Shown: positions 1 through 64,000 of the stretch, piece after piece
Position numbering within the stretch: position 1 is the first letter of the stretch
Layout of the letters: each line of letters starts with the position of its first letter
Assembly (NCBI GenBank): GCA_016650125.1
Contig: JAENWT010000004.1
Location: 62,001-126,000 of the forward strand
Length of the DNA stretch: 64,000 bases
Direction of reading: 5' to 3'
Source of the DNA: Thermoleophilia bacterium
GTDB lineage: Bacteria; Actinomycetota; Thermoleophilia; Solirubrobacterales; 70-9
Made by a program: the position numbers and the translations under genes
Notes under the pieces: generated by a model
The model's database searches: none
The model's input: the letters and a program-made list of their open reading frames with translations, nothing else
What the model was told of the DNA's origin: nothing

Positions 1-615
1 GTGATCAGCGACAAGGGCACCTTCAAGGCCAGGCAGGTGATCGTCGCTGTGCCGCCGGCCGTCAGCGCCGCGATCACTTACGACCCGATCCTGTCGTTCG
101 ACCGCGCCCAGCTGATCCAGCGTTTCCCCCAGGGCAACGCGATCAAGGTCCAGGCCGTCTACCCCAAGCCCTTCTGGCGCGACGAAGGCCTCTCCGGGTA
201 CGTCAACTCCGACGTCGGCCCGGTCAAGCTGATGTACGACAACTCCCCGCCCGACGGTTCCAAGGGCGTGCTGCTCGGATTCATCGAAGGCCAGGAGGCC
301 CGCCGCGCCGGGAAGATGTCACCGGCCAAGCGCAAGGCCGCCGTGCTCGAGTGCTTCAAGCGCACGATCGGCACCCAGGCGGGCAAGCCCAAGCAGTACG
401 TCGAGAAGAACTGGGCGAGCGAGGAATGGACCCGCGGCTGTTACGGCGGCTTCCTGCCACCCGGAGTGCTCACCGACTACGGGCCCGCGATCCGCAAGCC
501 GTGTGGCCGCATCCACTGGGCCGGGGCCGAGCACGCGACGATCTGGAACGGCTACATGGACGGCGCGCTGCGGTCAGGCGAAGACGCCGCCAAGGCCGTG
601 CTGAAACGCCTCTAG
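1..615 (+). CDS. FAD-dependent amine oxidase, C-terminal part (truncated by window edge)
   Basis: This is the C-terminal third of a flavin monoamine oxidase-like protein, which would oxidatively deaminate an amine using FAD. The frame is already open at base 1; the GTG there is probably internal, since family members are about 430-500 residues and the N-terminal Rossmann FAD-binding segment is missing. Visible family marks are the substrate-domain stretch ending KNWASEEWTRGCYGG and the final FAD-contacting motif IHWAGAEHATIWNGYMDGA (about residues 171-189), where the W-x-G-YMDGA part closes over the isoalloxazine ring. It is followed by a 122-bp gap before the next gene. The substrate cannot be deduced. 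Confidence 0.85.
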   Translation: MISDKGTFKARQVIVAVPPAVSAAITYDPILSFDRAQLIQRFPQGNAIKVQAVYPKPFWRDEGLSGYVNSDVGPVKLMYDNSPPDGSKGVLLGFIEGQEARRAGKMSPAKRKAAVLECFKRTIGTQAGKPKQYVEKNWASEEWTRGCYGGFLPPGVLTDYGPAIRKPCGRIHWAGAEHATIWNGYMDGALRSGEDAAKAVLKRL

Positions 616-737
616 TCAGACCGGCTACCCGGACTTCGGGAGCTGCCATTTGGAATGACGCCTGCCCGACGGGGCGCTGGCCAAGCCGCAGGAGACCTGC
701 CCCTGGGCCCGGAATCGCCGTCGGCTAGGGTCGAGTC

Positions 738-1655
738 ATGGCCCCGAACCTTCCTTCTGTTTCTTATGACGACTGGAGCGAGAGCTGCGACACGCTCCAC
801 GCTCACACCCAGATCCTCGGCAAGCTGGCCGTGGCGCTGGCTCCTCCCGAACCACAGCTTCAGCACGCCGCACTGCGGCTGACCGCACGGGGCTGGGAGA
901 CCGCGCCGCTACCCGCCCCCGACGGCTCCGGGTCGGTAGTAGTGGCGCTGGACCTCCACACCCACGAGGCCGTGGTCGAGCACAGCAACGGACTCGGCGA
1001 CCGGGTCCCGCTCTACCCGAGCACCTCGGTCGGCGACGTGACCAAAGGCGTGATCGCGATCGTCTCGAGCCTGGCCGGCGAGGTCGAGATCGCAACCAAT
1101 CCACAGGAGGTCTCCTGGACCGTCCCGCTGGATGAAGACGAGGAGCACCACGTCTACGATCCGGCCAAGGTCGCCGATTACTTCATCGCGGCCACCGAGG
1201 CAGCCCTGGCGCTGGCGGAATTCCGGGCGCCATACCGCGGCCGCTCGACACCGGTCAACGCCTGGTGGGGCTCGTTCGACCTGGCGGTAAACCTCTTCTC
1301 CGGCCACCCCGCCCCACCGCCTTCCGACGATTTCATCATGCGAAATGCGATGGACGCCCAGGAGGTGGCGATCGGGTGGTGGCCCGGTGACGGCCGCTAC
1401 GGCAAGGCCGCCTACTACGCCTACGCACACCCGGCGAAGGAGGGCTTTGCCGGCGAGTCACCGCCAGGTGGCGGCCGCTGGGCGGAGGATCTCGGAGAGT
1501 ACGTGCTCGACTGGGACGACGTGCGCACCAGCGACGATCCGCGCGGCACCGCGCTCGATTTCGCCCGCGCCGTCTTCCAGCACGCCTGCGACGTCTGCAA
1601 GTGGGATCCCAGCCTCGCCTCGAGCGCCGAAGGCGACCCGCCGCCCATCGCCTGA
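738..1655 (+). CDS. DUF5996 family protein
   Basis: A 305-residue soluble protein of unknown function that I recognise as DUF5996. The N-terminus has the family pattern of a Trp-rich start followed by TLHAHTQILGKLAVAL and a 'lTARGWETAPLP' strand. The C-terminal half carries the diagnostic VNAWWGSFDLAVNLFSG (about 173-189), a 'GWWPGDGRYGKAAYYAY' segment and a terminal D-DP-R--ALDFA helix. No signal peptide or membrane segment is visible. The ATG at 738 follows a weak purine-rich AGGGTCGAG. It stands alone on the plus strand, convergent with the remnant at 1712-2383. The family call is fairly secure; no function should be inferred. Confidence 0.8.
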   Translation: MAPNLPSVSYDDWSESCDTLHAHTQILGKLAVALAPPEPQLQHAALRLTARGWETAPLPAPDGSGSVVVALDLHTHEAVVEHSNGLGDRVPLYPSTSVGDVTKGVIAIVSSLAGEVEIATNPQEVSWTVPLDEDEEHHVYDPAKVADYFIAATEAALALAEFRAPYRGRSTPVNAWWGSFDLAVNLFSGHPAPPPSDDFIMRNAMDAQEVAIGWWPGDGRYGKAAYYAYAHPAKEGFAGESPPGGGRWAEDLGEYVLDWDDVRTSDDPRGTALDFARAVFQHACDVCKWDPSLASSAEGDPPPIA

Positions 1656-1711
1656 GGATTGCGGGGATCGCCACGACCGTGTGGTCACTGGACCGTCAGC
1701 ACGCCTCAGAA

Positions 1712-2383
1712 TCAGTGCCCGTTCCGGATGTAGTCGACCGGCGGCGCCGGGCAAGGCACCGGATTCGGTGACGACAGAGGCGTCGCGAACGGCGGCTGGC
1801 CGTTGATGTCAGGGGGACCGTTGCCACAGGGATCGAAGTAACCCTGGCCGGTCAGGAACGGACTCAGCATCTGCTGGATCGCCGGGCTGGTCGCGCCGGG
1901 CTGGTGCGGGTCGTAGCCCTCGTTGTCGACGGAAGCGGTGCCGGAGACCGGCGCGATGTTCCAGTCCGGGTTGGCCTTGGTGCCGATGACTATCGGCTCG
2001 CCCGACTCGCCAGGCCGGACGTCGCCGGTATCGGTGGTCATCATCACCGCGTTCTCGCCCGGCAGGCCGCCCGCCCGGTTGAACTGGTTGGAAGGCGCCT
2101 GCGGGATGTTCCAGTACGGGTCGACTTCGTCCATCGGCGTGAACAGGTAGTCGCCGTCGGGGTCGGCCGTGTGGCCGAGGTCGGTGATCCGGCCCGGGGC
2201 GAGGATCGGCGCCTTGGCGGTCGCGCCGAGCGCCCGGGCAAGGGTCTGGGTCTGGGTGTTGGTGACCTGATGGTCGCCGAACGATTCCTGGATCAGGACC
2301 TTGTGCGGAGGTGTCCCGAGGCCGCCGTCGAGAATCGACTTCGAGTAGGCGCTCGGCTCGCCGCGGTCCCACAGGGTCTGCAA
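1712..2383 (-). pseudogene. C-terminal remnant of a larger (probably secreted hydrolase-like) protein
   Basis: A 223-codon frame that begins directly after, and in the same frame as, the gluQ stop codon (TGA 2386-2384, then TTG 2383-2381). There is no ribosome binding site and no room for an N-terminus. The sequence looks like the end of a bigger protein: LQTLWDRGEPSAYSK, then PPHKVLIQESFGDHQVTNTQ, a pattern I associate with C-terminal parts of large secreted alpha/beta-hydrolase-like proteins, then a Pro/Asn/Gly-rich tail. The simplest reading is that a deletion removed the 5' part of the gene and joined its 3' part to gluQ. It could instead be translated by readthrough or reinitiation as a gluQ-linked product. 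The family assignment is weak; the truncation is well supported. Confidence 0.55.
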
Positions 2384-3283
2384 TCACAGGCTTGGCCAGC
2401 TGAAGTCCGCAATCAGCTCGCGAGCGCTGATCGCACGGCCCGGTTCGATCAGGCCGGCCGAGGCCGCCAGCTCGCCAACGATCGCTTCGATTGACTCGCC
2501 TCCCCCAAGGCGTTCCTCCAGGGTCACCGCGCCGTGGCGCTTGGCGAGGCGGGCGCCGTCATCGCCTAGCATCAGCGGAACGTGCGCCCAGGCCGCCGGC
2601 GCGCGCAATCCGAGGTGCTCGTAGAGCCAGAGCTGCCGCGGAGTCGAATCGAGCAGGTCGGCTCCTCGCACCACCTCGTCGATCGCCTGCGCGGCGTCAT
2701 CGACCGTAACCGCGAGGTTGTAAGCGTGGTCGCCGTCGTTTCGCCTGATCACGAAGTCGTCGACGATTCCGGTCGTCTCGCCGCAGACCAGATCCTGAAA
2801 GGTGACCGAGGCCGCGCTCGCGTGGACCCGCAAGGCCGGCGGACGACTCGAGGCGCGCTTCTCCGCGAGCTCGGTTTCAGTCAGGTTCGCGCAGGTCCCC
2901 GGGTAGGCACCCTCCGGCAGGTCGCCGTGCGGGGCTGATGACGCATCGCGAATCTCGGCGCGGGTGCAGAAGCATTCGTAGGTCAGACCATCGACCTCGA
3001 GTTGCCGGACCGCCTCCGCGTAGAGCCCGTCACGCTCGCTCTGACGGACCGGTTCCCCATCCCAGTCGATGCCCAGTAGCTCGAGCTCCTTCAGCTGGGT
3101 GCCGATCCATTCTTCCCGTGAGCGGCCGCGATCGAGGTCTTCGATCCTCATCAGAAACCCGGCCCCTCTGGAACGGGCAGCAAGCCAGGCGATCAGTGCC
3201 GTGCGCAGGTTGCCGAGGTGGAGCTTGGCCGTAGGGCTCGGCGCGTAGCGCCCGGGGCCGGTGGCGAGCGGGGCCGGGCTCAC
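2384..3283 (-). CDS. gluQ: glutamyl-Q tRNA(Asp) synthetase
   Basis: A 299-residue paralog of the glutamyl-tRNA synthetase catalytic domain that lacks the anticodon-binding region. It activates glutamate and attaches it to the queuosine at position 34 of tRNA(Asp). The class I signature GRYAPSPTAKLHLGN (the HIGH-equivalent is HLGN) is near residue 12. A Cys pair CFCTRAEI is near residue 105, and a KMSKS-like LAKRHGAVTL is near residue 245. Length is typical for GluQRS (about 290-310) and far short of GltX. The GTG start overlaps the stop of the upstream glycosylase gene by 4 bp, so the two are probably translationally coupled. The frame continues after the stop into a gene remnant. Confidence 0.92.
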   Translation of the reverse strand: MSPAPLATGPGRYAPSPTAKLHLGNLRTALIAWLAARSRGAGFLMRIEDLDRGRSREEWIGTQLKELELLGIDWDGEPVRQSERDGLYAEAVRQLEVDGLTYECFCTRAEIRDASSAPHGDLPEGAYPGTCANLTETELAEKRASSRPPALRVHASAASVTFQDLVCGETTGIVDDFVIRRNDGDHAYNLAVTVDDAAQAIDEVVRGADLLDSTPRQLWLYEHLGLRAPAAWAHVPLMLGDDGARLAKRHGAVTLEERLGGGESIEAIVGELAASAGLIEPGRAISARELIADFSWPSL

Positions 3284-4503
3284 CGGACGGCTCCGGCCAG
3301 CTCGGCGGCCAGGTCCCCGTTCGGCTCGACCACGACCCGCTCAAGTCCGAGCCAGCCGGCCATCAGGCGCAGTTCGGCCGCGAGTTCGGCGGCGGTCTCC
3401 CTCGGCGCGTCCTCCTCGGCGAACGCACCCTTGACCAGGAGGGCCGAGTTGTCGCGATCGGCCTTCAGGTCAACCCGGCCGACGATGCTCTCGTTCAGCA
3501 GGAACGGCAGCACGTAATAACCGAACTTCCGCTTCGCCTTCGGGGTATAGATCTCGATCCGGAAATGGACGCCGAAAAGCTCCTCGAGGCGGGCGCGTTC
3601 GAAGACCAGCGGGTCGAACGGCGCCAGCAGCGCCCTGGCCTCGATCTTCCGCGGGCGCTTCGCCTGAGCGTGCAGGTACCCGGGTCCGCCGAAGCCCTCG
3701 ACTTCGACCGGCAGCAGCGTCCCGGCTTCAACCAGAGCTTCGATCGCGACCGCGGCCTCTTTGGCTCCGAGCCGGAAGTAGTCGCGCAGGCAGCGGGCGG
3801 TGCCGACGCCGTGGGCCCGGGCCGAGATCTCGATCAGTTCAACCATCGCCGCCGCCTCCGCGGGCGTCTCGGCGCCGTGCACGTGCTCCGGCAGGACCCG
3901 CTCGGTCAGGTCGTAACGCCGGGCGAACTGGTTGGTGCGGCCGGCCGAAGTGATGCGGCCGGACCAGAAGAGGTACTCGGTGGCACTCTTGACCGGCGGC
4001 CAGTTCCAGCCCCAGTTCTTCTTGTCAGGCACGTGGTCGGGGTCGACCCGCTCACCGAGCTCGGCGGCGGTGACCGGGCCGGAGCGCCCGATCTCGTCGA
4101 GCACCGCCTCGAGCAGTTCGGGGTTGCCGCCCGCGGCGCGGACCGTGCGCCACGCCTCCTGATCGGCCCGCTCCATCCGCCAGCGCAGCAGGCGATGCGT
4201 TTCGGGCGGGACCAGCGATGCTTCGTGGGCCCAGTACTCGACCAGCCGCCGTGGCGGCTTCTCCGAGGCGCGCTTCAGCAGGTCGATGTCGTAAGGGCCG
4301 AGGCGTGAGAAGAGCGGCATCAGGTGGGCCCGGGCCAGCACGTTGACCGAGTCGATCTGGATCAGACCGATCTGGTCGATCACGCCCTGGACCTGGCGCA
4401 TCGTGACCGGCCCGTTGGGGCGGGGCCTGGCAAATCCCTGGGCGGCGAGAGCGATGCGCCGGGCCTGCGCCTGGCTCAGTCTCCTGGGTGGGTTCGGTGG
4501 CAC
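3280..4503 (-). CDS. winged-helix DNA glycosylase of the YcaQ/AlkZ family
   Basis: A 407-residue protein of the HTH_42 (formerly DUF1006) family, whose members unhook DNA interstrand crosslinks and remove bulky alkylated bases. The catalytic loop motif is visible as Q49-I50-D51 in GLIQIDSVNVLARAH. That is the Q-hydrophobic-D form of the E. coli YcaQ subgroup, not the Q-hydrophobic-Q form of AlkZ. A second conserved segment, RRLVEYWAHEASLVPPE, follows near residue 103. It starts with GTG at 4503 and overlaps gluQ by 4 bp. No antibiotic gene cluster is adjacent, which fits a general repair role better than self-resistance. Confidence 0.85.
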   Translation of the reverse strand: MPPNPPRRLSQAQARRIALAAQGFARPRPNGPVTMRQVQGVIDQIGLIQIDSVNVLARAHLMPLFSRLGPYDIDLLKRASEKPPRRLVEYWAHEASLVPPETHRLLRWRMERADQEAWRTVRAAGGNPELLEAVLDEIGRSGPVTAAELGERVDPDHVPDKKNWGWNWPPVKSATEYLFWSGRITSAGRTNQFARRYDLTERVLPEHVHGAETPAEAAAMVELIEISARAHGVGTARCLRDYFRLGAKEAAVAIEALVEAGTLLPVEVEGFGGPGYLHAQAKRPRKIEARALLAPFDPLVFERARLEELFGVHFRIEIYTPKAKRKFGYYVLPFLLNESIVGRVDLKADRDNSALLVKGAFAEEDAPRETAAELAAELRLMAGWLGLERVVVEPNGDLAAELAGAVR

Positions 4504-4585
4504 CGCACCATCATGACTGAGCGGTTCTGACCGCCCGGGAAAGCAACGACTGGCGAACGTCCGCCATTCATGGAAGGATGGATTT

Positions 4586-5965
4586 GTGAAGGGGAGCGAG
4601 GTAACCGCAGCCCAGGCCAGGCGGAACGTGACAATGACCGCCGCAATTGCGGGCCTTGCTGGCCTGTTGTTCGGTTACGACACCGGCATCATCGCCGGCG
4701 CACTGCTCACGATCACTCCTGATTTCAACCTCACGAGCCTTCAGTCCGGAATGGTCGTCGGCGCGGTGCCGATCGGCGCGGTCTTCGGTGCCTGGTTCGC
4801 CAGCCGCGGGGCCGACAAGTACGGCCGCCGCTCACTGATCCTCGCCTCGGCCACCATCTTCATCGTCGGTGCCATCGTCTCGGCGGTGGCGCAGGAGTCC
4901 GCGCTGCTGATCGTCTCGCGGGTCGTGATCGGCTTCGGCATCGGTGTCGCTTCGGCGGTGGCCCCGGTCTACATCTCCGAGATCGCCCCGGCCGACATGC
5001 GTGGCCGCCTCGTCACGTTCTTCCAGCTCGCGGTCACCGTCGGCATCCTGGTCGCCTACCTGGTCGGCCTCGCCTTCTCCAGCGTCGACGAAGGCTGGCG
5101 CTGGATGCTTGGTCTCGGCGCGGTGCCTGCGGCCTTCCTCTTCTTCGGCGTCTTACGACTTCCGTCCAGCCCACGCTGGCTGATCATGAAGGGCCGGCGT
5201 GACGATGCCGCCGAGGCTCTGCGCACGGTCAGGACCGGTGGCGAAGAGGCGATCAACCGCGAGCTCGAAGAAATCAAGGTTTCGATGGACCAGGATGCCG
5301 ATACGGGCAGCTGGAAGGACCTGATGCGACCGGCGATCAAGGCAGCGCTGCTGGTCGGCATCGGCCTCGCGATCCTCCAGCAGATCACCGGCATCAACAC
5401 GGTCATCTACTACGCGCCGACGATCATCCAGGACACCGGCATCGATTCCGACTCCTCGGCGATCCTGGCTTCGCTCGGCGTCGGCATCATCAACGTGGTC
5501 ATGACAGTCGTCGCGCTGCGCCTGCTCGACAAGCGCGGACGCCGCGAAATGCTCTTTATCGGTGTTGCCGGCATGTCGCTCTCGCTGTTCCTGCTCGGTT
5601 GCGCCTTCCTCGGCGAGACCGGCACGATCACCACGGTCATCGCGGTCGGCAGCCTGATGCTCTTCGTCTCCTCCTTCGCGATCAGCCTCGGCCCGATCTT
5701 CTGGCTGCTGAACGCCGAGATCTACCCGCTTTCGGTGCGCAGCAAGGCCGCTTCGGCCGGCACCATGACCAACTGGTTCTTCAACTTCCTGGTTTCTCTG
5801 ACCTTCCTGCCGCTGATCGACCTCGCCGGACAGACCGGAACCTTCTGGCTCTACGGGGCAATCGGTCTGGTCACCCTCTGGTTCTGCTGGCGCTTCGTGC
5901 CGGAGACCAAGGGCCGCTCGCTGGAACAGATCGAATCGATCTTCCAGCGCCGCGCCGAGAAGTAA
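4586..5965 (+). CDS. MFS sugar porter (sugar:H+ symporter)
   Basis: A 459-residue, 12-helix major facilitator protein of the sugar porter family (XylE/GLUT type), expected to import a hexose or pentose with protons across the inner membrane. The family marks occur in order: GYDTGIIAGAL in TM1, RGADKYGRRSL in the TM2-TM3 loop, SPRWL after TM6, QQITGINTVIYYAP in TM7, DKRGRRE between TM8 and TM9, and the C-terminal PETKGRSLEQIE. The start is GTG at 4586, preceded by GGAAGGA. It is divergent from the YcaQ gene. No sugar-catabolic neighbour indicates the substrate. Confidence 0.9.
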   Translation: MKGSEVTAAQARRNVTMTAAIAGLAGLLFGYDTGIIAGALLTITPDFNLTSLQSGMVVGAVPIGAVFGAWFASRGADKYGRRSLILASATIFIVGAIVSAVAQESALLIVSRVVIGFGIGVASAVAPVYISEIAPADMRGRLVTFFQLAVTVGILVAYLVGLAFSSVDEGWRWMLGLGAVPAAFLFFGVLRLPSSPRWLIMKGRRDDAAEALRTVRTGGEEAINRELEEIKVSMDQDADTGSWKDLMRPAIKAALLVGIGLAILQQITGINTVIYYAPTIIQDTGIDSDSSAILASLGVGIINVVMTVVALRLLDKRGRREMLFIGVAGMSLSLFLLGCAFLGETGTITTVIAVGSLMLFVSSFAISLGPIFWLLNAEIYPLSVRSKAASAGTMTNWFFNFLVSLTFLPLIDLAGQTGTFWLYGAIGLVTLWFCWRFVPETKGRSLEQIESIFQRRAEK

Positions 5966-6009
5966 CGGCCCGGGTACTACCGCCGGGTTTCCGGCAATAC
6001 AATCGGGGG

Positions 6010-6552
6010 ATGTCACAGACTCCTTCATGCTCGATCCGGGACTTCCGGCCCGAGGACGCCGAAGCGGTGCACCGCTGGTTCAACAACCGCGAGGCGACCA
6101 GAACCCTGATGGAACAGCGCGATTCCTTTTCGATGGAGAACGCGATCGGCTGGACCGCGAACGCCGCCGGGCAATCGGGCGAGGACCGGAAGTACGCGAT
6201 CGAGGTGCCGGGGCGGACGCAGCCGATCGGATTCACCGCGCTCTACGGCCTCTTCCGCCAGACGGCGCCCGAGCTGGGCGCGCTGATCGGGGATGAGGTC
6301 CGCGGCAAGGGGGTCGGCCGCTGGGCCGAGCGCCTCACCGTGACCAAGGCCTTCGAGGAATTCGGGGCCCACCGGGTGTACGGCCGCATCCCTTCCTTCA
6401 ACACCGCGGCCAAGCGGGTCGTTGCCGCCCAGGGCTGGCGGCACGAAGGCACCATGCCCGACCACATCAAACGGCCCGACGGCACTCTCCTCGACTGCGA
6501 AGTCTGGGGCGTCAATCCGGATCAGTTCTTCGCCGCGGTGGCCAAGTGGTGA
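6010..6552 (+). CDS. GNAT family N-acetyltransferase (RimJ/RimL-like)
   Basis: A 180-residue GNAT acetyltransferase of the Acetyltransf_3 type, which transfers acetyl from acetyl-CoA to an amine. The open frame extends far upstream inside the transporter gene, but the ATG at 6010 is behind a G-rich stretch and begins the conserved CSIRDFRPEDAEAVHRWFNN. The acetyl-CoA loop is represented by DEVRGKGVGRWAERL (near residue 95). The C-terminal part, RVYGRIPSFNTAAKRVVAAQGWRHEG, is typical of ribosomal-protein or small-molecule acetylating members. The substrate is unknown. Confidence 0.85.
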   Translation: MSQTPSCSIRDFRPEDAEAVHRWFNNREATRTLMEQRDSFSMENAIGWTANAAGQSGEDRKYAIEVPGRTQPIGFTALYGLFRQTAPELGALIGDEVRGKGVGRWAERLTVTKAFEEFGAHRVYGRIPSFNTAAKRVVAAQGWRHEGTMPDHIKRPDGTLLDCEVWGVNPDQFFAAVAKW

Positions 6553-6577
6553 CCCGCTGCGTCCCGGCCGGAGCCCG

Positions 6578-7513
6578 GTGAATCCTTCAGCCGAGTTGAT
6601 CGAGGACCGTGGAGCGGCGGCCTCGGAGGCCGAGTTCTTCCGGTCGGCCCAGTTCCTCGAAGCCGAAGGCACCACGCACTCCCTGCGCATCAACCTCGAC
6701 GAAGGCGCGATCACGGCGCCGATCATCGTCCGGCAGATCGACGGCACCGAACAGGTCGACGCGATCTCGCCCTACGGCTACCCGGGCTTCCGGCACGAAG
6801 GTGAGGCCGGCCCACCGGTGCTGCCCGCCGCGATCGACTTCTCCGGCACCGGCCTCGTCTCCGCCTTCCTGCGCCATTCGCTCGGTGGCCAGGTGCCGCT
6901 GACCGGGGTCACGGCCCGCAACCTCTGCCTGCTCTCCGACCCGGAGCTACCGCGGAAGAGCCGGATGAGCGACCGCCAGCAGATCCGCAAGAACGTCAAG
7001 CGCGGCTACGAAGTCGACTTCGTGGCCGGGCCTGAGTGTGGCTCGGAGGAACGCGGGGGTTTTTACCGGGCCTACACCGAGACCATGATCCGGACCGACG
7101 CCGCCGAGCGGTACTTCTTCTCCGAGGAGTATTTCGACCTGATCCTGTCTTCCCGGAAAACCTGGCTGGCCCTGGCCCGCGACGCAGACGGCATCATCGC
7201 CGCCGCCTCGATCGCCGCCGCCAGCGACGGCCTGCTCCATTACTACCTGTCAGGGACCGCCGACTCGAACCTGCGCGACTCGCCGATGAAGAACGTGATC
7301 GAAGCGATGATCGACTTCGCTGCGGGGATGAACCTTCCGCTGAACCTCGGCGGTGGCATCACCCCCGGCGATCCGCTGGAAGAGTTCAAGCGAGGTTTCG
7401 CCAACCGGGAAGAGCAGTGGTTCACCTCGGAGCTGGTCTGCGACCCGACGGCCTACGAAACGCTCAGCCCGGCCGACGCACTTGAAGGTTTCTTCCCCGC
7501 CTACCGCGCCTGA
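6578..7513 (+). CDS. FemAB-like GNAT-fold aminoacyl/acyltransferase
   Basis: A 311-residue protein resembling the FemAB/'peptidoglycan bridge' GNAT double domain, as found in lipid II amino-acid ligases and cell-surface modification enzymes. Support comes from the YGYPGF segment near residue 66, the 'RKNVKRGYEVDF' helix in the middle, HYYLSGTADS followed by SPMKNVIEAMIDFA, and the terminal LGGGITPGDPLEEFKRGF (a common FemAB-like ending). The start chosen is GTG 6578; the longer frame from 6422 only overlaps the preceding gene. It follows the acetyltransferase by 25 bp, and the two may be co-transcribed. The acceptor is unknown; a role in envelope polymer modification is inference. Confidence 0.72.
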   Translation: MNPSAELIEDRGAAASEAEFFRSAQFLEAEGTTHSLRINLDEGAITAPIIVRQIDGTEQVDAISPYGYPGFRHEGEAGPPVLPAAIDFSGTGLVSAFLRHSLGGQVPLTGVTARNLCLLSDPELPRKSRMSDRQQIRKNVKRGYEVDFVAGPECGSEERGGFYRAYTETMIRTDAAERYFFSEEYFDLILSSRKTWLALARDADGIIAAASIAAASDGLLHYYLSGTADSNLRDSPMKNVIEAMIDFAAGMNLPLNLGGGITPGDPLEEFKRGFANREEQWFTSELVCDPTAYETLSPADALEGFFPAYRA

Positions 7514-7568
7514 TCACGCTGCTCTGAGTGGTCCGCCCATGAAAGAAGATTAGGCTCCACCCCATAGG

Positions 7569-7588
7569 TTTGGGTCAAATTTCCCAAA
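7569..7588. promoter_or_regulatory. inverted repeat TTTGGG-N8-CCCAAA upstream of the cassette
   Basis: Perfect 6-bp arms TTTGGG (7569-7574) and CCCAAA (7583-7588) around TCAAATTT. It lies between the FemAB-like gene and the operator array of the nucleotidyltransferase cassette. No T-run follows, so a factor-binding site is as likely as a terminator for the upstream gene. Confidence 0.4.
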
Positions 7589-7605
7589 AATCCTTTGAAT
7601 GGAGA

Positions 7606-7662
7606 GATGTTCAACATCCTAAATCGAGATGTATAACATACAGTTTTGCGATGGTCAACATC
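7606..7662. promoter_or_regulatory. three operator-like dyads at exact 22-bp spacing
   Basis: Three copies of a 13-bp dyad occur at 7606-7618 (GATGTTCAACATC, perfect arms around a central C), 7628-7640 (GATGTATAACATA) and 7650-7662 (GATGGTCAACATC). Their first bases are exactly 22 bp apart, about two helical turns, so all three face the same side of the DNA. The second overlaps a -10-like TATAAC and the third overlaps the ATG of the nucleotidyltransferase gene. This is the arrangement expected for cooperative autorepression, probably by the winged-helix protein of the cassette (inference). Confidence 0.7.
7632..7637 (+). promoter_or_regulatory. candidate -10 box TATAAC of the cassette
   Basis: TATAAC matches TATAAT in five of six positions and lies inside the second operator dyad. 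The -35 region is poor. A start site about 7 bp downstream would leave only about six bases before the ATG at 7651, so the mRNA would be leaderless or nearly so, which is common in actinobacteria. Confidence 0.4.
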
Positions 7663-8238
7663 TCGAACAACTCCGACCTCAACCAACTCTTGGACGCGCT
7701 CGGGGACCAGCTAAGCCTGCGCCAACATAGCGCTGAGCTGGTTGTAATCGGTGGTTCAGGGCTCCTGGCTCTGGGTCACATCGAGAGAGCGACGCGAGAC
7801 GTTGACCTAGTGGCCTTGGGATCCGATGAGGGCCTAAAGCAAGCTCGGCCCCTCCCCCCGTACCTCATCGAATCAATTGCCCAAGTGGCAACTGACTTCC
7901 GGCTCCCGCCCGACTGGCTTAATTCCGGACCGGCGAACCTCATGGATTTCGGTCTCCCTGCCGGCTTTGAGAAAAGAATGGTCGAGGAGTCATTTGGAGA
8001 CAGCCTCACCGTTCAATTTGCCTCTCGCATCGATCAAGTCCATTTCAAGCTCTACGCGGCGGTCGATCAAGGACCAGGCAAGCACGAGACAGACCTGCGG
8101 GCACTCGACCCGACCGAAGATGAGTTGCTCGACGCAGCTCGCTGGACAATGACTCACGATCCATCGGAGGGATACCGGATGGTCCTCATCCAAGTTCTGG
8201 CGGCATTGGGGGTGGCTGATGCAACTTCAAAACTTTAA
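7651..8238 (+). CDS. nucleotidyltransferase-fold protein (AbiEii/DUF6036-like), candidate toxin
   Basis: A 195-residue protein with the DNA polymerase-beta-type nucleotidyltransferase signature: IGGSGLLALG (G34-G35-S36) followed by RATRDVDLVAL, where D50-x-D52 would bind Mg2+. A later FKLYAAVDQGPGKHETDL segment resembles the K...D motif of AbiEii/DUF6036 proteins. It has no signal peptide or membrane segment. The ATG at 7651 lies inside the third operator; a TTG at 7570 would add 27 residues but place coding sequence over all three operators. The stop overlaps the next gene by 20 bp. Base composition is clearly AT-richer than the surroundings, pointing to transfer. By analogy with AbiEii/MenT it could be an NMP- or CMP-transferring toxin, but the target is unknown. 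Confidence 0.7.
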   Translation: MVNISNNSDLNQLLDALGDQLSLRQHSAELVVIGGSGLLALGHIERATRDVDLVALGSDEGLKQARPLPPYLIESIAQVATDFRLPPDWLNSGPANLMDFGLPAGFEKRMVEESFGDSLTVQFASRIDQVHFKLYAAVDQGPGKHETDLRALDPTEDELLDAARWTMTHDPSEGYRMVLIQVLAALGVADATSKL

Positions 8239-9226
8239 GCAAGAAGTCAGCCGCGCACTTTCCGAATTTGCCTGGCGACAGTGGTCGCAAATGGGGGTGC
8301 TCTCATCTTTTGATCAAACAGAGAAGACACCAATTGACCCGGAAGCATTGCTTCTATTCAGCTTGGAGATTGGCCGCGATAACCCTCGATTGCACGAAGA
8401 AGTTAGTGACTGGTTCGTAGCAAATCGCAGAATCGTGAGTCTGCAGCGACTTCGAAACCTAAGTATGAACAAGGAGGACAGAGCCTTGGTCAACGCACTT
8501 CTGGGATGGGCCTCTGAGTTCGGGCCCAGGAGGACTGGTCAGCAACTCCTGCCAATTGAAACGGAGGACTTATCGGAGTCTTTGGATCCGTTCTTTCGGG
8601 ACTCAAGCTTGACTGTCAACAACCCTGACCCTTCCTACCTTGCAGCTGACTTTCTCAAAGAACGCACACAACCGAGTGGCAAGTCCGAGTCTCCGAATCT
8701 GCTTGCTCCTATCAATTTTGCATTTCGCTTACGAGCAATCCTCGGCAATAGCGTTAGATCCGAACTTGTACGCGTTCTCTGCGCGCGTCAAAACAAGTCA
8801 ATGTCAGTCCGAGACTTATCGGAGGCGACGGCCTATTCAAAACGGAATGTCCAGGAGTCCATTTCGGAACTGCTAGCGGCTCGGGTGATTCTCGAAGGAT
8901 CGAGCTCGGGCGCGGCTAGATACGAATTGCCATCATGGCGCTGGTCGCCACTGCTATTCAGCGGAGCAGACATTGAACTAGTCGAGTACAAACCGTGGCC
9001 TAACTATCTTTTCGCCTGCCGAACGCTGAATCGCTGGCTCTGGGAGGCGTCCGAATCGGATGGTTCTCAGTATCTACTTTCGAGTAGTGCTGCCCTATTA
9101 GTCGAAGATTTGTGGCCATACTTCGCCGGCCGATCGGAAATCACAAGACCTGGGAGAGCCGGAGATGCCGACTTTAGTGAGAGCTTCGAAATGTTCGTAC
9201 GAGACGCTCTCAGCGTTTTGAGCTAG
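8219..9226 (+). CDS. winged-helix protein of the nucleotidyltransferase cassette, candidate antitoxin/regulator
   Basis: A 335-residue protein I cannot place in a named family. Residues 1-150 are mainly helical. Residues about 172-240 look like a winged helix: RSELVRVLCARQNKSMSVRDLSEA, then the probable recognition helix TAYSKRNVQESISELLAA, then the wing VILEGSSSGAARYEL. The C-terminal 95 residues are Trp-rich. It overlaps the nucleotidyltransferase gene by 20 bp, implying coupled translation, and shares its AT-rich composition. The order (enzyme first, DNA-binding protein second) is the reverse of classical abiEi-abiEii. Its stop TAG shares the palindrome CTAG (9223-9226) with the stop of the converging DUF3105 gene. 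A role as autorepressor or antitoxin is inference. Confidence 0.65.
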   Translation: MQLQNFKQEVSRALSEFAWRQWSQMGVLSSFDQTEKTPIDPEALLLFSLEIGRDNPRLHEEVSDWFVANRRIVSLQRLRNLSMNKEDRALVNALLGWASEFGPRRTGQQLLPIETEDLSESLDPFFRDSSLTVNNPDPSYLAADFLKERTQPSGKSESPNLLAPINFAFRLRAILGNSVRSELVRVLCARQNKSMSVRDLSEATAYSKRNVQESISELLAARVILEGSSSGAARYELPSWRWSPLLFSGADIELVEYKPWPNYLFACRTLNRWLWEASESDGSQYLLSSSAALLVEDLWPYFAGRSEITRPGRAGDADFSESFEMFVRDALSVLS

Positions 9227-9948
9227 TCGGCGAAGCTGGGGCCCGGGATCGGCGGGAAGATGTCGAGCGGTTCGGGGGCGTTGTCGAAGTTCTCCACGGC
9301 GAAGGCGCGAATCGCGTCGAGCGTCGCCGCACCGTGATATTCCTCGCACCCGATCAGGTTGGTCCAGGCCGTGGCGGCAACCGCGTACGGCATGTCCGGG
9401 TTGGGGAAGAGCAGCGCCCCGCTGTAAGCCGAGTCGTAGAGGCCCTTGAGTTCGAGCTGGGCCTCTTCCGGCAGCGTCGGGTCGTACTGGATCGCGATCC
9501 GGCCGTGCTCGAGGGAATGGACCACGTCTTCCGGCAGCGGCGTTTCGCTGTAAGCGCCGTCCGCCTGTTGCAGCGGCGGGCCGATGTGCGGCCCGGAGGT
9601 CGGCGGCACCGTCTTGTAGTCCGGGGCCGGGTCGTCGCGGGTCAGGTGCTTGTTGCCTTCGTCTGGCAGATCGGCCCGGATCTTGCACGCTTCTTGTCCG
9701 ACGGCTTCCTTCAGATCGGTGGTGCCCGTCTTGACCGGGGTCCCGGTCCGTTCGTCCGGCTGGACGCCGTTGGAGCTGCCCGACGACGGCGTCGCGAGGT
9801 GGGCCGAACCCGGATCGTCGTTTCCGCCCGCGGTCAGCGCGAAGTAGATGCCTGCCGCGATCAGCACGATCATGACCGCGCCGATCAGATAGCCGACCGG
9901 AGTCGGTGAACCGCCGACCTCTTCCGGGCCGTCGGCTTCCGGCGTCAT
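9223..9948 (-). CDS. DUF3105 membrane-anchored protein
   Basis: A 241-residue protein with one N-terminal membrane segment (about 18-40, GYLIGAVMIVLIAAGIYFAL), a low-complexity linker, and an extracytoplasmic DUF3105 domain. The domain is recognised from YKTVPPTSGPHIGPP (about 108-122) followed by VVHSLEHGRIAIQYDP, with conserved His residues that might bind a metal. The ATG overlaps metF by 4 bp on the same strand; this and the shared direction suggest co-transcription with metF, although no functional link is evident. The molecular function of DUF3105 is not known to me. Confidence 0.8.
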   Translation of the reverse strand: MTPEADGPEEVGGSPTPVGYLIGAVMIVLIAAGIYFALTAGGNDDPGSAHLATPSSGSSNGVQPDERTGTPVKTGTTDLKEAVGQEACKIRADLPDEGNKHLTRDDPAPDYKTVPPTSGPHIGPPLQQADGAYSETPLPEDVVHSLEHGRIAIQYDPTLPEEAQLELKGLYDSAYSGALLFPNPDMPYAVAATAWTNLIGCEEYHGAATLDAIRAFAVENFDNAPEPLDIFPPIPGPSFAD

Positions 9949-10850
9949 GCCCCGATCGACTGGCCGCGGGCGCCGCGCCAGGGCTGGGCGGCACGCAGGG
10001 CTCCGAGGACCGCCCGGGTCGCGGGGGCCTTGTTCAGGGCGTAGAAGTGGATGCCCGGGGCGCCGGCGGCGAGCAGTTCGGCGCTCTGCTGGGCGGCATA
10101 GGCGACGCCCAGGTTGAACTCGGCTTCCACGTCGCCCTGGGCGGCGAGCATCGCCGCTTCGAGGTCGGACGGGATCGTCGCGTCGCAGAGGTCGCAGATC
10201 CGCTTGGTGTGGGCGTATCCGGTGACCGGGATGATGCCGGCGAGGATCGGCACGTCGATGCCCTTCTGCCGGGCTGCGTCGACGAAATCGAAGTAGGCGC
10301 GGTTGTCGAAGAAGAGCTGGGTGATCAGGAACTCGGCACCCGCGTCAACCTTGGTCTTGAGGTAATTCAGGTCGGTGTCGAGATCGGGCGCCTCCGGGTA
10401 GACCTCCGGGAAACAGGCGCCGCCGACCGCGAACTCGTAACGCTCGGTGATGAACGCCGCCAGGTCGGCCGCGCTGCCGAGGCCGCCCTCGGGCTGGACG
10501 AAGTCCGTTTCACCACGGGGCGGGTCGCCGCGCAGGGCGAAGATGTTGTCGATGCCGACGTCACGCAGGCGGTCGAGCGTCTCGGCCAGGCCAACCTTCC
10601 CTTCACCGACGCAGCTCAGGTGGGCCATGACTTCGAGGCCGACCTCCTCCTTCAGGGCGGTCGTGATGTCGACCGTGCCTTCGCGGGTAGAGCCGCCGGC
10701 GCCGTAGGTGACGGAAACGAAATCGAGGTCCAGTTCGGAAAGCGTGCGAGCCGTGTCGAGCAGCTGGACGCGGCCCTCGTCGGTCTTCGGCGGGAAGAAT
10801 TCGACCGAGAAGACGGGCTTGCTGCTGCTGATGATTTCACCGATACGCAT
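9945..10850 (-). CDS. metF: methylenetetrahydrofolate reductase
   Basis: A 301-residue FAD-dependent TIM-barrel enzyme that reduces 5,10-methylene-THF to 5-methyl-THF for methionine synthesis. The N-terminal hallmark VFSVEFFPPKTDEG holds the catalytic Glu. It is followed by VSVTYGAGGSTREGT (substrate/FAD contacts), HLSCVGEG, NIFALRGDPPRGE, and FLITQLFFDNRAYFDFVD. Length is normal for the bacterial catalytic domain without the eukaryotic regulatory extension. It is separated by 27 bp from the polysaccharide genes and overlaps the DUF3105 gene. Confidence 0.95.
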   Translation of the reverse strand: MRIGEIISSSKPVFSVEFFPPKTDEGRVQLLDTARTLSELDLDFVSVTYGAGGSTREGTVDITTALKEEVGLEVMAHLSCVGEGKVGLAETLDRLRDVGIDNIFALRGDPPRGETDFVQPEGGLGSAADLAAFITERYEFAVGGACFPEVYPEAPDLDTDLNYLKTKVDAGAEFLITQLFFDNRAYFDFVDAARQKGIDVPILAGIIPVTGYAHTKRICDLCDATIPSDLEAAMLAAQGDVEAEFNLGVAYAAQQSAELLAAGAPGIHFYALNKAPATRAVLGALRAAQPWRGARGQSIGA

Positions 10851-10877
10851 CCGGAAAGAGTAAAGGAAGCAGACTTC

Positions 10878-11441
10878 TCAGTCGGGCGCGAGACCCTTGC
10901 CGGTTGCCGCTAACCAGATCGTCCGGCGCAGGATTTCGAGGTCGAGCCGCAGCGAGCGCTGGTCGACATACTCGACGTCGAGCTCGATCCGCTCGTCCCA
11001 GGGGATGCCGGCGCGGCCCTGGACCTGGGCCCAGCCGGTGATTCCGGGCCGGACTTCGTGGCGCCGGTGCTGACGCTCAGTGTAAGCGGCGACCTGGGTG
11101 GGAATCGTCGGCCGGGGGCCGACCAGGGCCATTTCCCCCCGCAGCACGTTGACCAGGTTGGGCAGTTCGTCGAGCGAGGTCCGGCGCAGCCAGCGCCCGA
11201 CCCTGGTGACGCGCGGGTCGCCCAAGGCCACGATCGTGCCGACCCCGACCGGATCCGACCCCGGCTTCATCGTGCGCAGCTTGAGCATCTCGAACTCGAC
11301 CCCGTTCTTTCCGACCCGGCGCTGCCGATAGATCGCCGATCCCCCACCCTCCAGGCGGACCATGATCGATGCGACCAGGGTCACCGGCGAGGTGAGCACC
11401 AGTGCAACCAGGGACAGGAAGATTTCCAGGGGGCGGTTCAC
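10878..11441 (-). CDS. phosphoglycosyl transferase (small monotopic PGT, PglC/WcaJ type)
   Basis: A 187-residue bacterial sugar transferase that starts glycan assembly by moving a sugar-1-phosphate from a nucleotide sugar to undecaprenyl phosphate at the inner membrane. It has one N-terminal re-entrant helix (about 5-28), then RQRRVGKNGVEFEMLKLRTM, the catalytic Asp-Glu dyad in RRTSLDELPN (D91-E92), and GEMALVGPRPTIP and RPGITGWAQVQGR. It lacks the extra N-terminal helices of WbaP/WcaJ, so it is the minimal form. The stop/start overlap with the upstream glycosyltransferase is 4 bp, placing it last in a three-gene operon. Confidence 0.92.
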   Translation of the reverse strand: MNRPLEIFLSLVALVLTSPVTLVASIMVRLEGGGSAIYRQRRVGKNGVEFEMLKLRTMKPGSDPVGVGTIVALGDPRVTRVGRWLRRTSLDELPNLVNVLRGEMALVGPRPTIPTQVAAYTERQHRRHEVRPGITGWAQVQGRAGIPWDERIELDVEYVDQRSLRLDLEILRRTIWLAATGKGLAPD

Positions 11442-12625
11442 CGCGTGCCTTCCGCCTTCTCCCAGTAGCCGGGCGGGCCCTTGCGCCAGCGGTCCCAGAG
11501 CCCAAGGGCGATCGAAGCCGTGACCATGACGTAATAACGCGCAACCCGGAACGGCAGAAGCGGCACCCAGCGGCCGAGGACCGCCGCCAAAAGGAGCAGG
11601 AGCTGGAAGGCGAGGGTCCAGGGGTAGATCCAGCCGCTGCCGAGCAGCGCGAGGTTGGTAACCAGCGCGATCACATGCAGGAACGGGGTTGCGTAACGCA
11701 GCAGCCGGTGGGAAGCGATTTCGAAAAGGTAGACCGGCGAGTAGCCGCGCGGGTCGATCATGCCTTCGCCGACCACGATGTCGTAAAGGCCGATCATCAT
11801 GCGGCGTTTGCGGGAGAGTTCGCCTTCCATGCTCGGCACCATCTTCTCTTTTGCCGAGGCGCGAGGGCGGTACAGGGAACTGAAGCCACGCTTGGCGAGG
11901 GCGAACGGAAACGAGAGGTCATGGCTGCCGGAGGGGTCGAGCGGAAGGTACTCGGCGGCGCGCACCGCGTAGATGCCGCCGTTGCCGGCGGTGACGCCTG
12001 CAAGCTCGGACTCGAGCTCCCGCACCTTCATCTCGAAGCGCCAGTACGCGCCTTCGAGGTTGCCGCCGTCGGGGCCGACGAAGCGCACCTGCCCGCATAC
12101 GTATCCCACCCGGTCGTCACGGAATGGTTCGAGCAGCTCGGCGAGGGCATCCGGCTTCCATTCGGAATTGGCGTCGGAGAAGGCGAGGATTTGACCTCTG
12201 GCGGCAGCGGCGGCGGCATTCTGGACTGCGACCTTGCCTCTCCTCGGCAGGTCCAGCACCTGGTCGGCGCCGGCCTCTTTTGCGATCGCCACAGTGGTGT
12301 CGGTCGAGCCGTCGGATGCGACGATGATCTCCAGCAGCTCTCGCGGGTACTCGAGTTCGAGGGCGTTCTTCACCTTCGCTTCGATCACCGCTTCTTCGTT
12401 GTAGGCGGCGATGATCAGGGTCACCACCGGCAGCTGGCTCTCGTCCGTGTCCACGTCCTTGACAAGGGACGGGAAGCTGCCGACCCGGCGCCCGCGCAGG
12501 TGCCCGGCGCCGGAGCCGAGACCGAAAGCTTCGAGCATCCAGAGGGCGATCGGATAGCCGAAATGCGTGTAGACAATCAGGCCGCAGGACAGCCAGAAGA
12601 GGATGGCGACCACGAGCATGATCAC
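11438..12625 (-). CDS. membrane glycosyltransferase family 2 (processive type)
   Basis: A 395-residue GT2 enzyme with an N-terminal membrane helix (about 3-30), a cytoplasmic GT-A domain (about 60-290) and a C-terminal group of two to three membrane helices. The catalytic pattern is typical: TLIIAAYNEEAVIEAKV, IIVASDGSTDTT (first Asp), AFSDANSEWKPDAL (DxD-equivalent), NGGIYAVR, and a final RKRRMM in place of the QxxRW box. It would add sugars to a lipid-linked or growing polysaccharide. It overlaps both neighbours by 4 bp, which implies tight co-translation with the PGT and the GT4. Confidence 0.88.
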   Translation of the reverse strand: MIMLVVAILFWLSCGLIVYTHFGYPIALWMLEAFGLGSGAGHLRGRRVGSFPSLVKDVDTDESQLPVVTLIIAAYNEEAVIEAKVKNALELEYPRELLEIIVASDGSTDTTVAIAKEAGADQVLDLPRRGKVAVQNAAAAAARGQILAFSDANSEWKPDALAELLEPFRDDRVGYVCGQVRFVGPDGGNLEGAYWRFEMKVRELESELAGVTAGNGGIYAVRAAEYLPLDPSGSHDLSFPFALAKRGFSSLYRPRASAKEKMVPSMEGELSRKRRMMIGLYDIVVGEGMIDPRGYSPVYLFEIASHRLLRYATPFLHVIALVTNLALLGSGWIYPWTLAFQLLLLLAAVLGRWVPLLPFRVARYYVMVTASIALGLWDRWRKGPPGYWEKAEGTR

Positions 12626-13731
12626 TTGACCAGCTCCCGGTACAGGTCGATCGTCTTGCCGGCGATCGAATCCCAGGCGAACGGACCGCGCGCGGCGGTC
12701 CGGGCCTTGGAGGCCAGCTGCTCGCGGGCGCCTTCGTCGTTGACCAGTTCGGTCAGGGCTTCGGCCAAGCCGTCGACGTCGCCCGGTTCGACCAGCCTGG
12801 CCGCGTCGTGTTCCCGAGCCACTTCACCGAGGCCGCCGACATTGGAGATCACCATCGGCTTCTCGAAAGCGAGCCCGGTGTAAAGCACGCCCGACTGCTC
12901 GCCGTCTGTGTAGGGCAGCACCAGCAAGTCGGCCGCGCGCATGATCGCCGGAATCTCACGGTCGGTGATGAAGCGCGGCAGCCACCGGACCCGGCCACCG
13001 GCCCTGGCGGCGTTCGCCTCGAGATCGGTCAGGTCCATGCGCGGATTACCGACGATCCAGAGCTCGGGCCCTTCGACTTCGGCGAATGCGTCGAGCAGCA
13101 CGTCGACGCCTTTGTAGGGGCGGATCAGGCCGAAGAACAGGATGACCGGGCCCCCTGCACCTTCCAGTTCGACTGGCAGGGGCACCTCGTCCGCCTGTTC
13201 GGTCAGATAGTCGAACGAGCCGTGCGGGATCACTCGCACCTTTTCCTCCGGCAGACCGACCTCCTGATGCAGGCGTTGGGCGCCGGACTCCGAATGCGCG
13301 ATGACCGCGTCCATCGATCCGAAAACCCGATTGGCGTTCTTCTTCTGGCGGGCCGTCGGCTCGGGCGGAAGGATGTAATGCGCCGTCAGCACCCGCGGGC
13401 GCTGCGGCGGCAACAGTCGGCGATCGAGGTTCGGCATGGTCAGCCACTGGTAGTGGACGACATCGGCATCGACCATTCCCCGCAGCCGACGCATGTCGGC
13501 CAGGTGCTCGACAGCCTTGAAGATCCGGCGGCCTTTCGCGTCGAGGCCTCGGCTGGCACTCCGCCGGTAGAGACTCTCGTCGACCCGGTATCCGTCTGCC
13601 TCGGGAACCGGCCCGTAGAGGAAGCGCGAGGTGATCAGCTCGACGTCTTCCCCGGCAGCGGCCAGCGCCCGGGCGAGGGCCCGGTCGTACGGCGGCGTGA
13701 ACGCCGAGGGGTCGATCAGCTGAATGCGCAC
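12622..13731 (-). CDS. glycosyltransferase family 4
   Basis: A 369-residue GT-B retaining glycosyltransferase. The C-terminal nucleotide-sugar domain shows GPVILFFGLIRPYKGVDVLL (about 193-212), WIVGNPRMDL, RADLLVLPYTDGEQSGVLY (with the family's E-x7-E region) and KPMVISNVGGLGEVAREHDAA. The N-terminal half carries the acceptor site and HYQWLTMP. It is the first gene of the reverse-strand glycosyltransferase trio. Its ATG is only 13-22 bp from the start of the divergent GT2 gene, so the promoters must overlap. The donor sugar is not predictable. Confidence 0.88.
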   Translation of the reverse strand: MRIQLIDPSAFTPPYDRALARALAAAGEDVELITSRFLYGPVPEADGYRVDESLYRRSASRGLDAKGRRIFKAVEHLADMRRLRGMVDADVVHYQWLTMPNLDRRLLPPQRPRVLTAHYILPPEPTARQKKNANRVFGSMDAVIAHSESGAQRLHQEVGLPEEKVRVIPHGSFDYLTEQADEVPLPVELEGAGGPVILFFGLIRPYKGVDVLLDAFAEVEGPELWIVGNPRMDLTDLEANAARAGGRVRWLPRFITDREIPAIMRAADLLVLPYTDGEQSGVLYTGLAFEKPMVISNVGGLGEVAREHDAARLVEPGDVDGLAEALTELVNDEGAREQLASKARTAARGPFAWDSIAGKTIDLYRELVK

Positions 13732-13744
13732 GCTCTGATTATCG

Positions 13745-14671
13745 TTGGCGGCCGTGGAACCCGACCTTTCCTACTGCGTGGTCAACAATGACGGCCGTGA
13801 TTACCTGCTCGACTGCCTTGCGGCGATCGAGCGGCACGGTGCCGCCGAACTGAGCACCGAGACCATCGTTCTCGACAACGCTTCGACCGACGGTTCGGCC
13901 GATGCGGTCCGCGAGCGGTACCCGGATGTGCGCCTGATCGAGCTCGAGAGCAAAGTCGGAAAGGCCGAAAACGACTCGACCCTGATGAAGGCGGCAACCG
14001 GGCGTTATTGCCTGCTGCTCAACGAGGATTCGGAGCTGCGGCCCGGCGCTGCCGGAGCGCTCTACGCGGCACTCGAAGGGGATGCCGAGGCAGCTGCCGC
14101 CGGAGCCCAGCTCTTCGACAGCGACGGAAATCCGTATGCCTGCGCCTGGCGCTTCCCCGGCGTCGAGACGGCGCTGATCGGTGCCGTGTTCCTCCACGGC
14201 CGTTTCACGGTGGAAAGCCAGGGAGAACTGACCCGGCGGGTCGACTGGGGCCAGTCGAGCGCCTTGATGGTCCGTCGCGAAGCGGCTGAAAAGATCGGCT
14301 ACCTCGACCCACAGTTCTTCGTCTATTACGACGAATGCGACTTCTGCAAGCGCCTGGACGACAACGGCTGGCACACCCTCTACGTGCCGTCGGCCGAAGC
14401 CATTCACCACAACCAGCTCTCGAACGACCTCTCCTCTGGCCTCCCCCGCATCGTCGAGTTCCACCGAAACCGCGACCTCTACATGAAGAAGCACCACTCA
14501 AAAGCGGCAGCCTTCGCCGTGAGGTTGCTTACGGCTTGGACTTACGGGCTGAGGACAGTCGCGAGCCTGGTGTTGCCGGGGGCTCCCACAAAAATCTACG
14601 CAGCGCATACCCGGCAGGCGCTATTCCCTTACCGGGGCGAAGGACTGGCCGACCGAGCCAAAGCCCATTAG
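13745..14671 (+). CDS. glycosyltransferase family 2 (rhamnosyltransferase-like, WbbL type)
   Basis: A roughly 305-residue GT2 with the features of polysaccharide rhamnosyl- or related transferases: NDGRDYLLDCL, TIVLDNASTDGSADAV, LLLNEDSELRPGA (DxD-like), WGQSSALMVRREAAEKIGYLD and FFVYYDECDFCKRLDDNGW. The start is TTG 13745 or GTG 13754; neither has a good ribosome binding site. One weakly hydrophobic C-terminal segment (about 255-275) suggests peripheral membrane contact. It is the only glycosyltransferase of the locus on the plus strand. It is divergent from the GT4 gene and convergent with the HEPN-like gene. Confidence 0.88.
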   Translation: MAAVEPDLSYCVVNNDGRDYLLDCLAAIERHGAAELSTETIVLDNASTDGSADAVRERYPDVRLIELESKVGKAENDSTLMKAATGRYCLLLNEDSELRPGAAGALYAALEGDAEAAAAGAQLFDSDGNPYACAWRFPGVETALIGAVFLHGRFTVESQGELTRRVDWGQSSALMVRREAAEKIGYLDPQFFVYYDECDFCKRLDDNGWHTLYVPSAEAIHHNQLSNDLSSGLPRIVEFHRNRDLYMKKHHSKAAAFAVRLLTAWTYGLRTVASLVLPGAPTKIYAAHTRQALFPYRGEGLADRAKAH

Positions 14672-14713
14672 TCACGGGGTTCCATGGTGGCCTTTTCCTG
14701 GGGAGGCCTTGAC

Positions 14714-15364
14714 TCAGGCAGTTGGAAAGAATCTGAAGAATCGCCTCACATCTTCAACAAACGCATCGAGCTCATCGAGCGGTGTGAAATAGAAGCTGTC
14801 CTTGTCGGGATAGCCCACAAGTCCGGGGTCTTCGGTCAAGTCGATCCCAGTAAGTCGTTTGATATTTGAGATGTATATGTCAGAAATGAGACCGGACGAG
14901 TGGGCGTAGAGATGTCGGTGTGCCACGAGCAACCGAATACGACCGATCGCAGGATTCTCGTCGAGGTCGAGCACGATGTCCCGCCGGAAACATTCCATCA
15001 AGTTGTTTTCGGACCAAGGAAAGACTCGCTGAAAGGTACCCCGCTGGACATCAATGCGGGTGGTACTCGAGAGCCCCATGCCGACTCGGTAGTAGTCGCG
15101 AAGAAGCATCTCAACAGTCGTTGCAAGGCGCAGGAAGGTGCCCATGTCGAAGAACCTCTGACCAAGCTGCTGCTCCCAATACTCGAGATAGTGGTCTGCG
15201 TCACCCACGAAGGGACGAAGCGAATCGTGACCCGCGAATGTCTGAGATTTGAGCGTGTTTCGTAGTTGGAACCTCAGATAGAACTGGACTTCGGCAACCA
15301 GGTTCACCTGACGTTCCCACCAGTCCTTCGGTGGTCGAGGGACGTCTCCGCGCCCGGAATTCAT
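14714..15364 (-). CDS. HEPN-like hypothetical protein
   Basis: A 216-residue, mostly helical protein of no named family that I recognise. Residues 142-160 contain LLVAHRHLYAHSSG, in which R150-x4-H155 matches the R-x4-6-H signature of HEPN ribonucleases, preceded by an acidic helical region as in HEPN folds. It ends in an Arg/Phe-rich tail. DNA composition is AT-richer than the flanks, so it was probably acquired. A 14-codon frame starting at 15405 ends in TGA overlapping this ATG, so translation may be coupled to a leader peptide; this may be chance. No antitoxin-sized partner is directly adjacent on the same strand; the only other small gene nearby is the 50-codon membrane peptide on the opposite strand. 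Confidence 0.55.
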   Translation of the reverse strand: MNSGRGDVPRPPKDWWERQVNLVAEVQFYLRFQLRNTLKSQTFAGHDSLRPFVGDADHYLEYWEQQLGQRFFDMGTFLRLATTVEMLLRDYYRVGMGLSSTTRIDVQRGTFQRVFPWSENNLMECFRRDIVLDLDENPAIGRIRLLVAHRHLYAHSSGLISDIYISNIKRLTGIDLTEDPGLVGYPDKDSFYFTPLDELDAFVEDVRRFFRFFPTA

Positions 15365-15500
15365 CGGCCCACCATCACTGCGAGTGTGCTGGCAATCTCC
15401 CTCATGATTCGAGCCTAGATCAGACCCCTATTTCTGTGCCGCGTTGTGGTCCCATATGCACTGAACGCGGCAAAGAACCGACCTTGGCAGGGCGATTGGC

Positions 15501-15550
15501 CATTCTGGTCCATTTTGTACCGCTATCTCCGAGAATCTGGTGCAGAACGG
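15501..15550. repeat. diverged direct repeat, copy 1
   Basis: The stretch starting CATTCTGGTCCATTTTG and ending near CTGGTGCAGAAC aligns by hand with 15966-16012 at about 37 of 46 columns, with small gaps. It lies downstream of the flippase-end fragment at 15643-15663, just as copy 2 lies downstream of the intact flippase stop. Confidence 0.6.
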
Positions 15551-15642
15551 GGTTCAGTGCCCTGAGGCCTGACCCGTGCGATGTCGCAGGGGTCCGCCCA
15601 CTGCAGCAAACGTCGTGATTTCCCAGTTAGGAAATCCGGCGC

Positions 15643-15663
15643 CTAATTTCTCAGGTCTTCGTT
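15643..15663 (-). pseudogene. fragment matching the flippase C-terminal codons (NEDLRN-stop)
   Basis: Read on the minus strand, these bases encode N-E-D-L-R-N-stop, identical in protein to the last six residues and stop of the flippase at 16038-16058, with synonymous differences (e.g. GAA/GAG, AGA/AGG). Upstream codons (K-V-L-G) no longer match clearly. With the flanking repeat at 15501-15550 it looks like the residue of a second flippase-like 3' end. Confidence 0.5.
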
Positions 15664-15710
15664 CCCTAGTACCTTGAGCCTTCAAGACCGCGAAAGGCTA
15701 GGGTGACCGG

Positions 15711-15863
15711 ATGAATGATTCTGAGGTTGAAGCGAAGATCAAGCACGGCAAGAGGGTTTCAGCAGGGATAACGTCTCTCGCCGTCGTCCTGTTTTTGATT
15801 CCCATTGGCTTCGTTGTAGCGGTCTACATTTTCTGGGCCAGCATGATGTCGTCGATGGACTAG
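15711..15863 (+). CDS. 50-residue single-pass membrane peptide
   Basis: ATG 15711 to TAG 15863 encodes a charged N-terminus (MNDSEVEAKIKHGKRVSAGI), one hydrophobic helix (about residues 20-43, LAVVLFLIPIGFVVAVYIFW), then a short Met/Ser tail. The charge pattern predicts N-terminus inside. The ribosome binding site is weak (AGGCTAGGG, then nine bases). Codon use is AT-tolerant like the HEPN-like gene. It lies between the two repeat copies. Small hydrophobic peptides of this size include type I toxins, but nothing else here proves that role. Confidence 0.45.
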   Translation: MNDSEVEAKIKHGKRVSAGITSLAVVLFLIPIGFVVAVYIFWASMMSSMD

Positions 15864-15965
15864 CTGCCCGGGGGCTTATTTGCCCTCAGCTTCGACCTTC
15901 GGGTGGGACGACGACGTGGGGGCGGGCTTTGGTCCCGTTTGTCCTCCAGCGAGCCTTGATCGGTC

Positions 15966-16012
15966 CATTCTGCTCCATTTTTGCATCCATTTCCGAAATA
16001 TCTGGAGCAGAG
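15966..16012. repeat. diverged direct repeat, copy 2
   Basis: Partner of 15501-15550, located 26 bp downstream of the flippase stop codon on the minus strand. The distance from repeat to stop is about 70 bp shorter than in copy 1, so one copy has an insertion or deletion. Confidence 0.6.
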
Positions 16013-16037
16013 GGGCTTGGTTCCAGGGCAGGCGAAA

Positions 16038-17591
16038 CTAGTTCCTCAGGTCCTCGTTCATTTGTTCTACCTCGTAGACCTCTGAGAGGCCCTGGTCCTT
16101 CGATCCCTCTGACCCCGCTTCCTGTGCTCGGGCGGCCTTGATCCTCTCCTTCAGCTCAGCCGGATCTTTCAGCAGTGCCAGGTACTTCTTCTCGCTCGGC
16201 GTAAAGAAACCGATCAGGATCATCAGGACCGGCAGGGCCGCGATCAGGAGGAGGCGGATCGCCAGCGAGGCCAGGCCGTCGTTCGGGACCAGTACTTCGC
16301 CGATCGCGATCAGGATGGCGCTCGATCCGACCACCTTGAGCAGGCGCAGCCACTCGTAGGGGACCGGGAAGAGGCGCTGGGTGAAGATGTACATCAGGAC
16401 CAGCACGATCGAATACGAGATGACCAGCGAGACCGCGGCGCCGACGATGCCCCAGATCGGGACCAGGACCAGGTTGAGGCCGATGTTGGCAGTGACGCCG
16501 GCCAGCGTCGCCGGGAAGTTGAACTCGGTGCGGCCGGTGCGGCCGAGCACGACCAGCAGCACCATGTAGATCGCGTAGAGCGCGGTGCCGGCCGCGACCG
16601 GGCCGACCGCCTCCTCGGCCGGGAAGTACTCGGGCGCGGCGAAGATCCGGATGATCCAGGGGGCGGTCAGCCAGATCGCCGTGATCACCATCGCCATCAA
16701 CACGACGAACCAGGTCACCACGGCCGAGTAGGCCCGGCGCGCTTCGTCGTCGTCGACGATCGAATAGGCCAGTGGCGGGAAGGCCAGCTGGAAACCGCGA
16801 ACCAGCACGTTGACCGACTGCGACACTTTCACGGCAAGGGAATACAGGCCGGCTTCGGCCAGCCCGAGGCTGCGGGCGATGATGATCCGGTCGACGAAGC
16901 TGAGCGAGTAGAGCGAGAGCTCGGCCGGCATCGTCGGCAGGCCGAATCGCATCATGCGCTTGAGCAGCGGCACGTTGGGAATCAACGAGAGCCGTTTCCA
17001 GTGGTAGACGATCAGCAACAGCACGAAAGCGACGCCGGTTCCGTAGGAGCCGAGCAGCAGGCCTTCGGCGCCGAGGTCGTAGTAGACGACAAGCACCACA
17101 GTCACCGGGATCGTGACCAGCACCGAGGCCACCGTGACGATGAAGAAAGCCCTGGCCCGTTCATCGAGGCGGAAGATCGTCAGCAGGTACTCGGAGAGGG
17201 TCAGGACCCAGAGGCCGCCGATCGCGATCCGGGTGAGCTCGGTGTCGGTCTGGCCGAGCAGCGCGTCGGAGATCGGCGCGGCGAAGGGCAGGAGGATCAA
17301 GGCCGAGACCGTGCCGGCCCAGAAGAGCGCGGAGAAGGAAGTGGCCACGGTCTGGTCCGGGTCTTCGTCCGTCTTGTAATAGAAGCGCAGCAGGGCTTCG
17401 ACCACGCCGAGCCGGATCACGATGCTGGCCGCGACCACCGCGGCGAAGAGGACCTCGGCCGCGCCATAATCGGACGGCGTGAGGTAGCGCGTGTAAAGCG
17501 GCAACAACGCGACCGCGATGAGCTTCGAAATGATGCTGGCCGCCGTATAGGCGGCGCCTGTGCTCGCTAGGCGGCGGAGGTAGCCCGACAT
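16038..17591 (-). CDS. polysaccharide flippase (Wzx/MOP superfamily)
   Basis: A 517-residue integral membrane protein with about 14 hydrophobic helices, beginning YLRRLASTGAAYTAASIISKLIAVALLPLYTRYL as in MOP-family oligosaccharide exporters. It would move undecaprenyl-linked repeat units to the outer face. Other family-like parts are GLPTMPAELSLYSLSFVDRIIIARSLGLAEAGLYS (TM7-TM8 region) and the late VLGRTGR loop. The C-terminal 50 residues are cytosolic, charged and less conserved, ending NEDLRN. The start overlaps the stop of the upstream polymerase/ligase gene by 25 bp. A short diverged copy of its 3' end lies 395 bp further on. Confidence 0.92.
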   Translation of the reverse strand: MSGYLRRLASTGAAYTAASIISKLIAVALLPLYTRYLTPSDYGAAEVLFAAVVAASIVIRLGVVEALLRFYYKTDEDPDQTVATSFSALFWAGTVSALILLPFAAPISDALLGQTDTELTRIAIGGLWVLTLSEYLLTIFRLDERARAFFIVTVASVLVTIPVTVVLVVYYDLGAEGLLLGSYGTGVAFVLLLIVYHWKRLSLIPNVPLLKRMMRFGLPTMPAELSLYSLSFVDRIIIARSLGLAEAGLYSLAVKVSQSVNVLVRGFQLAFPPLAYSIVDDDEARRAYSAVVTWFVVLMAMVITAIWLTAPWIIRIFAAPEYFPAEEAVGPVAAGTALYAIYMVLLVVLGRTGRTEFNFPATLAGVTANIGLNLVLVPIWGIVGAAVSLVISYSIVLVLMYIFTQRLFPVPYEWLRLLKVVGSSAILIAIGEVLVPNDGLASLAIRLLLIAALPVLMILIGFFTPSEKKYLALLKDPAELKERIKAARAQEAGSEGSKDQGLSEVYEVEQMNEDLRN

Positions 17592-19093
17592 GGAAAGGCG
17601 AGGCTATAGCCGATTGCGATCAGGACCCAGGTGATCGGGTCGTCGAGGAATCCGGCGTAGGTGAGCGTGTGGATGAGAACGGCGATGAACGCGGCGAGCA
17701 CCGCGGCCCGTGAGGCGGGAGGTCCTCGCTTCCCGGCTCCGGCTCCGGCCGGTGCTCCGAGTCCCGGCATCTCCGCCTTCATGCCGGCGCCGAGCGCGGC
17801 GATCGCGGCGACGACCAGGGCGAGGTAGAGCGCCAGACCGACGATGCCCTGCTCCGCCCCGATCGTGATCGGTTCGGTGTGGGACTCGGTCACCGGGGCG
17901 TTCGGTCCGGCCACCTCCTCCTTGAAGGCGGTCGAGAAGGCGCCCGAGCCATAACCGAAGACCGGCCGGTTCTCGAACAGGTCGATACCGCCGGAGACGA
18001 GGTCGGCGCGGCCGCTCGATTGTGCGTTCAACCGGTCGAGGTCGAGCTTGACCAGGCCGCCGGCCACGGCGCCGAAGAGCAGCGTCCCGGCCAGCAGTGC
18101 GACCAGCCCGATCCCGACCCACTTGAAGCTCCACCGCAGCGCGGCCAGGGCGGCCAGCCCGGCCAGTAGGGCGATGAAGCTTGACTGGGAGAAGGTCGTG
18201 ACCAGAGCCAGCCAGAGGATCGCGGCAACCACGCAAAGGGTGATTGCCTCCTTTCGATCCCGCGACCAGAGCAGGGCCGCAGCGATGATCGTGATCGCCA
18301 AAGCGAGGTAGCGGCCGTAGACGTTCGGATCCCAGAAGAGCGAGTTGACCCGGAAGTAGACGTGGAAGTCGTTGGTCCGGATCACCGTGTTGTTCCAGAG
18401 CAGCTCCCGCGTCTGGTGCTCGACGAATCCGACCAGGGCGCAGACCAGGGCCAGCGAGATGATCGTGATCAGGACGATGCGGAGCCGCCGCGGATTCCAC
18501 TCGACGTCGATCATCAGCGCGAAGACGACCGAGAACGGCACCAGGAAGAAGCAGAGGTTCTGCAGGCCGACCGAGCGGTCGTCCGAATAGAACAGCCCGA
18601 TCGCGAACAGCACCACCGACGCGGCAAGCAGCGGCTTGAGCCAGGCGGCGATGCCGGTGGGAGAGACCCGCTCGGGTCCGGCCGAGGCCTGGAGCTCCGG
18701 TGTGAACCACTGCCGCCAGACCGACGCCGCAGCGCCACCGGCCATCACCAGGTAGAGCGGCATCAGCAGGTTCGCTTCCTCGCCGCCAACCTCGATCGGT
18801 ACCCGGAAAGGCAGGGCGATCAGGACCAGCACCGGCAGCAGCACCGGCCAGCGATTGATCACCCCGGCGAGCGCGACGACCATCACCGCGGTGACGGCGA
18901 GCGCCGCTCCCAAGAGGGCGGGTGAGTTTCGGAGCTCGGCCACCTGGGTCGCGTGCCATTGGTCGCCCGCGATCAGCGCCGGCGCCAGGATCACGGCGGC
19001 GACCATGGCCAGGGCGCGAGCGCGGGACGGCTGCGCGACGATCGCGACGGCGGCGCAACCGGCCGCGATCAGTCCGACCACGGACTCGATCAC
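17567..19093 (-). CDS. O-antigen polymerase/ligase-like membrane protein (Wzy/WaaL family)
   Basis: A 508-residue protein with about 12 membrane helices and the large periplasmic loop typical of Wzy_C proteins. The loop region carries SSGRADLVSGGIDLFENRPVFGYGSGAFSTAF, corresponding to the R...G-G-x-F region, and then HTEPITIGAEQGIVGLALYL; the H-E pair and Arg are the usual functional residues. It would polymerise or ligate lipid-linked glycan on the outer membrane face. Placement between a flippase and a small anchored protein with 4- and 25-bp overlaps supports a single operon. Confidence 0.88.
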   Translation of the reverse strand: MIESVVGLIAAGCAAVAIVAQPSRARALAMVAAVILAPALIAGDQWHATQVAELRNSPALLGAALAVTAVMVVALAGVINRWPVLLPVLVLIALPFRVPIEVGGEEANLLMPLYLVMAGGAAASVWRQWFTPELQASAGPERVSPTGIAAWLKPLLAASVVLFAIGLFYSDDRSVGLQNLCFFLVPFSVVFALMIDVEWNPRRLRIVLITIISLALVCALVGFVEHQTRELLWNNTVIRTNDFHVYFRVNSLFWDPNVYGRYLALAITIIAAALLWSRDRKEAITLCVVAAILWLALVTTFSQSSFIALLAGLAALAALRWSFKWVGIGLVALLAGTLLFGAVAGGLVKLDLDRLNAQSSGRADLVSGGIDLFENRPVFGYGSGAFSTAFKEEVAGPNAPVTESHTEPITIGAEQGIVGLALYLALVVAAIAALGAGMKAEMPGLGAPAGAGAGKRGPPASRAAVLAAFIAVLIHTLTYAGFLDDPITWVLIAIGYSLAFPCRATSAA

Positions 19094-19614
19094 GATTCAC
19101 CCACCGTGGAGTTTCTCTTCATCGGGATTTCGACGCAGGCAGACTTCTCGGCCGGGACCTTCCGCAGCCTGATCAAACCGGGCAGATAAAGCACCCGGTC
19201 GAGTTCCTTCATCGTGATCCGCACCCGGTACCGCTCGGTCTTCGGCACGCGGCCGTTGTCCTTCTTCCCGTCCCAGTAGAGCACGTGCTCGCGGTATCGC
19301 TTGAAGAAGCGGTTGCCCTCGAGCAGGCGCACCGTGCCGCCGTTCGGCCCGATGATCTCCACCGAGGCGACGTCGGTCCTGGTCGTCCGGAAGTTGATCG
19401 CGATCTCGTCCCGCCGGCAGTCGCCGTTCGGGGTGATCACGCTGGGCTTATGCTTCTCCGCTCCAATTGCGACGAAGGAGACCCGGTCGATGACCAGGGG
19501 TTCGCGCTTCAGCCGCTGCGACCATCCGAAGGCCGCGACCGTGGCGATGAAGAGCAGCCCGAGTGCGATCGGCGCCACCCAGCGCAGCCGCCCGGGGCGA
19601 TCCGGACTATCCAC
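19090..19614 (-). CDS. membrane-anchored FlgD-Ig-like domain protein
   Basis: A 174-residue protein with one N-terminal membrane helix (about 12-30) and an extracytoplasmic beta-rich domain. The motif SVITPNGDCRRDEIAINF followed by VEIIGPNGGTVRLL and VLYWDGKKDNGRVPKTERYRVRI resembles the FlgD/CHU-type Ig domain ('iTPNGDg.nD', then 'W.G....G...p.G.Y'). It overlaps the polymerase gene by 4 bp and the LytR_C gene by 8 bp. A role as a small structural or scaffolding partner of glycan export is inference. Confidence 0.65.
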   Translation of the reverse strand: MDSPDRPGRLRWVAPIALGLLFIATVAAFGWSQRLKREPLVIDRVSFVAIGAEKHKPSVITPNGDCRRDEIAINFRTTRTDVASVEIIGPNGGTVRLLEGNRFFKRYREHVLYWDGKKDNGRVPKTERYRVRITMKELDRVLYLPGLIRLRKVPAEKSACVEIPMKRNSTVGES

Positions 19615-20347
19615 CAGGCAGCGGCGAGTGATCGGTACCGATCACTGCCGTGACCGTGGCTCCCGGCACGAGGTCGGCGACCTCCGAGGTGATCAGGGCG
19701 GTGGAACCTATGTCGACGGACTTGCCGACCATCCTGGCGGCGTCCTCGTTGCCCTTCGTGTACATGACCACGCTCTCGGTGAAGGTGTCCTGGGCATCGG
19801 TCACCGAGCCGATCTTGAAGCCGTCTTTTTCAAGTTGGTTCGCGTACTCCGCGGCCAGGCCGACCTCCGCGCCGCCGGTTCCGTTGAGTACGGCGACGTC
19901 GATCGAGGCCGCCTTGGGCCCGCCGCCGTCGCTCTGCGCCGACTTCTTGCCACCGCCGTCCTTGCCCGCATTGCCGCCGTCGTCTCCGCCCAGCAGCGTG
20001 GTGCCCGCGTATGCGGCGCCGGCGCCGAGGATCACAACCGCTGCGACGATCGCCAGGATGCGGCCGGTCTGGCCGAGCCGATCCCAGAAGGAATCGCCGG
20101 CAAGACCCGAACGCTCGAGCCGGCGCCCTTCCCTTTCGGCGAGGACCTTCAGTTCCTGCGAGCGCTCTTCGGCGACGATCTCGCTGACCTCGCGCACCTC
20201 GGCGTCACGTTCCGGGGCCCCTCCGGCCCACTCGCGCAGCCGGCGCAGGTCGCGCGACATCGAGAAGCAGAGCATCGAAACCACGACGAGGCCCACCAGG
20301 GCTATGAGCCCGGCGTAGGCACCGACAGTTTGAATCACGTCATTCAA
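19607..20347 (-). CDS. LytR C-terminal domain (LytR_C) membrane protein
   Basis: A 246-residue protein with membrane helices at about 8-30 and 95-117, a charged cytoplasmic stretch between them (AEERSQELKVLAEREGRR, coiled-coil-like), a Gly/Lys linker and an extracytoplasmic LytR_C domain (about 147-240). The domain begins IDVAVLNGTGGAEVGLAAEYANQL and includes the TESVVMYTKG strand. LytR_C often accompanies LCP phosphotransferases that attach glycopolymers to peptidoglycan, but here the catalytic LCP domain is absent. It is the first gene of this reverse operon segment. Confidence 0.82.
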   Translation of the reverse strand: MNDVIQTVGAYAGLIALVGLVVVSMLCFSMSRDLRRLREWAGGAPERDAEVREVSEIVAEERSQELKVLAEREGRRLERSGLAGDSFWDRLGQTGRILAIVAAVVILGAGAAYAGTTLLGGDDGGNAGKDGGGKKSAQSDGGGPKAASIDVAVLNGTGGAEVGLAAEYANQLEKDGFKIGSVTDAQDTFTESVVMYTKGNEDAARMVGKSVDIGSTALITSEVADLVPGATVTAVIGTDHSPLPGG

Positions 20348-20425
20348 GCTCTGATCTCCAAGATTTGGTCGCTTCGGTCACCGACGAGTCGGGGCGCGCG
20401 CGCCCCGTGTGCTAGATCGCGGATC

Positions 20426-22351
20426 TTAGAGCGCCTGACCCGGTTCCTGCGGAAAGACCACCGCTTTATCGGGCCCGACGGGGATGTTTTCGCCGGGTGC
20501 ATTGACTATCCGGACCAGTGATTCGGCCAGATTCGACTCGTCCCCGGTCAGGACGACCTGCTCCAGGCGGTCGAGGGTCTCCTCCACCCATCGGGCTTCA
20601 ATCCGCTCGTCGCGCACCGCCCGCATGATCCGCTTCGAAGCGGTCGCCTGCGGTTTCTCGTCATCTCCGAAGAGCGCTTCCTGAAGCTTCTCCCCCGGCC
20701 GCGGGCCGGTGAATTCGATCGCGATGTCCTTCTGGGGCTCGTAGCCAGCGAGCTTGATCATGTTCTCGGCGAGGTCGACGATCTTGATCGGGTCGCCCAT
20801 GTCGAGGACGAAAACGTCGCCGCGGGTGGTGCCGGTGTCGGCCGCCCGGATCACCAGCTGGACCGCCTCGGGAATGGTCATGAAGAAGCGCGTCATCTCC
20901 GGATGAGTCACGGTCACCGGTCCGCCCTGCTCGATCTGACGGCGGAAGATCGGCACGACGCTGCCTGACGAGCCGAGCACGTTGCCGAAGCGGACACTCA
21001 CGAAACGGGTATCGGTGTGCTTCTCGCCGGCGGCACTCACCGCCCATTCGGCCAGGGCCTTGGAGGCACCCATCACCGTCTGCGGCGTGACCGCCTTGTC
21101 GGTCGAGATCAGCACGAAGCGCTCGGCCTTGGCCGCGGCTGCGGTCTCGGCGGTGATCTTCGTCGCGATCGCGTTGTTGCGGATCGCTTCGAGCGGGTTC
21201 GACTCCATCAGCGGCACGTGCTTGTAGGCCGCGGCGTGGAAGACCACGTTCGGCTTGAAGCGCTGCATCACCTCGAACATGCGCTCGGTCTCCTTGCAGT
21301 CGGCCAGCACTGCTTCGACCCGGTTGAAGTGCCGCTCGGCGACCATCTCGCGTTCGATCTGGAAGAGGTTGTCTTCGGCGTGGTCGAGCATGATCAGCAG
21401 CTTCGGATTGACGGTGGCGATCTGGCGGCAGAGCTCGGAGCCGATCGAACCACCGGCGCCGGTGACCAGGACGACCTGGTCCTCGAGGTAGGCGCCGACC
21501 CGGGCCAGCTCGACCACCACCGGTTCACGGCCGAGCACGTCTTCCACCTGAACGTCACGCAGCTGCTGGCTGAGCTGGACTCCGCCACGCAGAAGCTCGA
21601 AGACCGTCGGCAACGTCTTCACACGGATGTCGCGAGAGCGGCAGGCGGCCACGACCTTGCCGCGCAGGGTGCCCGGCGCCGAAGGGATCGCGATCACGAC
21701 TTCGTCGGGTTCGGTTTCGTCGAGGATCGTCTCGATCTCGTCGGTGGTGCCGAGCACGGTGATGCCCTGCAGCCGCATGCCGCGCATGCCGGTGTTGTCG
21801 TCGACGAAGCCGATCGCGCGTTCACCGAGGTGCGGGTTGAGTCGCAGCTCGCGTACGACCATCTGGCCCCCGGAACCGGCGCCGACCACCAGGACCTCGC
21901 GACCGCGGGCGAGGCGAGCCCCCTTGTCCGGTCTCTCCTTGAACAGCCGGGTGCCGAGGCGGGCGCCGGCGATCAGCATCATGGTCAGCAGGAAGTCGGT
22001 CATCGCCACCGAGCGCGGCAGCGAGAGGTTGGTGGGCTTGACCACGGTGAAGACCACAATCAGCAGAAGGCTCGAGATGGTCACCGCCTGGACGATGCGC
22101 GCGATGTCGCGGCCGCCCACGAAGCGCCACCACTTCTGGTAGAGCCCGAACAGATAGAAGATGAAGACCTTGCCGACGATCACGAAACCGACCGAACTCA
22201 GGAAGAGATCGAAGTAACGGCCCGGGATCGTTCCGGGGTCGTCGAGGAACCTCAGCTGGAAGGCGAGGAAATATGCAATGGCAACGAGCAGGCCGTCACC
22301 GGCCATCTGCCACAGCTGGTACCGGCGCAAATGGAAGTCGGGGCGTCGCAT
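20426..22351 (-). CDS. nucleoside-diphosphate-sugar 4,6-dehydratase (WbpM/CapD-like)
   Basis: A 641-residue membrane enzyme with four N-terminal helices, a CoA-binding-like Rossmann domain (VLVVGAGSGGQMVVREL), then an SDR domain starting VTGAGGSIGSELCRQI. The catalytic region reads STDKAVTPQTVMGASKALAEW: Met replaces the usual SDR Tyr ahead of the Lys, as in FlaA1/PglF/WbpM C6-dehydratases. It would make a 4-keto-6-deoxy sugar precursor for the surface polysaccharide. I chose ATG 22351 (upstream GGTGG); the frame could start at GTG 22411, but that would leave 10 bp to the divergent uppP. Confidence 0.92.
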   Translation of the reverse strand: MRRPDFHLRRYQLWQMAGDGLLVAIAYFLAFQLRFLDDPGTIPGRYFDLFLSSVGFVIVGKVFIFYLFGLYQKWWRFVGGRDIARIVQAVTISSLLLIVVFTVVKPTNLSLPRSVAMTDFLLTMMLIAGARLGTRLFKERPDKGARLARGREVLVVGAGSGGQMVVRELRLNPHLGERAIGFVDDNTGMRGMRLQGITVLGTTDEIETILDETEPDEVVIAIPSAPGTLRGKVVAACRSRDIRVKTLPTVFELLRGGVQLSQQLRDVQVEDVLGREPVVVELARVGAYLEDQVVLVTGAGGSIGSELCRQIATVNPKLLIMLDHAEDNLFQIEREMVAERHFNRVEAVLADCKETERMFEVMQRFKPNVVFHAAAYKHVPLMESNPLEAIRNNAIATKITAETAAAAKAERFVLISTDKAVTPQTVMGASKALAEWAVSAAGEKHTDTRFVSVRFGNVLGSSGSVVPIFRRQIEQGGPVTVTHPEMTRFFMTIPEAVQLVIRAADTGTTRGDVFVLDMGDPIKIVDLAENMIKLAGYEPQKDIAIEFTGPRPGEKLQEALFGDDEKPQATASKRIMRAVRDERIEARWVEETLDRLEQVVLTGDESNLAESLVRIVNAPGENIPVGPDKAVVFPQEPGQAL

Positions 22352-22421
22352 GGAACCACCAAAGTCTAGTCGGGAATAAGCTCGATGCCTGAAATACCTA
22401 ACCACTGACACTCAGCGGGCG

Positions 22422-23246
22422 GTGATCCTCGGTCTGGTGCAGGGCCCGACCGAGCTGCTTCCGGTATCGAGTTCCGCCCACCTGGCTATGGTGCCGCGCC
22501 TGGCCGGATGGGACTGGGAGCGCCTCGACCCCGAGCTGCGCAAGAGCTTCGAAGTCGCTCTACATGCGGGTGCCGCGATGGCGTTGCTGCTGACCCGCCG
22601 GCACGAGATCACCGAGGAACTCGTCGCCTTCGACACCCGCCGGGCAGTCGTGCTCGCGCTCTCCTTCATCCCGGCCGCAGTCGTCGGCTACCGCTTCGAG
22701 CGGACGATAGAAGCCCGGCTCGGCGGACCGCGCTCGACCGCCGCCGGGCTGATCGGCGGTGGAATCGTCATGGCACTCGCCGATCGGCGGCCCCAGACCC
22801 GCGGCCGCGGCGAGGCTCATCCGGCCGACGGGCTCGCGCTCGGAGTGGCCCAGGCAGCCGCCCTGATGCCCGGTGTCTCCCGCAACGGCGCGACCCTGAC
22901 CGCCACCCGCCTGCGGCGGTTCTCCCGGGATCAGGCCAACCTGCTCTCGCGGACCGTGGCCCTGCCCGTGATCCTCGGCGCGGTCGCACTCAAGGGCGCC
23001 CGCCTGGCCAAGCGCGGCGTCTCCCGGGACCAGCGCCGCTGGCTCGCGATCGGCGTCGCCACCTCGTTCGCCTCCACCCTGGCCTCGAATGGCCTGATCG
23101 AAATCGTCGAAAGGGACCGCGCACTCCGGCCCTATGCGATCTACCGGATCGCCTTCGGCCTGACGATCCTGGCCGTGCTGACGGGTCGACCCGCTTCTGG
23201 TGTTGAATCCTCTGGTGATGACCACGGCCCTGCCTCAGACCAGTGA
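22422..23246 (+). CDS. uppP: undecaprenyl-diphosphatase
   Basis: A 274-residue BacA/UppP-type integral membrane phosphatase that regenerates undecaprenyl phosphate, the carrier used by the adjacent polysaccharide enzymes and by peptidoglycan synthesis. The two active-site motifs are visible: ILGLVQGPTELLPVSSSAHL (catalytic Glu) at the N-terminus and MPGVSRNGATLTATRL (catalytic Arg) near residue 150. GTG 22422 is the first usual start codon; the protein then begins unusually close to motif 1, and a CTG at 22389 would restore about 11 more residues. It overlaps purM by 4 bp. Confidence 0.92.
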   Translation: MILGLVQGPTELLPVSSSAHLAMVPRLAGWDWERLDPELRKSFEVALHAGAAMALLLTRRHEITEELVAFDTRRAVVLALSFIPAAVVGYRFERTIEARLGGPRSTAAGLIGGGIVMALADRRPQTRGRGEAHPADGLALGVAQAAALMPGVSRNGATLTATRLRRFSRDQANLLSRTVALPVILGAVALKGARLAKRGVSRDQRRWLAIGVATSFASTLASNGLIEIVERDRALRPYAIYRIAFGLTILAVLTGRPASGVESSGDDHGPASDQ

Positions 23247-24250
23247 GTGAACCGGACGCCTACGCCCAGGCCGGGGTGAGCCAGAGCGCTGCCGACCAGG
23301 CGGTGAGCCGGCTCGTCGCCGCGCTCGGCAAGGCCACGCTCGGCCGCCCGTCGCGCCAGGTCGACCTCAGCGGCCATTACGCCGCTGTGATCAAGCTCGA
23401 CGAAACGACCGGCATCGCACTCTCGACCGACGGCGTCGGGACCAAACTTCTGATCGCCGAGGAGCTGGGCCGCTTCGACACGATCGGCATCGACTGCATC
23501 GCCATGAACGTCAACGACATCATCTGCGTCGGCGCCGAGCCCCTGGCGATGCTCGACTACCTCGCCGTCGAGAAAGCCGACCCGGAACAGTGCGAGCAGA
23601 TCGGCACCGGGCTCGCCCGGGGAGCCGAACTGGCCGGGATCGAGATCCCGGGCGGCGAGCTCGCCCAGATGGGCGACATGGTGCGCGGATTCGACATCGC
23701 CGGCGCCTGCTTCGGCACCGTGCGACTTGATTCGATCATCGACGGCTCGGCCGTGGGGCCCGGCGACGTCGTCATCGGCCTGCCTTCGTCCGGCATCCAT
23801 TCGAACGGTTACACACTCGCCCGCAGTGCCCTCGAAGGGCTCTCCTTGGACGACGACCGGCTCGGCAAGCCGCTCGGCGACATCCTGATCGAGCCGACCG
23901 AGATCTACGTCAAGGCGATCATGGATCTGCTCGCTTCGAACGTGGCCGTCCACGGCCTCGCCCACATCACCTCGGGCGGGCTCGACAACCTGCTGCGGCT
24001 CAAGTCCGAGGTCACCTATGAGATCGGAGATCCCCTGGAGCCACAACCGATCTTCGGTTTGATTGCCGAGCGGGCCGGGGTTTCCGGGGAAGAGATGCAC
24101 GAAGTCTTCAACATGGGCTGCGGCTTTTGCTGTGTCGTCGCGGCGACCGACGAGAGCGAAGCCCTGGCCGTCCTGCGGGGGCATTACCCCGAAGCCCGGC
24201 GCATCGGCACGGTCGCCGAAGGCCCGCTTTCGGTAAAACGCGGCACCTGA
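23243..24250 (+). CDS. purM: phosphoribosylformylglycinamidine cyclo-ligase (AIR synthetase)
   Basis: A 335-residue ATP-dependent enzyme that closes the imidazole ring in purine synthesis (FGAM to AIR). Motifs: TDGVGTKLLIAEELGRFDTIGIDCIAMNVNDIICVGAEPL (PurM N-domain, ATP site), then GGELAQMGDM, VIGLPSSGIHSNGYTLAR, and HITSGGLDNLLRL with NMGCGFCCVV in the C-domain. The HITSGG and MGCG segments replace the usual HITGGG and MGIGM, so it belongs to a diverged branch. The GTG start overlaps uppP by 4 bp, so the pair is co-transcribed although functionally unrelated. Confidence 0.92.
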   Translation: MSEPDAYAQAGVSQSAADQAVSRLVAALGKATLGRPSRQVDLSGHYAAVIKLDETTGIALSTDGVGTKLLIAEELGRFDTIGIDCIAMNVNDIICVGAEPLAMLDYLAVEKADPEQCEQIGTGLARGAELAGIEIPGGELAQMGDMVRGFDIAGACFGTVRLDSIIDGSAVGPGDVVIGLPSSGIHSNGYTLARSALEGLSLDDDRLGKPLGDILIEPTEIYVKAIMDLLASNVAVHGLAHITSGGLDNLLRLKSEVTYEIGDPLEPQPIFGLIAERAGVSGEEMHEVFNMGCGFCCVVAATDESEALAVLRGHYPEARRIGTVAEGPLSVKRGT

Positions 24251-24257
24251 AACCTCC

Positions 24258-24305
24258 GGCAACGGTTTCCTATCGATACCACGGGAAACCGCGGCCAGAG
24301 AGTTG
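24258..24305. repeat. 48-bp structured repeat, copy 1
   Basis: It begins GGCAACGGTTTCC and ends CCAGAGAGTTG. The inner arms CGGTTTCC and GGAAACCG pair perfectly over 8 bp, and the outer GGCAAC pairs with GTTGCC at 24302-24307. It is nearly identical to copy 2; the differences lie only in the loop. Confidence 0.85.
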
Positions 24306-24318
24306 CCGCGCGTATTCT

Positions 24319-24366
24319 GGCAACGGTTTCCTATCGTGAGCACGGGAAACCGCGGCCAGAGAGTTG
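24319..24366. repeat. 48-bp structured repeat, copy 2
   Basis: It matches copy 1 at 45 of 48 positions with a 61-bp period. The three changes (loop TGAGC versus ATACC) leave both arms intact, which suggests that the stem is conserved. Only two copies exist and the 13-bp gap is too short for a CRISPR spacer. Confidence 0.85.
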
Positions 24367-24562
24367 GGGCCGCCTGTCGGGTGGGTAAATTGTCCTGTGC
24401 GGCTTTTGCCCATCTTTCATGACCAATTTTTCCCGAAACCGGCCCCCCGGCTACCGCCCGGAGCGACGCAGGGTAGGCTCGGTTGTCCATGGTTTTCACA
24501 GGCTGGATCGGTGAAATAGTGCAACTCGACAGAAATTCCGCGTCGAGACTTTCGCCGCGCCT

Positions 24563-26068
24563 ATGACCACACCGCCTTCCAGCGCACAGATGATCGGGAC
24601 GGTCCTCTCGGACCGTTACCGGCTCGAAGCCAAACTCGGCAGCGGCGGCATGTCGACCGTCTACCTGGCCCGGGATGAAGTCCTCGACCGCCCGGTCGCG
24701 GTCAAACTGATGCACCACGAGATGACCGAGCAGCCGGACCAGCTCGAGCGCTTCAACCAGGAAGCGCGCGCCGTGGCCAAGCTCTCCAACCCGAATGTCG
24801 TCGCCGTGATCGACGCCGGCGAAGACGGCGGCCGGCCGTACATCGTTCTCGAGTACGTCCAGGGAGAGACGCTCAAGCAGCGGATCAGCCGGGTCGGCGC
24901 ACTCGACGCGACCGAAGCGCTCGCCTACGCGCTGGAGATCGCCCAGGGACTGGCCGTCGCCCACGAAGCCGGAATGGTCCACCGCGACGTCAAGCCGCAG
25001 AACGTCCTGATCGATTCCACCGGTCGCGCCAAGCTCACCGACTTCGGCATCTCTCGTCAACTGAACGACGAAGGAGTGACCGCCACCGGGCGGGTGATCG
25101 GCACCACCGATTACGTCGCTCCCGAGCAGGCGATGGGCAAGGACATCGACACCCGCTCCGACATCTACTCGCTGGGAATCGTGCTCTTCGAGATGCTGAC
25201 CGGCGACGTGCCGTTCGTGGCCGACAACCAGATCGGCGTCGCGATGAAGCACGTCAACGAGCCGATCCCGGATGTCCAGGTCTCAAGACCCGACATCTCG
25301 GCCGCCTCCGGCCGGGTTGTCGACAAAGCGACCGCCAAAGACCCCGAGGACCGCTACGCGACGATCGAGGACATGCACGAGGACCTCCAGGCAGCCCTCG
25401 AAGTCGAGGCGATCCGGGCCGGCGGGACCACGGGCGAAGCGACCTCCGTCCTCGACGCACTGCCCGCGCCGCGCCGGCAGCTGCCCAGCTCCCGGAGCTC
25501 GCCCTGGCCGGCCGTGGTCATGCTCGTGATCGCCCTGGTCATCGCCGCCGGAACCGCGTACTTCATCTCTCGCGGCGACACCGGTGGTGGAGGAGGTGGC
25601 GCCGGTGTTGGTGCTTCGGGCGCATCCGAGATCTCGATCGTCTCGGCCACCGACTTCGACCCGGAAGGGGACGCGTCCGAACATCCCGACGAATTGGGAT
25701 TCGCGATCGACGAAGACCGGAACGGCTCCGCCTGGACGACCGAGACTTACGAAGCGGTGACGCTGAGCGACAAGACAGGCGTCGGCATGTACGTCGACAC
25801 CGGCGAGCCGGTCGAAGCCACGTCGATGGAGATCCGCACCCCCACCCCGGGCTGGAAGCTCGAGGTCTACGGCGCGAGGGATCCGATCCCGACGGACGTG
25901 GGTGGCTGGACCCGGCTCGGCGCAGTCGATGACGTGACCGAACGCGAGCAGGTCTCGCTGGTCACTGCGGGTGAGGCGTTCCAGTACTACCTGTTGTGGG
26001 TGACCGTGCCGGCCGAGACCGACGACGGTTTCGGCGTCGCGATCTCCGACATCCGGTTGTACGACTAG
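24563..26068 (+). CDS. membrane Ser/Thr protein kinase with extracellular discoidin-like domain
   Basis: A 501-residue Hanks-type kinase. The kinase domain spans about 19-280: glycine loop GSGGMSTVY, K48 in AVKLM, catalytic MVHRDVKPQN (H140-R141-D142), DFGIS (D160), APEQA. One membrane helix (314-336) and a Gly-rich linker lead to an extracytoplasmic beta domain (about 355-501) that looks like the F5/8 type C-like tails of actinobacterial kinases. Such a domain could sense a carbohydrate ligand, by contrast with PASTA sensors. It is convergent with ddl, with stop codons 1 bp apart. Its own ligand and substrates are unknown. Confidence 0.9.
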   Translation: MTTPPSSAQMIGTVLSDRYRLEAKLGSGGMSTVYLARDEVLDRPVAVKLMHHEMTEQPDQLERFNQEARAVAKLSNPNVVAVIDAGEDGGRPYIVLEYVQGETLKQRISRVGALDATEALAYALEIAQGLAVAHEAGMVHRDVKPQNVLIDSTGRAKLTDFGISRQLNDEGVTATGRVIGTTDYVAPEQAMGKDIDTRSDIYSLGIVLFEMLTGDVPFVADNQIGVAMKHVNEPIPDVQVSRPDISAASGRVVDKATAKDPEDRYATIEDMHEDLQAALEVEAIRAGGTTGEATSVLDALPAPRRQLPSSRSSPWPAVVMLVIALVIAAGTAYFISRGDTGGGGGGAGVGASGASEISIVSATDFDPEGDASEHPDELGFAIDEDRNGSAWTTETYEAVTLSDKTGVGMYVDTGEPVEATSMEIRTPTPGWKLEVYGARDPIPTDVGGWTRLGAVDDVTEREQVSLVTAGEAFQYYLLWVTVPAETDDGFGVAISDIRLYD

Positions 26069-26069
26069 A

Positions 26070-27038
26070 TCAGAAGGAGTGGCCGGCTTCGGCCGTATGC
26101 CGTTCGACGGCCAGCCCGATCAGACGGGTGAGCAGGTCCGGGTACGAGAGGCCCGAGGCCTCCCAGAGCTTGGCGTAGACCGAGGTCTGGGTGAAGCCGG
26201 GGATCGTGTTGACCTCGTTCAGCAGGATCGAGCCGTCGTCCTCGACGAAGAAATCGCAGCGAGCCAGTCCGGCACACCCGGCCAGGGTGAAGACCTCGGC
26301 CGCGAGCCGCCGCAGTTCCGCGGTCGCCTCGTCACCGATCTCGGCCGGGACCGCGAGGTTCATGCGGCCTTCGGTGTACTTGGCTTCGTAGTCGTACCAG
26401 TCGCCGTCACTCAGGATCTCTCCCGGCATCGACGTCTCCGGGTCAACGTTTCCGAGCACCGAGCACTCGACCTCGCGGCCGGAGGAGTTGGCCTCGATGA
26501 TCACTCGCGGGTCGTGCTGCGCCGCCGCGGCGACGGCCTCTTCGAGTTCCTCTCGTCCACCCTCCACCTTGGTGATGCCGACACTGGAGCCGAGCCGCGA
26601 GGGCTTGACCCAGAGCGGGTGATCGAGATCAGCAGCCGCGTCCTGCCAGCCGGGCGTGAAGGCCTGGACGAAATCGACCTGGGGCATGCCGGCGAACCCG
26701 CAGAGACGCTTCAGGGTCAGCTTGTCCATGCAGACCGCGGAGCCGAGCACGTCGGAGCCGACATACGCGACCCGTGCGGTCTCGAGCGTCCCCTGGGTCG
26801 CGCCGTCCTCGCCAAAAGGTCCGTGCAGCACCGGGAAGGCGACGTCGGCGCCCAGCAGGCCCGCCCCCGGCACGATCGCCACCGGCTCACCGCCGCTGGT
26901 CCAGGTCCCGTCCTTCGCGATCTCGACATTGATGACTTCGTGACCGGCTTCGACCAGCCCGGTGGCCACAGCCTGACCAGAGACCAGCGAGATCTCGTGC
27001 TCACTCGACCGACCGCCACTCAGAACGACGGCCTTCAT
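26070..27038 (-). CDS. ddl: D-alanine--D-alanine ligase
   Basis: A 322-residue ATP-grasp ligase that makes the D-Ala-D-Ala dipeptide for peptidoglycan precursors. It starts MKAVVLSGGRSSEHEISLVSG, as typical Ddl proteins do. HGPFGEDGATQGTLE contacts substrate, WVKPSRLGSSVGITKV provides the ATP-grasp Lys and the Ser of the omega loop, and GLARCDFFVEDDGSILLNEVNTIPGFT contains the Mg2+-binding Asp/Glu/Asn set. The ATG shares one base with the stop of pknB (TGATG), so it is the last gene of the cell-wall signalling operon. Confidence 0.95.
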   Translation of the reverse strand: MKAVVLSGGRSSEHEISLVSGQAVATGLVEAGHEVINVEIAKDGTWTSGGEPVAIVPGAGLLGADVAFPVLHGPFGEDGATQGTLETARVAYVGSDVLGSAVCMDKLTLKRLCGFAGMPQVDFVQAFTPGWQDAAADLDHPLWVKPSRLGSSVGITKVEGGREELEEAVAAAAQHDPRVIIEANSSGREVECSVLGNVDPETSMPGEILSDGDWYDYEAKYTEGRMNLAVPAEIGDEATAELRRLAAEVFTLAGCAGLARCDFFVEDDGSILLNEVNTIPGFTQTSVYAKLWEASGLSYPDLLTRLIGLAVERHTAEAGHSF

Positions 27039-28858
27039 CAGTCGATGCCCAGTCCGCCGGAACCATTGCCGGGGCCCGTGCCATCGGGTGCGCTGGCGGT
27101 GAAGACACCGACCATGATCACGATCCGGGTCCCGTCGGCGACAGTGCTTCCACCGGAGGGATTCTGATCGACCACCCTTCCGTCCTGCTGCTCGATGTCG
27201 GTGCTCTGGTCCTGGGTCGAAACCGTGAACCCGGCCGCAGTCAGGTCGGACTCGGCCTCGGCCGCGGTCAGCCCGACGACGTTGGGCACGCTGGTGTCGG
27301 TGTCGGCCGGTCCCGTGGAAACTGTCAGTTCGACCGTGCTGCCCGGGTCGACCCGGGTCCCTGCGTCCGGATCCTGGGTCACCACTTCACCCTCGGGCCG
27401 GTCGCTCTCGGTCCCGGTCGAGTTGTACTCGAGCCCCTTGGCCGAGAGCCGCTGCTTGGCTGCCTCGAAGGTGACGCCGACCAGCGGCGGCACCCCGACC
27501 TGCGACGGTCCGCTCGAGACGAATAGCGTCACTTCGGAGCCGCGCTTGAGCGATTCGCCGGCCGCCGGGTCGGTCTCGATCGCGTCGCCGGAGTCGATGT
27601 CGCTCGACGGCTTGGTCTCGATCGTGGCGGTGAAGCCGGCGTCCTCCAGGGCCGCCTCGGCATCACTCTGGCTCTGCCCGCTGACGTCCGGTATTTCGGC
27701 CTGGCCGGGCCCGGCGCTGACCACCAGGTTCACGTCGGGATCGGAACAGGAGAAGATCAGCAACGTGCAGTCACGGTCGGCCTTTCCCGACGGGTCCTGC
27801 TCGAGGACGCGGTTGCTCGGTCCGGACTGGGTCTTTCGGTCCACATCGCCGACCGAGAAGCCTTCGTCGTTCAGCTTCGACACCGCCCGATCGAGGCTCT
27901 CGCCGGTCACGTCCGGCACCTGGACCGTGTTGCTTCGGGTCGCCGCGTAAGCGACGAACAGGCCGATCAGGACCGCGAGCAGAGCCAGCCAGACCCATGT
28001 CTTCGACTTATTCTCGGGCTCGACGTAACCGGCCATCGGATCCGATTCGGCCGCGTCGAGCGCGTCGATGAAGCTTTCGGCGTCCGGGAAGCGCTCGTAA
28101 GGTTCCTTGCGCAGCGCCCGCATGACCACCGCGTCGAGCGCCGGCGAGACCGACGGGTTCCAGGCGCTCGGCGGCACCGGCTCTTCCTGCATCTGCTTGA
28201 GCGCGACCGCGACCGCGCTGTCGCCTTCGAACGGGACGCGGCCCGCCAGGCATTCGTAGAGGACCACGCCGACCGAGTAGAGGTCGGACTGGGGTCCCAC
28301 GTCGAGGCCCTGAGCCTGTTCCGGGGAGAGATAGTGGGCGGTGCCCATCACCGAGCCGGTCTCGGTCATGTCGGAGACGCCGGCCCGGGCGATGCCGAAG
28401 TCGGTCACCGTGGCGAGCCCGGTCGCGTCGACGATCACGTTGAGCGGCTTCAGATCGCGGTGGATCACTCCGTGGCGGTGCGCGAATCCCGCCGCTTCGA
28501 GAATCTGGCGGGCGATCGCGACCGACTCTGGCGGGGTCAGGCCGGTCAGGATCAGGTCGCGCAGCGTGCGCCCGTCGAGGTAGGCCATGGCGATGTAATA
28601 GGTGTCGTCGACCTGGCCGCGGTCGAAGATCGAGACGATGTTGACGTGCTGGAGCGCGGCGGCCGACTCGGCCTCGCGCCGGAAGCGCTCGATGAACTCC
28701 GGATCGCGGGCGAAGTGTCCGTGCAGCACCTTCAGCGCCACCCGGCGCGGCAGATGCAGGTCTTCAGCGAGCCAGACGTCGGCCATTCCGCCGGAACCGA
28801 TCAGTGCTTCGATCCGGTACCGGCCGTCGATCAGGTCTCCTTCACGCGGACGACTCAC
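27038..28858 (-). CDS. pknB: PASTA-domain Ser/Thr protein kinase
   Basis: A 606-residue PknB-type kinase. Kinase domain about 13-270: GSGGMADVW, K43, VIHRDLKPLN (H133-R134-D135), DFGIARA (D153), SPEQA. One membrane helix (about 288-307) is followed by four extracytoplasmic PASTA repeats beginning about VQVPDVTGESL, AEIPDVSGQSQ, VGVPPLVGVTF and TSVPNVVGLTA. PASTA repeats bind muropeptide/lipid II and couple wall status to phosphorylation of division and wall-synthesis proteins. The first repeat carries a Cys-containing insert (DCTLLIFSCSD), which may form a disulfide outside the cell. Its place between pbpA and ddl matches the conserved actinobacterial operon. Confidence 0.95.
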   Translation of the reverse strand: MSRPREGDLIDGRYRIEALIGSGGMADVWLAEDLHLPRRVALKVLHGHFARDPEFIERFRREAESAAALQHVNIVSIFDRGQVDDTYYIAMAYLDGRTLRDLILTGLTPPESVAIARQILEAAGFAHRHGVIHRDLKPLNVIVDATGLATVTDFGIARAGVSDMTETGSVMGTAHYLSPEQAQGLDVGPQSDLYSVGVVLYECLAGRVPFEGDSAVAVALKQMQEEPVPPSAWNPSVSPALDAVVMRALRKEPYERFPDAESFIDALDAAESDPMAGYVEPENKSKTWVWLALLAVLIGLFVAYAATRSNTVQVPDVTGESLDRAVSKLNDEGFSVGDVDRKTQSGPSNRVLEQDPSGKADRDCTLLIFSCSDPDVNLVVSAGPGQAEIPDVSGQSQSDAEAALEDAGFTATIETKPSSDIDSGDAIETDPAAGESLKRGSEVTLFVSSGPSQVGVPPLVGVTFEAAKQRLSAKGLEYNSTGTESDRPEGEVVTQDPDAGTRVDPGSTVELTVSTGPADTDTSVPNVVGLTAAEAESDLTAAGFTVSTQDQSTDIEQQDGRVVDQNPSGGSTVADGTRIVIMVGVFTASAPDGTGPGNGSGGLGID

Positions 28859-28880
28859 TTCGGGCTCGCTTCGAGGTCGT

Positions 28881-30326
28881 TCATTGGTCGCCGATCAGGG
28901 CCTGCATCACGCCGGCCGCGATCGGAGCAGCCACCGTACCGCCCTGCCCGTCGGTGCACTCGACCGTGGCGGCCACCGCAATCTGCGGGTCATCCGCCGG
29001 CGCGAAACCGACGAACCAGGCCTGGTTCGGCAAGCCCTCGCATCGCTCCTGGTCGGGGACCTCGGCCGTGCCGGTCTTGCCGGCGACGTCGACGCCGCTG
29101 AGCGCCGCGGCGGTGCCGGTGCCTTCATCGACGACGGCCTTCATCGCCTCGGTCAGGGTCGCGGCACTTTCCTCCGACATCACTTCGGACTGCTCTTCCG
29201 GGTCCATCGTGTCGAGGGTCCGGCCATCGACGTCCCGGACCTTGTCCCAGATCTGGGGCTTCATCAGCTTGCCACCGTTGGCGATCGTCGAAGCGACTTC
29301 GGCCATCTGGATCGGTGTGGTCAGCAGCCTCTCCTGGCCGATCGCGATGCGCGAGATGTCGACGCCCTCCCCGGGCTCGAGCAGACCATCCGGGCCGAAG
29401 ACCCCGCTGATCGCGACCTGGCTTTCCGGCAGGTCGATCTGGGGCTTCGAGTTGAAGCCGAACTTGTCCATGTACTCGTAGAGCGTGTCCTCGCCGACCT
29501 TTTTGCCCAGCTTCGCGAAGAAGGTGTTGACCGAGTTGGTCAGCGCGGTCGTGACGTTGATCTCCCCGAAGTCCTGCTGGAAGTCGTTGGACAGAGGCGA
29601 GCCCTGGATGGTGAGGCTCGGCGGCGCGTCGATCACCGTCTCACCGTCAATCGCACCGCTGTCTAGGGCGGCCGCTGCGGTCACCAGCTTGAAGGTGGAT
29701 CCGGGCGGATACTGACCCTGGACGGCACGGTCGAAGATCGGCGATCCGGGATCGTTGTTGATCTCCGAGTAATTGTCGGGGATCAGGTTCGGGTCATACG
29801 GCGGATGACTGACCATTGCCTTGACTGATCCGGTCGAAGGCTCGATCGCGACCACCGCTCCCGGCCTTCCGGCGAGCAGGTCGACCGCCGTCTGCTGCGC
29901 GGTCGGATCGAGGCTGGTCGTGACGTCATGACCGACCTGCTTGCGGCCACGAATCTCGTCGAGGATCGTCGTGAACTCCGAGTTCTCCCCGATCAGCTCG
30001 GAGTTGTGGAGCTTTTCGAACTCGGCGTTGCCGTACTGGGCGAAGTTGTAACCGATCGGGTGGCCCCACAACGGGCCATTCGGGTAGTTGCGGACGAACT
30101 GTCGGGAAGCGCCCGTGCCGACCGGTTTCGATTCGGCGATCACCGAACCATCGGCCGCGAGGATCTTGCCGCGCCTGATCTGCTGGGCCTCGAAGAAAGG
30201 CCGCTTGTTTACCGACTGTTCCTTCAGGTCCTGGGCGTCGAACACCGACCAGTAGGACGTGAATCCGACCAGCGCCGCGAAGCAGATCGTGATGAAGACG
30301 AAAAGCTTGATGATCTGCGCGTTCAT
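28881..30326 (-). CDS. pbpA: class B penicillin-binding protein (transpeptidase, PbpA type)
   Basis: A 481-residue membrane-anchored D,D-transpeptidase that crosslinks peptidoglycan with its SEDS partner. One N-terminal helix (about 6-25) leads into a dimerisation region and the transpeptidase domain. Active-site motifs are S210-TFK213 (PPGSTFK), S265-V-N267 and K417-T-G419 (VAGKTGTAE). ATG 30326 is used because it follows the rodA stop by one base with an upstream GGTGAG; the longer frame from 30368 would overlap rodA by 41 bp. The single-base junction with rodA fits stoichiometric SEDS-bPBP synthesis. Confidence 0.94.
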   Translation of the reverse strand: MNAQIIKLFVFITICFAALVGFTSYWSVFDAQDLKEQSVNKRPFFEAQQIRRGKILAADGSVIAESKPVGTGASRQFVRNYPNGPLWGHPIGYNFAQYGNAEFEKLHNSELIGENSEFTTILDEIRGRKQVGHDVTTSLDPTAQQTAVDLLAGRPGAVVAIEPSTGSVKAMVSHPPYDPNLIPDNYSEINNDPGSPIFDRAVQGQYPPGSTFKLVTAAAALDSGAIDGETVIDAPPSLTIQGSPLSNDFQQDFGEINVTTALTNSVNTFFAKLGKKVGEDTLYEYMDKFGFNSKPQIDLPESQVAISGVFGPDGLLEPGEGVDISRIAIGQERLLTTPIQMAEVASTIANGGKLMKPQIWDKVRDVDGRTLDTMDPEEQSEVMSEESAATLTEAMKAVVDEGTGTAAALSGVDVAGKTGTAEVPDQERCEGLPNQAWFVGFAPADDPQIAVAATVECTDGQGGTVAAPIAAGVMQALIGDQ

Positions 30327-30327
30327 C

Positions 30328-31686
30328 TCACCAGTTCCCGCCCGTGTTGATGCCTTCACGCGCTTCACGCCGGGCCTTGTCCGAGATCAGCAGCAGCAGT
30401 GCGAGCAGGATGAAGTTCGCCAGGATCGAACTGCCGCCGTACGAGATCAGCGGCAGGGTGACGCCGGTCAGCGGAATCACCCTCGTGACCCCTCCGATGA
30501 TCACGAAGGCCTGGAAGGCGAAGACCGCGGTGAGACCAGTGGCCAGGAGTTTCGAGAAACCGTCGTTGGCCAACAGCGCCACCTTGAATCCGCGGGCGGC
30601 GACAAGCAAGTAGGTCGCGATCACCGCGCAGCCGCCGAACAGTCCGAGCTCGGAGACGATCAGCGAATAGATCAGATCGGTGTGGGCAGCCGGAAGCAGG
30701 GGATCGGTGCTGCCGGGGATGGCAACCATGGATTCGGCGAAGCCCCGGCCGAATAATCCGCCGTCGGCCTGGGCGAACATCGACTGCAGGATCTGGTACC
30801 CGGCACCCGGGGCATCGGAGTAAGGATCGAGCCAGATATCGACCCGGTCGGTGACGTGCGGCACCGTGTTGTAGATGAAATAGGCGCCGACCAGGAACAT
30901 GGCCATGCCGATGAAGACGAACGACAATCGCCCGGTGGCGACGTAAAGGAGCGACAGGAACGCCGCGAAGAACATCAGCGAGCTGCCGAGGTCGCGGATG
31001 AAGATCAGCATGAACATCGACGCGCCCCAGACCACGAGCAGCGGACCGAGGTGTTTGATCGGCGGGAAGGTGATCCCCATGATCCGGCGCGCACCCACCA
31101 CCAGCAGCTCACGGTGTTCGCGGAGGTAGCTGGCAAGGAAGACGACGATGCAGATCTTGGCGAGCTCGGCCGGCTGGAAACCGAGCGGCCCGATCCTCAC
31201 CCCGAGGTAGGCCCCATTGACCTGCTCACCGATCAGCGGCAGCCGCGGCGCCAGCAGCAGGCCGATCCCGACCGCGGCGATCGTGTACCGGTAACGCTCG
31301 AGCACCGAATAGTCCTTGAGGAAGGAGACGACCGCGGCGAAGAGGATCAGGCCGATCACGAACCAGTTCGCCTGGTCGCGGGCGAGCTCGTTGCCGAACT
31401 CGGCGTCGAGGCGGTAGATCATCACCAGGCCGAAGGCGGTCAGCAGCGCCATCAGGGGGAACAGGTACGGGTCCGCGTCGGGCAGGCGGATCCGGATGAA
31501 GATGTGGGTCGCGAGGCAGACCGCGAGGAAGTACAGGCCGTAGGAGAGGCTGAGGCTGCCGAGCTGGTCGTCGTTCTGACCGAAGACGGCCGCGAATCCG
31601 ATCGTCAGCAGCAGGGCGATCGGGACCAGCGCCAGCAACTCCCGGTTCCTGGCCGAGTACCTCGCCAGACGCGCGCCCACTTGCAC
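30328..31686 (-). CDS. rodA: SEDS glycosyltransferase (RodA/FtsW family)
   Basis: A 452-residue polytopic membrane protein, peptidoglycan polymerase of the SEDS family. Characteristic loops are GPLGFQPAELAKICIVVFLA (TM4-TM5, with the conserved FQPAE-K), IRDLGSSLMFFAAFLSLLY (Asp of the catalytic region), the long extracellular loop with QSMFAQADGGLFGRGFAES, and the C-terminal GVTRVIPLTGVTLPLISYGGSS. The last is the family signature. The pair with the following pbpA, one base apart, is the classical SEDS-bPBP unit. FtsW-like versus RodA-like specificity cannot be told by eye; the operon context favours the rodA name used in mycobacteria. Confidence 0.93.
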   Translation of the reverse strand: MQVGARLARYSARNRELLALVPIALLLTIGFAAVFGQNDDQLGSLSLSYGLYFLAVCLATHIFIRIRLPDADPYLFPLMALLTAFGLVMIYRLDAEFGNELARDQANWFVIGLILFAAVVSFLKDYSVLERYRYTIAAVGIGLLLAPRLPLIGEQVNGAYLGVRIGPLGFQPAELAKICIVVFLASYLREHRELLVVGARRIMGITFPPIKHLGPLLVVWGASMFMLIFIRDLGSSLMFFAAFLSLLYVATGRLSFVFIGMAMFLVGAYFIYNTVPHVTDRVDIWLDPYSDAPGAGYQILQSMFAQADGGLFGRGFAESMVAIPGSTDPLLPAAHTDLIYSLIVSELGLFGGCAVIATYLLVAARGFKVALLANDGFSKLLATGLTAVFAFQAFVIIGGVTRVIPLTGVTLPLISYGGSSILANFILLALLLLISDKARREAREGINTGGNW

Positions 31687-32829
31687 TTAGATTCCCTCGC
31701 GGCTCTCGATGTCCTCGATCAGGGAGGTCGCGTCATCCTTCGAGCGCAGCGAATGACCGGTGACCGAATCCTGCCGCTGGGCGGAGAGCTCGTCGGTTTG
31801 GACGGCGGTCGAGTATTTCTCCTCGTACATCGAGAGACCGAAAGGCAGTTCGTAAGGCAGGCCCTGGTAAAGCGCCACCCGGCCGGCCGAGTCGGTGCCG
31901 AGGAACCAGAGCTGGTGCGCGGCGTAGAAGAGTCCGCCGGCCACCACCGCGAGGACCGCGAGACCGAGCGCGAGACGGGCCGCGATCGCTCCGGTCCGCC
32001 GCTCGCGGTGCGGGACGCCGGTCACGGCTCCGTTGCCGTCGCCGGCCGGGCCGCTCCGCGCGGCCGGGGAGATCAGGGTGGGCTGCTCGCCCGGTGCCGC
32101 GAGCGGGTTCTCCGGATCCTCTACCTGGAACAGGACGACGGTGATGTTGTCCCGGCCGCCGGCCCGGTTCGCTTCGTCGACCAGCGCGTTGGTCGCGGCG
32201 TCCAGGGAGGTTGCGCCCATCAGCAGTTCTTTGATGCGCTCGTCGCCGAGCATCGTGGTCAGGCCATCCGAGCAGAGCATGAAGAGGTCGCCCGGTGCCG
32301 AAGGCACGCTCTGGATGTCGGCTTCGACCTCCGGCTCGGGGCCGAGAGCGCGCGTGATGATCGAGCGCTGGGGGTGGTCCTCGGCCTGGGCTTCGGTGAT
32401 CTGGCCGCGCCGGCGCATCTCCTCGACCAGGGAATGGTCCCGGGTCAGGCGCTGGAGGATCCCGTCACGGAGGCGGTAGGCCCGGGAATCGCCGACGTGG
32501 CCGATGACGATCGTCTCGGCTTCCGGGTTGACCGCGGCCGCGGTGATCGTGGTGCCCATGCCGGCCAGGGAAGCGTCGGCGTGCGCCTGGTTGTGGATGG
32601 TCCGGTTGGCCAGACCGATCGAAACCTGAAGTGCCTCTTCGGGATCGCCCGGCGGCAGCCCGCCCTCGAACGCCTGCACCGCGGTCATCGAAGCGACCTC
32701 GCCGGCCTGGGCGCCGCCCATGCCATCGGCCACCACGAAAAGCGGTTCGCGCACCAGGAAGGAATCCTCGTTCGCCTGGCGCTGGCGACCGGTGTCAGTA
32801 CGCTCGGAGTGTTGTGAAACCCGCAGCAT
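31687..32829 (-). CDS. pstP: PP2C-type Ser/Thr phosphatase
   Basis: A 380-residue metal-dependent phosphatase that reverses phosphorylation by the operon's kinases. The PP2C motifs are present: RQANEDSFLV (E21, D22), VVADGMGGAQAGEVAS (D35-G36), HVGDSRAYRLRDG, DHSLVEEM, LCSDGLTTML and GGRDNITVVL. One membrane helix at about 285-307 (LGLAVLAVVAGGLFYAAHQL) leads to a roughly 70-residue extracytoplasmic tail without a recognised domain. Stop and start positions abut those of rodA and fhaB, so it is co-transcribed with both. Confidence 0.94.
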   Translation of the reverse strand: MLRVSQHSERTDTGRQRQANEDSFLVREPLFVVADGMGGAQAGEVASMTAVQAFEGGLPPGDPEEALQVSIGLANRTIHNQAHADASLAGMGTTITAAAVNPEAETIVIGHVGDSRAYRLRDGILQRLTRDHSLVEEMRRRGQITEAQAEDHPQRSIITRALGPEPEVEADIQSVPSAPGDLFMLCSDGLTTMLGDERIKELLMGATSLDAATNALVDEANRAGGRDNITVVLFQVEDPENPLAAPGEQPTLISPAARSGPAGDGNGAVTGVPHRERRTGAIAARLALGLAVLAVVAGGLFYAAHQLWFLGTDSAGRVALYQGLPYELPFGLSMYEEKYSTAVQTDELSAQRQDSVTGHSLRSKDDATSLIEDIESREGI

Positions 32830-33297
32830 CTAGATGTCCATCTCGAAGCGGAAAGTCGTGTCGCCGATCGAGATCGTGTATCCGTCTGCCAACTCGTTTT
32901 CCCCGATCAGTGACGCGCCGTTCAGCAGTGTGCCGTTGGTCGAATTCATGTCTTCCACGAAGTATCGATCACCGCGAGCGTAGACCCTGGCGTGGAGGCT
33001 CGACGCGTAACGGTCCTCGAAGGTGATGTCGGCCTGCGAAGACCTGCCCAGGGTGGCGCCGCCAAACAGGTCGAACCGGGTGTCGGCCGCGAGGTTGTCA
33101 CTGCGCTCGACGACCAGCCAGGCATCCTGGGTTCCGCCGCCACCGCCACCCATCTGGCTGCCAGTCTGCCCGGACTGGGCGTCGCCGCGGTTCCGCTGGA
33201 GGTCCTTGCGGGCGCTGCTCACGACCCAGATCAGGAACAGGTAGAGGACCGCGAGGAAAGCGAACTTGAGCGCGACTGAAATCGGTTCGTAATCCAC
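32830..33297 (-). CDS. fhaB: FHA domain membrane protein (FhaB/FipA-like)
   Basis: A 155-residue protein with an N-terminal membrane helix (about 8-27, LKFAFLAVLYLFLIWVVSS), a Gly/Gln linker and a C-terminal forkhead-associated domain (about 72-150). The phosphothreonine-binding pattern is GATLGRSSQADITF, then YASSLHARVYARGD and VEDMNSTNGTLLNGASL. In mycobacteria the FhaB homolog binds phosphorylated division proteins and recruits them to the septum. It is located between fhaA and pstP with spacing of 14 bp and 0 bp respectively. Confidence 0.93.
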   Translation of the reverse strand: MDYEPISVALKFAFLAVLYLFLIWVVSSARKDLQRNRGDAQSGQTGSQMGGGGGGTQDAWLVVERSDNLAADTRFDLFGGATLGRSSQADITFEDRYASSLHARVYARGDRYFVEDMNSTNGTLLNGASLIGENELADGYTISIGDTTFRFEMDI

Positions 33298-33311
33298 GGT
33301 GCCGCGGCGCC

Positions 33312-34079
33312 TTACCGTTCCACGCTGAAACGGAAGGTGGTGGTGCCGACGGTTACCTGGTCACCGTCCCGCAACCGGGCCGAGGTGGCCCGGCGGCCGT
33401 TGATCTTGATGCCGTTGGTCGAGTTCATGTCGACGATCTCCCATTCGCCACCCTGGCGCTGGTGCAGTTCGGCGTGGATCCGGGAGATGTTCGGATCGCG
33501 CAGTACGCAGTCGGCTTCGTCGGAGCGGCCGATCGTCGCCCGCGGGCCGTCGAGGACCTGGCGGGTGCCGCCCGAGTCGACCACAGCCCGGGACAGGACC
33601 GGTGCCGGGCGGGCCGCGGGCTCAGCGGGCCGTTCCGGGGGCGGCGCCGCCTTGTAGACCATGGTGCGACCTTCTTCGGCAGGGGCCGGCTGCTCCGAAC
33701 CCTGGTTCGGAGCCTTGACCAGGCGGGCCTGGATGCCGAACTCGCCGAGCCGCAGGCGGTCATCGGTGTTGAACTTGACTTCCGGACGGGTCAGGAGGTC
33801 GTAACCCCGCCGGCGAGCGTGCTCCAGCAGGTACCCGGAGAGCTCCTGCTCCAGCGACCGCTCGTATCCCTCGAGCTTTTCGCGGTCCGATTCGGAGAGG
33901 TGAACCGTGTACTCGTTCGGCACGTAGACCCTTGAAACGGAAGCGGTCTTGTGCGAGTCCATCTCCTTGGCCAGCTTGCGCGCGAGCTCGACCGGCTGCA
34001 CCTCGGAACTGAAGGCACGGCTGAACACCCCTTCGACCAGGCCTTCGATTCTCGCTTCAAGGTTTCGAAATACGCTCAC
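33312..34079 (-). CDS. fhaA: DUF3662-FHA domain protein (FhaA)
   Basis: A 255-residue cytosolic protein with the DUF3662 domain (about 1-115, starting VFRNLEARIEGLVEGVFSRAFSSEVQPVELARKL), a Pro/Ala-rich linker and a C-terminal FHA domain (about 175-255: RATIGRSDEADCVL, ISRIHAELHQRQGGEW, DMNSTNGIKINGR). FhaA in Mycobacterium binds phosphorylated MviN and controls lipid II export. The homologous mycobacterial protein is about twice as long because of a longer linker. It follows the kinase gene at 34110 by 30 bp. Confidence 0.93.
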   Translation of the reverse strand: MSVFRNLEARIEGLVEGVFSRAFSSEVQPVELARKLAKEMDSHKTASVSRVYVPNEYTVHLSESDREKLEGYERSLEQELSGYLLEHARRRGYDLLTRPEVKFNTDDRLRLGEFGIQARLVKAPNQGSEQPAPAEEGRTMVYKAAPPPERPAEPAARPAPVLSRAVVDSGGTRQVLDGPRATIGRSDEADCVLRDPNISRIHAELHQRQGGEWEIVDMNSTNGIKINGRRATSARLRDGDQVTVGTTTFRFSVER

Positions 34080-34109
34080 GGCAGGACTCTCCCGGTCTTG
34101 GCCGAAGCA

Positions 34110-35687
34110 TCAGTGGGCGTTTGGAACACGGTTTGATCCTACGGGAGTAAAGGTCAGGACTCCGCCCGAACGGGACTCGCGCCGTAACCTCGCCCGCTTG
34201 ATGATCGCGCCGAGCATGACCGCAATTAAAACCCAGACCGCCACCGATACGAGGAAGGTCGGGTTGGAGAGAGCCGGAACCAGCAGTCCGGAGACCGCCG
34301 ATCCGGCCGAATCCTGCCAGCCATCGGCCGCGGGGGGCATCTTGCCGAAGAGCAACCGCTGGCCGGTGATCGACTCGGCGAGGCCGGTGAAGGAAACACC
34401 GATCAGGGCCACGATCGCCCGGTCGCGCCAGTCGTCGGCCAGGGCCGCGAGGACAGGCATGAACGGCGCCAGCCCGAGCGTGCCGAGCAGTGGGCCGGCC
34501 GGGCCGAAGACGAGCGGCCGTCCGGTGCCGCGCACGAAAATCGCCGGCAGGACGCCGATCAGTACGACCACCAGTGCCGCACCGGCCATGCCCGCGATCA
34601 CGGTCAGCCATGCGGCGAGCCCGGCCGCGCCGACAAGGAAGCCGAGCCGGGTGTTGATCAGCGCCAGCAGCGCAGAGATCAGGCTGATCAGGCTGACTGA
34701 CCCGAAATCGCCGGCACCGGTGACAATCATGCCGGTCGCGACCAGGCCGCCGACCGCGGCCGCCGCCGCGACGCGGGGAAGGTCGAATTCGGTGTCGGCG
34801 AAGGCGAAAGCCGAAGCGCGCTTGCGTGACTCGCCCGGGACGGTGTCATCGAGCTCATCGAGCGAGCCCTCGAGCTGGAGGCCGAGGGTCTCGAGGTCCG
34901 GTCGGTATTCCGGTTCGCGGTCCAGGCAGGCGTCGAGCAGGTCGGTCAACGGGGCCGGTAAGTCGGGCCGGCATTGCCCGAGCGGCGGCAGGTCCTGATC
35001 AAGCGCCCGCAAACTGGCTCCAGGAGTGGGTTTTCGCCGGGGGTTCTCACCGGTCCAAGCCTCGTACAGGGTCAGCGCGAGGGAGTAGACGTCGCCAGGC
35101 GGGCCAACCGGCTCACCTTCGGCCTGCTCCGGCGCCATGTAGGAGAGCGTCCCGAGCACGTCGCCGGTGTTGGTCAGGTCCTCGCCGTCGGTCAGCCGGG
35201 CCACGCCGAAATCCATCAGCTTGGCGCCACCTTCGCGGTAAGGGGAAATCAGGTTGGCCGGTTTGAGGTCCCGGTGGACCACGCCGCGGGAATGCGCGTG
35301 GTCGAGCGCCTCGCAAACGTCGGCGCCGATCTCGGCGACCTCACGGTCGCTGAGCAGATCACCGTCGATCAGCTCGCGCACGGTTTCGCCTTCGACCAGC
35401 TCCGAGATGAGAAAAGCGCGTCCGCCCTCCCTCCCGAACTCATGGTGCGCGAATTCGAAAAGCGTGACGATGCCCGGATGGTTCAGCCGGGCGGCAGCCT
35501 GGGCCTCCCGCTGGATCCGCGGGCCCGACTCCGGGCCGGTTTCGATCACCTTCACCGCAACGTCGCGCTCCAGCCGGTTGTCCCAGGCGCGGTAGACCGT
35601 GCCGAAGCCGCCCGCTCCGAGGCGGTCATTGACTTCGAAGCGCTGTAGTACGGTGGAGCCGATCATCTGCCCCTCTGCGTTCGGCAC
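34110..35687 (-). CDS. Ser/Thr protein kinase with polytopic C-terminal membrane domain
   Basis: A 525-residue protein. The kinase domain is about 15-270: GAGGFGTVY, K46, GVVHRDLKPANL (H138-R139-D140), DFGVARL (D159), APEQA. In place of a single anchor and sensor, residues about 295-500 form six to seven hydrophobic helices with only short loops. A basic tail (KRARLRRESRSGG) would face the cytosol. No extracytoplasmic domain is visible, so sensing is probably within the membrane. It sits just upstream of fhaA with 30 bp between, so it probably heads the operon. That position is not part of the mycobacterial arrangement as I know it. Confidence 0.88.
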   Translation of the reverse strand: MPNAEGQMIGSTVLQRFEVNDRLGAGGFGTVYRAWDNRLERDVAVKVIETGPESGPRIQREAQAAARLNHPGIVTLFEFAHHEFGREGGRAFLISELVEGETVRELIDGDLLSDREVAEIGADVCEALDHAHSRGVVHRDLKPANLISPYREGGAKLMDFGVARLTDGEDLTNTGDVLGTLSYMAPEQAEGEPVGPPGDVYSLALTLYEAWTGENPRRKPTPGASLRALDQDLPPLGQCRPDLPAPLTDLLDACLDREPEYRPDLETLGLQLEGSLDELDDTVPGESRKRASAFAFADTEFDLPRVAAAAAVGGLVATGMIVTGAGDFGSVSLISLISALLALINTRLGFLVGAAGLAAWLTVIAGMAGAALVVVLIGVLPAIFVRGTGRPLVFGPAGPLLGTLGLAPFMPVLAALADDWRDRAIVALIGVSFTGLAESITGQRLLFGKMPPAADGWQDSAGSAVSGLLVPALSNPTFLVSVAVWVLIAVMLGAIIKRARLRRESRSGGVLTFTPVGSNRVPNAH

Positions 35688-35804
35688 CGACTGCCCCGGC
35701 CCTTTGCCTGGGCGTTAAATGGCACCACTGCTGCCGAAACCCCTCAATTGCAGGGGAAGGGAATAGATTGGCCCTGCCGAACAGACTTCCTGTACGGCCT
35801 TTTT

Positions 35805-36911
35805 ATGGACTTTCCAGACCCAAACACAGATCCCGATCAACCCCTGCCGCCTCTCGAGCGGGAAGACGGCCCCCGTCCCCGGCGGCCGCGCCGTTCGGGT
35901 GGCTCTCGCGGTTCCGGTGGTGGCGGTCCGCGCCAGCAGCTGATGGCCCGCCGGGCCGCGGCACTCGGCGTCGGCATCGTCGTTCTGATCCTGCTCGTCT
36001 TCGGCGCCAAGGGTTGCCTCGACGCCCGCAAGAACCGTTCGCTCGAGGATTACTCCGGCAACGTGACCCAGGTGGTCGACGAGACGAACTCCCTCAGCAA
36101 GGCCTTCTTCGGCCGGCTCGAGGACCCGCAGGACCTGAGCGTGCCCGACTTCGTCAGCGAGATCGAATCCGACCGCAGCGCCATGGACGGATTCCTCAGC
36201 CGGGTCGAGAAGCTGAACACTCCCGGCGACATGAAGTCCGCCCAGTCCACCCTGCTGCTGGTCTACCAGCTGCGGGCGAGCGCGATGAACAAGATCGCCG
36301 ATCGCATGCCCACGGCTCTCGGCAACGAGGGCAAGGAGAAGGCGACCAAGACGATCGCCGGGCAGATGGAAGTTCTTTCGGCGGCTGACGTGCTCTACAA
36401 CCAGGTGACCCGCCACCAGATCGACAATACGATCGCGAGTAATGGCGCGTCCGCACCCGACGTGCCGAAGAGCACCTACGTTCCCGATTCGAGCTGGGTC
36501 GACCCCGGCAACGTCGGATCGGCGCTTGGCGGCGTCACCGGGGCAACCGCGGAAGCCACCGATGGCGGCGTGCACGGCACCGGTCTCGAGTCCGCCGCGA
36601 TCGGCGGGGTCACCCTCGACGCTTCGGTCTCGAACACGATTCCCGCCGGTACCGAGCCCGCGGTCGACGTTTCGGTGATGAACCAGGGCGACGGCGACGA
36701 ACCCGATATCCAGGTCACCGTTTCGGTTGACGGCGGTTCGGCCCTCAGCGGCTCGATCGACACACTGACCGCCGGGGAAACCGGAGTGGCAACGGTGCTG
36801 CTGACCCCGGCACCCAAGGGCGAAGTGACGATCGACGTCAATGTCGAGCCGGTTCCGGGTGAACAGGTCGCCGACAACAACGAAGCCTCTTACACCGTCA
36901 ACTTCGAGTAG
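35805..36911 (+). CDS. membrane-anchored protein with C-terminal CARDB-like domain
   Basis: A 368-residue protein of no named full-length family. A Pro/Arg/Gly-rich cytosolic head (about 1-50) precedes one membrane helix (about 52-70, ALGVGIVVLILLVFGAKGC). An all-helical extracytoplasmic region (about 75-220) follows, then a Ser/Gly linker and a beta-rich domain (about 255-368). The latter contains VSNTIPAGTEPAVDVSVMNQGDGDEP and ends VADNNEASYTVNFE, the CARDB-type pattern for cell adhesion-related folds. ATG 35805 is preferred to TTG 35748. It is divergent from the kinase gene at 35687, which fits a wall-associated role (inference), and lies 4 bp upstream of pheA. Confidence 0.7.
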   Translation: MDFPDPNTDPDQPLPPLEREDGPRPRRPRRSGGSRGSGGGGPRQQLMARRAAALGVGIVVLILLVFGAKGCLDARKNRSLEDYSGNVTQVVDETNSLSKAFFGRLEDPQDLSVPDFVSEIESDRSAMDGFLSRVEKLNTPGDMKSAQSTLLLVYQLRASAMNKIADRMPTALGNEGKEKATKTIAGQMEVLSAADVLYNQVTRHQIDNTIASNGASAPDVPKSTYVPDSSWVDPGNVGSALGGVTGATAEATDGGVHGTGLESAAIGGVTLDASVSNTIPAGTEPAVDVSVMNQGDGDEPDIQVTVSVDGGSALSGSIDTLTAGETGVATVLLTPAPKGEVTIDVNVEPVPGEQVADNNEASYTVNFE

Positions 36912-36915
36912 CACC

Positions 36916-37779
36916 GTGCGGATCGCCTACCTCGGGCCGGCCGGTACCTTCAGTGAAGATGCGCTCCGCCAGAGCGGTTTCGCCAGTGAGGGTTTCGAGC
37001 CCGTGCCCTGCGACACGATCCGCGAAGTGGTCGAGGCGATCGGCGCCGGGGCGGCCGACCGCGCACTGTCGCCGATCGAGAACTCGATCGAAGGTTCGAT
37101 CCGCGGCACCCTCGACGGCCTGGTCGACCAGGCCGATCACGTCGCCATCCTCGGTGAGTACGACCACCAGATCCGCTCGGCCCTGATCGCCCGCACCGAG
37201 CTGGAGCCAAGCGAGATCACGGCGGTCATCTCGCATCCCCAGCCGCTGGCCCAGTGCGCGCGGTTCCTGCGTGACGAGCTGCCCGGGGCCCGGCTCGAAG
37301 TCGCCGACAGCACCAGTTCCGCGGTACTCCGGGTCAGCCAGAGCGAGGGGCCGGTTGCGGCGCTCGCGCCGGCGTCGGCCGCCGCGCTCTACGACTGCCG
37401 GATCCTGCGCGAGGGCATCGAGGACGAGCCCGGCAACGTCACCCGCTTCGTCTGGCTCGGCGACCGCGAGGCCGAACCGGTCGCTCAACAGGGCCCGCTC
37501 TGGAAGACCACGCTAGTCTTCTCCGAACTCGGCGCCGACCATCCCGGCGCCCTGGTCGACGCGTTGCTCGAGTTCTCCGCCCGCGACATCAACCTGATCC
37601 GCATCGAGTCGAGGCCACTGCGCCGCGAACTCGGCCGGTACCGCTTCTTCATCGACGTCGAGGGGCCCCGGACCGACCGCGGTGTGGCCGACGCGATCGC
37701 CGGCCTCCGCGAGAAGGCCGAGTCGGTGCGCATCCTCGGGTCATATCCCGTCTCGATCCCGGGTCCGGCCGGCGTCTAG
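36916..37779 (+). CDS. pheA: prephenate dehydratase
   Basis: A 287-residue monofunctional PheA converting prephenate to phenylpyruvate for phenylalanine synthesis. Start GTG 36916 begins VRIAYLGPAGTFSEDALRQ. Catalytic and substrate motifs are ALSPIENSIEGSIRGTLDGL and DSTSSAVLRVSQSEG, with NVTRFVWLGDRE closing the catalytic domain. The C-terminal ACT domain (about 195-275) has GALVDALLEFSARDINLIRIESRPLRRELGRYRFFIDVEG, the GAL and ESRP motifs for Phe feedback binding. There is no chorismate mutase domain. Its stop shares CTAG with the stop of the converging GntR gene. Confidence 0.94.
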   Translation: MRIAYLGPAGTFSEDALRQSGFASEGFEPVPCDTIREVVEAIGAGAADRALSPIENSIEGSIRGTLDGLVDQADHVAILGEYDHQIRSALIARTELEPSEITAVISHPQPLAQCARFLRDELPGARLEVADSTSSAVLRVSQSEGPVAALAPASAAALYDCRILREGIEDEPGNVTRFVWLGDREAEPVAQQGPLWKTTLVFSELGADHPGALVDALLEFSARDINLIRIESRPLRRELGRYRFFIDVEGPRTDRGVADAIAGLREKAESVRILGSYPVSIPGPAGV

Positions 37780-38477
37780 TCTTTTCCGGCTTGACTCTCG
37801 ATCGCCTTGAGGGTCGTTTCAAGATGGTGCCTGCTGTACCGGATTGCCGCATCGACGTCACCCCGGCGATAGGCGCCGAGAATCTCGGCGTGATCCCGAT
37901 CGGCCCGCTTGATCAACGAAGGCCTGGCTTGAAGCGACCACGCGACCTGGATCGCCGACGCGTTGCGAAGTTGCACGATGATGCCGTTCAACCTCGAGGC
38001 CGACTTCCGATCGTCAAGCAGAGCGTGAAATTGCCAGTTCATCCGGATCCAGTCGCCGGCATCTTCGACTCGCTCCATCTCGGCCAGCAGGCTCTCGGCG
38101 CGCTCCAGATCGACTTCGGCGATCGCACCGACCGACCGGGTGATGGCGAGCGGTTCGAGCGCCAAACGTAGTTCGTAGATCTCCCTGGCTTCGACCAGCG
38201 TCGGGGTGTGAACGATCGAGCTCCGGTAAGAATCGAAGTCGATCAGGCCCTCCGCGGCCAGATCCCTGATCGCCTCGCGGATCGGGGTTTTGCTCACCCC
38301 GAGCTGCTCGCTCAACTCCGCCTGAACCAGGGGCGTACCCGACTCCAGCTCTCCGCTCAGAATGGCTTTGCGAAGGGTTTCGAGCACGTTTTCATGGGTC
38401 GTGCGCCGGGCGACGCCTTTGAGCCGCGGGATCGCGGGGAGCGCTGTTCGCGGGGACCTCCGGGGTTGAGTGGCGAT
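37776..38477 (-). CDS. GntR/FCD regulator A, apparent ATC start
   Basis: A 233-residue repressor-type protein: winged HTH (about 31-95, LSEQLGVSKTPIREAIRDLAAEGL) and an FCD ligand domain (about 105-225). It is closely similar to the regulator at 49959-50672. A conventional start would be GTG 38387, but that cuts into helix 1, and the residues PRLKGVARRTTHEN before it still match the paralog. Between the in-frame upstream stop and 38387 there is no ATG, GTG or TTG. An ATC at 38477 lies six bases after AAGGAG. The gene is divergent from the Rid/ABC operon, whose operator palindrome lies between them. Annotators using usual starts will give 37776-38387. Confidence 0.85.
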   Translation of the reverse strand: MATQPRRSPRTALPAIPRLKGVARRTTHENVLETLRKAILSGELESGTPLVQAELSEQLGVSKTPIREAIRDLAAEGLIDFDSYRSSIVHTPTLVEAREIYELRLALEPLAITRSVGAIAEVDLERAESLLAEMERVEDAGDWIRMNWQFHALLDDRKSASRLNGIIVQLRNASAIQVAWSLQARPSLIKRADRDHAEILGAYRRGDVDAAIRYSRHHLETTLKAIESQAGKD

Positions 38478-38483
38478 GCGTCT

Positions 38484-38489
38484 CTCCTT
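38484..38489 (-). promoter_or_regulatory. ribosome binding site AAGGAG before an ATC start
   Basis: On the minus strand AAGGAG (38489-38484) is followed by AGACGC and then ATC GCC. The same arrangement, AAGGAG-N6-ATCGCC, precedes the paralog at 49959. The codon distance from ATC to the conserved V-L-E-T is identical (30 codons) in both genes. Confidence 0.65.
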
Positions 38490-38557
38490 GGACGAATGGT
38501 GGCAAGCCGGCCGGAACTCCGGTCCGGGACGTGAATGTGCGTTCTACTCGACTATGT

Positions 38558-38569
38558 ATGATATATCAT
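38558..38569. promoter_or_regulatory. perfect palindrome ATGATATATCAT, candidate GntR operator
   Basis: A 12-bp perfect palindrome in the 122-bp divergent gap between GntR A and the Rid gene, 30 bp before the latter's start. The AT-rich core stands out from the GC-rich surroundings. A related core, TATGATATACGAT, occurs at 45230-45242 before the alpha/beta hydrolase gene. It probably binds GntR A and/or B (inference). Confidence 0.55.
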
Positions 38570-38599
38570 CTACTACCGACGATCTGGAGGAGATACTCG

Positions 38600-39058
38600 A
38601 TGGAAAGCTCGTCAAACGATGTTGCAGCCCCGCTGGCCCGCTACGCGCCGTTCCGGCGTGCCGGAGACCTCGTCTACTTCGCCGGAGTGGTGCCGGCCGA
38701 CCCCAACACCGGCAAGTTGATCGGTGGCTACGAGGACCTGCCCGACGCCATCCGCAAGGAGATCGGCGAAACCGGAGAGATGTCCGTGGACACCAAGGAC
38801 GGGCCGATCGCGGCGCAATCGTGGTTCGTGCTCGACGCCCTCAAGCGGACGGTCGAGTCGGCCGGTGGCTCACTCGAAGACGTGGTCAACCTGACTCAGT
38901 ACTTCACCGACCTGAGGGACTTTCCCGGGTACAACCGCATCCGGACTTCGTTCTTCGAGACGCCACCCGCGAGCACTTGCGTCCGGGTCCTGGAACTTCT
39001 ACCGACGCCACAAAGCCGGCTCGAAGTACAGGCCGTGGCTTACATCCCCTTGGGCTGA
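38600..39058 (+). CDS. Rid-family protein lacking the catalytic arginine
   Basis: A 152-residue YjgF/YER057c/UK114 protein. The ATG at 38600 has an excellent GGAGGAG site and is preferred to the long upstream frame. Family segments include YAPFRRAGDLVYFAGVVPADPNTG, AAQSWFVLDALKRTVESAGGSLEDVVNLTQYFTDLRDFPGYN and PPASTCVRVLELL. In RidA the last reads P-A-R-S-x-V, with the Arg needed for imine hydrolysis; here Ser/Thr occupy that site. It therefore belongs with Rid subfamilies that lack deaminase activity and often sit in catabolic operons. The stop overlaps the ABC ATPase start (TGATG). Confidence 0.88.
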   Translation: MESSSNDVAAPLARYAPFRRAGDLVYFAGVVPADPNTGKLIGGYEDLPDAIRKEIGETGEMSVDTKDGPIAAQSWFVLDALKRTVESAGGSLEDVVNLTQYFTDLRDFPGYNRIRTSFFETPPASTCVRVLELLPTPQSRLEVQAVAYIPLG

Positions 39059-40569
39059 TGACCGCCCCCGTCCTCTCGATCGAAGGCGCAGTCAAGACGT
39101 ATCCCGGCGTGCGGGCCCTCGACGACGTATCGCTGGAGCTGCGGGCGGGCGAGGTCCACGCACTGATCGGCGAAAACGGAGCGGGCAAGTCCACCCTGAT
39201 CAAGATGCTCTCCGGCGCCGAACAGCCGGACAGCGGCCAGGTCCGCATGAACGGCGAACCGGTCCAGTTCGCCAGTCCGGCCGAAGCCCGCAAGCGGGGA
39301 GTGGCCGCGATCTTCCAGGAGCTCGCGATCGAGCCCTGGTTGCCGGTGAGTGCCAACGTGATGCTCGGGAACGAGCCCACAAGGGGCTTCGGCCTGCGGA
39401 TGCTGGCCAAGGGCCCGGCCGAGCAACGCACCCGCGAGGTACTCGATCAGCTCGGCGCCCAGGCCATCCGGGCCGGCGAAGCCGCCGGACCGCTTTCCAC
39501 CGCGCAGAAGCAATTGATCGAGATCGCCCGTGCGATCGCCCTCGAAGCACCGGTAATCATCATGGACGAGCCGACCGCTTCGCTGCCCGGATCCGACGCC
39601 GAGAACCTGCTTCGCATAGTCGCCGGGATCCGCGACAACGGCGGTACCGTCGTCTACGTCTCGCACCGGCTGGAGGAGGTCAAAGCGATCGCCGACCGGG
39701 TGACCGTGCTGCGGAACGGCGCCCGGGTCCACACCGGACCGGCCTCCGAACTATCGACCGAGCAGATGATCGAGTTGATGGTCGGGCATCGGGTCGAGGA
39801 CCTTTTCCCGGCGCCGACCAGCGTGCCAGCCGAGACCCGGCTCGAGGTGAAAGGGCTCTGCCGCGAGGGCGCCTTCGAAGACGTCTCGTTCACCGTGAAG
39901 GCGGGCGAGATTCTCGGGGTCGCCGGGCTGGTCGGTGCCGGTCGTTCCGAGGTAATGCGCGCGATCTCGGGCGCCGATCCCTATGACAGCGGCGAGATGA
40001 CGGTCGACGGCAAGACCTTTCGGCCACGCAACCCGCGCGACGGGATCGCCCGCGGGATCGCTTACCTGCCGGAAGATCGCAAGGAACAAGGCCTGATCCT
40101 CTCGATGTCCTGCCAGGAGAACATCGCCATGGCCACCCTGGACCGGTTTAGTCCACGCGGTTTCATCCACAAACGAGCCTTGCGAACCCGCACCTCGGAG
40201 GTCGCCGGGCGACTCAGACTCCGCGGCAACATCGAGTCCGATGCCCGCACCCTGTCCGGCGGCAACCAGCAGAAGCTGGTGATCGGCAAATGGGTGATGA
40301 GCGAAGCCGGGGTCCTGATCTTCGACGAGCCCACCCGCGGGATCGACGTCGGCGCGAAGCCCGAGGTCTACCGCCTAATGCACGAGCTGGCCGAGAACGG
40401 CGCGGCCGTGATCGTTGTGTCTTCCGAATTGACCGAAGTGATGAATGTCTCCCACCGCCTGATCGTCATGTCGGGCGGCCGCATCCGCGACGAACTGAAC
40501 CGAGAGGAGTTCGATGAACACCGCATCCTCAACGCCGCCTTCGCGGCTCACGCCGATGCCCGGGTCTGA
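39058..40569 (+). CDS. ribose-type (CUT2) ABC transporter ATPase, two NBDs
   Basis: A 503-residue tandem nucleotide-binding subunit of the RbsA/XylG/MglA type that powers uptake. NBD1: Walker A GENGAGKSTL (38-47), STAQKQLIEIARAI as its signature region, Walker B VIIMDEPTASL. NBD2: the usual degenerate Walker A VGAGRSEV, signature LSGGNQQK, Walker B LIFDEPTRGIDVG. ATG 39058 overlaps the Rid stop by one base; the much longer frame from 38470 only covers upstream DNA. It forms a complete importer with the next two genes. CUT2 systems move pentoses but also some non-sugar ligands such as autoinducer-2. Confidence 0.93.
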   Translation: MTAPVLSIEGAVKTYPGVRALDDVSLELRAGEVHALIGENGAGKSTLIKMLSGAEQPDSGQVRMNGEPVQFASPAEARKRGVAAIFQELAIEPWLPVSANVMLGNEPTRGFGLRMLAKGPAEQRTREVLDQLGAQAIRAGEAAGPLSTAQKQLIEIARAIALEAPVIIMDEPTASLPGSDAENLLRIVAGIRDNGGTVVYVSHRLEEVKAIADRVTVLRNGARVHTGPASELSTEQMIELMVGHRVEDLFPAPTSVPAETRLEVKGLCREGAFEDVSFTVKAGEILGVAGLVGAGRSEVMRAISGADPYDSGEMTVDGKTFRPRNPRDGIARGIAYLPEDRKEQGLILSMSCQENIAMATLDRFSPRGFIHKRALRTRTSEVAGRLRLRGNIESDARTLSGGNQQKLVIGKWVMSEAGVLIFDEPTRGIDVGAKPEVYRLMHELAENGAAVIVVSSELTEVMNVSHRLIVMSGGRIRDELNREEFDEHRILNAAFAAHADARV

Positions 40570-41551
40570 AAATCCGGCACCGGAAACCGCCGGCCGGGTG
40601 AAGAGCCGGCTGCCAAGGAGAATCAGGCGTGAGGACCTGCGCCAAGCCGGGCTGCCACTGGCCGTGCTCGTCCTTTTCATCATCTTCACGCTGAACTCGA
40701 GCGTCTTCTTCACCCCGGCGAACTTCCAGAACGTCGGGCTCGCCGCCGCGGCGCTCGCCCTCGTCTCGTTCGGCCAATGCTTCGTGGTGCTGACCGCGGG
40801 CATCGACCTCTCGGTCGGTTCAACCGTGGCCCTGGTCAGCGTGGTTGCGGCCAAGGTGATGGAGAGCTCCGGCCCGGTCGTCGGTGTGCTCGCCGGGCTC
40901 GCCGCCGGGATCGCGGTCGGGGTGGTCAACGGCTTCGTGGTCACCAGGCTCAAAGTCGTCCCCTTCGTCGCGACCCTGGCGATGCTCTCGATCGCCGCCG
41001 GTCTCGCGCTCAGTTTGAGCGGTGGTACGCCGGTCAGCGGCCTGCCATCGAGCTTCACCGACATCGCCAGTACTCGCCTGCTCGGGGTCCCGTTACCGGC
41101 GGTGATCGCGCTGGCGTTCTTCGTGATCGCCTGGGTGATCCTGCGGTTCAGCCGCATCGGCCGTCACATCTACGCGGTCGGCGGGAACCTCGAAGCCGCC
41201 AGGCTCTCCGGCATCCAGGTCGAGCGGGTCGCGATGTCGTCCTACGTGATCTGCTCGACCTTCGCCGCCTTCGGGGCGCTGGTCCTGACCGCGCGGGTCG
41301 CCTCGGGACAGCCGACCCTGGGTTCCGACCTGGCACTCCAGTCGGTGGCGGCAGTCGTGCTGGGTGGCGTATCCCTCTTCGGCGGCCGCGGCTCGGTAGT
41401 CGGGGTCCTGTTCGGCGTGATCTTCGTGAGCGTGCTCAGCAACGGTCTGAACCTGGTCGGAGTCAGCTCATACACCCAGATGCTCGTACTTGGCACCGCC
41501 TTGATCGCGGTGCTTGCAATCGACTGGCGTCTCTTCCGAGACGCCGACTGA
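40514..41551 (+). CDS. ribose-type ABC transporter permease
   Basis: A 345-residue RbsC-like permease with about 10 membrane helices. Family marks: FGQCFVVLTAGIDLSVGSTVALVSVVAAKV, then GVVNGFVVTRLKVVPFVATLAML, GRHIYAVGGNLEAARLSGI (the cytoplasmic loop contacting the ATPase) and GSVVGVLFGVIFVSVLSNGLNL. ATG 40514 has a strong AGAGGAG and overlaps the ATPase gene by 56 bp; an alternative ATG at 40556 would shorten the overlap to 14 bp. The N-terminal 40 residues are hydrophilic and cytosolic. Confidence 0.92.
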   Translation: MNTASSTPPSRLTPMPGSENPAPETAGRVKSRLPRRIRREDLRQAGLPLAVLVLFIIFTLNSSVFFTPANFQNVGLAAAALALVSFGQCFVVLTAGIDLSVGSTVALVSVVAAKVMESSGPVVGVLAGLAAGIAVGVVNGFVVTRLKVVPFVATLAMLSIAAGLALSLSGGTPVSGLPSSFTDIASTRLLGVPLPAVIALAFFVIAWVILRFSRIGRHIYAVGGNLEAARLSGIQVERVAMSSYVICSTFAAFGALVLTARVASGQPTLGSDLALQSVAAVVLGGVSLFGGRGSVVGVLFGVIFVSVLSNGLNLVGVSSYTQMLVLGTALIAVLAIDWRLFRDAD

Positions 41552-41584
41552 ACCATCGTCCATGAACACAACGAGAGGTAAGCA

Positions 41585-42565
41585 ATGTTGAGAAGAAGCA
41601 GATGGGTCACGGTCGTGGCCTCAGTACTGATACTCGCCGGGGGCGTGGCCGCCTGTGGCGATTCCGGAGATAGCGACAGCGGCGGAGACGGCGGCACGAT
41701 CGGCGTTTCGGTGCCGACGGTCGAAGGCCCGTTCTTCACGGCCATGCTCTACGGCATCAACGACGAAGCCGAGAAGCTGGGCATCAGCGTCGACACGATG
41801 GACGCCGGCGGCTACGAAAACGTGGATCAGCAGGTCGATCAGTTCCAGTCCCTGATCGTGAAGCAACCGGATTCGATCCTCGTCGATCCAGCCGACCCGA
41901 CGACGATCGAAGCCTCGGTGGATCAGGCCATGAGCGCCGGCATCGACGTGATCGGTTCCGGCGACCCGGCCCCGAACGCGACCGCCAACGTCTCTTCCAG
42001 CCATTGCGAGATCGGCAAGGCGATGGCGGTAGGAGCGAAGAAGCTGCTTCCGGACGGAGGCACTCTGGCCATGCTCACCGGGCCGGCCGGCGCCACCTGG
42101 ACCTCGGATCGTCTCAAGTGCTTCAAGGAATCGATCGACGGGTCGGGCATCGAGATCGTCGCCGAGAAGTCGAGTGATCCCGCGGTCGAGCAGGGCGTCA
42201 CCATCGCCACCGACTTCCTGCAGCGTTACCCCGATCTCGATCTGATCTACGGGGCCGACGACACGGTCGGCGTGGGAGCGGCTCAGGCCGTGAAAGCGGC
42301 CGATCGTTGCGGCAAGACCCAGGTCCTGACCGCGGTGCTCGGACGTCAGGTCGAACAGCAGATGAAGGCAGGGTGCGTCCAGTACATCGTCGCCCAGCAG
42401 ACCGTGAAGATCGGCCGGGTCGCGGTTCAGACGGCGCAGAAGCTGGCCGACGGCGAAACGCTCCCCGAGACCGAGGTCGCCATTCCGCTGATCCCGGTCA
42501 CCCCCGACAACGTGGACTCGGTCGACGTCAGCACGATGCGCGAGCCCGACAACTACACACCGTAA
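41585..42565 (+). CDS. ribose-type ABC transporter substrate-binding lipoprotein
   Basis: A 326-residue periplasmic-binding protein of the RbsB/Peripla_BP_4 family. Signal peptide with lipobox V-A-A-C24 (LAGGVAACGDSG), then a Ser/Asp/Gly linker. The mature domain begins TIGVSVPTVEGPFFTAMLYGINDEAEKLGI. Other typical parts are QVDQFQSLIVKQPDSILVDP, GSGDPAP, and DLDLIYGADDTVGVGAAQAV. RBS GAGAGG lies upstream of the ATG. The ligand pocket lacks an obvious sugar-binding signature I could name, so the ligand may be the nitrogen compound degraded by the neighbouring enzymes (inference). Confidence 0.92.
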   Translation: MLRRSRWVTVVASVLILAGGVAACGDSGDSDSGGDGGTIGVSVPTVEGPFFTAMLYGINDEAEKLGISVDTMDAGGYENVDQQVDQFQSLIVKQPDSILVDPADPTTIEASVDQAMSAGIDVIGSGDPAPNATANVSSSHCEIGKAMAVGAKKLLPDGGTLAMLTGPAGATWTSDRLKCFKESIDGSGIEIVAEKSSDPAVEQGVTIATDFLQRYPDLDLIYGADDTVGVGAAQAVKAADRCGKTQVLTAVLGRQVEQQMKAGCVQYIVAQQTVKIGRVAVQTAQKLADGETLPETEVAIPLIPVTPDNVDSVDVSTMREPDNYTP

Positions 42566-42572
42566 GGAAGCG

Positions 42573-42752
42573 GTGAGCAGCAAAGTGAACATGCAGATGA
42601 ATCAACAACAGATCGAGCTGCTCGACGATGCCTGCGCGCGACTGGGGGAACCCGATCGCGCGCGGGCAGTTCGTGCCGCCCTTCGCGAGCACGGCCCCGA
42701 GCTGCTCGAGAAGGCGAAGGGCAAATCGATCAAGGAAGGTGGTGGGTCATGA
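42573..42752 (+). CDS. 59-residue hypothetical protein in the catabolic operon
   Basis: GTG 42573 is preceded by TAAGGAAG with ideal spacing, and the TGA overlaps the ATG of the DUF1989 gene (ATGA 42749-42752). This is the same coupling seen elsewhere in the operon, so I take it as a real gene. The product is helical and charged: a Gln-rich start (NMQMNQQQIELL), then DDACARLGEPDRARAVRAAL and a basic tail KAKGKSIKEGGGS. It has no membrane segment. I know no family for it; it may be a small accessory subunit of the DUF1989 enzyme. An internal ATG at 42591 is a possible alternative start. Confidence 0.6.
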   Translation: MSSKVNMQMNQQQIELLDDACARLGEPDRARAVRAALREHGPELLEKAKGKSIKEGGGS

Positions 42753-43699
42753 GTGGTCGCCAGGTGATTTCCGAGACCACGATCGAACCGGGAACCGGCA
42801 AGGCGTTCGAGGTAGAGCGCGGTCAGGTCATCCGGATCGAGCAGGTTGAAGGAGGCCAATGTGCCGACTTCAACTGCTTCAATCTCCACGATTACAAGGA
42901 GTACTTCCACACCGGTCGGACCCGGCACATGCACGGTCTCAATCCGGGAGTGGGCGACTTCCTCTGGTCGGCGCCACCGCGCGAACGGCCGATGGCCGCG
43001 ATCGTCGCCGATACGACCGGCACCAACGACGTGCTTTACGCGCGCTGCAGCGCTTTCCTGTTCGAGTACCAGTACGGACTGCCGGTCCACACCAACTGCC
43101 ATGACATGCAGGCCGAGGCTCAGCGCGAATACGGCTTGACCCCGGATGACGTCCATGACTCGTTCAACTTCTTCATGAATACCGGGATCGAGGCCAACGG
43201 CCGGCCCTACATCGGCATGAACGAATCCAAACGGGGGGATTACGTCGAGGTGCTGGCGTTGATGGACCTGCTCGCCGTGCCCAACGTCTGCGGCGCCGAC
43301 GTGATGGCGACCAGCAGCTTCCAGCTCAAGCCCCTGAAGATCTCTATCCTCGGGGGGACCGATGCAGAGCTCGCCTCCTTCGAAGAGCGGCCGGAGCTCG
43401 GCAGTTTCACCAACCAGAGAACCCCGGCCGACTTCAAGCAGAGCCAGATTCGAGTCGAGCGGGAACTCGCTCGCGACCCCTCGTATGTGCCGGAGTTCAC
43501 CAACGTGCCGATCCGGCTTTCCGGAATCGACGTCGATCTGGACGATTCCGAAGCGGCGCTTCTGACCGAGCTTCAGGCCACCGGAGAGTTCGGCGAGACC
43601 GAGGCCGAGGCGCTTCGCCACGTATTCCACTCGTGGTGGATCTCGCGATACATGCGCGGTCCGAAGCACTTCGAGTCCGAACCGTCCCAAACCGCCTGA
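42749..43699 (+). CDS. DUF1989 (urea carboxylase-associated/carboxyguanidine deiminase-like) protein
   Basis: A 316-residue DUF1989 protein. Family pattern: EGGQCADFNCFNLHDYKEYFHTGRTRHMHGLNPGVGDFLWSAPPRERPMAAIVADTTGTNDVLYARCS in the N-half (quoted across about residues 33-99, key residues D38, F39, R55, H58, C97). HTNCHDMQAEA and NFFMNTGIEANGRPYIG follow, then a Cys (C175) near VPNVCGADVMA. In guanidine degraders DUF1989 pairs form the Zn-dependent carboxyguanidine deiminase CgdAB next to a biotin carboxylase. Here there is one DUF1989 gene, no carboxylase and no second subunit, so the substrate is likely different. Confidence 0.82.
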   Translation: MSGRQVISETTIEPGTGKAFEVERGQVIRIEQVEGGQCADFNCFNLHDYKEYFHTGRTRHMHGLNPGVGDFLWSAPPRERPMAAIVADTTGTNDVLYARCSAFLFEYQYGLPVHTNCHDMQAEAQREYGLTPDDVHDSFNFFMNTGIEANGRPYIGMNESKRGDYVEVLALMDLLAVPNVCGADVMATSSFQLKPLKISILGGTDAELASFEERPELGSFTNQRTPADFKQSQIRVERELARDPSYVPEFTNVPIRLSGIDVDLDDSEAALLTELQATGEFGETEAEALRHVFHSWWISRYMRGPKHFESEPSQTA

Positions 43700-43710
43700 A
43701 AGCAGGTCTC

Positions 43711-45210
43711 TTGAGAACCGAGTCGATCACGACCGGAATGCTGATCGGCGAGGAGTGGGTCGAGTCCTCCGGCGCCGGATTCGAAGTGCTGAATCCGGCG
43801 ACCGGCGCGGTGCTGGCCACCCTCCCCGATGGAGACGCCGACGATGTGGACCGGGCGGTCGCGGCCGCCCGGGCGGCGTTGCCCGGCTGGATCGCGCTCG
43901 GGGGCGAGCAGCGCGGCCAGCTGCTCTGGGCTCTGGCCGACGCGATCGAAGAGCGGTCCGGCCACATCGCCGAGCTCGAGGCGAGCGACAACGGCCGGCC
44001 GATCAGGGAGACGGGCGCCCAGGCGCGGGTCGTGGCCCGTTGGTACCGGTGGTTCGGAGGGATCGCGGACAAGCTCGCCGGCAGCACGATTCCGGTCGAG
44101 GGGCCCTATCTCAACTACACCCGTCGGGTGCCGGTCGGCGTCTGCGCCGCAATCACCCCGTGGAATCACCCGATGCTGATCGCGACCAAGAAGGTCGCAC
44201 CGACCCTCGCCTGCGGCAATACCCTCGTACTCAAACCCTCGGAACTGGCGCCACTCTCGGTGCTGGAACTGGGCCGCCTGGCGATCGAGGTCGGGATCCC
44301 GCCGGGCGTGCTCAACATCGTCACCGGCAAGGGCGCTACCGGCGCCGCCCTGGCTGTCCATCCCGGCGTCGACCGGATCGACGTGACCGGATCGACGGCA
44401 ACCGGCCGGGCGGTCGCGACCGCGGCGGCCCAGAGCCTGAAGCGGGTCGGCCTCGAGCTCGGTGGCAAGGCGCCCAACCTGATCTTCGAAGACGCCGACC
44501 TTCAGCGGGCGGTACGCGGTGCGCTGTTCGGCGCTTTCATCGGGCAGGGCCAGACCTGTGTGGCCGGTGGCCGCATCCTGGTTCAGCGTTCGGTCCTGGA
44601 CGAAGTGACCGAAGCGCTGAAGCGCGGCGTCGACCGCATCCGTCTCGGCGATCCGCTGGATCAGTCGACCCAGATGGGTCCGGTCATCACCCCGGCGGCG
44701 GCCGAACGCATTGCCGGATTCGTCGAGCGTGCCCGCGAGGACGGAGCATCGGTGCTCTCCGACAATCGGACCATTGAAGCGCTTACGGCGACGCTCGATC
44801 GCTCCGGCTTTCATGCGCCCACTCTGATCCAGACCGAGGACCCCGGCATCGAGATCGCCCGCGATGAGGTCTTCGGACCGGTCGCCGTGATCATTCCCTT
44901 TGAGACCCAGAAACAGGCGATCGAGATCGCCAACGACGTTCCGTTCGGGCTCGGAGCCGGGATCTGGACCGAAGACGTGGTCCGCGCCCATCAGGTGGCC
45001 GAGCGGCTGCGCTGCGGCATCACCTGGATCAACGAGTACCACCGGATTGATCCCGCTTCACCATGGGGCGGATTCGGTCTCTCCGGTTACGGCCGCGAGA
45101 ACGGCTGGCAGGCGGTCGAGATGTTCACCGAGATCAAGAGCGTCTGGGTGCCGACCGAGCGCTCGCCCATGGACTGGTACGAGACCGACGAAGAGGCCCG
45201 CCTCAGCTGA
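43711..45210 (+). CDS. NAD(P)-dependent aldehyde dehydrogenase
   Basis: A 499-residue ALDH superfamily enzyme oxidising an aldehyde to the acid. Motifs: ITPWNHPM (N152), VLKPSE (K175), LELGGKAPNLIF (general base E249), GQGQTCVAGGRI (nucleophile C283) and FGPVAVIIPF. The start is TTG 43711, 11 bp after the DUF1989 stop and behind AAAGCAGG; the frame opens earlier (43633) but would overlap DUF1989. It resembles betaine/aminobutyraldehyde-type enzymes in layout. In this operon it could oxidise an amine-derived semialdehyde. Confidence 0.92.
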   Translation: MRTESITTGMLIGEEWVESSGAGFEVLNPATGAVLATLPDGDADDVDRAVAAARAALPGWIALGGEQRGQLLWALADAIEERSGHIAELEASDNGRPIRETGAQARVVARWYRWFGGIADKLAGSTIPVEGPYLNYTRRVPVGVCAAITPWNHPMLIATKKVAPTLACGNTLVLKPSELAPLSVLELGRLAIEVGIPPGVLNIVTGKGATGAALAVHPGVDRIDVTGSTATGRAVATAAAQSLKRVGLELGGKAPNLIFEDADLQRAVRGALFGAFIGQGQTCVAGGRILVQRSVLDEVTEALKRGVDRIRLGDPLDQSTQMGPVITPAAAERIAGFVERAREDGASVLSDNRTIEALTATLDRSGFHAPTLIQTEDPGIEIARDEVFGPVAVIIPFETQKQAIEIANDVPFGLGAGIWTEDVVRAHQVAERLRCGITWINEYHRIDPASPWGGFGLSGYGRENGWQAVEMFTEIKSVWVPTERSPMDWYETDEEARLS

Positions 45211-45224
45211 ATCATCCGTGCTTT

Positions 45225-45246
45225 AAGATATGATATACGATATCTT
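45225..45246. promoter_or_regulatory. inverted repeat AAGATAT-N8-ATATCTT, candidate internal operator
   Basis: Perfect 7-bp arms at 45225-45231 and 45240-45246 enclose GATATACG, 41 bp before the next start. The internal TATGATATACGAT is very close to the TATGATATATCAT at 38557-38569. This suggests an internal promoter and operator of the same GntR regulators, dividing the operon into two transcription units. Confidence 0.55.
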
Positions 45247-45287
45247 CTTAGATCACCGAACCTGCCAAGACGCAAAGAACGGGACCC

Positions 45288-46505
45288 ATGGCTGACGCAA
45301 CCATCGACGACATCACTGACGATCTCGGACCCCACTACGAGCCTTTCGGTTGGCATCACTGGCCCGAATACCCCTGGATGAGCTACCAGTTCCGGCGCGT
45401 CCTCGGCGAAACCCAGGAGGGCGGAGGCGCGGTCAGCGAATGCTTCCAGGTGGCCTCACGAATGGTTCCCGGGGACGAAGAAAGCTGGTACGAGGAATGG
45501 CTCCGGGTGGCCGATCGCAACCGCGTTCGCGGTGACGACTCCGAGCACGACGGGCATATCAAGACGGCCCGCTCCTGCTGGCTGCGTGCCGCCGACTACT
45601 ACCGCTCGGCCGAGTTCTGGCTGGACCCCGACGATCCCCGGCGGCTCGCGGCCTTCGATCGCTGCGAAGAGGTATCCCAGAAGGCCGGCAAGTACCTCGA
45701 CCTTCCTCTGGAAACCGTGAAGATTCCCTACGAGGAAGATTCGCATCTCGACGCCTATTTCATCCCGAGTCCCTATGCCGAACCGGATTCCGATGGTCGC
45801 CAGCCGACCCTGATCGCGTTCGGTGGCCTCGATTCCTTCAAGGACGAACTGCTCTTCATGGTCGGAAATGCGGCGCTCGAGCGCGGTATTTCCTGCCTGC
45901 TGGTGGATGGCCCCGGGCAGGGCGGAACCCTGAGGCGCCAGGGCATCGCCAACCGGCCCGACTACGAAGTTCCGGTTGGACGCTGCATCGATTATCTCGA
46001 GACCCGCGAGGACGTCGACCCGAAACGCATCGCCGTTTGCGGTTCGAGCCTCGGTGGTTATTACGCGGCAAGGTCGGCCTCCTACGAGCACCGGCTCGCC
46101 GCGGCGATCTCGCACGGTGCCATCTGGAGCATCGACGACCTCTGGCACGGTGCCGGTGAGGACCATGGTCTGGCCGGACACATCAAGTGGGTATTCGGCG
46201 TCGAGACGATGGCAAAAGCCCGCGAGCGCTGGCAGCCGTTCGCGCTGGAAGGCCACCTCGGCAACATGGAATGCCCCTACCTGATCGTGCATGGCGGCCA
46301 CGACGTGCTCGGCGTCGAAGGTGCGACCAAGGTCTACGATCACGCTCGCGAGAACGGAGTCGACGTCACTCTCGATCTGATCCAGGCCGAAGAGACCGGG
46401 GCCGAGCATTGCCAGCACGACAATCCTTCGATCGGCCAGGAACGGGTCACCGACTGGCTGGCCGACCGCTTCGGCATCGACCAGAATGGCCTCGCCCATG
46501 TCTAG
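45288..46505 (+). CDS. alpha/beta hydrolase (C-C or amide hydrolase-like, DHPON hydrolase-type architecture)
   Basis: A 405-residue alpha/beta hydrolase with a roughly 140-residue helical N-terminal domain in front of the catalytic core. The core shows LIAFGGLDSFKDEL, LLVDGPGQGGTLRRQG, the nucleophile elbow AVCGSSLGGYYAA (G-S-S-L-G) and LIVHGGHDVLGVEGA (acid region), with a late His in GAEHCQHDNP. The long N-terminal helical lid and the GPGQG motif resemble 2,6-dihydroxypseudooxynicotine hydrolase and FrsA-like proteins. It could cleave a C-C bond next to a carbonyl or an amide. It is the first gene after the second operator. Confidence 0.82.
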   Translation: MADATIDDITDDLGPHYEPFGWHHWPEYPWMSYQFRRVLGETQEGGGAVSECFQVASRMVPGDEESWYEEWLRVADRNRVRGDDSEHDGHIKTARSCWLRAADYYRSAEFWLDPDDPRRLAAFDRCEEVSQKAGKYLDLPLETVKIPYEEDSHLDAYFIPSPYAEPDSDGRQPTLIAFGGLDSFKDELLFMVGNAALERGISCLLVDGPGQGGTLRRQGIANRPDYEVPVGRCIDYLETREDVDPKRIAVCGSSLGGYYAARSASYEHRLAAAISHGAIWSIDDLWHGAGEDHGLAGHIKWVFGVETMAKARERWQPFALEGHLGNMECPYLIVHGGHDVLGVEGATKVYDHARENGVDVTLDLIQAEETGAEHCQHDNPSIGQERVTDWLADRFGIDQNGLAHV

Positions 46506-46517
46506 CCGGCCGGTCAA

Positions 46518-47537
46518 TTGAACAAGCCAAAAGTACTGCTGCTCTCGCTGGGCGGCACGATCGCGATGACCTCCGGGCCAAAGGACGGCAAAGGGGTGAC
46601 CCCGACTTTGACCAGCACCGACCTGATCGCGGCGGTGCCCGGTCTGGCCGACGTTGCCGACCTCGGCGCCGAGACCTTCCGCACGATCCCGGGTGCCCAC
46701 CTTTCCTTCGACCTTCTGAGGGAACTGGCCGAGCGGATCGAGACCGAACTCGCGGGCGATGGGGCCGACGCCGTGGTCATCACCCAGGGAACCGACACCC
46801 TGGAAGAAACGGCTTTCATGCTCGACCTGTTGCTTGACCGGCCGGAACCGGTGGTATTCACCGGCGCCATGCGAAACCCGACCCTTCCCGGCGCGGACGG
46901 CCCGGCCAACCTCCTGGCCGCGGTCCAGGTTGCCGCTTCGAATGCCACCCGCGATCGCGGCGTGCTGGTCGTCATGGCCGACCAGGTCCATGCGGCCCGG
47001 TTCATGCGCAAGGCCCACACCCAGAGCACCGCCGCCTTCGAGTCCTTTCCCGGTGCGGTCGGCTGGGTCAGCGAAGGCCATCCCGCTTTCCCACTTCGCG
47101 CGACGCGCCCGGCCCTCGATCCCGGAACTCAACGCTCGCCGGCGAGAGTCGCCCTGCTGACCGCCGCCCTGGCCGACGACGCCGACCTGCTGGCCCACGC
47201 GATCGACGGTCCGTTCGAGGGAATCGTCATCGAAGCGCTCGGAGCCGGTCACCTGCCGCTGCCCTGGGCCGATGAGGTCGGACGCGGCGCCGGGCGCAAG
47301 CCGATCGTCTACACCTCACGGACCGGCGCCGGTCCCGTTTTCACCTCGACCTATGCCTTCCCGGGTTCCGAGATCGACCTGCGGGAACGTGGAGCCTTTC
47401 CGGCCGGACCGCTGGATGGTCCGAAAGCGCGAATCCTGATGACCGTGCTGCTGGCTTCCGGGCTCGACCGGGATCAAGTCGGGCCGGCCTTCCGGGGATA
47501 CGTGGACTCCATGCTCGAAACGGGGCCGTCATCGTGA
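46518..47537 (+). CDS. asparaginase/glutaminase-family amidohydrolase
   Basis: A 339-residue N-terminal-nucleophile-type threonine amidohydrolase of the asparaginase family, which hydrolyses a carboxamide to acid and ammonia. Active-site blocks: LSLGGTIAMTSG (T14 nucleophile) and VITQGTDTLEETA (T92-D93, with Gln in place of the common His before GTD), followed by VVFTGAMRNPTLPGADGPANLLAAV. The start is TTG 46518. The C-terminal 130 residues are more diverged than in true L-asparaginases, and the operon context suggests another amide as substrate. It overlaps the next gene by 4 bp (GTGA). Confidence 0.88.
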   Translation: MNKPKVLLLSLGGTIAMTSGPKDGKGVTPTLTSTDLIAAVPGLADVADLGAETFRTIPGAHLSFDLLRELAERIETELAGDGADAVVITQGTDTLEETAFMLDLLLDRPEPVVFTGAMRNPTLPGADGPANLLAAVQVAASNATRDRGVLVVMADQVHAARFMRKAHTQSTAAFESFPGAVGWVSEGHPAFPLRATRPALDPGTQRSPARVALLTAALADDADLLAHAIDGPFEGIVIEALGAGHLPLPWADEVGRGAGRKPIVYTSRTGAGPVFTSTYAFPGSEIDLRERGAFPAGPLDGPKARILMTVLLASGLDRDQVGPAFRGYVDSMLETGPSS

Positions 47538-48541
47538 GCGAGCCGCGAATCGACGCGCACATTCACGTCTTTCCCGAGTCCGTCCTCGAGCTGATCCGGG
47601 AGGAGCGCCACCCGGCCGGCATCGTCCTGTTGGACTTTGATGGCGTGACCCACGTCGTGCATCCCGAGGGGTACCGGTACCCGCTGGCGCCCGAGTTCCA
47701 TCGGGTCCCGGTGCTGATGGAAGCGGTGAAAGGCCGGGGGACCGACTCGGCGATCGTCTCACCGGCACCGCCGCTCTTCGGCTATCAACTCGCTCCCGAG
47801 GAAGCCCGGCTGATGGCGCGGATCACCAATGACGGTGTCGCCGCGATCGTCGCCGAACGCCCCGGGGAACTCGCCGGCCTGGGCACCATCCCATTGGCCA
47901 ATCCCAAAGACGCGATCGCCGAGCTCGAACGCGCGGTCAACGAGCTGGGACTGGCCGGCGCCGAGATCGGGCCCGTGGTCGACGACCGCTGGCTCGATCA
48001 CGAAGATTTCTTCCCCGTCCTGCGGGCCGCCGAGGAGCTGGGCGCCACCCTGTTCATCCATCCGTATTACACCGGGCACAAACCCGGTCTCGAAGATCTC
48101 TACCTGACCAATCTCTTCGGTAACCCACTGGACACGGGGCTCTGCGCCGCGCGCCTGATCCTCTCCGGCACCCTGGACCGGCTTCCGGACCTCAAGCTCC
48201 TGCTCGCCCACGGCGGCGGGCATCTGCCCTACCAGGCGGGAAGACTCGCCCACGGCAACTCGGTCCGGCCCGAGCTCGGCATCTGCAGCCGGGTTCCCAC
48301 CGATTACCTGACCCGCTTCCACTACGACACGATCCTCTTCGATCCCGCGGCCTTGAACTTCCTGATCGCCAAGGTCGGAGCCGAGCGTGTCGTCTTCGGC
48401 ACCGACGAACCATTCGACATGGCCGGCGGATCGGTGGAGGATCAACTAAGTGAAGTCGATCTCGACACAACCGAAGAAGCGATGATCACCGGGGGGACGG
48501 CGGCGGCGCTCACCGGCGTGGAACTGGGCCTGATCGGATGA
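47534..48541 (+). CDS. amidohydrolase family 2 (ACMSD/decarboxylase-like)
   Basis: A 335-residue TIM-barrel metalloenzyme of the amidohydrolase_2 group, which contains decarboxylases such as ACMSD and gamma-resorcylate decarboxylase as well as lactonases. Metal ligands: RIDAHIHVFPES (H-x-H), a barrel His in TLFIHPYYTGHKPGLEDLYLTNLFGNPLDT, KLLLAHGGGHLPYQAGRL (His), and VVFGTDEPFDM (Asp). The stretch from HPYYTGH to the HGGGHLPY segment is very typical of the group. GTG and ATG overlaps of 4 bp link it to both neighbours. The reaction in this pathway (decarboxylation or ring opening) cannot be fixed. Confidence 0.87.
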   Translation: MSEPRIDAHIHVFPESVLELIREERHPAGIVLLDFDGVTHVVHPEGYRYPLAPEFHRVPVLMEAVKGRGTDSAIVSPAPPLFGYQLAPEEARLMARITNDGVAAIVAERPGELAGLGTIPLANPKDAIAELERAVNELGLAGAEIGPVVDDRWLDHEDFFPVLRAAEELGATLFIHPYYTGHKPGLEDLYLTNLFGNPLDTGLCAARLILSGTLDRLPDLKLLLAHGGGHLPYQAGRLAHGNSVRPELGICSRVPTDYLTRFHYDTILFDPAALNFLIAKVGAERVVFGTDEPFDMAGGSVEDQLSEVDLDTTEEAMITGGTAAALTGVELGLIG

Positions 48542-49893
48542 GCGAGCCCTTCGATCTCGCGGTCAGAGGCGGAGAAGTGATCACGCCTAAAGGACGGGCA
48601 CGCCTTGACCTCTACACGAGGGAAGGAAAAGTCGCTGCGTTGCTGCCGGCCGACGAGCGAGCCGAGGCGACCGAAGCGATCGACGCCTCGGGTCTGATCG
48701 TCATGCCGGGCGGCGTCGACACCCACGTTCATTTCATGGATCCGGGCGATCCGGAACGGGAGGATTTCCCGACCGGCTCGGCGGCGGCCGCGGTCCGGGG
48801 AGTCACCACCGTGGTCGAACACACCCATGGCGGCCCGGTCACCGGTGTTGCCGAACTCGAAGCCAAGCTGGCCCACCTCGAGGGCCGGTCGCATGTCGAC
48901 TTCGGGCTCGCGGCCCACGTCTGGCCCGATCGGATGGACGGGCTCGCCGGACTCTGGCGAGGCGGCATCACCTACTTCAAGGCGTTCACCTGCGAGACCC
49001 ACGGCGTTCCCGCGATCGACGCCGACACCCTTTTCGAACTGGCCGGGCACCTGGTCACGCTGAACGCGCCCTGCCTGCTCCATTGCGAAGACGACGACAT
49101 GACCTCCCGCGCGGAGGAGCGGCTGCGAGCCGCTCATCGAAGCGACGGTGCGATCGTGCCGGAATGGCGTTCCCGCGATGCCGAGCTGGTCTCGGTCTCG
49201 ACCGTGAACCTGGTGGCCCGCCGCTCCGGGGCCCGGCTGATCGTGGCTCACGCCAGCAGCGCCGAGGTCCTCGAACTGATTGGGCGCGAACGCAATCTCG
49301 GTTCGCCGGTGGTCGCGGAGAGCTGTCCCCAGTACCTCTACCTGCGGGAGGACGAAGTCCTGGACAAAGGGGCTTTCCGCAAGTTCACGCCGCCGGCCCG
49401 GCTGCGATCGGACGCGGAGGAGACCCGGATGTGGGAGCTCTTCAACGACTGCTCGATCCATCATCTCTCCTCCGACCATGCCCCGGCGACCGCCGCCCAG
49501 AAGCGTGACGGCGACCTCTGGGATGTGCATTTCGGACTGCCCGGAATCGATACGACCTATGCCGTGATGATTCACGCGGCCCTCTCCGGCCGGACCTCGC
49601 TCGAGCGGGTCGCCGAGGCCTACTGCGACGCGCCGGCCCGGGTCTATGGTCTGGCGGCCAAAGGGCGCATCGAGCCCGGCTTCGACGCCGACCTTGCCCT
49701 GCTCGACCCCGAAGGCTCGTGGCAAGTCGAGGATTCGGACGTGGTCTCCAAGGCCGGTTGGAGCCCCTACACCGGCCGCCGTCTGCGGGGCCGTATCGTG
49801 AAGACCGTGCTGCGCGGCGAGCTCATCGCCGAAGGCGGCCGGTCTCCCTCGGCGCCTTTCCGCGGCAGGTTCCTGCCCGGTGCCGGTGCCTGA
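48538..49893 (+). CDS. cyclic amidohydrolase (allantoinase/hydantoinase-like)
   Basis: A 451-residue dihydroorotase/hydantoinase/allantoinase-type enzyme that opens cyclic amide rings. Binuclear metal site: GGVDTHVHFMDPG (H-x-H), the carbamylated Lys in ITYFKAFTCE, LLHCEDDD (His), IVAHASSAE (His) and HHLSSDHAPAT (Asp). The E-S-C-P-Q-Y-L segment is the typical allantoinase/hydantoinase block. The C-terminal beta sandwich (VYGLAAKGRIEPGFDADLALLD) matches. It is the last enzyme of the forward operon; the following hairpin and T-run may end transcription before GntR B. Confidence 0.9.
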   Translation: MSEPFDLAVRGGEVITPKGRARLDLYTREGKVAALLPADERAEATEAIDASGLIVMPGGVDTHVHFMDPGDPEREDFPTGSAAAAVRGVTTVVEHTHGGPVTGVAELEAKLAHLEGRSHVDFGLAAHVWPDRMDGLAGLWRGGITYFKAFTCETHGVPAIDADTLFELAGHLVTLNAPCLLHCEDDDMTSRAEERLRAAHRSDGAIVPEWRSRDAELVSVSTVNLVARRSGARLIVAHASSAEVLELIGRERNLGSPVVAESCPQYLYLREDEVLDKGAFRKFTPPARLRSDAEETRMWELFNDCSIHHLSSDHAPATAAQKRDGDLWDVHFGLPGIDTTYAVMIHAALSGRTSLERVAEAYCDAPARVYGLAAKGRIEPGFDADLALLDPEGSWQVEDSDVVSKAGWSPYTGRRLRGRIVKTVLRGELIAEGGRSPSAPFRGRFLPGAGA

Positions 49894-49905
49894 ATCCGCG
49901 CGAAG

Positions 49906-49934
49906 CGGGGATAAACTGCCGCCACCCCGTTTTT
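49906..49934 (+). terminator. weak intrinsic terminator candidate after the hydantoinase-like gene
   Basis: CGGGG (49906-49910) pairs with CCCCG (49925-49929) around a 14-base loop and is followed directly by TTTTT (49930-49934). The stem is short, so partial readthrough into GntR B is likely. Confidence 0.4.
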
Positions 49935-49946
49935 CAGTCCGTCCAG

Positions 49947-49952
49947 AAGGAG
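49947..49952 (+). promoter_or_regulatory. ribosome binding site AAGGAG before an ATC start
   Basis: AAGGAG at 49947-49952 is followed by AAACTC and ATC GCC at 49959. It is the exact counterpart of the site before the paralogous regulator at 38477. The first ATG in this frame is 45 bases further on and has no comparable site. Confidence 0.65.
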
Positions 49953-49958
49953 AAACTC

Positions 49959-50672
49959 ATCGCCAAATCCCCCGAGAAGCTTCCCCGAATAGGAACCGGT
50001 TCGATGCCGCCGCTTGAAGGAGTGCTGCGGCAGACGACTCACGCATCGGTGCTCGAAACGTTGCGCAAGGCGATCCTCAGCGGCGACCTCCCCTCCGGTA
50101 CGCCGCTGGTTCAGGCCGACCTCAGTGTCCTGCTCGGGGTGAGCAAGACTCCGATTCGCGAAGCGATCCGGGATTTGGCCAGCGAAGGTCTGATCGACTT
50201 CGACTCCTACCGCAGCTCGGTGGTCCACACCCCGACGCTCGAGGAGGCGCGGGAGATCTACGAACTGCGACTGACCCTTGAACCGCTCGCGATCCGCAAG
50301 GCGGCCGAATCGGTGCCGGAGACAAATCTGGACCTGGCCGGGGAGCTGATCGAGCAGATGAAAGCGATCGACGATCCCGGCGAGTGGATCGAGATGAACG
50401 GCCGGTTCCACGGACTCTTGTCCGATAAGACCAAGCAACCACGGCTCAACGGCATCATCGTCGGACTTCGGAACGCTTCGGCGATCCAGGTCGCGTGGTC
50501 GCTGAAGGCCAGCCCGGGCCAGATGGCCCGGGCCAACCAGGATCACATCGAGATCCTGGAGGCCTACCGGGCCCGGGATGTGGACGCAGCGATCGCCCTG
50601 AGCCGCCGCCACATGCTGGCAACGCTCGAGGCGATCGAAGCGACCGAAGCCGGCTCCGAGAGCGCCGCCTAG
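49959..50672 (+). CDS. GntR/FCD regulator B, apparent ATC start
   Basis: A 237-residue paralog of regulator A. The HTH is at about 31-95 (VLLGVSKTPIREAIRDLASEGL), the FCD domain at about 105-225, including EIYELRLTLEPLAIRKAAE and MNGRFHGLLSDKTKQPRLNG with the likely metal-binding Asp/His set. From ATC 49959 the N-terminus I-A-K-S-P aligns without gaps to I-A-T-Q-P of paralog A. Usual annotation would start at ATG 50004 (222 residues). The stop shares CTAG with the stop of the converging hydrolase. Placed at the end of the operon, it probably controls it together with A. Confidence 0.87.
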   Translation: MAKSPEKLPRIGTGSMPPLEGVLRQTTHASVLETLRKAILSGDLPSGTPLVQADLSVLLGVSKTPIREAIRDLASEGLIDFDSYRSSVVHTPTLEEAREIYELRLTLEPLAIRKAAESVPETNLDLAGELIEQMKAIDDPGEWIEMNGRFHGLLSDKTKQPRLNGIIVGLRNASAIQVAWSLKASPGQMARANQDHIEILEAYRARDVDAAIALSRRHMLATLEAIEATEAGSESAA

Positions 50673-50680
50673 CCGGCGGC
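50664..50680. terminator. hairpin across two converging stop codons
   Basis: GCCGCC (50664-50669), loop TAGCC, GGCGGC (50675-50680). The stem spans the shared CTAG of GntR B and the cysteine hydrolase gene. It has no T-run on either strand, so it may only slow converging polymerases. Confidence 0.4.
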
Positions 50681-51331
50681 GGGAACGCTTTCGAGCACGC
50701 TCAGGGCGGTCTCACCTTCGACCATCCAGCCGAAGGAGGCGCCGATCACGGCCGAAGCCGCGTCGTGGAGCTGGTCGCCCAGCATCGTGTCCACGCCCTC
50801 TTCGACGACGAAGACAGCGTAATCCCGAACCGAGGCCGCGATCGTCGTCGCGATCACGCAGGAGTTCGTATTGACCCCGAAGATCAGCAGTGAGTCGATG
50901 CCGCGGGATTCGAGGGTTATCTCGAGATCGGTGCCGAGCAGGCAGTCGTAACGCTTCTTGGTGGTGACCACGGCGTCACCCTCTCCCTGGATGCCGGGCA
51001 TCAATTCGATGCCCGGAAGGTGATCGAGGTTGTGCTCGGCGATCGCGCTCCGGGGGCTGTTCTCGAGCGCAGACTGGAAACGCCAGTAGGGGTTGCTCAG
51101 AATCTCACCGCGATCGCGATAGGAGGTGATCACATGGATGATCGGCACTCCGGCGGCACGGAAACGGTCGAGCAAGGGCACGGTGCGTTCCATCAGCGCG
51201 GCCGAGGCTTCGGCCGGCAGTGGCAAAGTCGCCACCTCGGGGTCGAGGTGTCCGCGGTGGAGGTCGATGGTGACGACGGCAGGTCGCTTGGCGAGCTGTT
51301 CGATCGCTTCTCGGGCGTGGGTGGTTTCCAT
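50669..51331 (-). CDS. cysteine hydrolase (isochorismatase/N-carbamoylsarcosine amidase family)
   Basis: A 220-residue cysteine hydrolase. The catalytic triad is visible: D23 in VVTIDLHRGHLD, K115/K116 in VVTTKKRYDC and C148 in FGVNTNSCVIATT, where the cis-peptide lies before the Cys. Relatives include N-carbamoylsarcosine amidase, ureidoacrylate amidohydrolase RutB, biuret hydrolase and maleamate amidase, all releasing ammonia or carbamate from small amides. ATG 51331 has AAAGGA at good spacing; the frame continues upstream into the permease gene but that part is out of context. It is the last gene of the reverse-strand importer operon. Confidence 0.9.
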   Translation of the reverse strand: METTHAREAIEQLAKRPAVVTIDLHRGHLDPEVATLPLPAEASAALMERTVPLLDRFRAAGVPIIHVITSYRDRGEILSNPYWRFQSALENSPRSAIAEHNLDHLPGIELMPGIQGEGDAVVTTKKRYDCLLGTDLEITLESRGIDSLLIFGVNTNSCVIATTIAASVRDYAVFVVEEGVDTMLGDQLHDAASAVIGASFGWMVEGETALSVLESVPAAG

Positions 51332-51342
51332 TTGTCCTTTCC

Positions 51343-52269
51343 TCAGTCCTGAGGGTGGTAGTTCGTTGCAAGGGCGGCCGGCGGACGCATGCGTTTGAGC
51401 AGGCCGGCCAGCGCAAGTAGGGTGATCAGGTAGGGCAACATCGCCAGGAACTGGTACGGGATGTCGATGCCAATCGAGTCGGCCCGGATCTGGAACGCGT
51501 CGGCGGTCGCGAAGATCAGGACCGCTCCGAGCACACCGAAGGCGCGCCAGCGGCCGAAGATCACCGCGGCCAGGGCGATGAAGCCGACCCCGGCGGTCAT
51601 GTTCTCGGTGAAGTAGCCAATCCCGGCCATCGCCAGCTGGCCGCCGCCGATCCCGGCAAGGCAGCCACAGGTGATCAGGGCCAGCCAGCGGGTGAGGGCG
51701 ATATTGATGCCCATGGACTCGGCGGCATCCGGCCGCTCTCCTGCCGCTTTGAGCACCAGTCCGATCCGGGTCCGGGTGAGCATCCACCAGATCACCGGCA
51801 CGAGCAGCAGGCCGACGTAAACCATGATGTCCTGATTGAAGAAGGACGGGCCGATCACCGGGATCGACGAGAGCCCGGGGATCTCGATCCGGTTGAGATG
51901 AGTGATGCCCTTGCTCACCCTCGAGGCGAGCACGGTCGAAAGCAGGAAGGAGGTGACCCCGAGCGCGAAGATGTTGAGAATCACCCCGCTGACAACCTGG
52001 TTCGCGCGGAAGACGAAGCAGAGCACCCCGTGGAGCAGTGCGAGCAGCGCCCCACCGAGGGCGGCGCAGATGAAGCCACCGAGGATGCCGCCGGTCCAGT
52101 AGGCGCCGAGCACACCGAAGAAGGCTCCGCAGAGCATCATCCCTTCGAGCTGGATGTTGATGACACCACTGATCTCGGAGATCAGTTCACCGAGCGCGGC
52201 GAAGAGCAGCGGCGTGCCAACGGCGACGGCGGAGACCAGCAGCAGGGTGATGAAACTGTGAGAGCCCAT
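51343..52269 (-). CDS. BMP/nucleoside-type ABC transporter permease 2
   Basis: A 308-residue permease of the YufQ/NupQ kind with about eight to nine membrane helices. It has the family opening TPLLFAALGELISEISGVINIQLEGMMLCGAFFGVLG and the later GLVLKAAGERPDAAESMGIN cytoplasmic loop, GIGGGQLAMAGIGYFTENMTAGVGFIALAAVIFGRW and a C-terminal QIRADSIGIDIPYQFLAMLPYLITLL. It partners with the other permease, which starts one base away on the same strand. Such systems import nucleosides, purines or related heterocycles. Confidence 0.92.
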   Translation of the reverse strand: MGSHSFITLLLVSAVAVGTPLLFAALGELISEISGVINIQLEGMMLCGAFFGVLGAYWTGGILGGFICAALGGALLALLHGVLCFVFRANQVVSGVILNIFALGVTSFLLSTVLASRVSKGITHLNRIEIPGLSSIPVIGPSFFNQDIMVYVGLLLVPVIWWMLTRTRIGLVLKAAGERPDAAESMGINIALTRWLALITCGCLAGIGGGQLAMAGIGYFTENMTAGVGFIALAAVIFGRWRAFGVLGAVLIFATADAFQIRADSIGIDIPYQFLAMLPYLITLLALAGLLKRMRPPAALATNYHPQD

Positions 52270-53390
52270 CAGGTCGATCCTTCCCCTGGTTCGGGTTCGC
52301 CGGCCGGTGCCTCAAGCCGCTCGGCGAGGGCCTCACGGGCGCGATGCCGCCGGATGAGGATGGTCCGTGCTCCGAGCGCGATCATCACGTACATGACGGC
52401 CAGGGCCTCGGTCACTTGGACGATCGACGAGGGGACATCGCCACCGGTCGTCTGCAGACCGGCGGCGCCCGCGTCGAGCGCGCCGAACAGCAGCGAGACG
52501 GCGGCGATCCCCAGCGGATTTAGCCCACCCAACAGCGCGATCGCGATCGCTTCGAAACCGTATCCGGGCGAGAAGCCCTCAATCAGCCGACCCCTTACCC
52601 CGAGGATCTCGATCGCGCCGGTGATGCCGGAGAACGCGCCGCTGATCACCATCGCGATCACGATCGTCCGGCCGACACTGATCCCCGCCATCGATGAGGC
52701 TTTGATGTTGCCGCCGATCGCCCGCAGGCGCAGGCCCAGGGTGGTCCGGCTGACGATCAGCCAGGCGAGGCCGATCCCGGCTACCGCGATCAGAAAGCCC
52801 GCGTTGAGCAACGTATTGCTCCAGATGATCGGCAGCCGCTCTCCGCTCGGGACCGGATCGGTCGCCGGGAAGGTGGCGCCCGGAGTCGACCACGGCCCGG
52901 AGATCAGATAGCTCGCCAGCAGGACCGCGATGTAGACGAGCATCAACGAAGTGATCACTTCGTTGATGCCTTTCTTCGCTTTGAGCACGCCAGGGATCGC
53001 ACCCCACAGCCCGCCGGCGAAAATCGCCGCCAGGATGGCCAGGATGATGCCGAGGGCGCCGAGTCCCGGGAACCAGATCGTCACCCCGGTCGCGGCGATC
53101 GCGCCGAGGTAGATCTGACCCTCAGCACCGATGTTCCAGAGGCCGGCCCGGATCGCGATCGCAATCCCCAGCGCCGGCAGCAGCCTCGGCACCGATTTCT
53201 CGAGGGTGCCGCTGATCGCGTATGGACTGCTGAACGCAGCATCGAACATGTTGCCGTAAGCCTCGATCGGGTCACTGCCGACGATCAGCAGGATGCCCGC
53301 GGTCGTGATCAGCGAAAGCACGACGGCCCCGATCGGAACCACGATCGCGAAGACTATGCCGCGGGATCGCGTCAGCCAGGAGGTGATCAT
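52269..53390 (-). CDS. BMP/nucleoside-type ABC transporter permease 1
   Basis: A 373-residue YufP/NupP-like permease with about nine membrane helices. It has the conserved FSSPYAISGTLEKSVPRLLPALGIAIAIRAGLWNIGAEGQIYLGAIAATGV, in which NIGAEGQ is diagnostic, and KGINEVITSLMLVYIAVLL and GLRLRAIGGNIKASSMAGISVGRTI. The C-terminal 25 residues are Glu/Pro-rich and cytosolic (GEPEPGEGST). It overlaps the ATPase gene by 4 bp. Confidence 0.92.
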   Translation of the reverse strand: MITSWLTRSRGIVFAIVVPIGAVVLSLITTAGILLIVGSDPIEAYGNMFDAAFSSPYAISGTLEKSVPRLLPALGIAIAIRAGLWNIGAEGQIYLGAIAATGVTIWFPGLGALGIILAILAAIFAGGLWGAIPGVLKAKKGINEVITSLMLVYIAVLLASYLISGPWSTPGATFPATDPVPSGERLPIIWSNTLLNAGFLIAVAGIGLAWLIVSRTTLGLRLRAIGGNIKASSMAGISVGRTIVIAMVISGAFSGITGAIEILGVRGRLIEGFSPGYGFEAIAIALLGGLNPLGIAAVSLLFGALDAGAAGLQTTGGDVPSSIVQVTEALAVMYVMIALGARTILIRRHRAREALAERLEAPAGEPEPGEGST

Positions 53391-54925
53391 GCCGCCTGCC
53401 CGCCCATCAGCAGCCCGAGTTGTTCGGCCGAGGTCTCGGCGGTCACGACTTCGCCCGCCGCGCGTCCCCGGTGGAGCACCAGGATCCGGTCGGTGATCGC
53501 CAGCAGCTCGTCGAGCTCAACCGAGGCGTAGATGATCGCCGCCCCTTGGTCCCGGAGTTCGAGGATCTGACGCTGGACCGAGGCGACCGAAGCGAGATCG
53601 AGGCCCCAGGTCGGGTAGCAGCAGATCAAGGCTTCGATCGGCCGGGAGAGCTCCCGGGCCAGGATGACCTTCTGCTGGTTGCCACCGGAGAGCTTGTCGG
53701 TGAGCACGTCGGGTCCGGAGACCCGGATATCGAAGCGCTCGATCAGATCGATCGCGTGCCGCCGGATCTCCGAGTTGCGTTTCAGGCCTCCGCGGCTGAA
53801 CGGGGCCGACGAAACGATCGGCAGCACGATGTTTTCGGCGACCGAGAGCGTTCCGACCAGGCCGCTGCTGCGACGGTCGGCGGGCACGTGCCCGATGCCC
53901 CGGTCCATCCGCCGCTTGACATCTTCGGAGCCGATCTCCTCACCGCCGAGGATCACGCTCCCGGAAAGACCCCGCCGGGCACCGCTCAACGATTCGGTCA
54001 ACTCAACCTGCCCGCTACCCTCGACCCCGGCGATCCCGAGGATCTCCCCGGCCCGGGCCACGAAGCTCACGTCGGTCACCGCCTGCTCGCCGCGGTCTCC
54101 ACGCACGCAGAGGTCTTTGACCTCGAGCTTCACTTCCTGCGTCGATCTGCCCGCCTCGCGGGCACCCGACGGCTGGGTGAAATCGAGATCGCCGACCATC
54201 AGCCGGGCGAGATCTTCGACGTTCGTCTCACCGGCAACGAGGGTCGCGACCAGCTTGCCGCGCCGCATAACGCTGATGCGATCGGCCAGGCGGACCACCT
54301 CGTCGAGCTTGTGGCTGATCAAGAAGAGTCCGACGCCCGACTCGGCGAGACGCCTGAGCACGCCCTCGAGTCCGAGCCATTCCTGTGGGGTAAGCAGCGC
54401 GTTCGGCTCGTCGAGGGCGAGAATGCGGGTCTCGCGGGCCAGTGCCTTGAGCAGTTCGGCCCGCTGCTGTTCACCCACTGTCAGTTCCTCGATCACGGCC
54501 CCAGGATCGAGATTGAGTCCGAGGCGCTCGCCGAGCTCTTCGACCCGGGCAGCCCCCTGGGCGAGACCGATTGCCTGGTCACTGCCGCGCAGGGCGAGCA
54601 CGACGTTCTCGGCCACGGTGAGAGTGGGGATCAGTGAGAAATGCTGCTGGACGTAGCCGAAGCCGTTCTCCAGCGCGGTGCGTGGGCTGGTGACCTCGAT
54701 CGGCTCGCCGTCGAGGAGGATCCGTCCCGAATCTGGCCTGTTGAGGCCGAAGAGGGTGCCGACAAGTGTCGTCTTGCCGGCACCGTTCTCTCCGACGATG
54801 GCGTGGATCTCTCCCTCCTTCAGGTCGATCTTTACCCGGTCATTTGCGACGACCCCCGGGTAGGCCTTGGTGATCTCGTCGAGGACGAGTATCGGCGGGG
54901 CTTCGGGGGTCGTCGCAGTGTTCAT
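53387..54925 (-). CDS. BMP/nucleoside-type ABC transporter ATPase, two NBDs
   Basis: A 512-residue tandem ATPase of the YufO/NupO type. NBD1 has Walker A GENGAGKTTLV, a C-loop-region VGEQQRAELLKAL and Walker B ILALDEPNALLTPQE. NBD2 has the degenerate VEGSGQVELTE in place of Walker A, a canonical LSGGNQQKVILARELSR and Walker B LICCYPTWGLDLAS, where Tyr-Pro replaces the usual Asp-Glu-Pro. That replacement is normal for this subfamily as I know it ('Q.TRGLD'-like). It is 18 bp downstream of the lipoprotein gene. Confidence 0.92.
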   Translation of the reverse strand: MNTATTPEAPPILVLDEITKAYPGVVANDRVKIDLKEGEIHAIVGENGAGKTTLVGTLFGLNRPDSGRILLDGEPIEVTSPRTALENGFGYVQQHFSLIPTLTVAENVVLALRGSDQAIGLAQGAARVEELGERLGLNLDPGAVIEELTVGEQQRAELLKALARETRILALDEPNALLTPQEWLGLEGVLRRLAESGVGLFLISHKLDEVVRLADRISVMRRGKLVATLVAGETNVEDLARLMVGDLDFTQPSGAREAGRSTQEVKLEVKDLCVRGDRGEQAVTDVSFVARAGEILGIAGVEGSGQVELTESLSGARRGLSGSVILGGEEIGSEDVKRRMDRGIGHVPADRRSSGLVGTLSVAENIVLPIVSSAPFSRGGLKRNSEIRRHAIDLIERFDIRVSGPDVLTDKLSGGNQQKVILARELSRPIEALICCYPTWGLDLASVASVQRQILELRDQGAAIIYASVELDELLAITDRILVLHRGRAAGEVVTAETSAEQLGLLMGGQAA

Positions 54926-54943
54926 CCGTAGAGGCTGCTCCCG

Positions 54944-55960
54944 TTACTGCGGGCAGGTCTCGTCGTGCTTGACCTTGATCTCGCCGCTCGCGACCTTGTC
55001 CTGGAGCTTGAGGACCTCGTCGTAGAGTCCCTTCGGCATCAGGTCAGTCTCGGTCACGATCGGGCCCCAGTCCTCGGGCAGCTTGAACTTGTGGAACTCA
55101 CCCTTGAGCTTGCCGTCCTGGGCCTCCTTGGCGAGCTGGGCCACGAACTTCGCCTGGGACTTGAGCAGAGAGGAAGCGATGACTTCCGGTGCCTGGTCCG
55201 AATTATCGATCCACTCGGTGACCAGTGGAACATCATTCGTCTTGGCCGCCGCGTAGACGCCGGGCCAGCCACTGTTCAGGTTGCCGGTAATCGCTCCGGC
55301 GCCCTGGTCGATCATCGCCGTAGCCGCGGACTCCGCTTTGGTCGGATCCTCGAAGTCGTTGGTGAACTTCGAGAGGAACTTGACCTGAGGGTCCGCGTAC
55401 TTGGCGCCCTCTTCGGTGCCGTGGAGGTTCGCCGCGGTCGCCGGGAAGCACTGCCCGCCGATCCAGCCGACAGTTCCAGTCTTCGAGAGCTTCGCGGCGA
55501 CGTAGCCGGCGAAGAACTGCCACTGCTCGATCGCGGTATCCATCGACGAGAGGTTCTTGTCGTTGCCGACGTTGCTGTTGGCGACGAGGAACTGGGTGTC
55601 CGGGAACTCATCGGCGGCCGCCACGGCGCCATCAGTGAACTGGCCGCCCCAGCCGATCACGAGGTTGTATCCCTGACTCGCAAACTGCCGGTAGATGTCG
55701 GTCTGATTGGCAACCGGAACGGATTCGGTCAGTTCGACCTGGGCTCCGGTCTGCTTCTCGATTTCGTCGGCCGAACGCTGGGCATCGGCGTTGTAACCCT
55801 GGTCCGAGGTCGGTCCGGGAGTCAGCATCGCGACCTTGAAGTCGCCGGAATCGCCTGAGCCTGAGCCGCTGTCGCTGGAGTCGTCCCCGCCGCAGCCGGC
55901 CATGAAGGCGACCACCAGAAGTGCCAGCAGGGTGACTGACAATGTTTTCTTGTTCATCAT
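54944..55960 (-). CDS. BMP family ABC transporter substrate-binding lipoprotein
   Basis: A 338-residue PnrA/BMP-family binding protein. Start ATG-ATG at 55960 follows GAGGAG; the longer frame would run into the upstream gene. Signal peptide with lipobox M-A-G-C23. Family parts include KVAMLTPGPTSDQGYNADAQRSADEIEKQTG (N-domain), IGWGGQFTDGAVAAADEFPDTQFLVANS and IGGQCFPATAANLHGTEEGAKYADP. BMP proteins bind nucleosides, purines or other ring compounds. The N-terminal 'PGPTSDQGYN' loop is related to the purine/nucleoside site, but specificity cannot be read directly. Confidence 0.92.
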   Translation of the reverse strand: MMNKKTLSVTLLALLVVAFMAGCGGDDSSDSGSGSGDSGDFKVAMLTPGPTSDQGYNADAQRSADEIEKQTGAQVELTESVPVANQTDIYRQFASQGYNLVIGWGGQFTDGAVAAADEFPDTQFLVANSNVGNDKNLSSMDTAIEQWQFFAGYVAAKLSKTGTVGWIGGQCFPATAANLHGTEEGAKYADPQVKFLSKFTNDFEDPTKAESAATAMIDQGAGAITGNLNSGWPGVYAAAKTNDVPLVTEWIDNSDQAPEVIASSLLKSQAKFVAQLAKEAQDGKLKGEFHKFKLPEDWGPIVTETDLMPKGLYDEVLKLQDKVASGEIKVKHDETCPQ

Positions 55961-55970
55961 TGTTGCTCCT

Positions 55971-57398
55971 CTATTTGCGCCAGGGGACGAAGACACGCTC
56001 GTCTAGCCCGGCTCGTTTGATTGCGGCGTGCGCTCTCGCGTTTGCCTCGTCCAGCACTTCTTGCTCGTCGGGGAAAGTCACGAGATCCCCACCCCGGAGC
56101 ACGAGCTCTCCGTTGACGACGACGGTGTCGACATCAGTTCCGTGGGCTGAAAAGACCAGGGTGGCAACCGGCCGGTTGCCGACGGTAGAATGCGCTTTGT
56201 TCAAGTCGAATGCGACGAGGTCGGCTTTTTTGCCGACCTCGAGCGAGCCGATCAGGTGGTCGAGTCCCATCGCCGTGGCACTGCCGATCGTCGCCATCTC
56301 AATCACCGTTTCCGCACTCATCAGGGTCGGGTCGTAATGGGTGACATTGCCAATCAGAGCGGCGAACTTCATCTGCTCGACCATGTCGGGGGAGCAGTTA
56401 ACGTAAGTGCCATCGGTTCCGAGACCGACGTTGAAGTCACCTTCCATCAACTGTCGCATTGGTGGGATGCCGTCGCAGCTGTAGGCGTTGCTGACCGGAT
56501 TGGTCACGACCGAGGCTCCACAGCGGGCTATGTGGTCGAGCTCGCGGCCCTTGAGATGAAGCACGTGAATGAATACCCAGTTTTCGGCCAGGGCGCCGAT
56601 CTTGGCGAGATAGTCGACGTCGCCGCCCCCGGTCTGTTGCTCGAATTCCTTGATCGAGAGCCACGGGGTGCCGGCGGAACAGTGGTTGCTGATCTTCAGG
56701 TTGCGGTCGCGCGCGAGCTCGACCCCGGCCAGGATCATCTCGTCCGAGGTAGCGTTGTGGAGCATCCAGTTCGCACCGGTCTCGATCGCGAGGCCCATGT
56801 GGATCAGGCCTCCCTGCCCGTTGAACCGGTCGATGACCTCCTCAGCCATGGCCAGTTCTTCGTCCGTGTTCCGAACGTGAGGATGGGCCTCATAGCTCGT
56901 GGAGAAGGGCGGATCAGGAGTCTGGCGTAGTTCTTTGGTCACCAGTTGGCGGATGCCGACTTCGACCACCGGGTCGACCATCGACTTGATCGATTCGGGG
57001 TCGTTGATGTTGACCACGTGATTCAGTGAGCAGGTCGTGCCGGTGCGGATCTGCTCGAGCGCTCCGAGGTAGCCGGCGACCTCAAGGTCCTCGTTGCTGA
57101 GCTGGGCCATCAGCGGCAAGGTCACCTCGTCGAGCCAGTCCTCCAGCAGCAGTCCTTCGCCGGTGTTCTTGAAAAGGCTGCCCCAATGGTGATTGTGGCC
57201 GTTCACGAAGCCGGGCAGAACCATCTTGCCACCCATGTCGATCGTCTCTCGGGCACGCCGTTCGCCGAGCTCGTCCATCGCTCCGATCCCGGTGATCAGG
57301 TCATCCTCGATCGCAATCCAGCCGCGCTCTATGACCCTGCGGTCGGCATCGACGGTTACCAGGTAACAATTCGTGAAAAGCAGCGATGCTATGTTCAC
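55971..57398 (-). CDS. metal-dependent aminohydrolase (SsnA/TrzN/guanine deaminase-like)
   Basis: A 475-residue amidohydrolase superfamily enzyme of the chlorohydrolase/aminohydrolase branch that contains guanine deaminase, SsnA, AtzA and TrzN. Metal ligands: VLPGFVNGHNHHWG (H-x-H), ISNHCSAGTPWLS, FIHVLHLKGRELD (His) and VGLGTDGTYVN (Asp). TMEM-free, cytosolic. GTG 57398 has GAGAGGTG upstream. It heads a reverse operon that continues with a BMP-type importer 10 bp downstream, implying that it acts on the imported compound, probably a deamination of an N-heterocycle (inference). It is divergent from two GntR genes. Confidence 0.88.
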   Translation of the reverse strand: MNIASLLFTNCYLVTVDADRRVIERGWIAIEDDLITGIGAMDELGERRARETIDMGGKMVLPGFVNGHNHHWGSLFKNTGEGLLLEDWLDEVTLPLMAQLSNEDLEVAGYLGALEQIRTGTTCSLNHVVNINDPESIKSMVDPVVEVGIRQLVTKELRQTPDPPFSTSYEAHPHVRNTDEELAMAEEVIDRFNGQGGLIHMGLAIETGANWMLHNATSDEMILAGVELARDRNLKISNHCSAGTPWLSIKEFEQQTGGGDVDYLAKIGALAENWVFIHVLHLKGRELDHIARCGASVVTNPVSNAYSCDGIPPMRQLMEGDFNVGLGTDGTYVNCSPDMVEQMKFAALIGNVTHYDPTLMSAETVIEMATIGSATAMGLDHLIGSLEVGKKADLVAFDLNKAHSTVGNRPVATLVFSAHGTDVDTVVVNGELVLRGGDLVTFPDEQEVLDEANARAHAAIKRAGLDERVFVPWRK

Positions 57399-57424
57399 CT
57401 CTCGTCGGAACGGAATCGGGTACC

Positions 57425-57510
57425 CGGCATACCGTATACAAGTATTGGGTCACTTTTCAAGTAATCAGGCCGAGTTGTTGTGAAATATGTTGTTGCTGTA
57501 TACCGGGTAC
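57425..57510. promoter_or_regulatory. paired GTATAC operators in the divergent promoter region
   Basis: CCGTATACA (core 57434-57439) and TGTATACCGG (core 57498-57503) lie 64 bp apart. The larger motif TACCCGG...GTATACA is present at 57422-57440 and again, inverted, at 57496-57509. GTATAC-centred palindromes are typical GntR/FadR-class sites. This 140-bp gap serves the reverse aminohydrolase operon and the tandem GntR genes. Confidence 0.55.
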
Positions 57511-57538
57511 TGCAATATGATCGAGCCATGGTGATGCG

Positions 57539-58234
57539 ATGAATGAGTCGTCCGATGGTCCCGGAGACGACGCGTCCGAACCGTTTAGTCCGGTCGAGCG
57601 ACCGGTTCGACTGGCCCAGAAGGCTTACGACGAGATCAGGTTCGCCCTGCTCAGCGGCGGTGACATAACCGACGGACGCTTCAGCGAAGACGACCTCGCG
57701 AAGGCGCTTTCGGTGAGCCGGACCCCCGTCCGCGACGCCCTCCACCGCCTGGCGATGGTCGGCCTGATCGAAGCCGCCCATCCCGGCGGATACAGCCGCC
57801 GGCGTACCACCATCCGGGGCGTCAATGAGCATTGCGAGCTTAGGCTGCTGCTTGAGCCACGCGCCGCGGCGCGCGCCGCGGTACTGGACGCCGACGTCCG
57901 GGCGGAACTGATCGCCGGACTGCGCGCGAATTTGAAGCCGGAGAATCCGGTCGAGGAAGCGGAGTTCCACCGCGCGATCGCCGCGGCTTCGAACGACGGA
58001 TCACTGCCCTCGTTGATCGGCGACCTGAGCGACCTCGCCGGACTAGACGAAGTCTGGCTCGAGGGCTCCTCCACCGGTAACGGTCTTCCGCGCCCCGACC
58101 ACGACGAGATCGTCTCGGCGCTCGAGCAAGGCGACCCCGAGGCGGCGGAGCGTGCGATGAGCCGACATATCGAGAGCGTTCGGCGGCGGCTGACCGAGCT
58201 GCTCGCTCAGCTACCAGCGAAAGTTGGAGCGTGA
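57539..58234 (+). CDS. GntR/FCD family regulator C
   Basis: A 231-residue GntR/FCD protein: winged HTH about 25-90 (LSVSRTPVRDALHRLAMVGLIEAA) and FCD effector domain about 105-220, including LRLLLEPRAAARAAVLDADV and EFHRAIAAASNDGSLPSLIGDL. It starts with ATG 57539. It is divergent from the aminohydrolase operon and overlaps the next GntR gene by 4 bp, so the two regulators are made together. It is more distant from regulators A and B than those are from each other. The probable target is the GTATAC pair upstream. Confidence 0.87.
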   Translation: MNESSDGPGDDASEPFSPVERPVRLAQKAYDEIRFALLSGGDITDGRFSEDDLAKALSVSRTPVRDALHRLAMVGLIEAAHPGGYSRRRTTIRGVNEHCELRLLLEPRAAARAAVLDADVRAELIAGLRANLKPENPVEEAEFHRAIAAASNDGSLPSLIGDLSDLAGLDEVWLEGSSTGNGLPRPDHDEIVSALEQGDPEAAERAMSRHIESVRRRLTELLAQLPAKVGA

Positions 58235-58872
58235 GCGACGTCTCGCTGGCCGACCGCGTCTACGTCGAGCTCAGGTCGGCGATCATGGACCAGCGGCTGG
58301 CCCCGGGGTCGAGCATCGTCGAAGCGGATTTGGCGGAGATGCTCGGAGTCAGCCGTACACCCGTGCGGGAGGCATTACGCCGATGCGAGCTCGAGGGCTA
58401 CCTTACCCGCGACGACAACGGTCGGCTCGTGATCGAGTTGCCGACCGCGGAGATGGTCGAGCAGCTCTTCGTGGTCCGGGTGAAGATCGAGGACTACGCG
58501 GTCAGGCGCGCAGCGACCCGCATCTCCGATGCCGAGCTGGCTCGCTTGGACGAGCTTGTCAGCGAAGACTTCGAAGCGCTGGGCCGACCGCGCACCGAGC
58601 GATTGGCGGAGATCAACGCCGAGATTCACGGGACTATCCTCGAGGCTTCGAGGAACCGCACCCTGGTCTCGTTGATGAGGAGCTTCCGCGGCCGGTCTCA
58701 CGGCCTGACCTCGTTCGCGGTCGGTGATCTCGAAGACCGCAGACGTTTCGTCGAAGACCACCGCAGTCTGGTCGCGCTGCTGCGGGATGGAGACGCCGTC
58801 GGCGCCGGGGGATTGATCCGGAGTCACCTCGACCACGCCCATGGACTGATCATCCAGGGGATCGTGGGCTGA
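58231..58872 (+). CDS. GntR/FCD family regulator D
   Basis: A 213-residue GntR/FCD protein starting at GTG 58231 (GTGA overlap with C). The HTH is about 8-72 (LAEMLGVSRTPVREALRRCELEGYL), the FCD domain about 78-200 (LFVVRVKIEDYAVRRAATR, EINAEIHGTILEASRNRTLVSLM). The immediate tandem with another FCD regulator is uncommon and suggests either a heterodimer or two different effectors controlling one divergent promoter (inference). After its stop there are 134 bp with hairpins before the converging gyrA end. Confidence 0.87.
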   Translation: MSDVSLADRVYVELRSAIMDQRLAPGSSIVEADLAEMLGVSRTPVREALRRCELEGYLTRDDNGRLVIELPTAEMVEQLFVVRVKIEDYAVRRAATRISDAELARLDELVSEDFEALGRPRTERLAEINAEIHGTILEASRNRTLVSLMRSFRGRSHGLTSFAVGDLEDRRRFVEDHRSLVALLRDGDAVGAGGLIRSHLDHAHGLIIQGIVG

Positions 58873-58967
58873 TTTGTTCGCCGACCAATCACTTCAAGTG
58901 CTGCTGGCAACGCTGGTCATGGTGGGGGCTCTTGCCTGGAAAGCAAGGCTGAATCGGTGAGGGTCCT

Positions 58968-58980
58968 CGGGTCCTACCCG
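58968..58980. terminator. hairpin between converging gntR D and gyrA
   Basis: CGGGT-CCT-ACCCG (58968-58980) can be extended by flanking GGT/ACC with mismatches. A second hairpin, CTTGC-CTGGAAA-GCAAG, is at 58931-58947. Neither has a T-run, so intrinsic termination is uncertain. Confidence 0.35.
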
Positions 58981-59006
58981 GGATCACCCACCGACTCAGC
59001 CTGAAC

Positions 59007-61664
<2,658 letters not shown>

Positions 61665-61706
61665 CAGGCATCGCTCCAGGTCGACCGGTTCGGGCTTTCA
61701 GGCGAA

Positions 61707-64000
<2,294 letters not shown>

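What the first reader, a model, noticed from the sequence alone, without database searches (positions are those of the whole stretch)
24258..24366. Pair of 48-bp hairpin repeats between purM and a kinase gene
Two tandem copies (61-bp period) agree at 45 of 48 positions; all three changes are in the loop, and the arms CGGTTTCC/GGAAACCG are untouched. Compensated structure with a variable loop suggests selection on a DNA or RNA hairpin. It does not resemble a terminator (no T-run) or CRISPR. It could be a mobile REP-like unit, a nucleoid-protein site or a cis-acting RNA in the long leader of the kinase mRNA.
Basis: seen in the sequence. Interest (0 to 1): 0.5.

Follow-up and report, generated by a model that had tools for sequence, protein, structure and literature searches.

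The report
Dispersed 47-bp intergenic DNA palindrome family
The two hairpin-like repeats are members of a small family of 47-letter DNA palindromes scattered between genes of one bacterial genome, a new but fairly ordinary example of the REP-like repeats known in many bacteria, with an unusually regular spacing between neighbouring copies.

Summary
The pair is real and belongs to a dispersed family: 31 copies found at 18 places in the same genome, lying between genes as far as start codons can be judged. The unit is a 47-bp imperfect palindrome: two 17-bp inverted arms, CTCTGGC[CG|AA]CGGTTTCC, around a 13-bp centre. Units stand alone (7), in pairs (9) or triples (2); 12 of 13 neighbours share orientation. 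Spacers are 24-25 bp (9 of 13) or 13-15 bp (3 of 13), mostly unrelated in sequence.

A kinase-leader role is unlikely: the copies lie 3 bp after the purM stop and upstream of a block conserved before the kinase in most congeners examined. The family is nearly confined to this species among 232 genomes of its order.

Best filed as an untagged REP-like family. No GTAG/CGTC tag, no Y1 (RAYT-type) transposase match, no target duplications, no longer element with near-identical ends. How it spreads is inferred. The fixed, possibly helix-phased spacing of direct doublets is the one unusual feature.

The parts
24254..24300 (+). unit 1: 47-bp imperfect palindrome, arms 24254-24270 and 24284-24300, centre 24271-24283
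   Evidence: (C4:86253, 67.3 bits)
24301..24314 (.). 14-bp spacer between the two units
24315..24361 (+). unit 2: 47-bp imperfect palindrome, arms 24315-24331 and 24345-24361
   Evidence: (C4:86314, 67.1 bits)
23243..24250 (+). purM-like gene (AIR synthase domains), stop codon 3 bp before unit 1
24427..24479 (+). block conserved before the kinase in most congeners examined (TTTTTCCC, then TAGnCT 46-47 bp on), downstream of both units; promoter role inferred
24563..26068 (+). serine/threonine protein kinase gene

Best explanation
The pair is one place occupied by a family of REP-like intergenic DNA palindromes. The unit is the 47-bp palindrome (17-bp arm, 13-bp centre, inverted 17-bp arm). Shown: 31 related copies at 18 places in this genome, and no such unit found in the corresponding interval of 16 congeners. 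Inferred: it spread as DNA by an enzyme acting in trans that is not identified here, and survives between genes because copies inside genes are removed by selection. Inferred: a protein recognises each arm as a half-site, which would explain why each arm takes one of two forms independently and why neighbouring units keep spacings that differ by about one DNA turn (60-62 against 71-72 bp start to start). It is not an RNA switch of the kinase; at most it lies in the 3' end of the purM transcript.
For: 31 places in the own genome (62 matches, each place on both strands), on 13 of 41 contigs. Each match covers all 49 model positions in exactly 49 bases although the model allows gaps, so length is constant even where the centre has diverged. 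All 50 arm matches with 0 or 1 mismatch lie inside the 31 units, so the palindrome, not the arm, is the unit. Position: one search gives 18 of 18 clusters between genes, but it chooses start codons outside the clusters by construction; with the longest start, 12 of 18 clusters are free of any called ORF and 6 are overlapped by the 5' part of one; 88% of the window is called coding. Gene directions, with four loci corrected by eye: 9 co-directional, 5 divergent, 4 convergent. Distribution: 2 of 232 genomes of the order at E<=1e-4, the second with one copy. Strict arm pattern absent in 16 of 16 congener loci. Covariation: 270/500 shuffles reach the observed pairing; pairing; covariation score. 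Arm states AAC/AAC 7, AAC/CGC 7, CGC/AAC 6, CGC/CGC 5, other 6 of 31. Same orientation in 12 of 13 neighbours; spacers 24-25 bp in 9 of 13, 13-15 bp in 3 of 13, 44 bp in 1. Counting 11 multi-copy clusters once, 8 share a 2-bp spacer bin, reached in 0 of 200,000 draws from a uniform 0-100.
Against: No enzyme found: no Y1 transposase (PF01797) match in the own genome, no target duplication (0 of 18 even at 3 bp; 1.4 expected by chance), no longer element with ends within 1 mismatch (its 2-mismatch matches, near control level, were not followed except one). Mobility thus rests on copy number, dispersal and absence elsewhere. Congeners are about 71-81% identical in the main matched pieces around this locus, so absence there does not date an insertion. 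Average identity between copies is 77%, so current movement is not shown. Units in clusters are no better conserved than singles (0.768 against 0.784), unlike the doublets reported for REPINs. Some copies do show paired changes on both arms (the G004 copy, CA opposite TG; C11:91259, GATTTC opposite GAAATC), so a mild pull towards pairing is not excluded. Protein binding is untested.
Confidence: 0.75

Rival explanations
1. Phased operator or nucleoid-protein site: each arm is a half-site for a DNA-binding protein, and copies persist because binding is useful, with spacing set by helical phase. This can be true together with a REP-like origin.
For: Two arm states combine freely; mostly unrelated spacers of 24-25 or 13-15 bp; start-to-start 60-62 against 71-72 differ by about one turn; 88% of arm pairs match against 31-50% for slid partners, i.e. 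both halves keep one consensus.
Against: A shared asymmetric centre in most copies looks copied rather than assembled by selection; 7 of 18 places hold a single unit; one pair is 91 bp apart in opposite orientation; no protein known.
Confidence: 0.3
2. Structured RNA or mRNA-end element: the hairpins act in transcripts, stabilising or ending the purM mRNA.
For: Seven of 18 clusters lie 3-10 bp after a stop codon (3, 4, 5, 5, 8, 9, 10); folds better than shuffles (in the RNA fold the two window copies pair with each other).
Against: No terminator-like match in the window region; 5 of 18 places are between divergent genes; among 9 co-directional places the centre is sense in 3, antisense in 5, mixed in 1 (read by eye); no clear covariation.
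Confidence: 0.15
3. MITE of a DDE transposon with 17-bp terminal inverted repeats.
For: Inverted 17-bp ends and constant length.
Against: No target duplications (0 of 18); no longer element with ends within 1 mismatch.
Confidence: 0.1
4. CRISPR-like or integron-like arrays (repeat-spacer-repeat, or recombination sites after stop codons).
For: Repeats with regular, mostly unique spacers; some sites just after stop codons.
Against: Scattered over 18 places with at most 3 units each; 3 of 3 tested spacers (of 13) have no exact match in viral contigs; no integron integrase over its cut-off in the own genome (8 weak matches, none over; the same model also gives sub-cut-off matches in 14 of 14 control genomes).
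Confidence: 0.02

Closest known systems
REP repeats and BIMEs, in particular the untagged REP-like families that PMC3733652 names in M. tuberculosis, D. radiodurans, Bordetellae, Brucellae and Cyanobacteria (part 1 of 8 and passages read)
   Same: Short palindromes, extragenic, many copies, single or in small groups, often just after coding regions; spacers in dimers may differ in sequence yet keep similar lengths.
   Different: 47 bp rather than 20-40; no GTAG or CGTC tag; only 31 copies found; neighbours direct in 12 of 13 cases, whereas that paper says that in many families most units lie close together in opposite orientation.
REPINs mobilised by RAYT transposases (PMC3116915, passages including part of the abstract)
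   Same: Inverted 16-17-base ends around a spacer, extragenic dispersal, doublets common.
   Different: No PF01797 match in the genome; neighbouring units direct, not inverted; clustered units not better conserved than singles. The 71-bp spacing in that paper joins inverted ends; I take the similarity with 71-72 bp here as coincidence.
Rhizobium RIME elements (recalled: about 108 bp with two large palindromes; only the citation was seen)
   Same: Intergenic element made of two palindromes, similar total length.
   Different: Other taxa; sequences not compared here.

Membership tests
REP-like intergenic palindromic repeats (broad class) | Short palindrome in many dispersed copies | tested here: met
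   31 copies in 18 clusters on 13 of 41 contigs
REP-like intergenic palindromic repeats (broad class) | Extragenic location | tested here: met
   12 of 18 clusters free of any called ORF; 6 of 18 (L010, L011, second L012 cluster, L017, L065, L066) overlapped only by the upstream part of an ORF read from its longest start, clear of it with a later start (which selects such starts)
Tagged REPs (GTAG or CGTC) | Terminal GTAG or CGTC tetranucleotide | tested here: not met
   1 of 31 copies has such a word within 6 bases of an end
REPIN/RAYT system | RAYT (Y1 transposase, PF01797) in the genome | tested here: not met
   0 matches in the own genome, 95.4% complete; 1 of 18 genus genomes has a match, G003, where the repeat model found nothing
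REPIN/RAYT system | Doublets inverted and better conserved than singlets | tested here: not met
   12 of 13 neighbours same orientation (strand scores differ little for the C17:32304/32376 pair and C2:84682); mean identity 0.768 for 24 clustered against 0.784 for 7 single copies
MITE of a DDE transposon | Target-site duplication and a longer element with the same ends | tested here: not met
   0 of 18 duplications; all 50 arm matches with 0-1 mismatch are inside units
Cis-acting structured RNA | Compensatory base changes beyond chance | tested here: not met
   observed values reached by 270/500, and by 38/500 (pairing) and 61/500 (covariation) shuffles
Cis-acting structured RNA | Transcribed in the kinase leader | not testable with these tools
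   no RNA data; position upstream of the conserved block argues against
CRISPR array | Spacers from phages or plasmids, cas genes near | tested here: inconclusive
   3 of 13 spacers tested, none with an exact match in viral contigs; 10 not tested; no cas search made
Integron attC sites | Integron integrase in the genome | tested here: not met
   TIGR02249: 8 matches, 0 over cut-off

The most novel reading that the evidence does not exclude
The unit is copied or inserted at a fixed helical offset (24-25 or 13-15 bp away, same orientation) from a resident copy, by an unknown trans-acting protein that binds the arms as independent half-sites. That would be a way of building phased arrays of palindromes unlike the inverted dimers of known REP systems.
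Probability: 0.15. Interest if true: 0.6.

Novelty: new member of a known kind. Interest (0 to 1): 0.3.

Why it matters
It adds an untagged palindromic repeat family with no RAYT match in its genome, so its spread should use something else. The regular spacing of direct doublets gives a concrete handle (half-site binding and phasing) for finding the protein involved. Two literature searches, (repetitive extragenic palindromic + Thermoleophilia) and (extragenic palindrom + Actinobacteria + direct orientation), returned no paper; the library holds open-licence papers only, and that the genome belongs to Thermoleophilia is my guess, from no call. A third search (palindromic repeat + intergenic + no RAYT) listed one Pseudomonas paper, not read.

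Tried and rejected
RNA switch in the kinase leader: rejected on position, mixed orientation and lack of clear covariation. Intrinsic terminator: no terminator-like match in 24200-24600, and 5 of 18 places between divergent genes. MITE: no duplications, no longer element. Hairpin across the spacer (right arm of one unit with left arm of the next): arm states agree in 3 of 12 same-orientation neighbours, so no support. Pairs as one mobile element: spacers are mostly unrelated apart from the C21 triple and, partly, C2; the mean alignment score of 8 spacers (28 comparisons) is slightly above shuffles (p 0.008), which could be remnant homology or flank preference and is not resolved. Upstream and downstream units of 8 pairs do not form separate groups (0.758, 0.767, cross 0.761). 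Weak base preferences next to the units exist (0.40 bits at the second outward position against a 99.9% null of 0.36) and are unexplained.

Relatives elsewhere: the one scan of genome contigs gave 9 stretches, one place each, in varied taxa; I read only L058, from a Thermoleophilia assembly, and took it for chance; the other 8 were not read. The G038 match (E 0.005 over 82 bases) was fetched (L108), not read, and is taken as chance. In one search the own genome has 34 pattern places per strand, of which 31 are the copies and 3 with three mismatches were dropped as chance; the 17 congeners have 0-7 per strand (controls 0-1), which I took as chance except one G004 copy. One search uses stricter filters and scored 26 candidates per genome: it recovers 26 of the 31 places in the own genome, so weak copies elsewhere can be missed. 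Of the 2-mismatch arm matches only C40:1516 was followed; it lies in a coding frame. Phages and plasmids: no match; viral contigs: none.

Full report
What is there. Two near-identical stretches lie 61 bp apart between a purM-like gene and a serine/threonine kinase gene. Their relatives show the true unit: 47 bp, two 17-bp inverted arms around a 13-bp centre, at 24254-24300 and 24315-24361. Both window copies have AA opposite CG inside the arm, and copy 1 has one more unpaired arm base at 24257.

How many. A DNA search found 19 matches in the window's own genome. A covariance model built from 25 copies found 62 matches, which are 31 places each seen on both strands; 150 of 1952 first-look candidates were scored, so diverged copies may be missed. 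A pattern search with up to three mismatches gave 34 places per strand against 1 for the reversed control; 31 are the same copies, 3 were dropped as chance. All 50 arm matches with 0 or 1 mismatch fall inside these units. With 2 mismatches there are further matches outside them, one a partial extra arm beside a unit (C16:34823); in total the search gave 48 and 47 against 36 and 38 for the control.

Arrangement. The 31 units form 18 clusters: 7 single, 9 double, 2 triple. Of 13 neighbouring pairs 12 have the same orientation, judged by the better model strand; 9 spacers are 24-25 bp, 3 are 13-15 bp and one, in the opposite-orientation pair, is 44 bp. Orientation is weakly defined for a few diverged copies. 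The C21 triple has repeated spacers and units 98-100% alike, and two of the C2 units are 98% identical. In 8 other pairs the partners are hardly more alike (mean 0.785) than any two copies (0.771), so they are not recent tandem duplicates. Eleven multi-copy clusters counted once give 8 in a single 2-bp spacer bin, reached in 0 of 200,000 uniform draws. The main start-to-start distances, 60-62 and 71-72 bp, differ by about one helical turn; that this reflects protein binding is inference.

Place in the genome. With ORFs read from their longest start, 12 of 18 clusters are free of any called ORF and 6 are overlapped by the 5' part of one; at L010 the extended frame spans the cluster. One search, which chooses start codons outside the clusters, places all 18 between genes; four loci (L012, L016, L018, L019) were corrected by eye from ORF lists. 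Directions: 9 co-directional, 5 divergent, 4 convergent. The window is 88% coding by the same codon-usage method. Seven clusters lie 3-10 bp after a stop codon. Relative to co-directional genes the centre is sense in 3, antisense in 5, mixed in 1. This mix does not fit a terminator or a leader RNA.

Structure test. Folding energies are well below shuffles, but that follows from any inverted repeat. With 25 copies, 270 of 500 shuffles reach the observed pairing; with 32 sequences, including one from a congener, 38 and 61 of 500 reach the pairing and covariation scores. At the variable arm position the four main combinations occur 7, 7, 6 and 5 times, other 6. Against this, two copies show changes on both arms that keep pairing: G004 (CA opposite TG) and C11:91259. 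On balance the arms vary independently, as half-sites would, and 'compensated structure' is not supported.

Relatives. Of 61 genomes, 3 had a match at E<=0.01: the own genome, one copy in congener G004, and a weak 82-base match in G038 that I take for chance. Of 232 genomes of the order, 2 at E<=1e-4 (stricter filters, which recover 26 of 31 own places). The corresponding interval was fetched from 16 of 17 congeners; in G014 only a 248-base piece upstream of purM matched besides the kinase, the G004 stretch ends before the kinase, and three (G002, G017, G004) hold an extra gene by eye. A strict arm pattern is absent in 16 of 16. TTTTTCCC is present in 12 of 16, followed 46-47 bp on by TAGnCT in 11 of these 12. 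In the window this block lies at 24427-24479, downstream of both units, which puts the units upstream of the probable kinase promoter. Congeners are about 71-81% identical in the main matched pieces here, so exact empty sites could not be read.

What it works like, and what it is. In broad class it is a REP-like repeat family. PMC3733652 (part 1 of 8 and passages read) says that REP dimers may have spacers of similar length and different sequence, and that families without terminal tags exist, so those features are not new. It fails the defining features of tagged REPs (1 of 31 with a tag word near an end) and of RAYT-driven REPINs (no PF01797 match; direct doublets; clustered units not better conserved). 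It fails as a MITE (no duplications, no longer element with ends within 1 mismatch). Spread by a trans-acting enzyme is therefore inferred, with no enzyme in sight; about 5% of the genome is missing.

Verdict. It is a new member of a known kind, modestly interesting for its regularly spaced direct doublets.

Noticed in passing
window 24427-24479 and loci L090-L105: A non-coding block (TTTTTCCC, present in 12 of 16 congener loci, then TAGnCT 46-47 bp on in 11 of these 12) is conserved upstream of the kinase, a probable promoter or regulatory site.
   Followed up: partly
L096, L103, L105 (congeners G002, G017, G004): By eye, an extra gene resembling DJ-1/PfpI-type proteins starts just after purM in these congeners; not searched against any family library.
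   Followed up: no
L009 (C21), within 100 bases of the repeat triple: A short tandem array of about 18-bp units (GGCGATCCACAAGGCT-like) lies next to the repeat triple.
   Followed up: no
L065 (C11:91259), L066 (C3:212459), L067 (C14:47233), L068 (C24:23988): Copies with a GATTTC or GAAATC arm and more diverged sequence, perhaps an older subfamily.
   Followed up: partly
G003:C204:3639-3971 (L111): The only Y1 transposase match (PF01797) among 18 genus genomes, in a congener without a repeat match; its own flanks were not examined.
   Followed up: no
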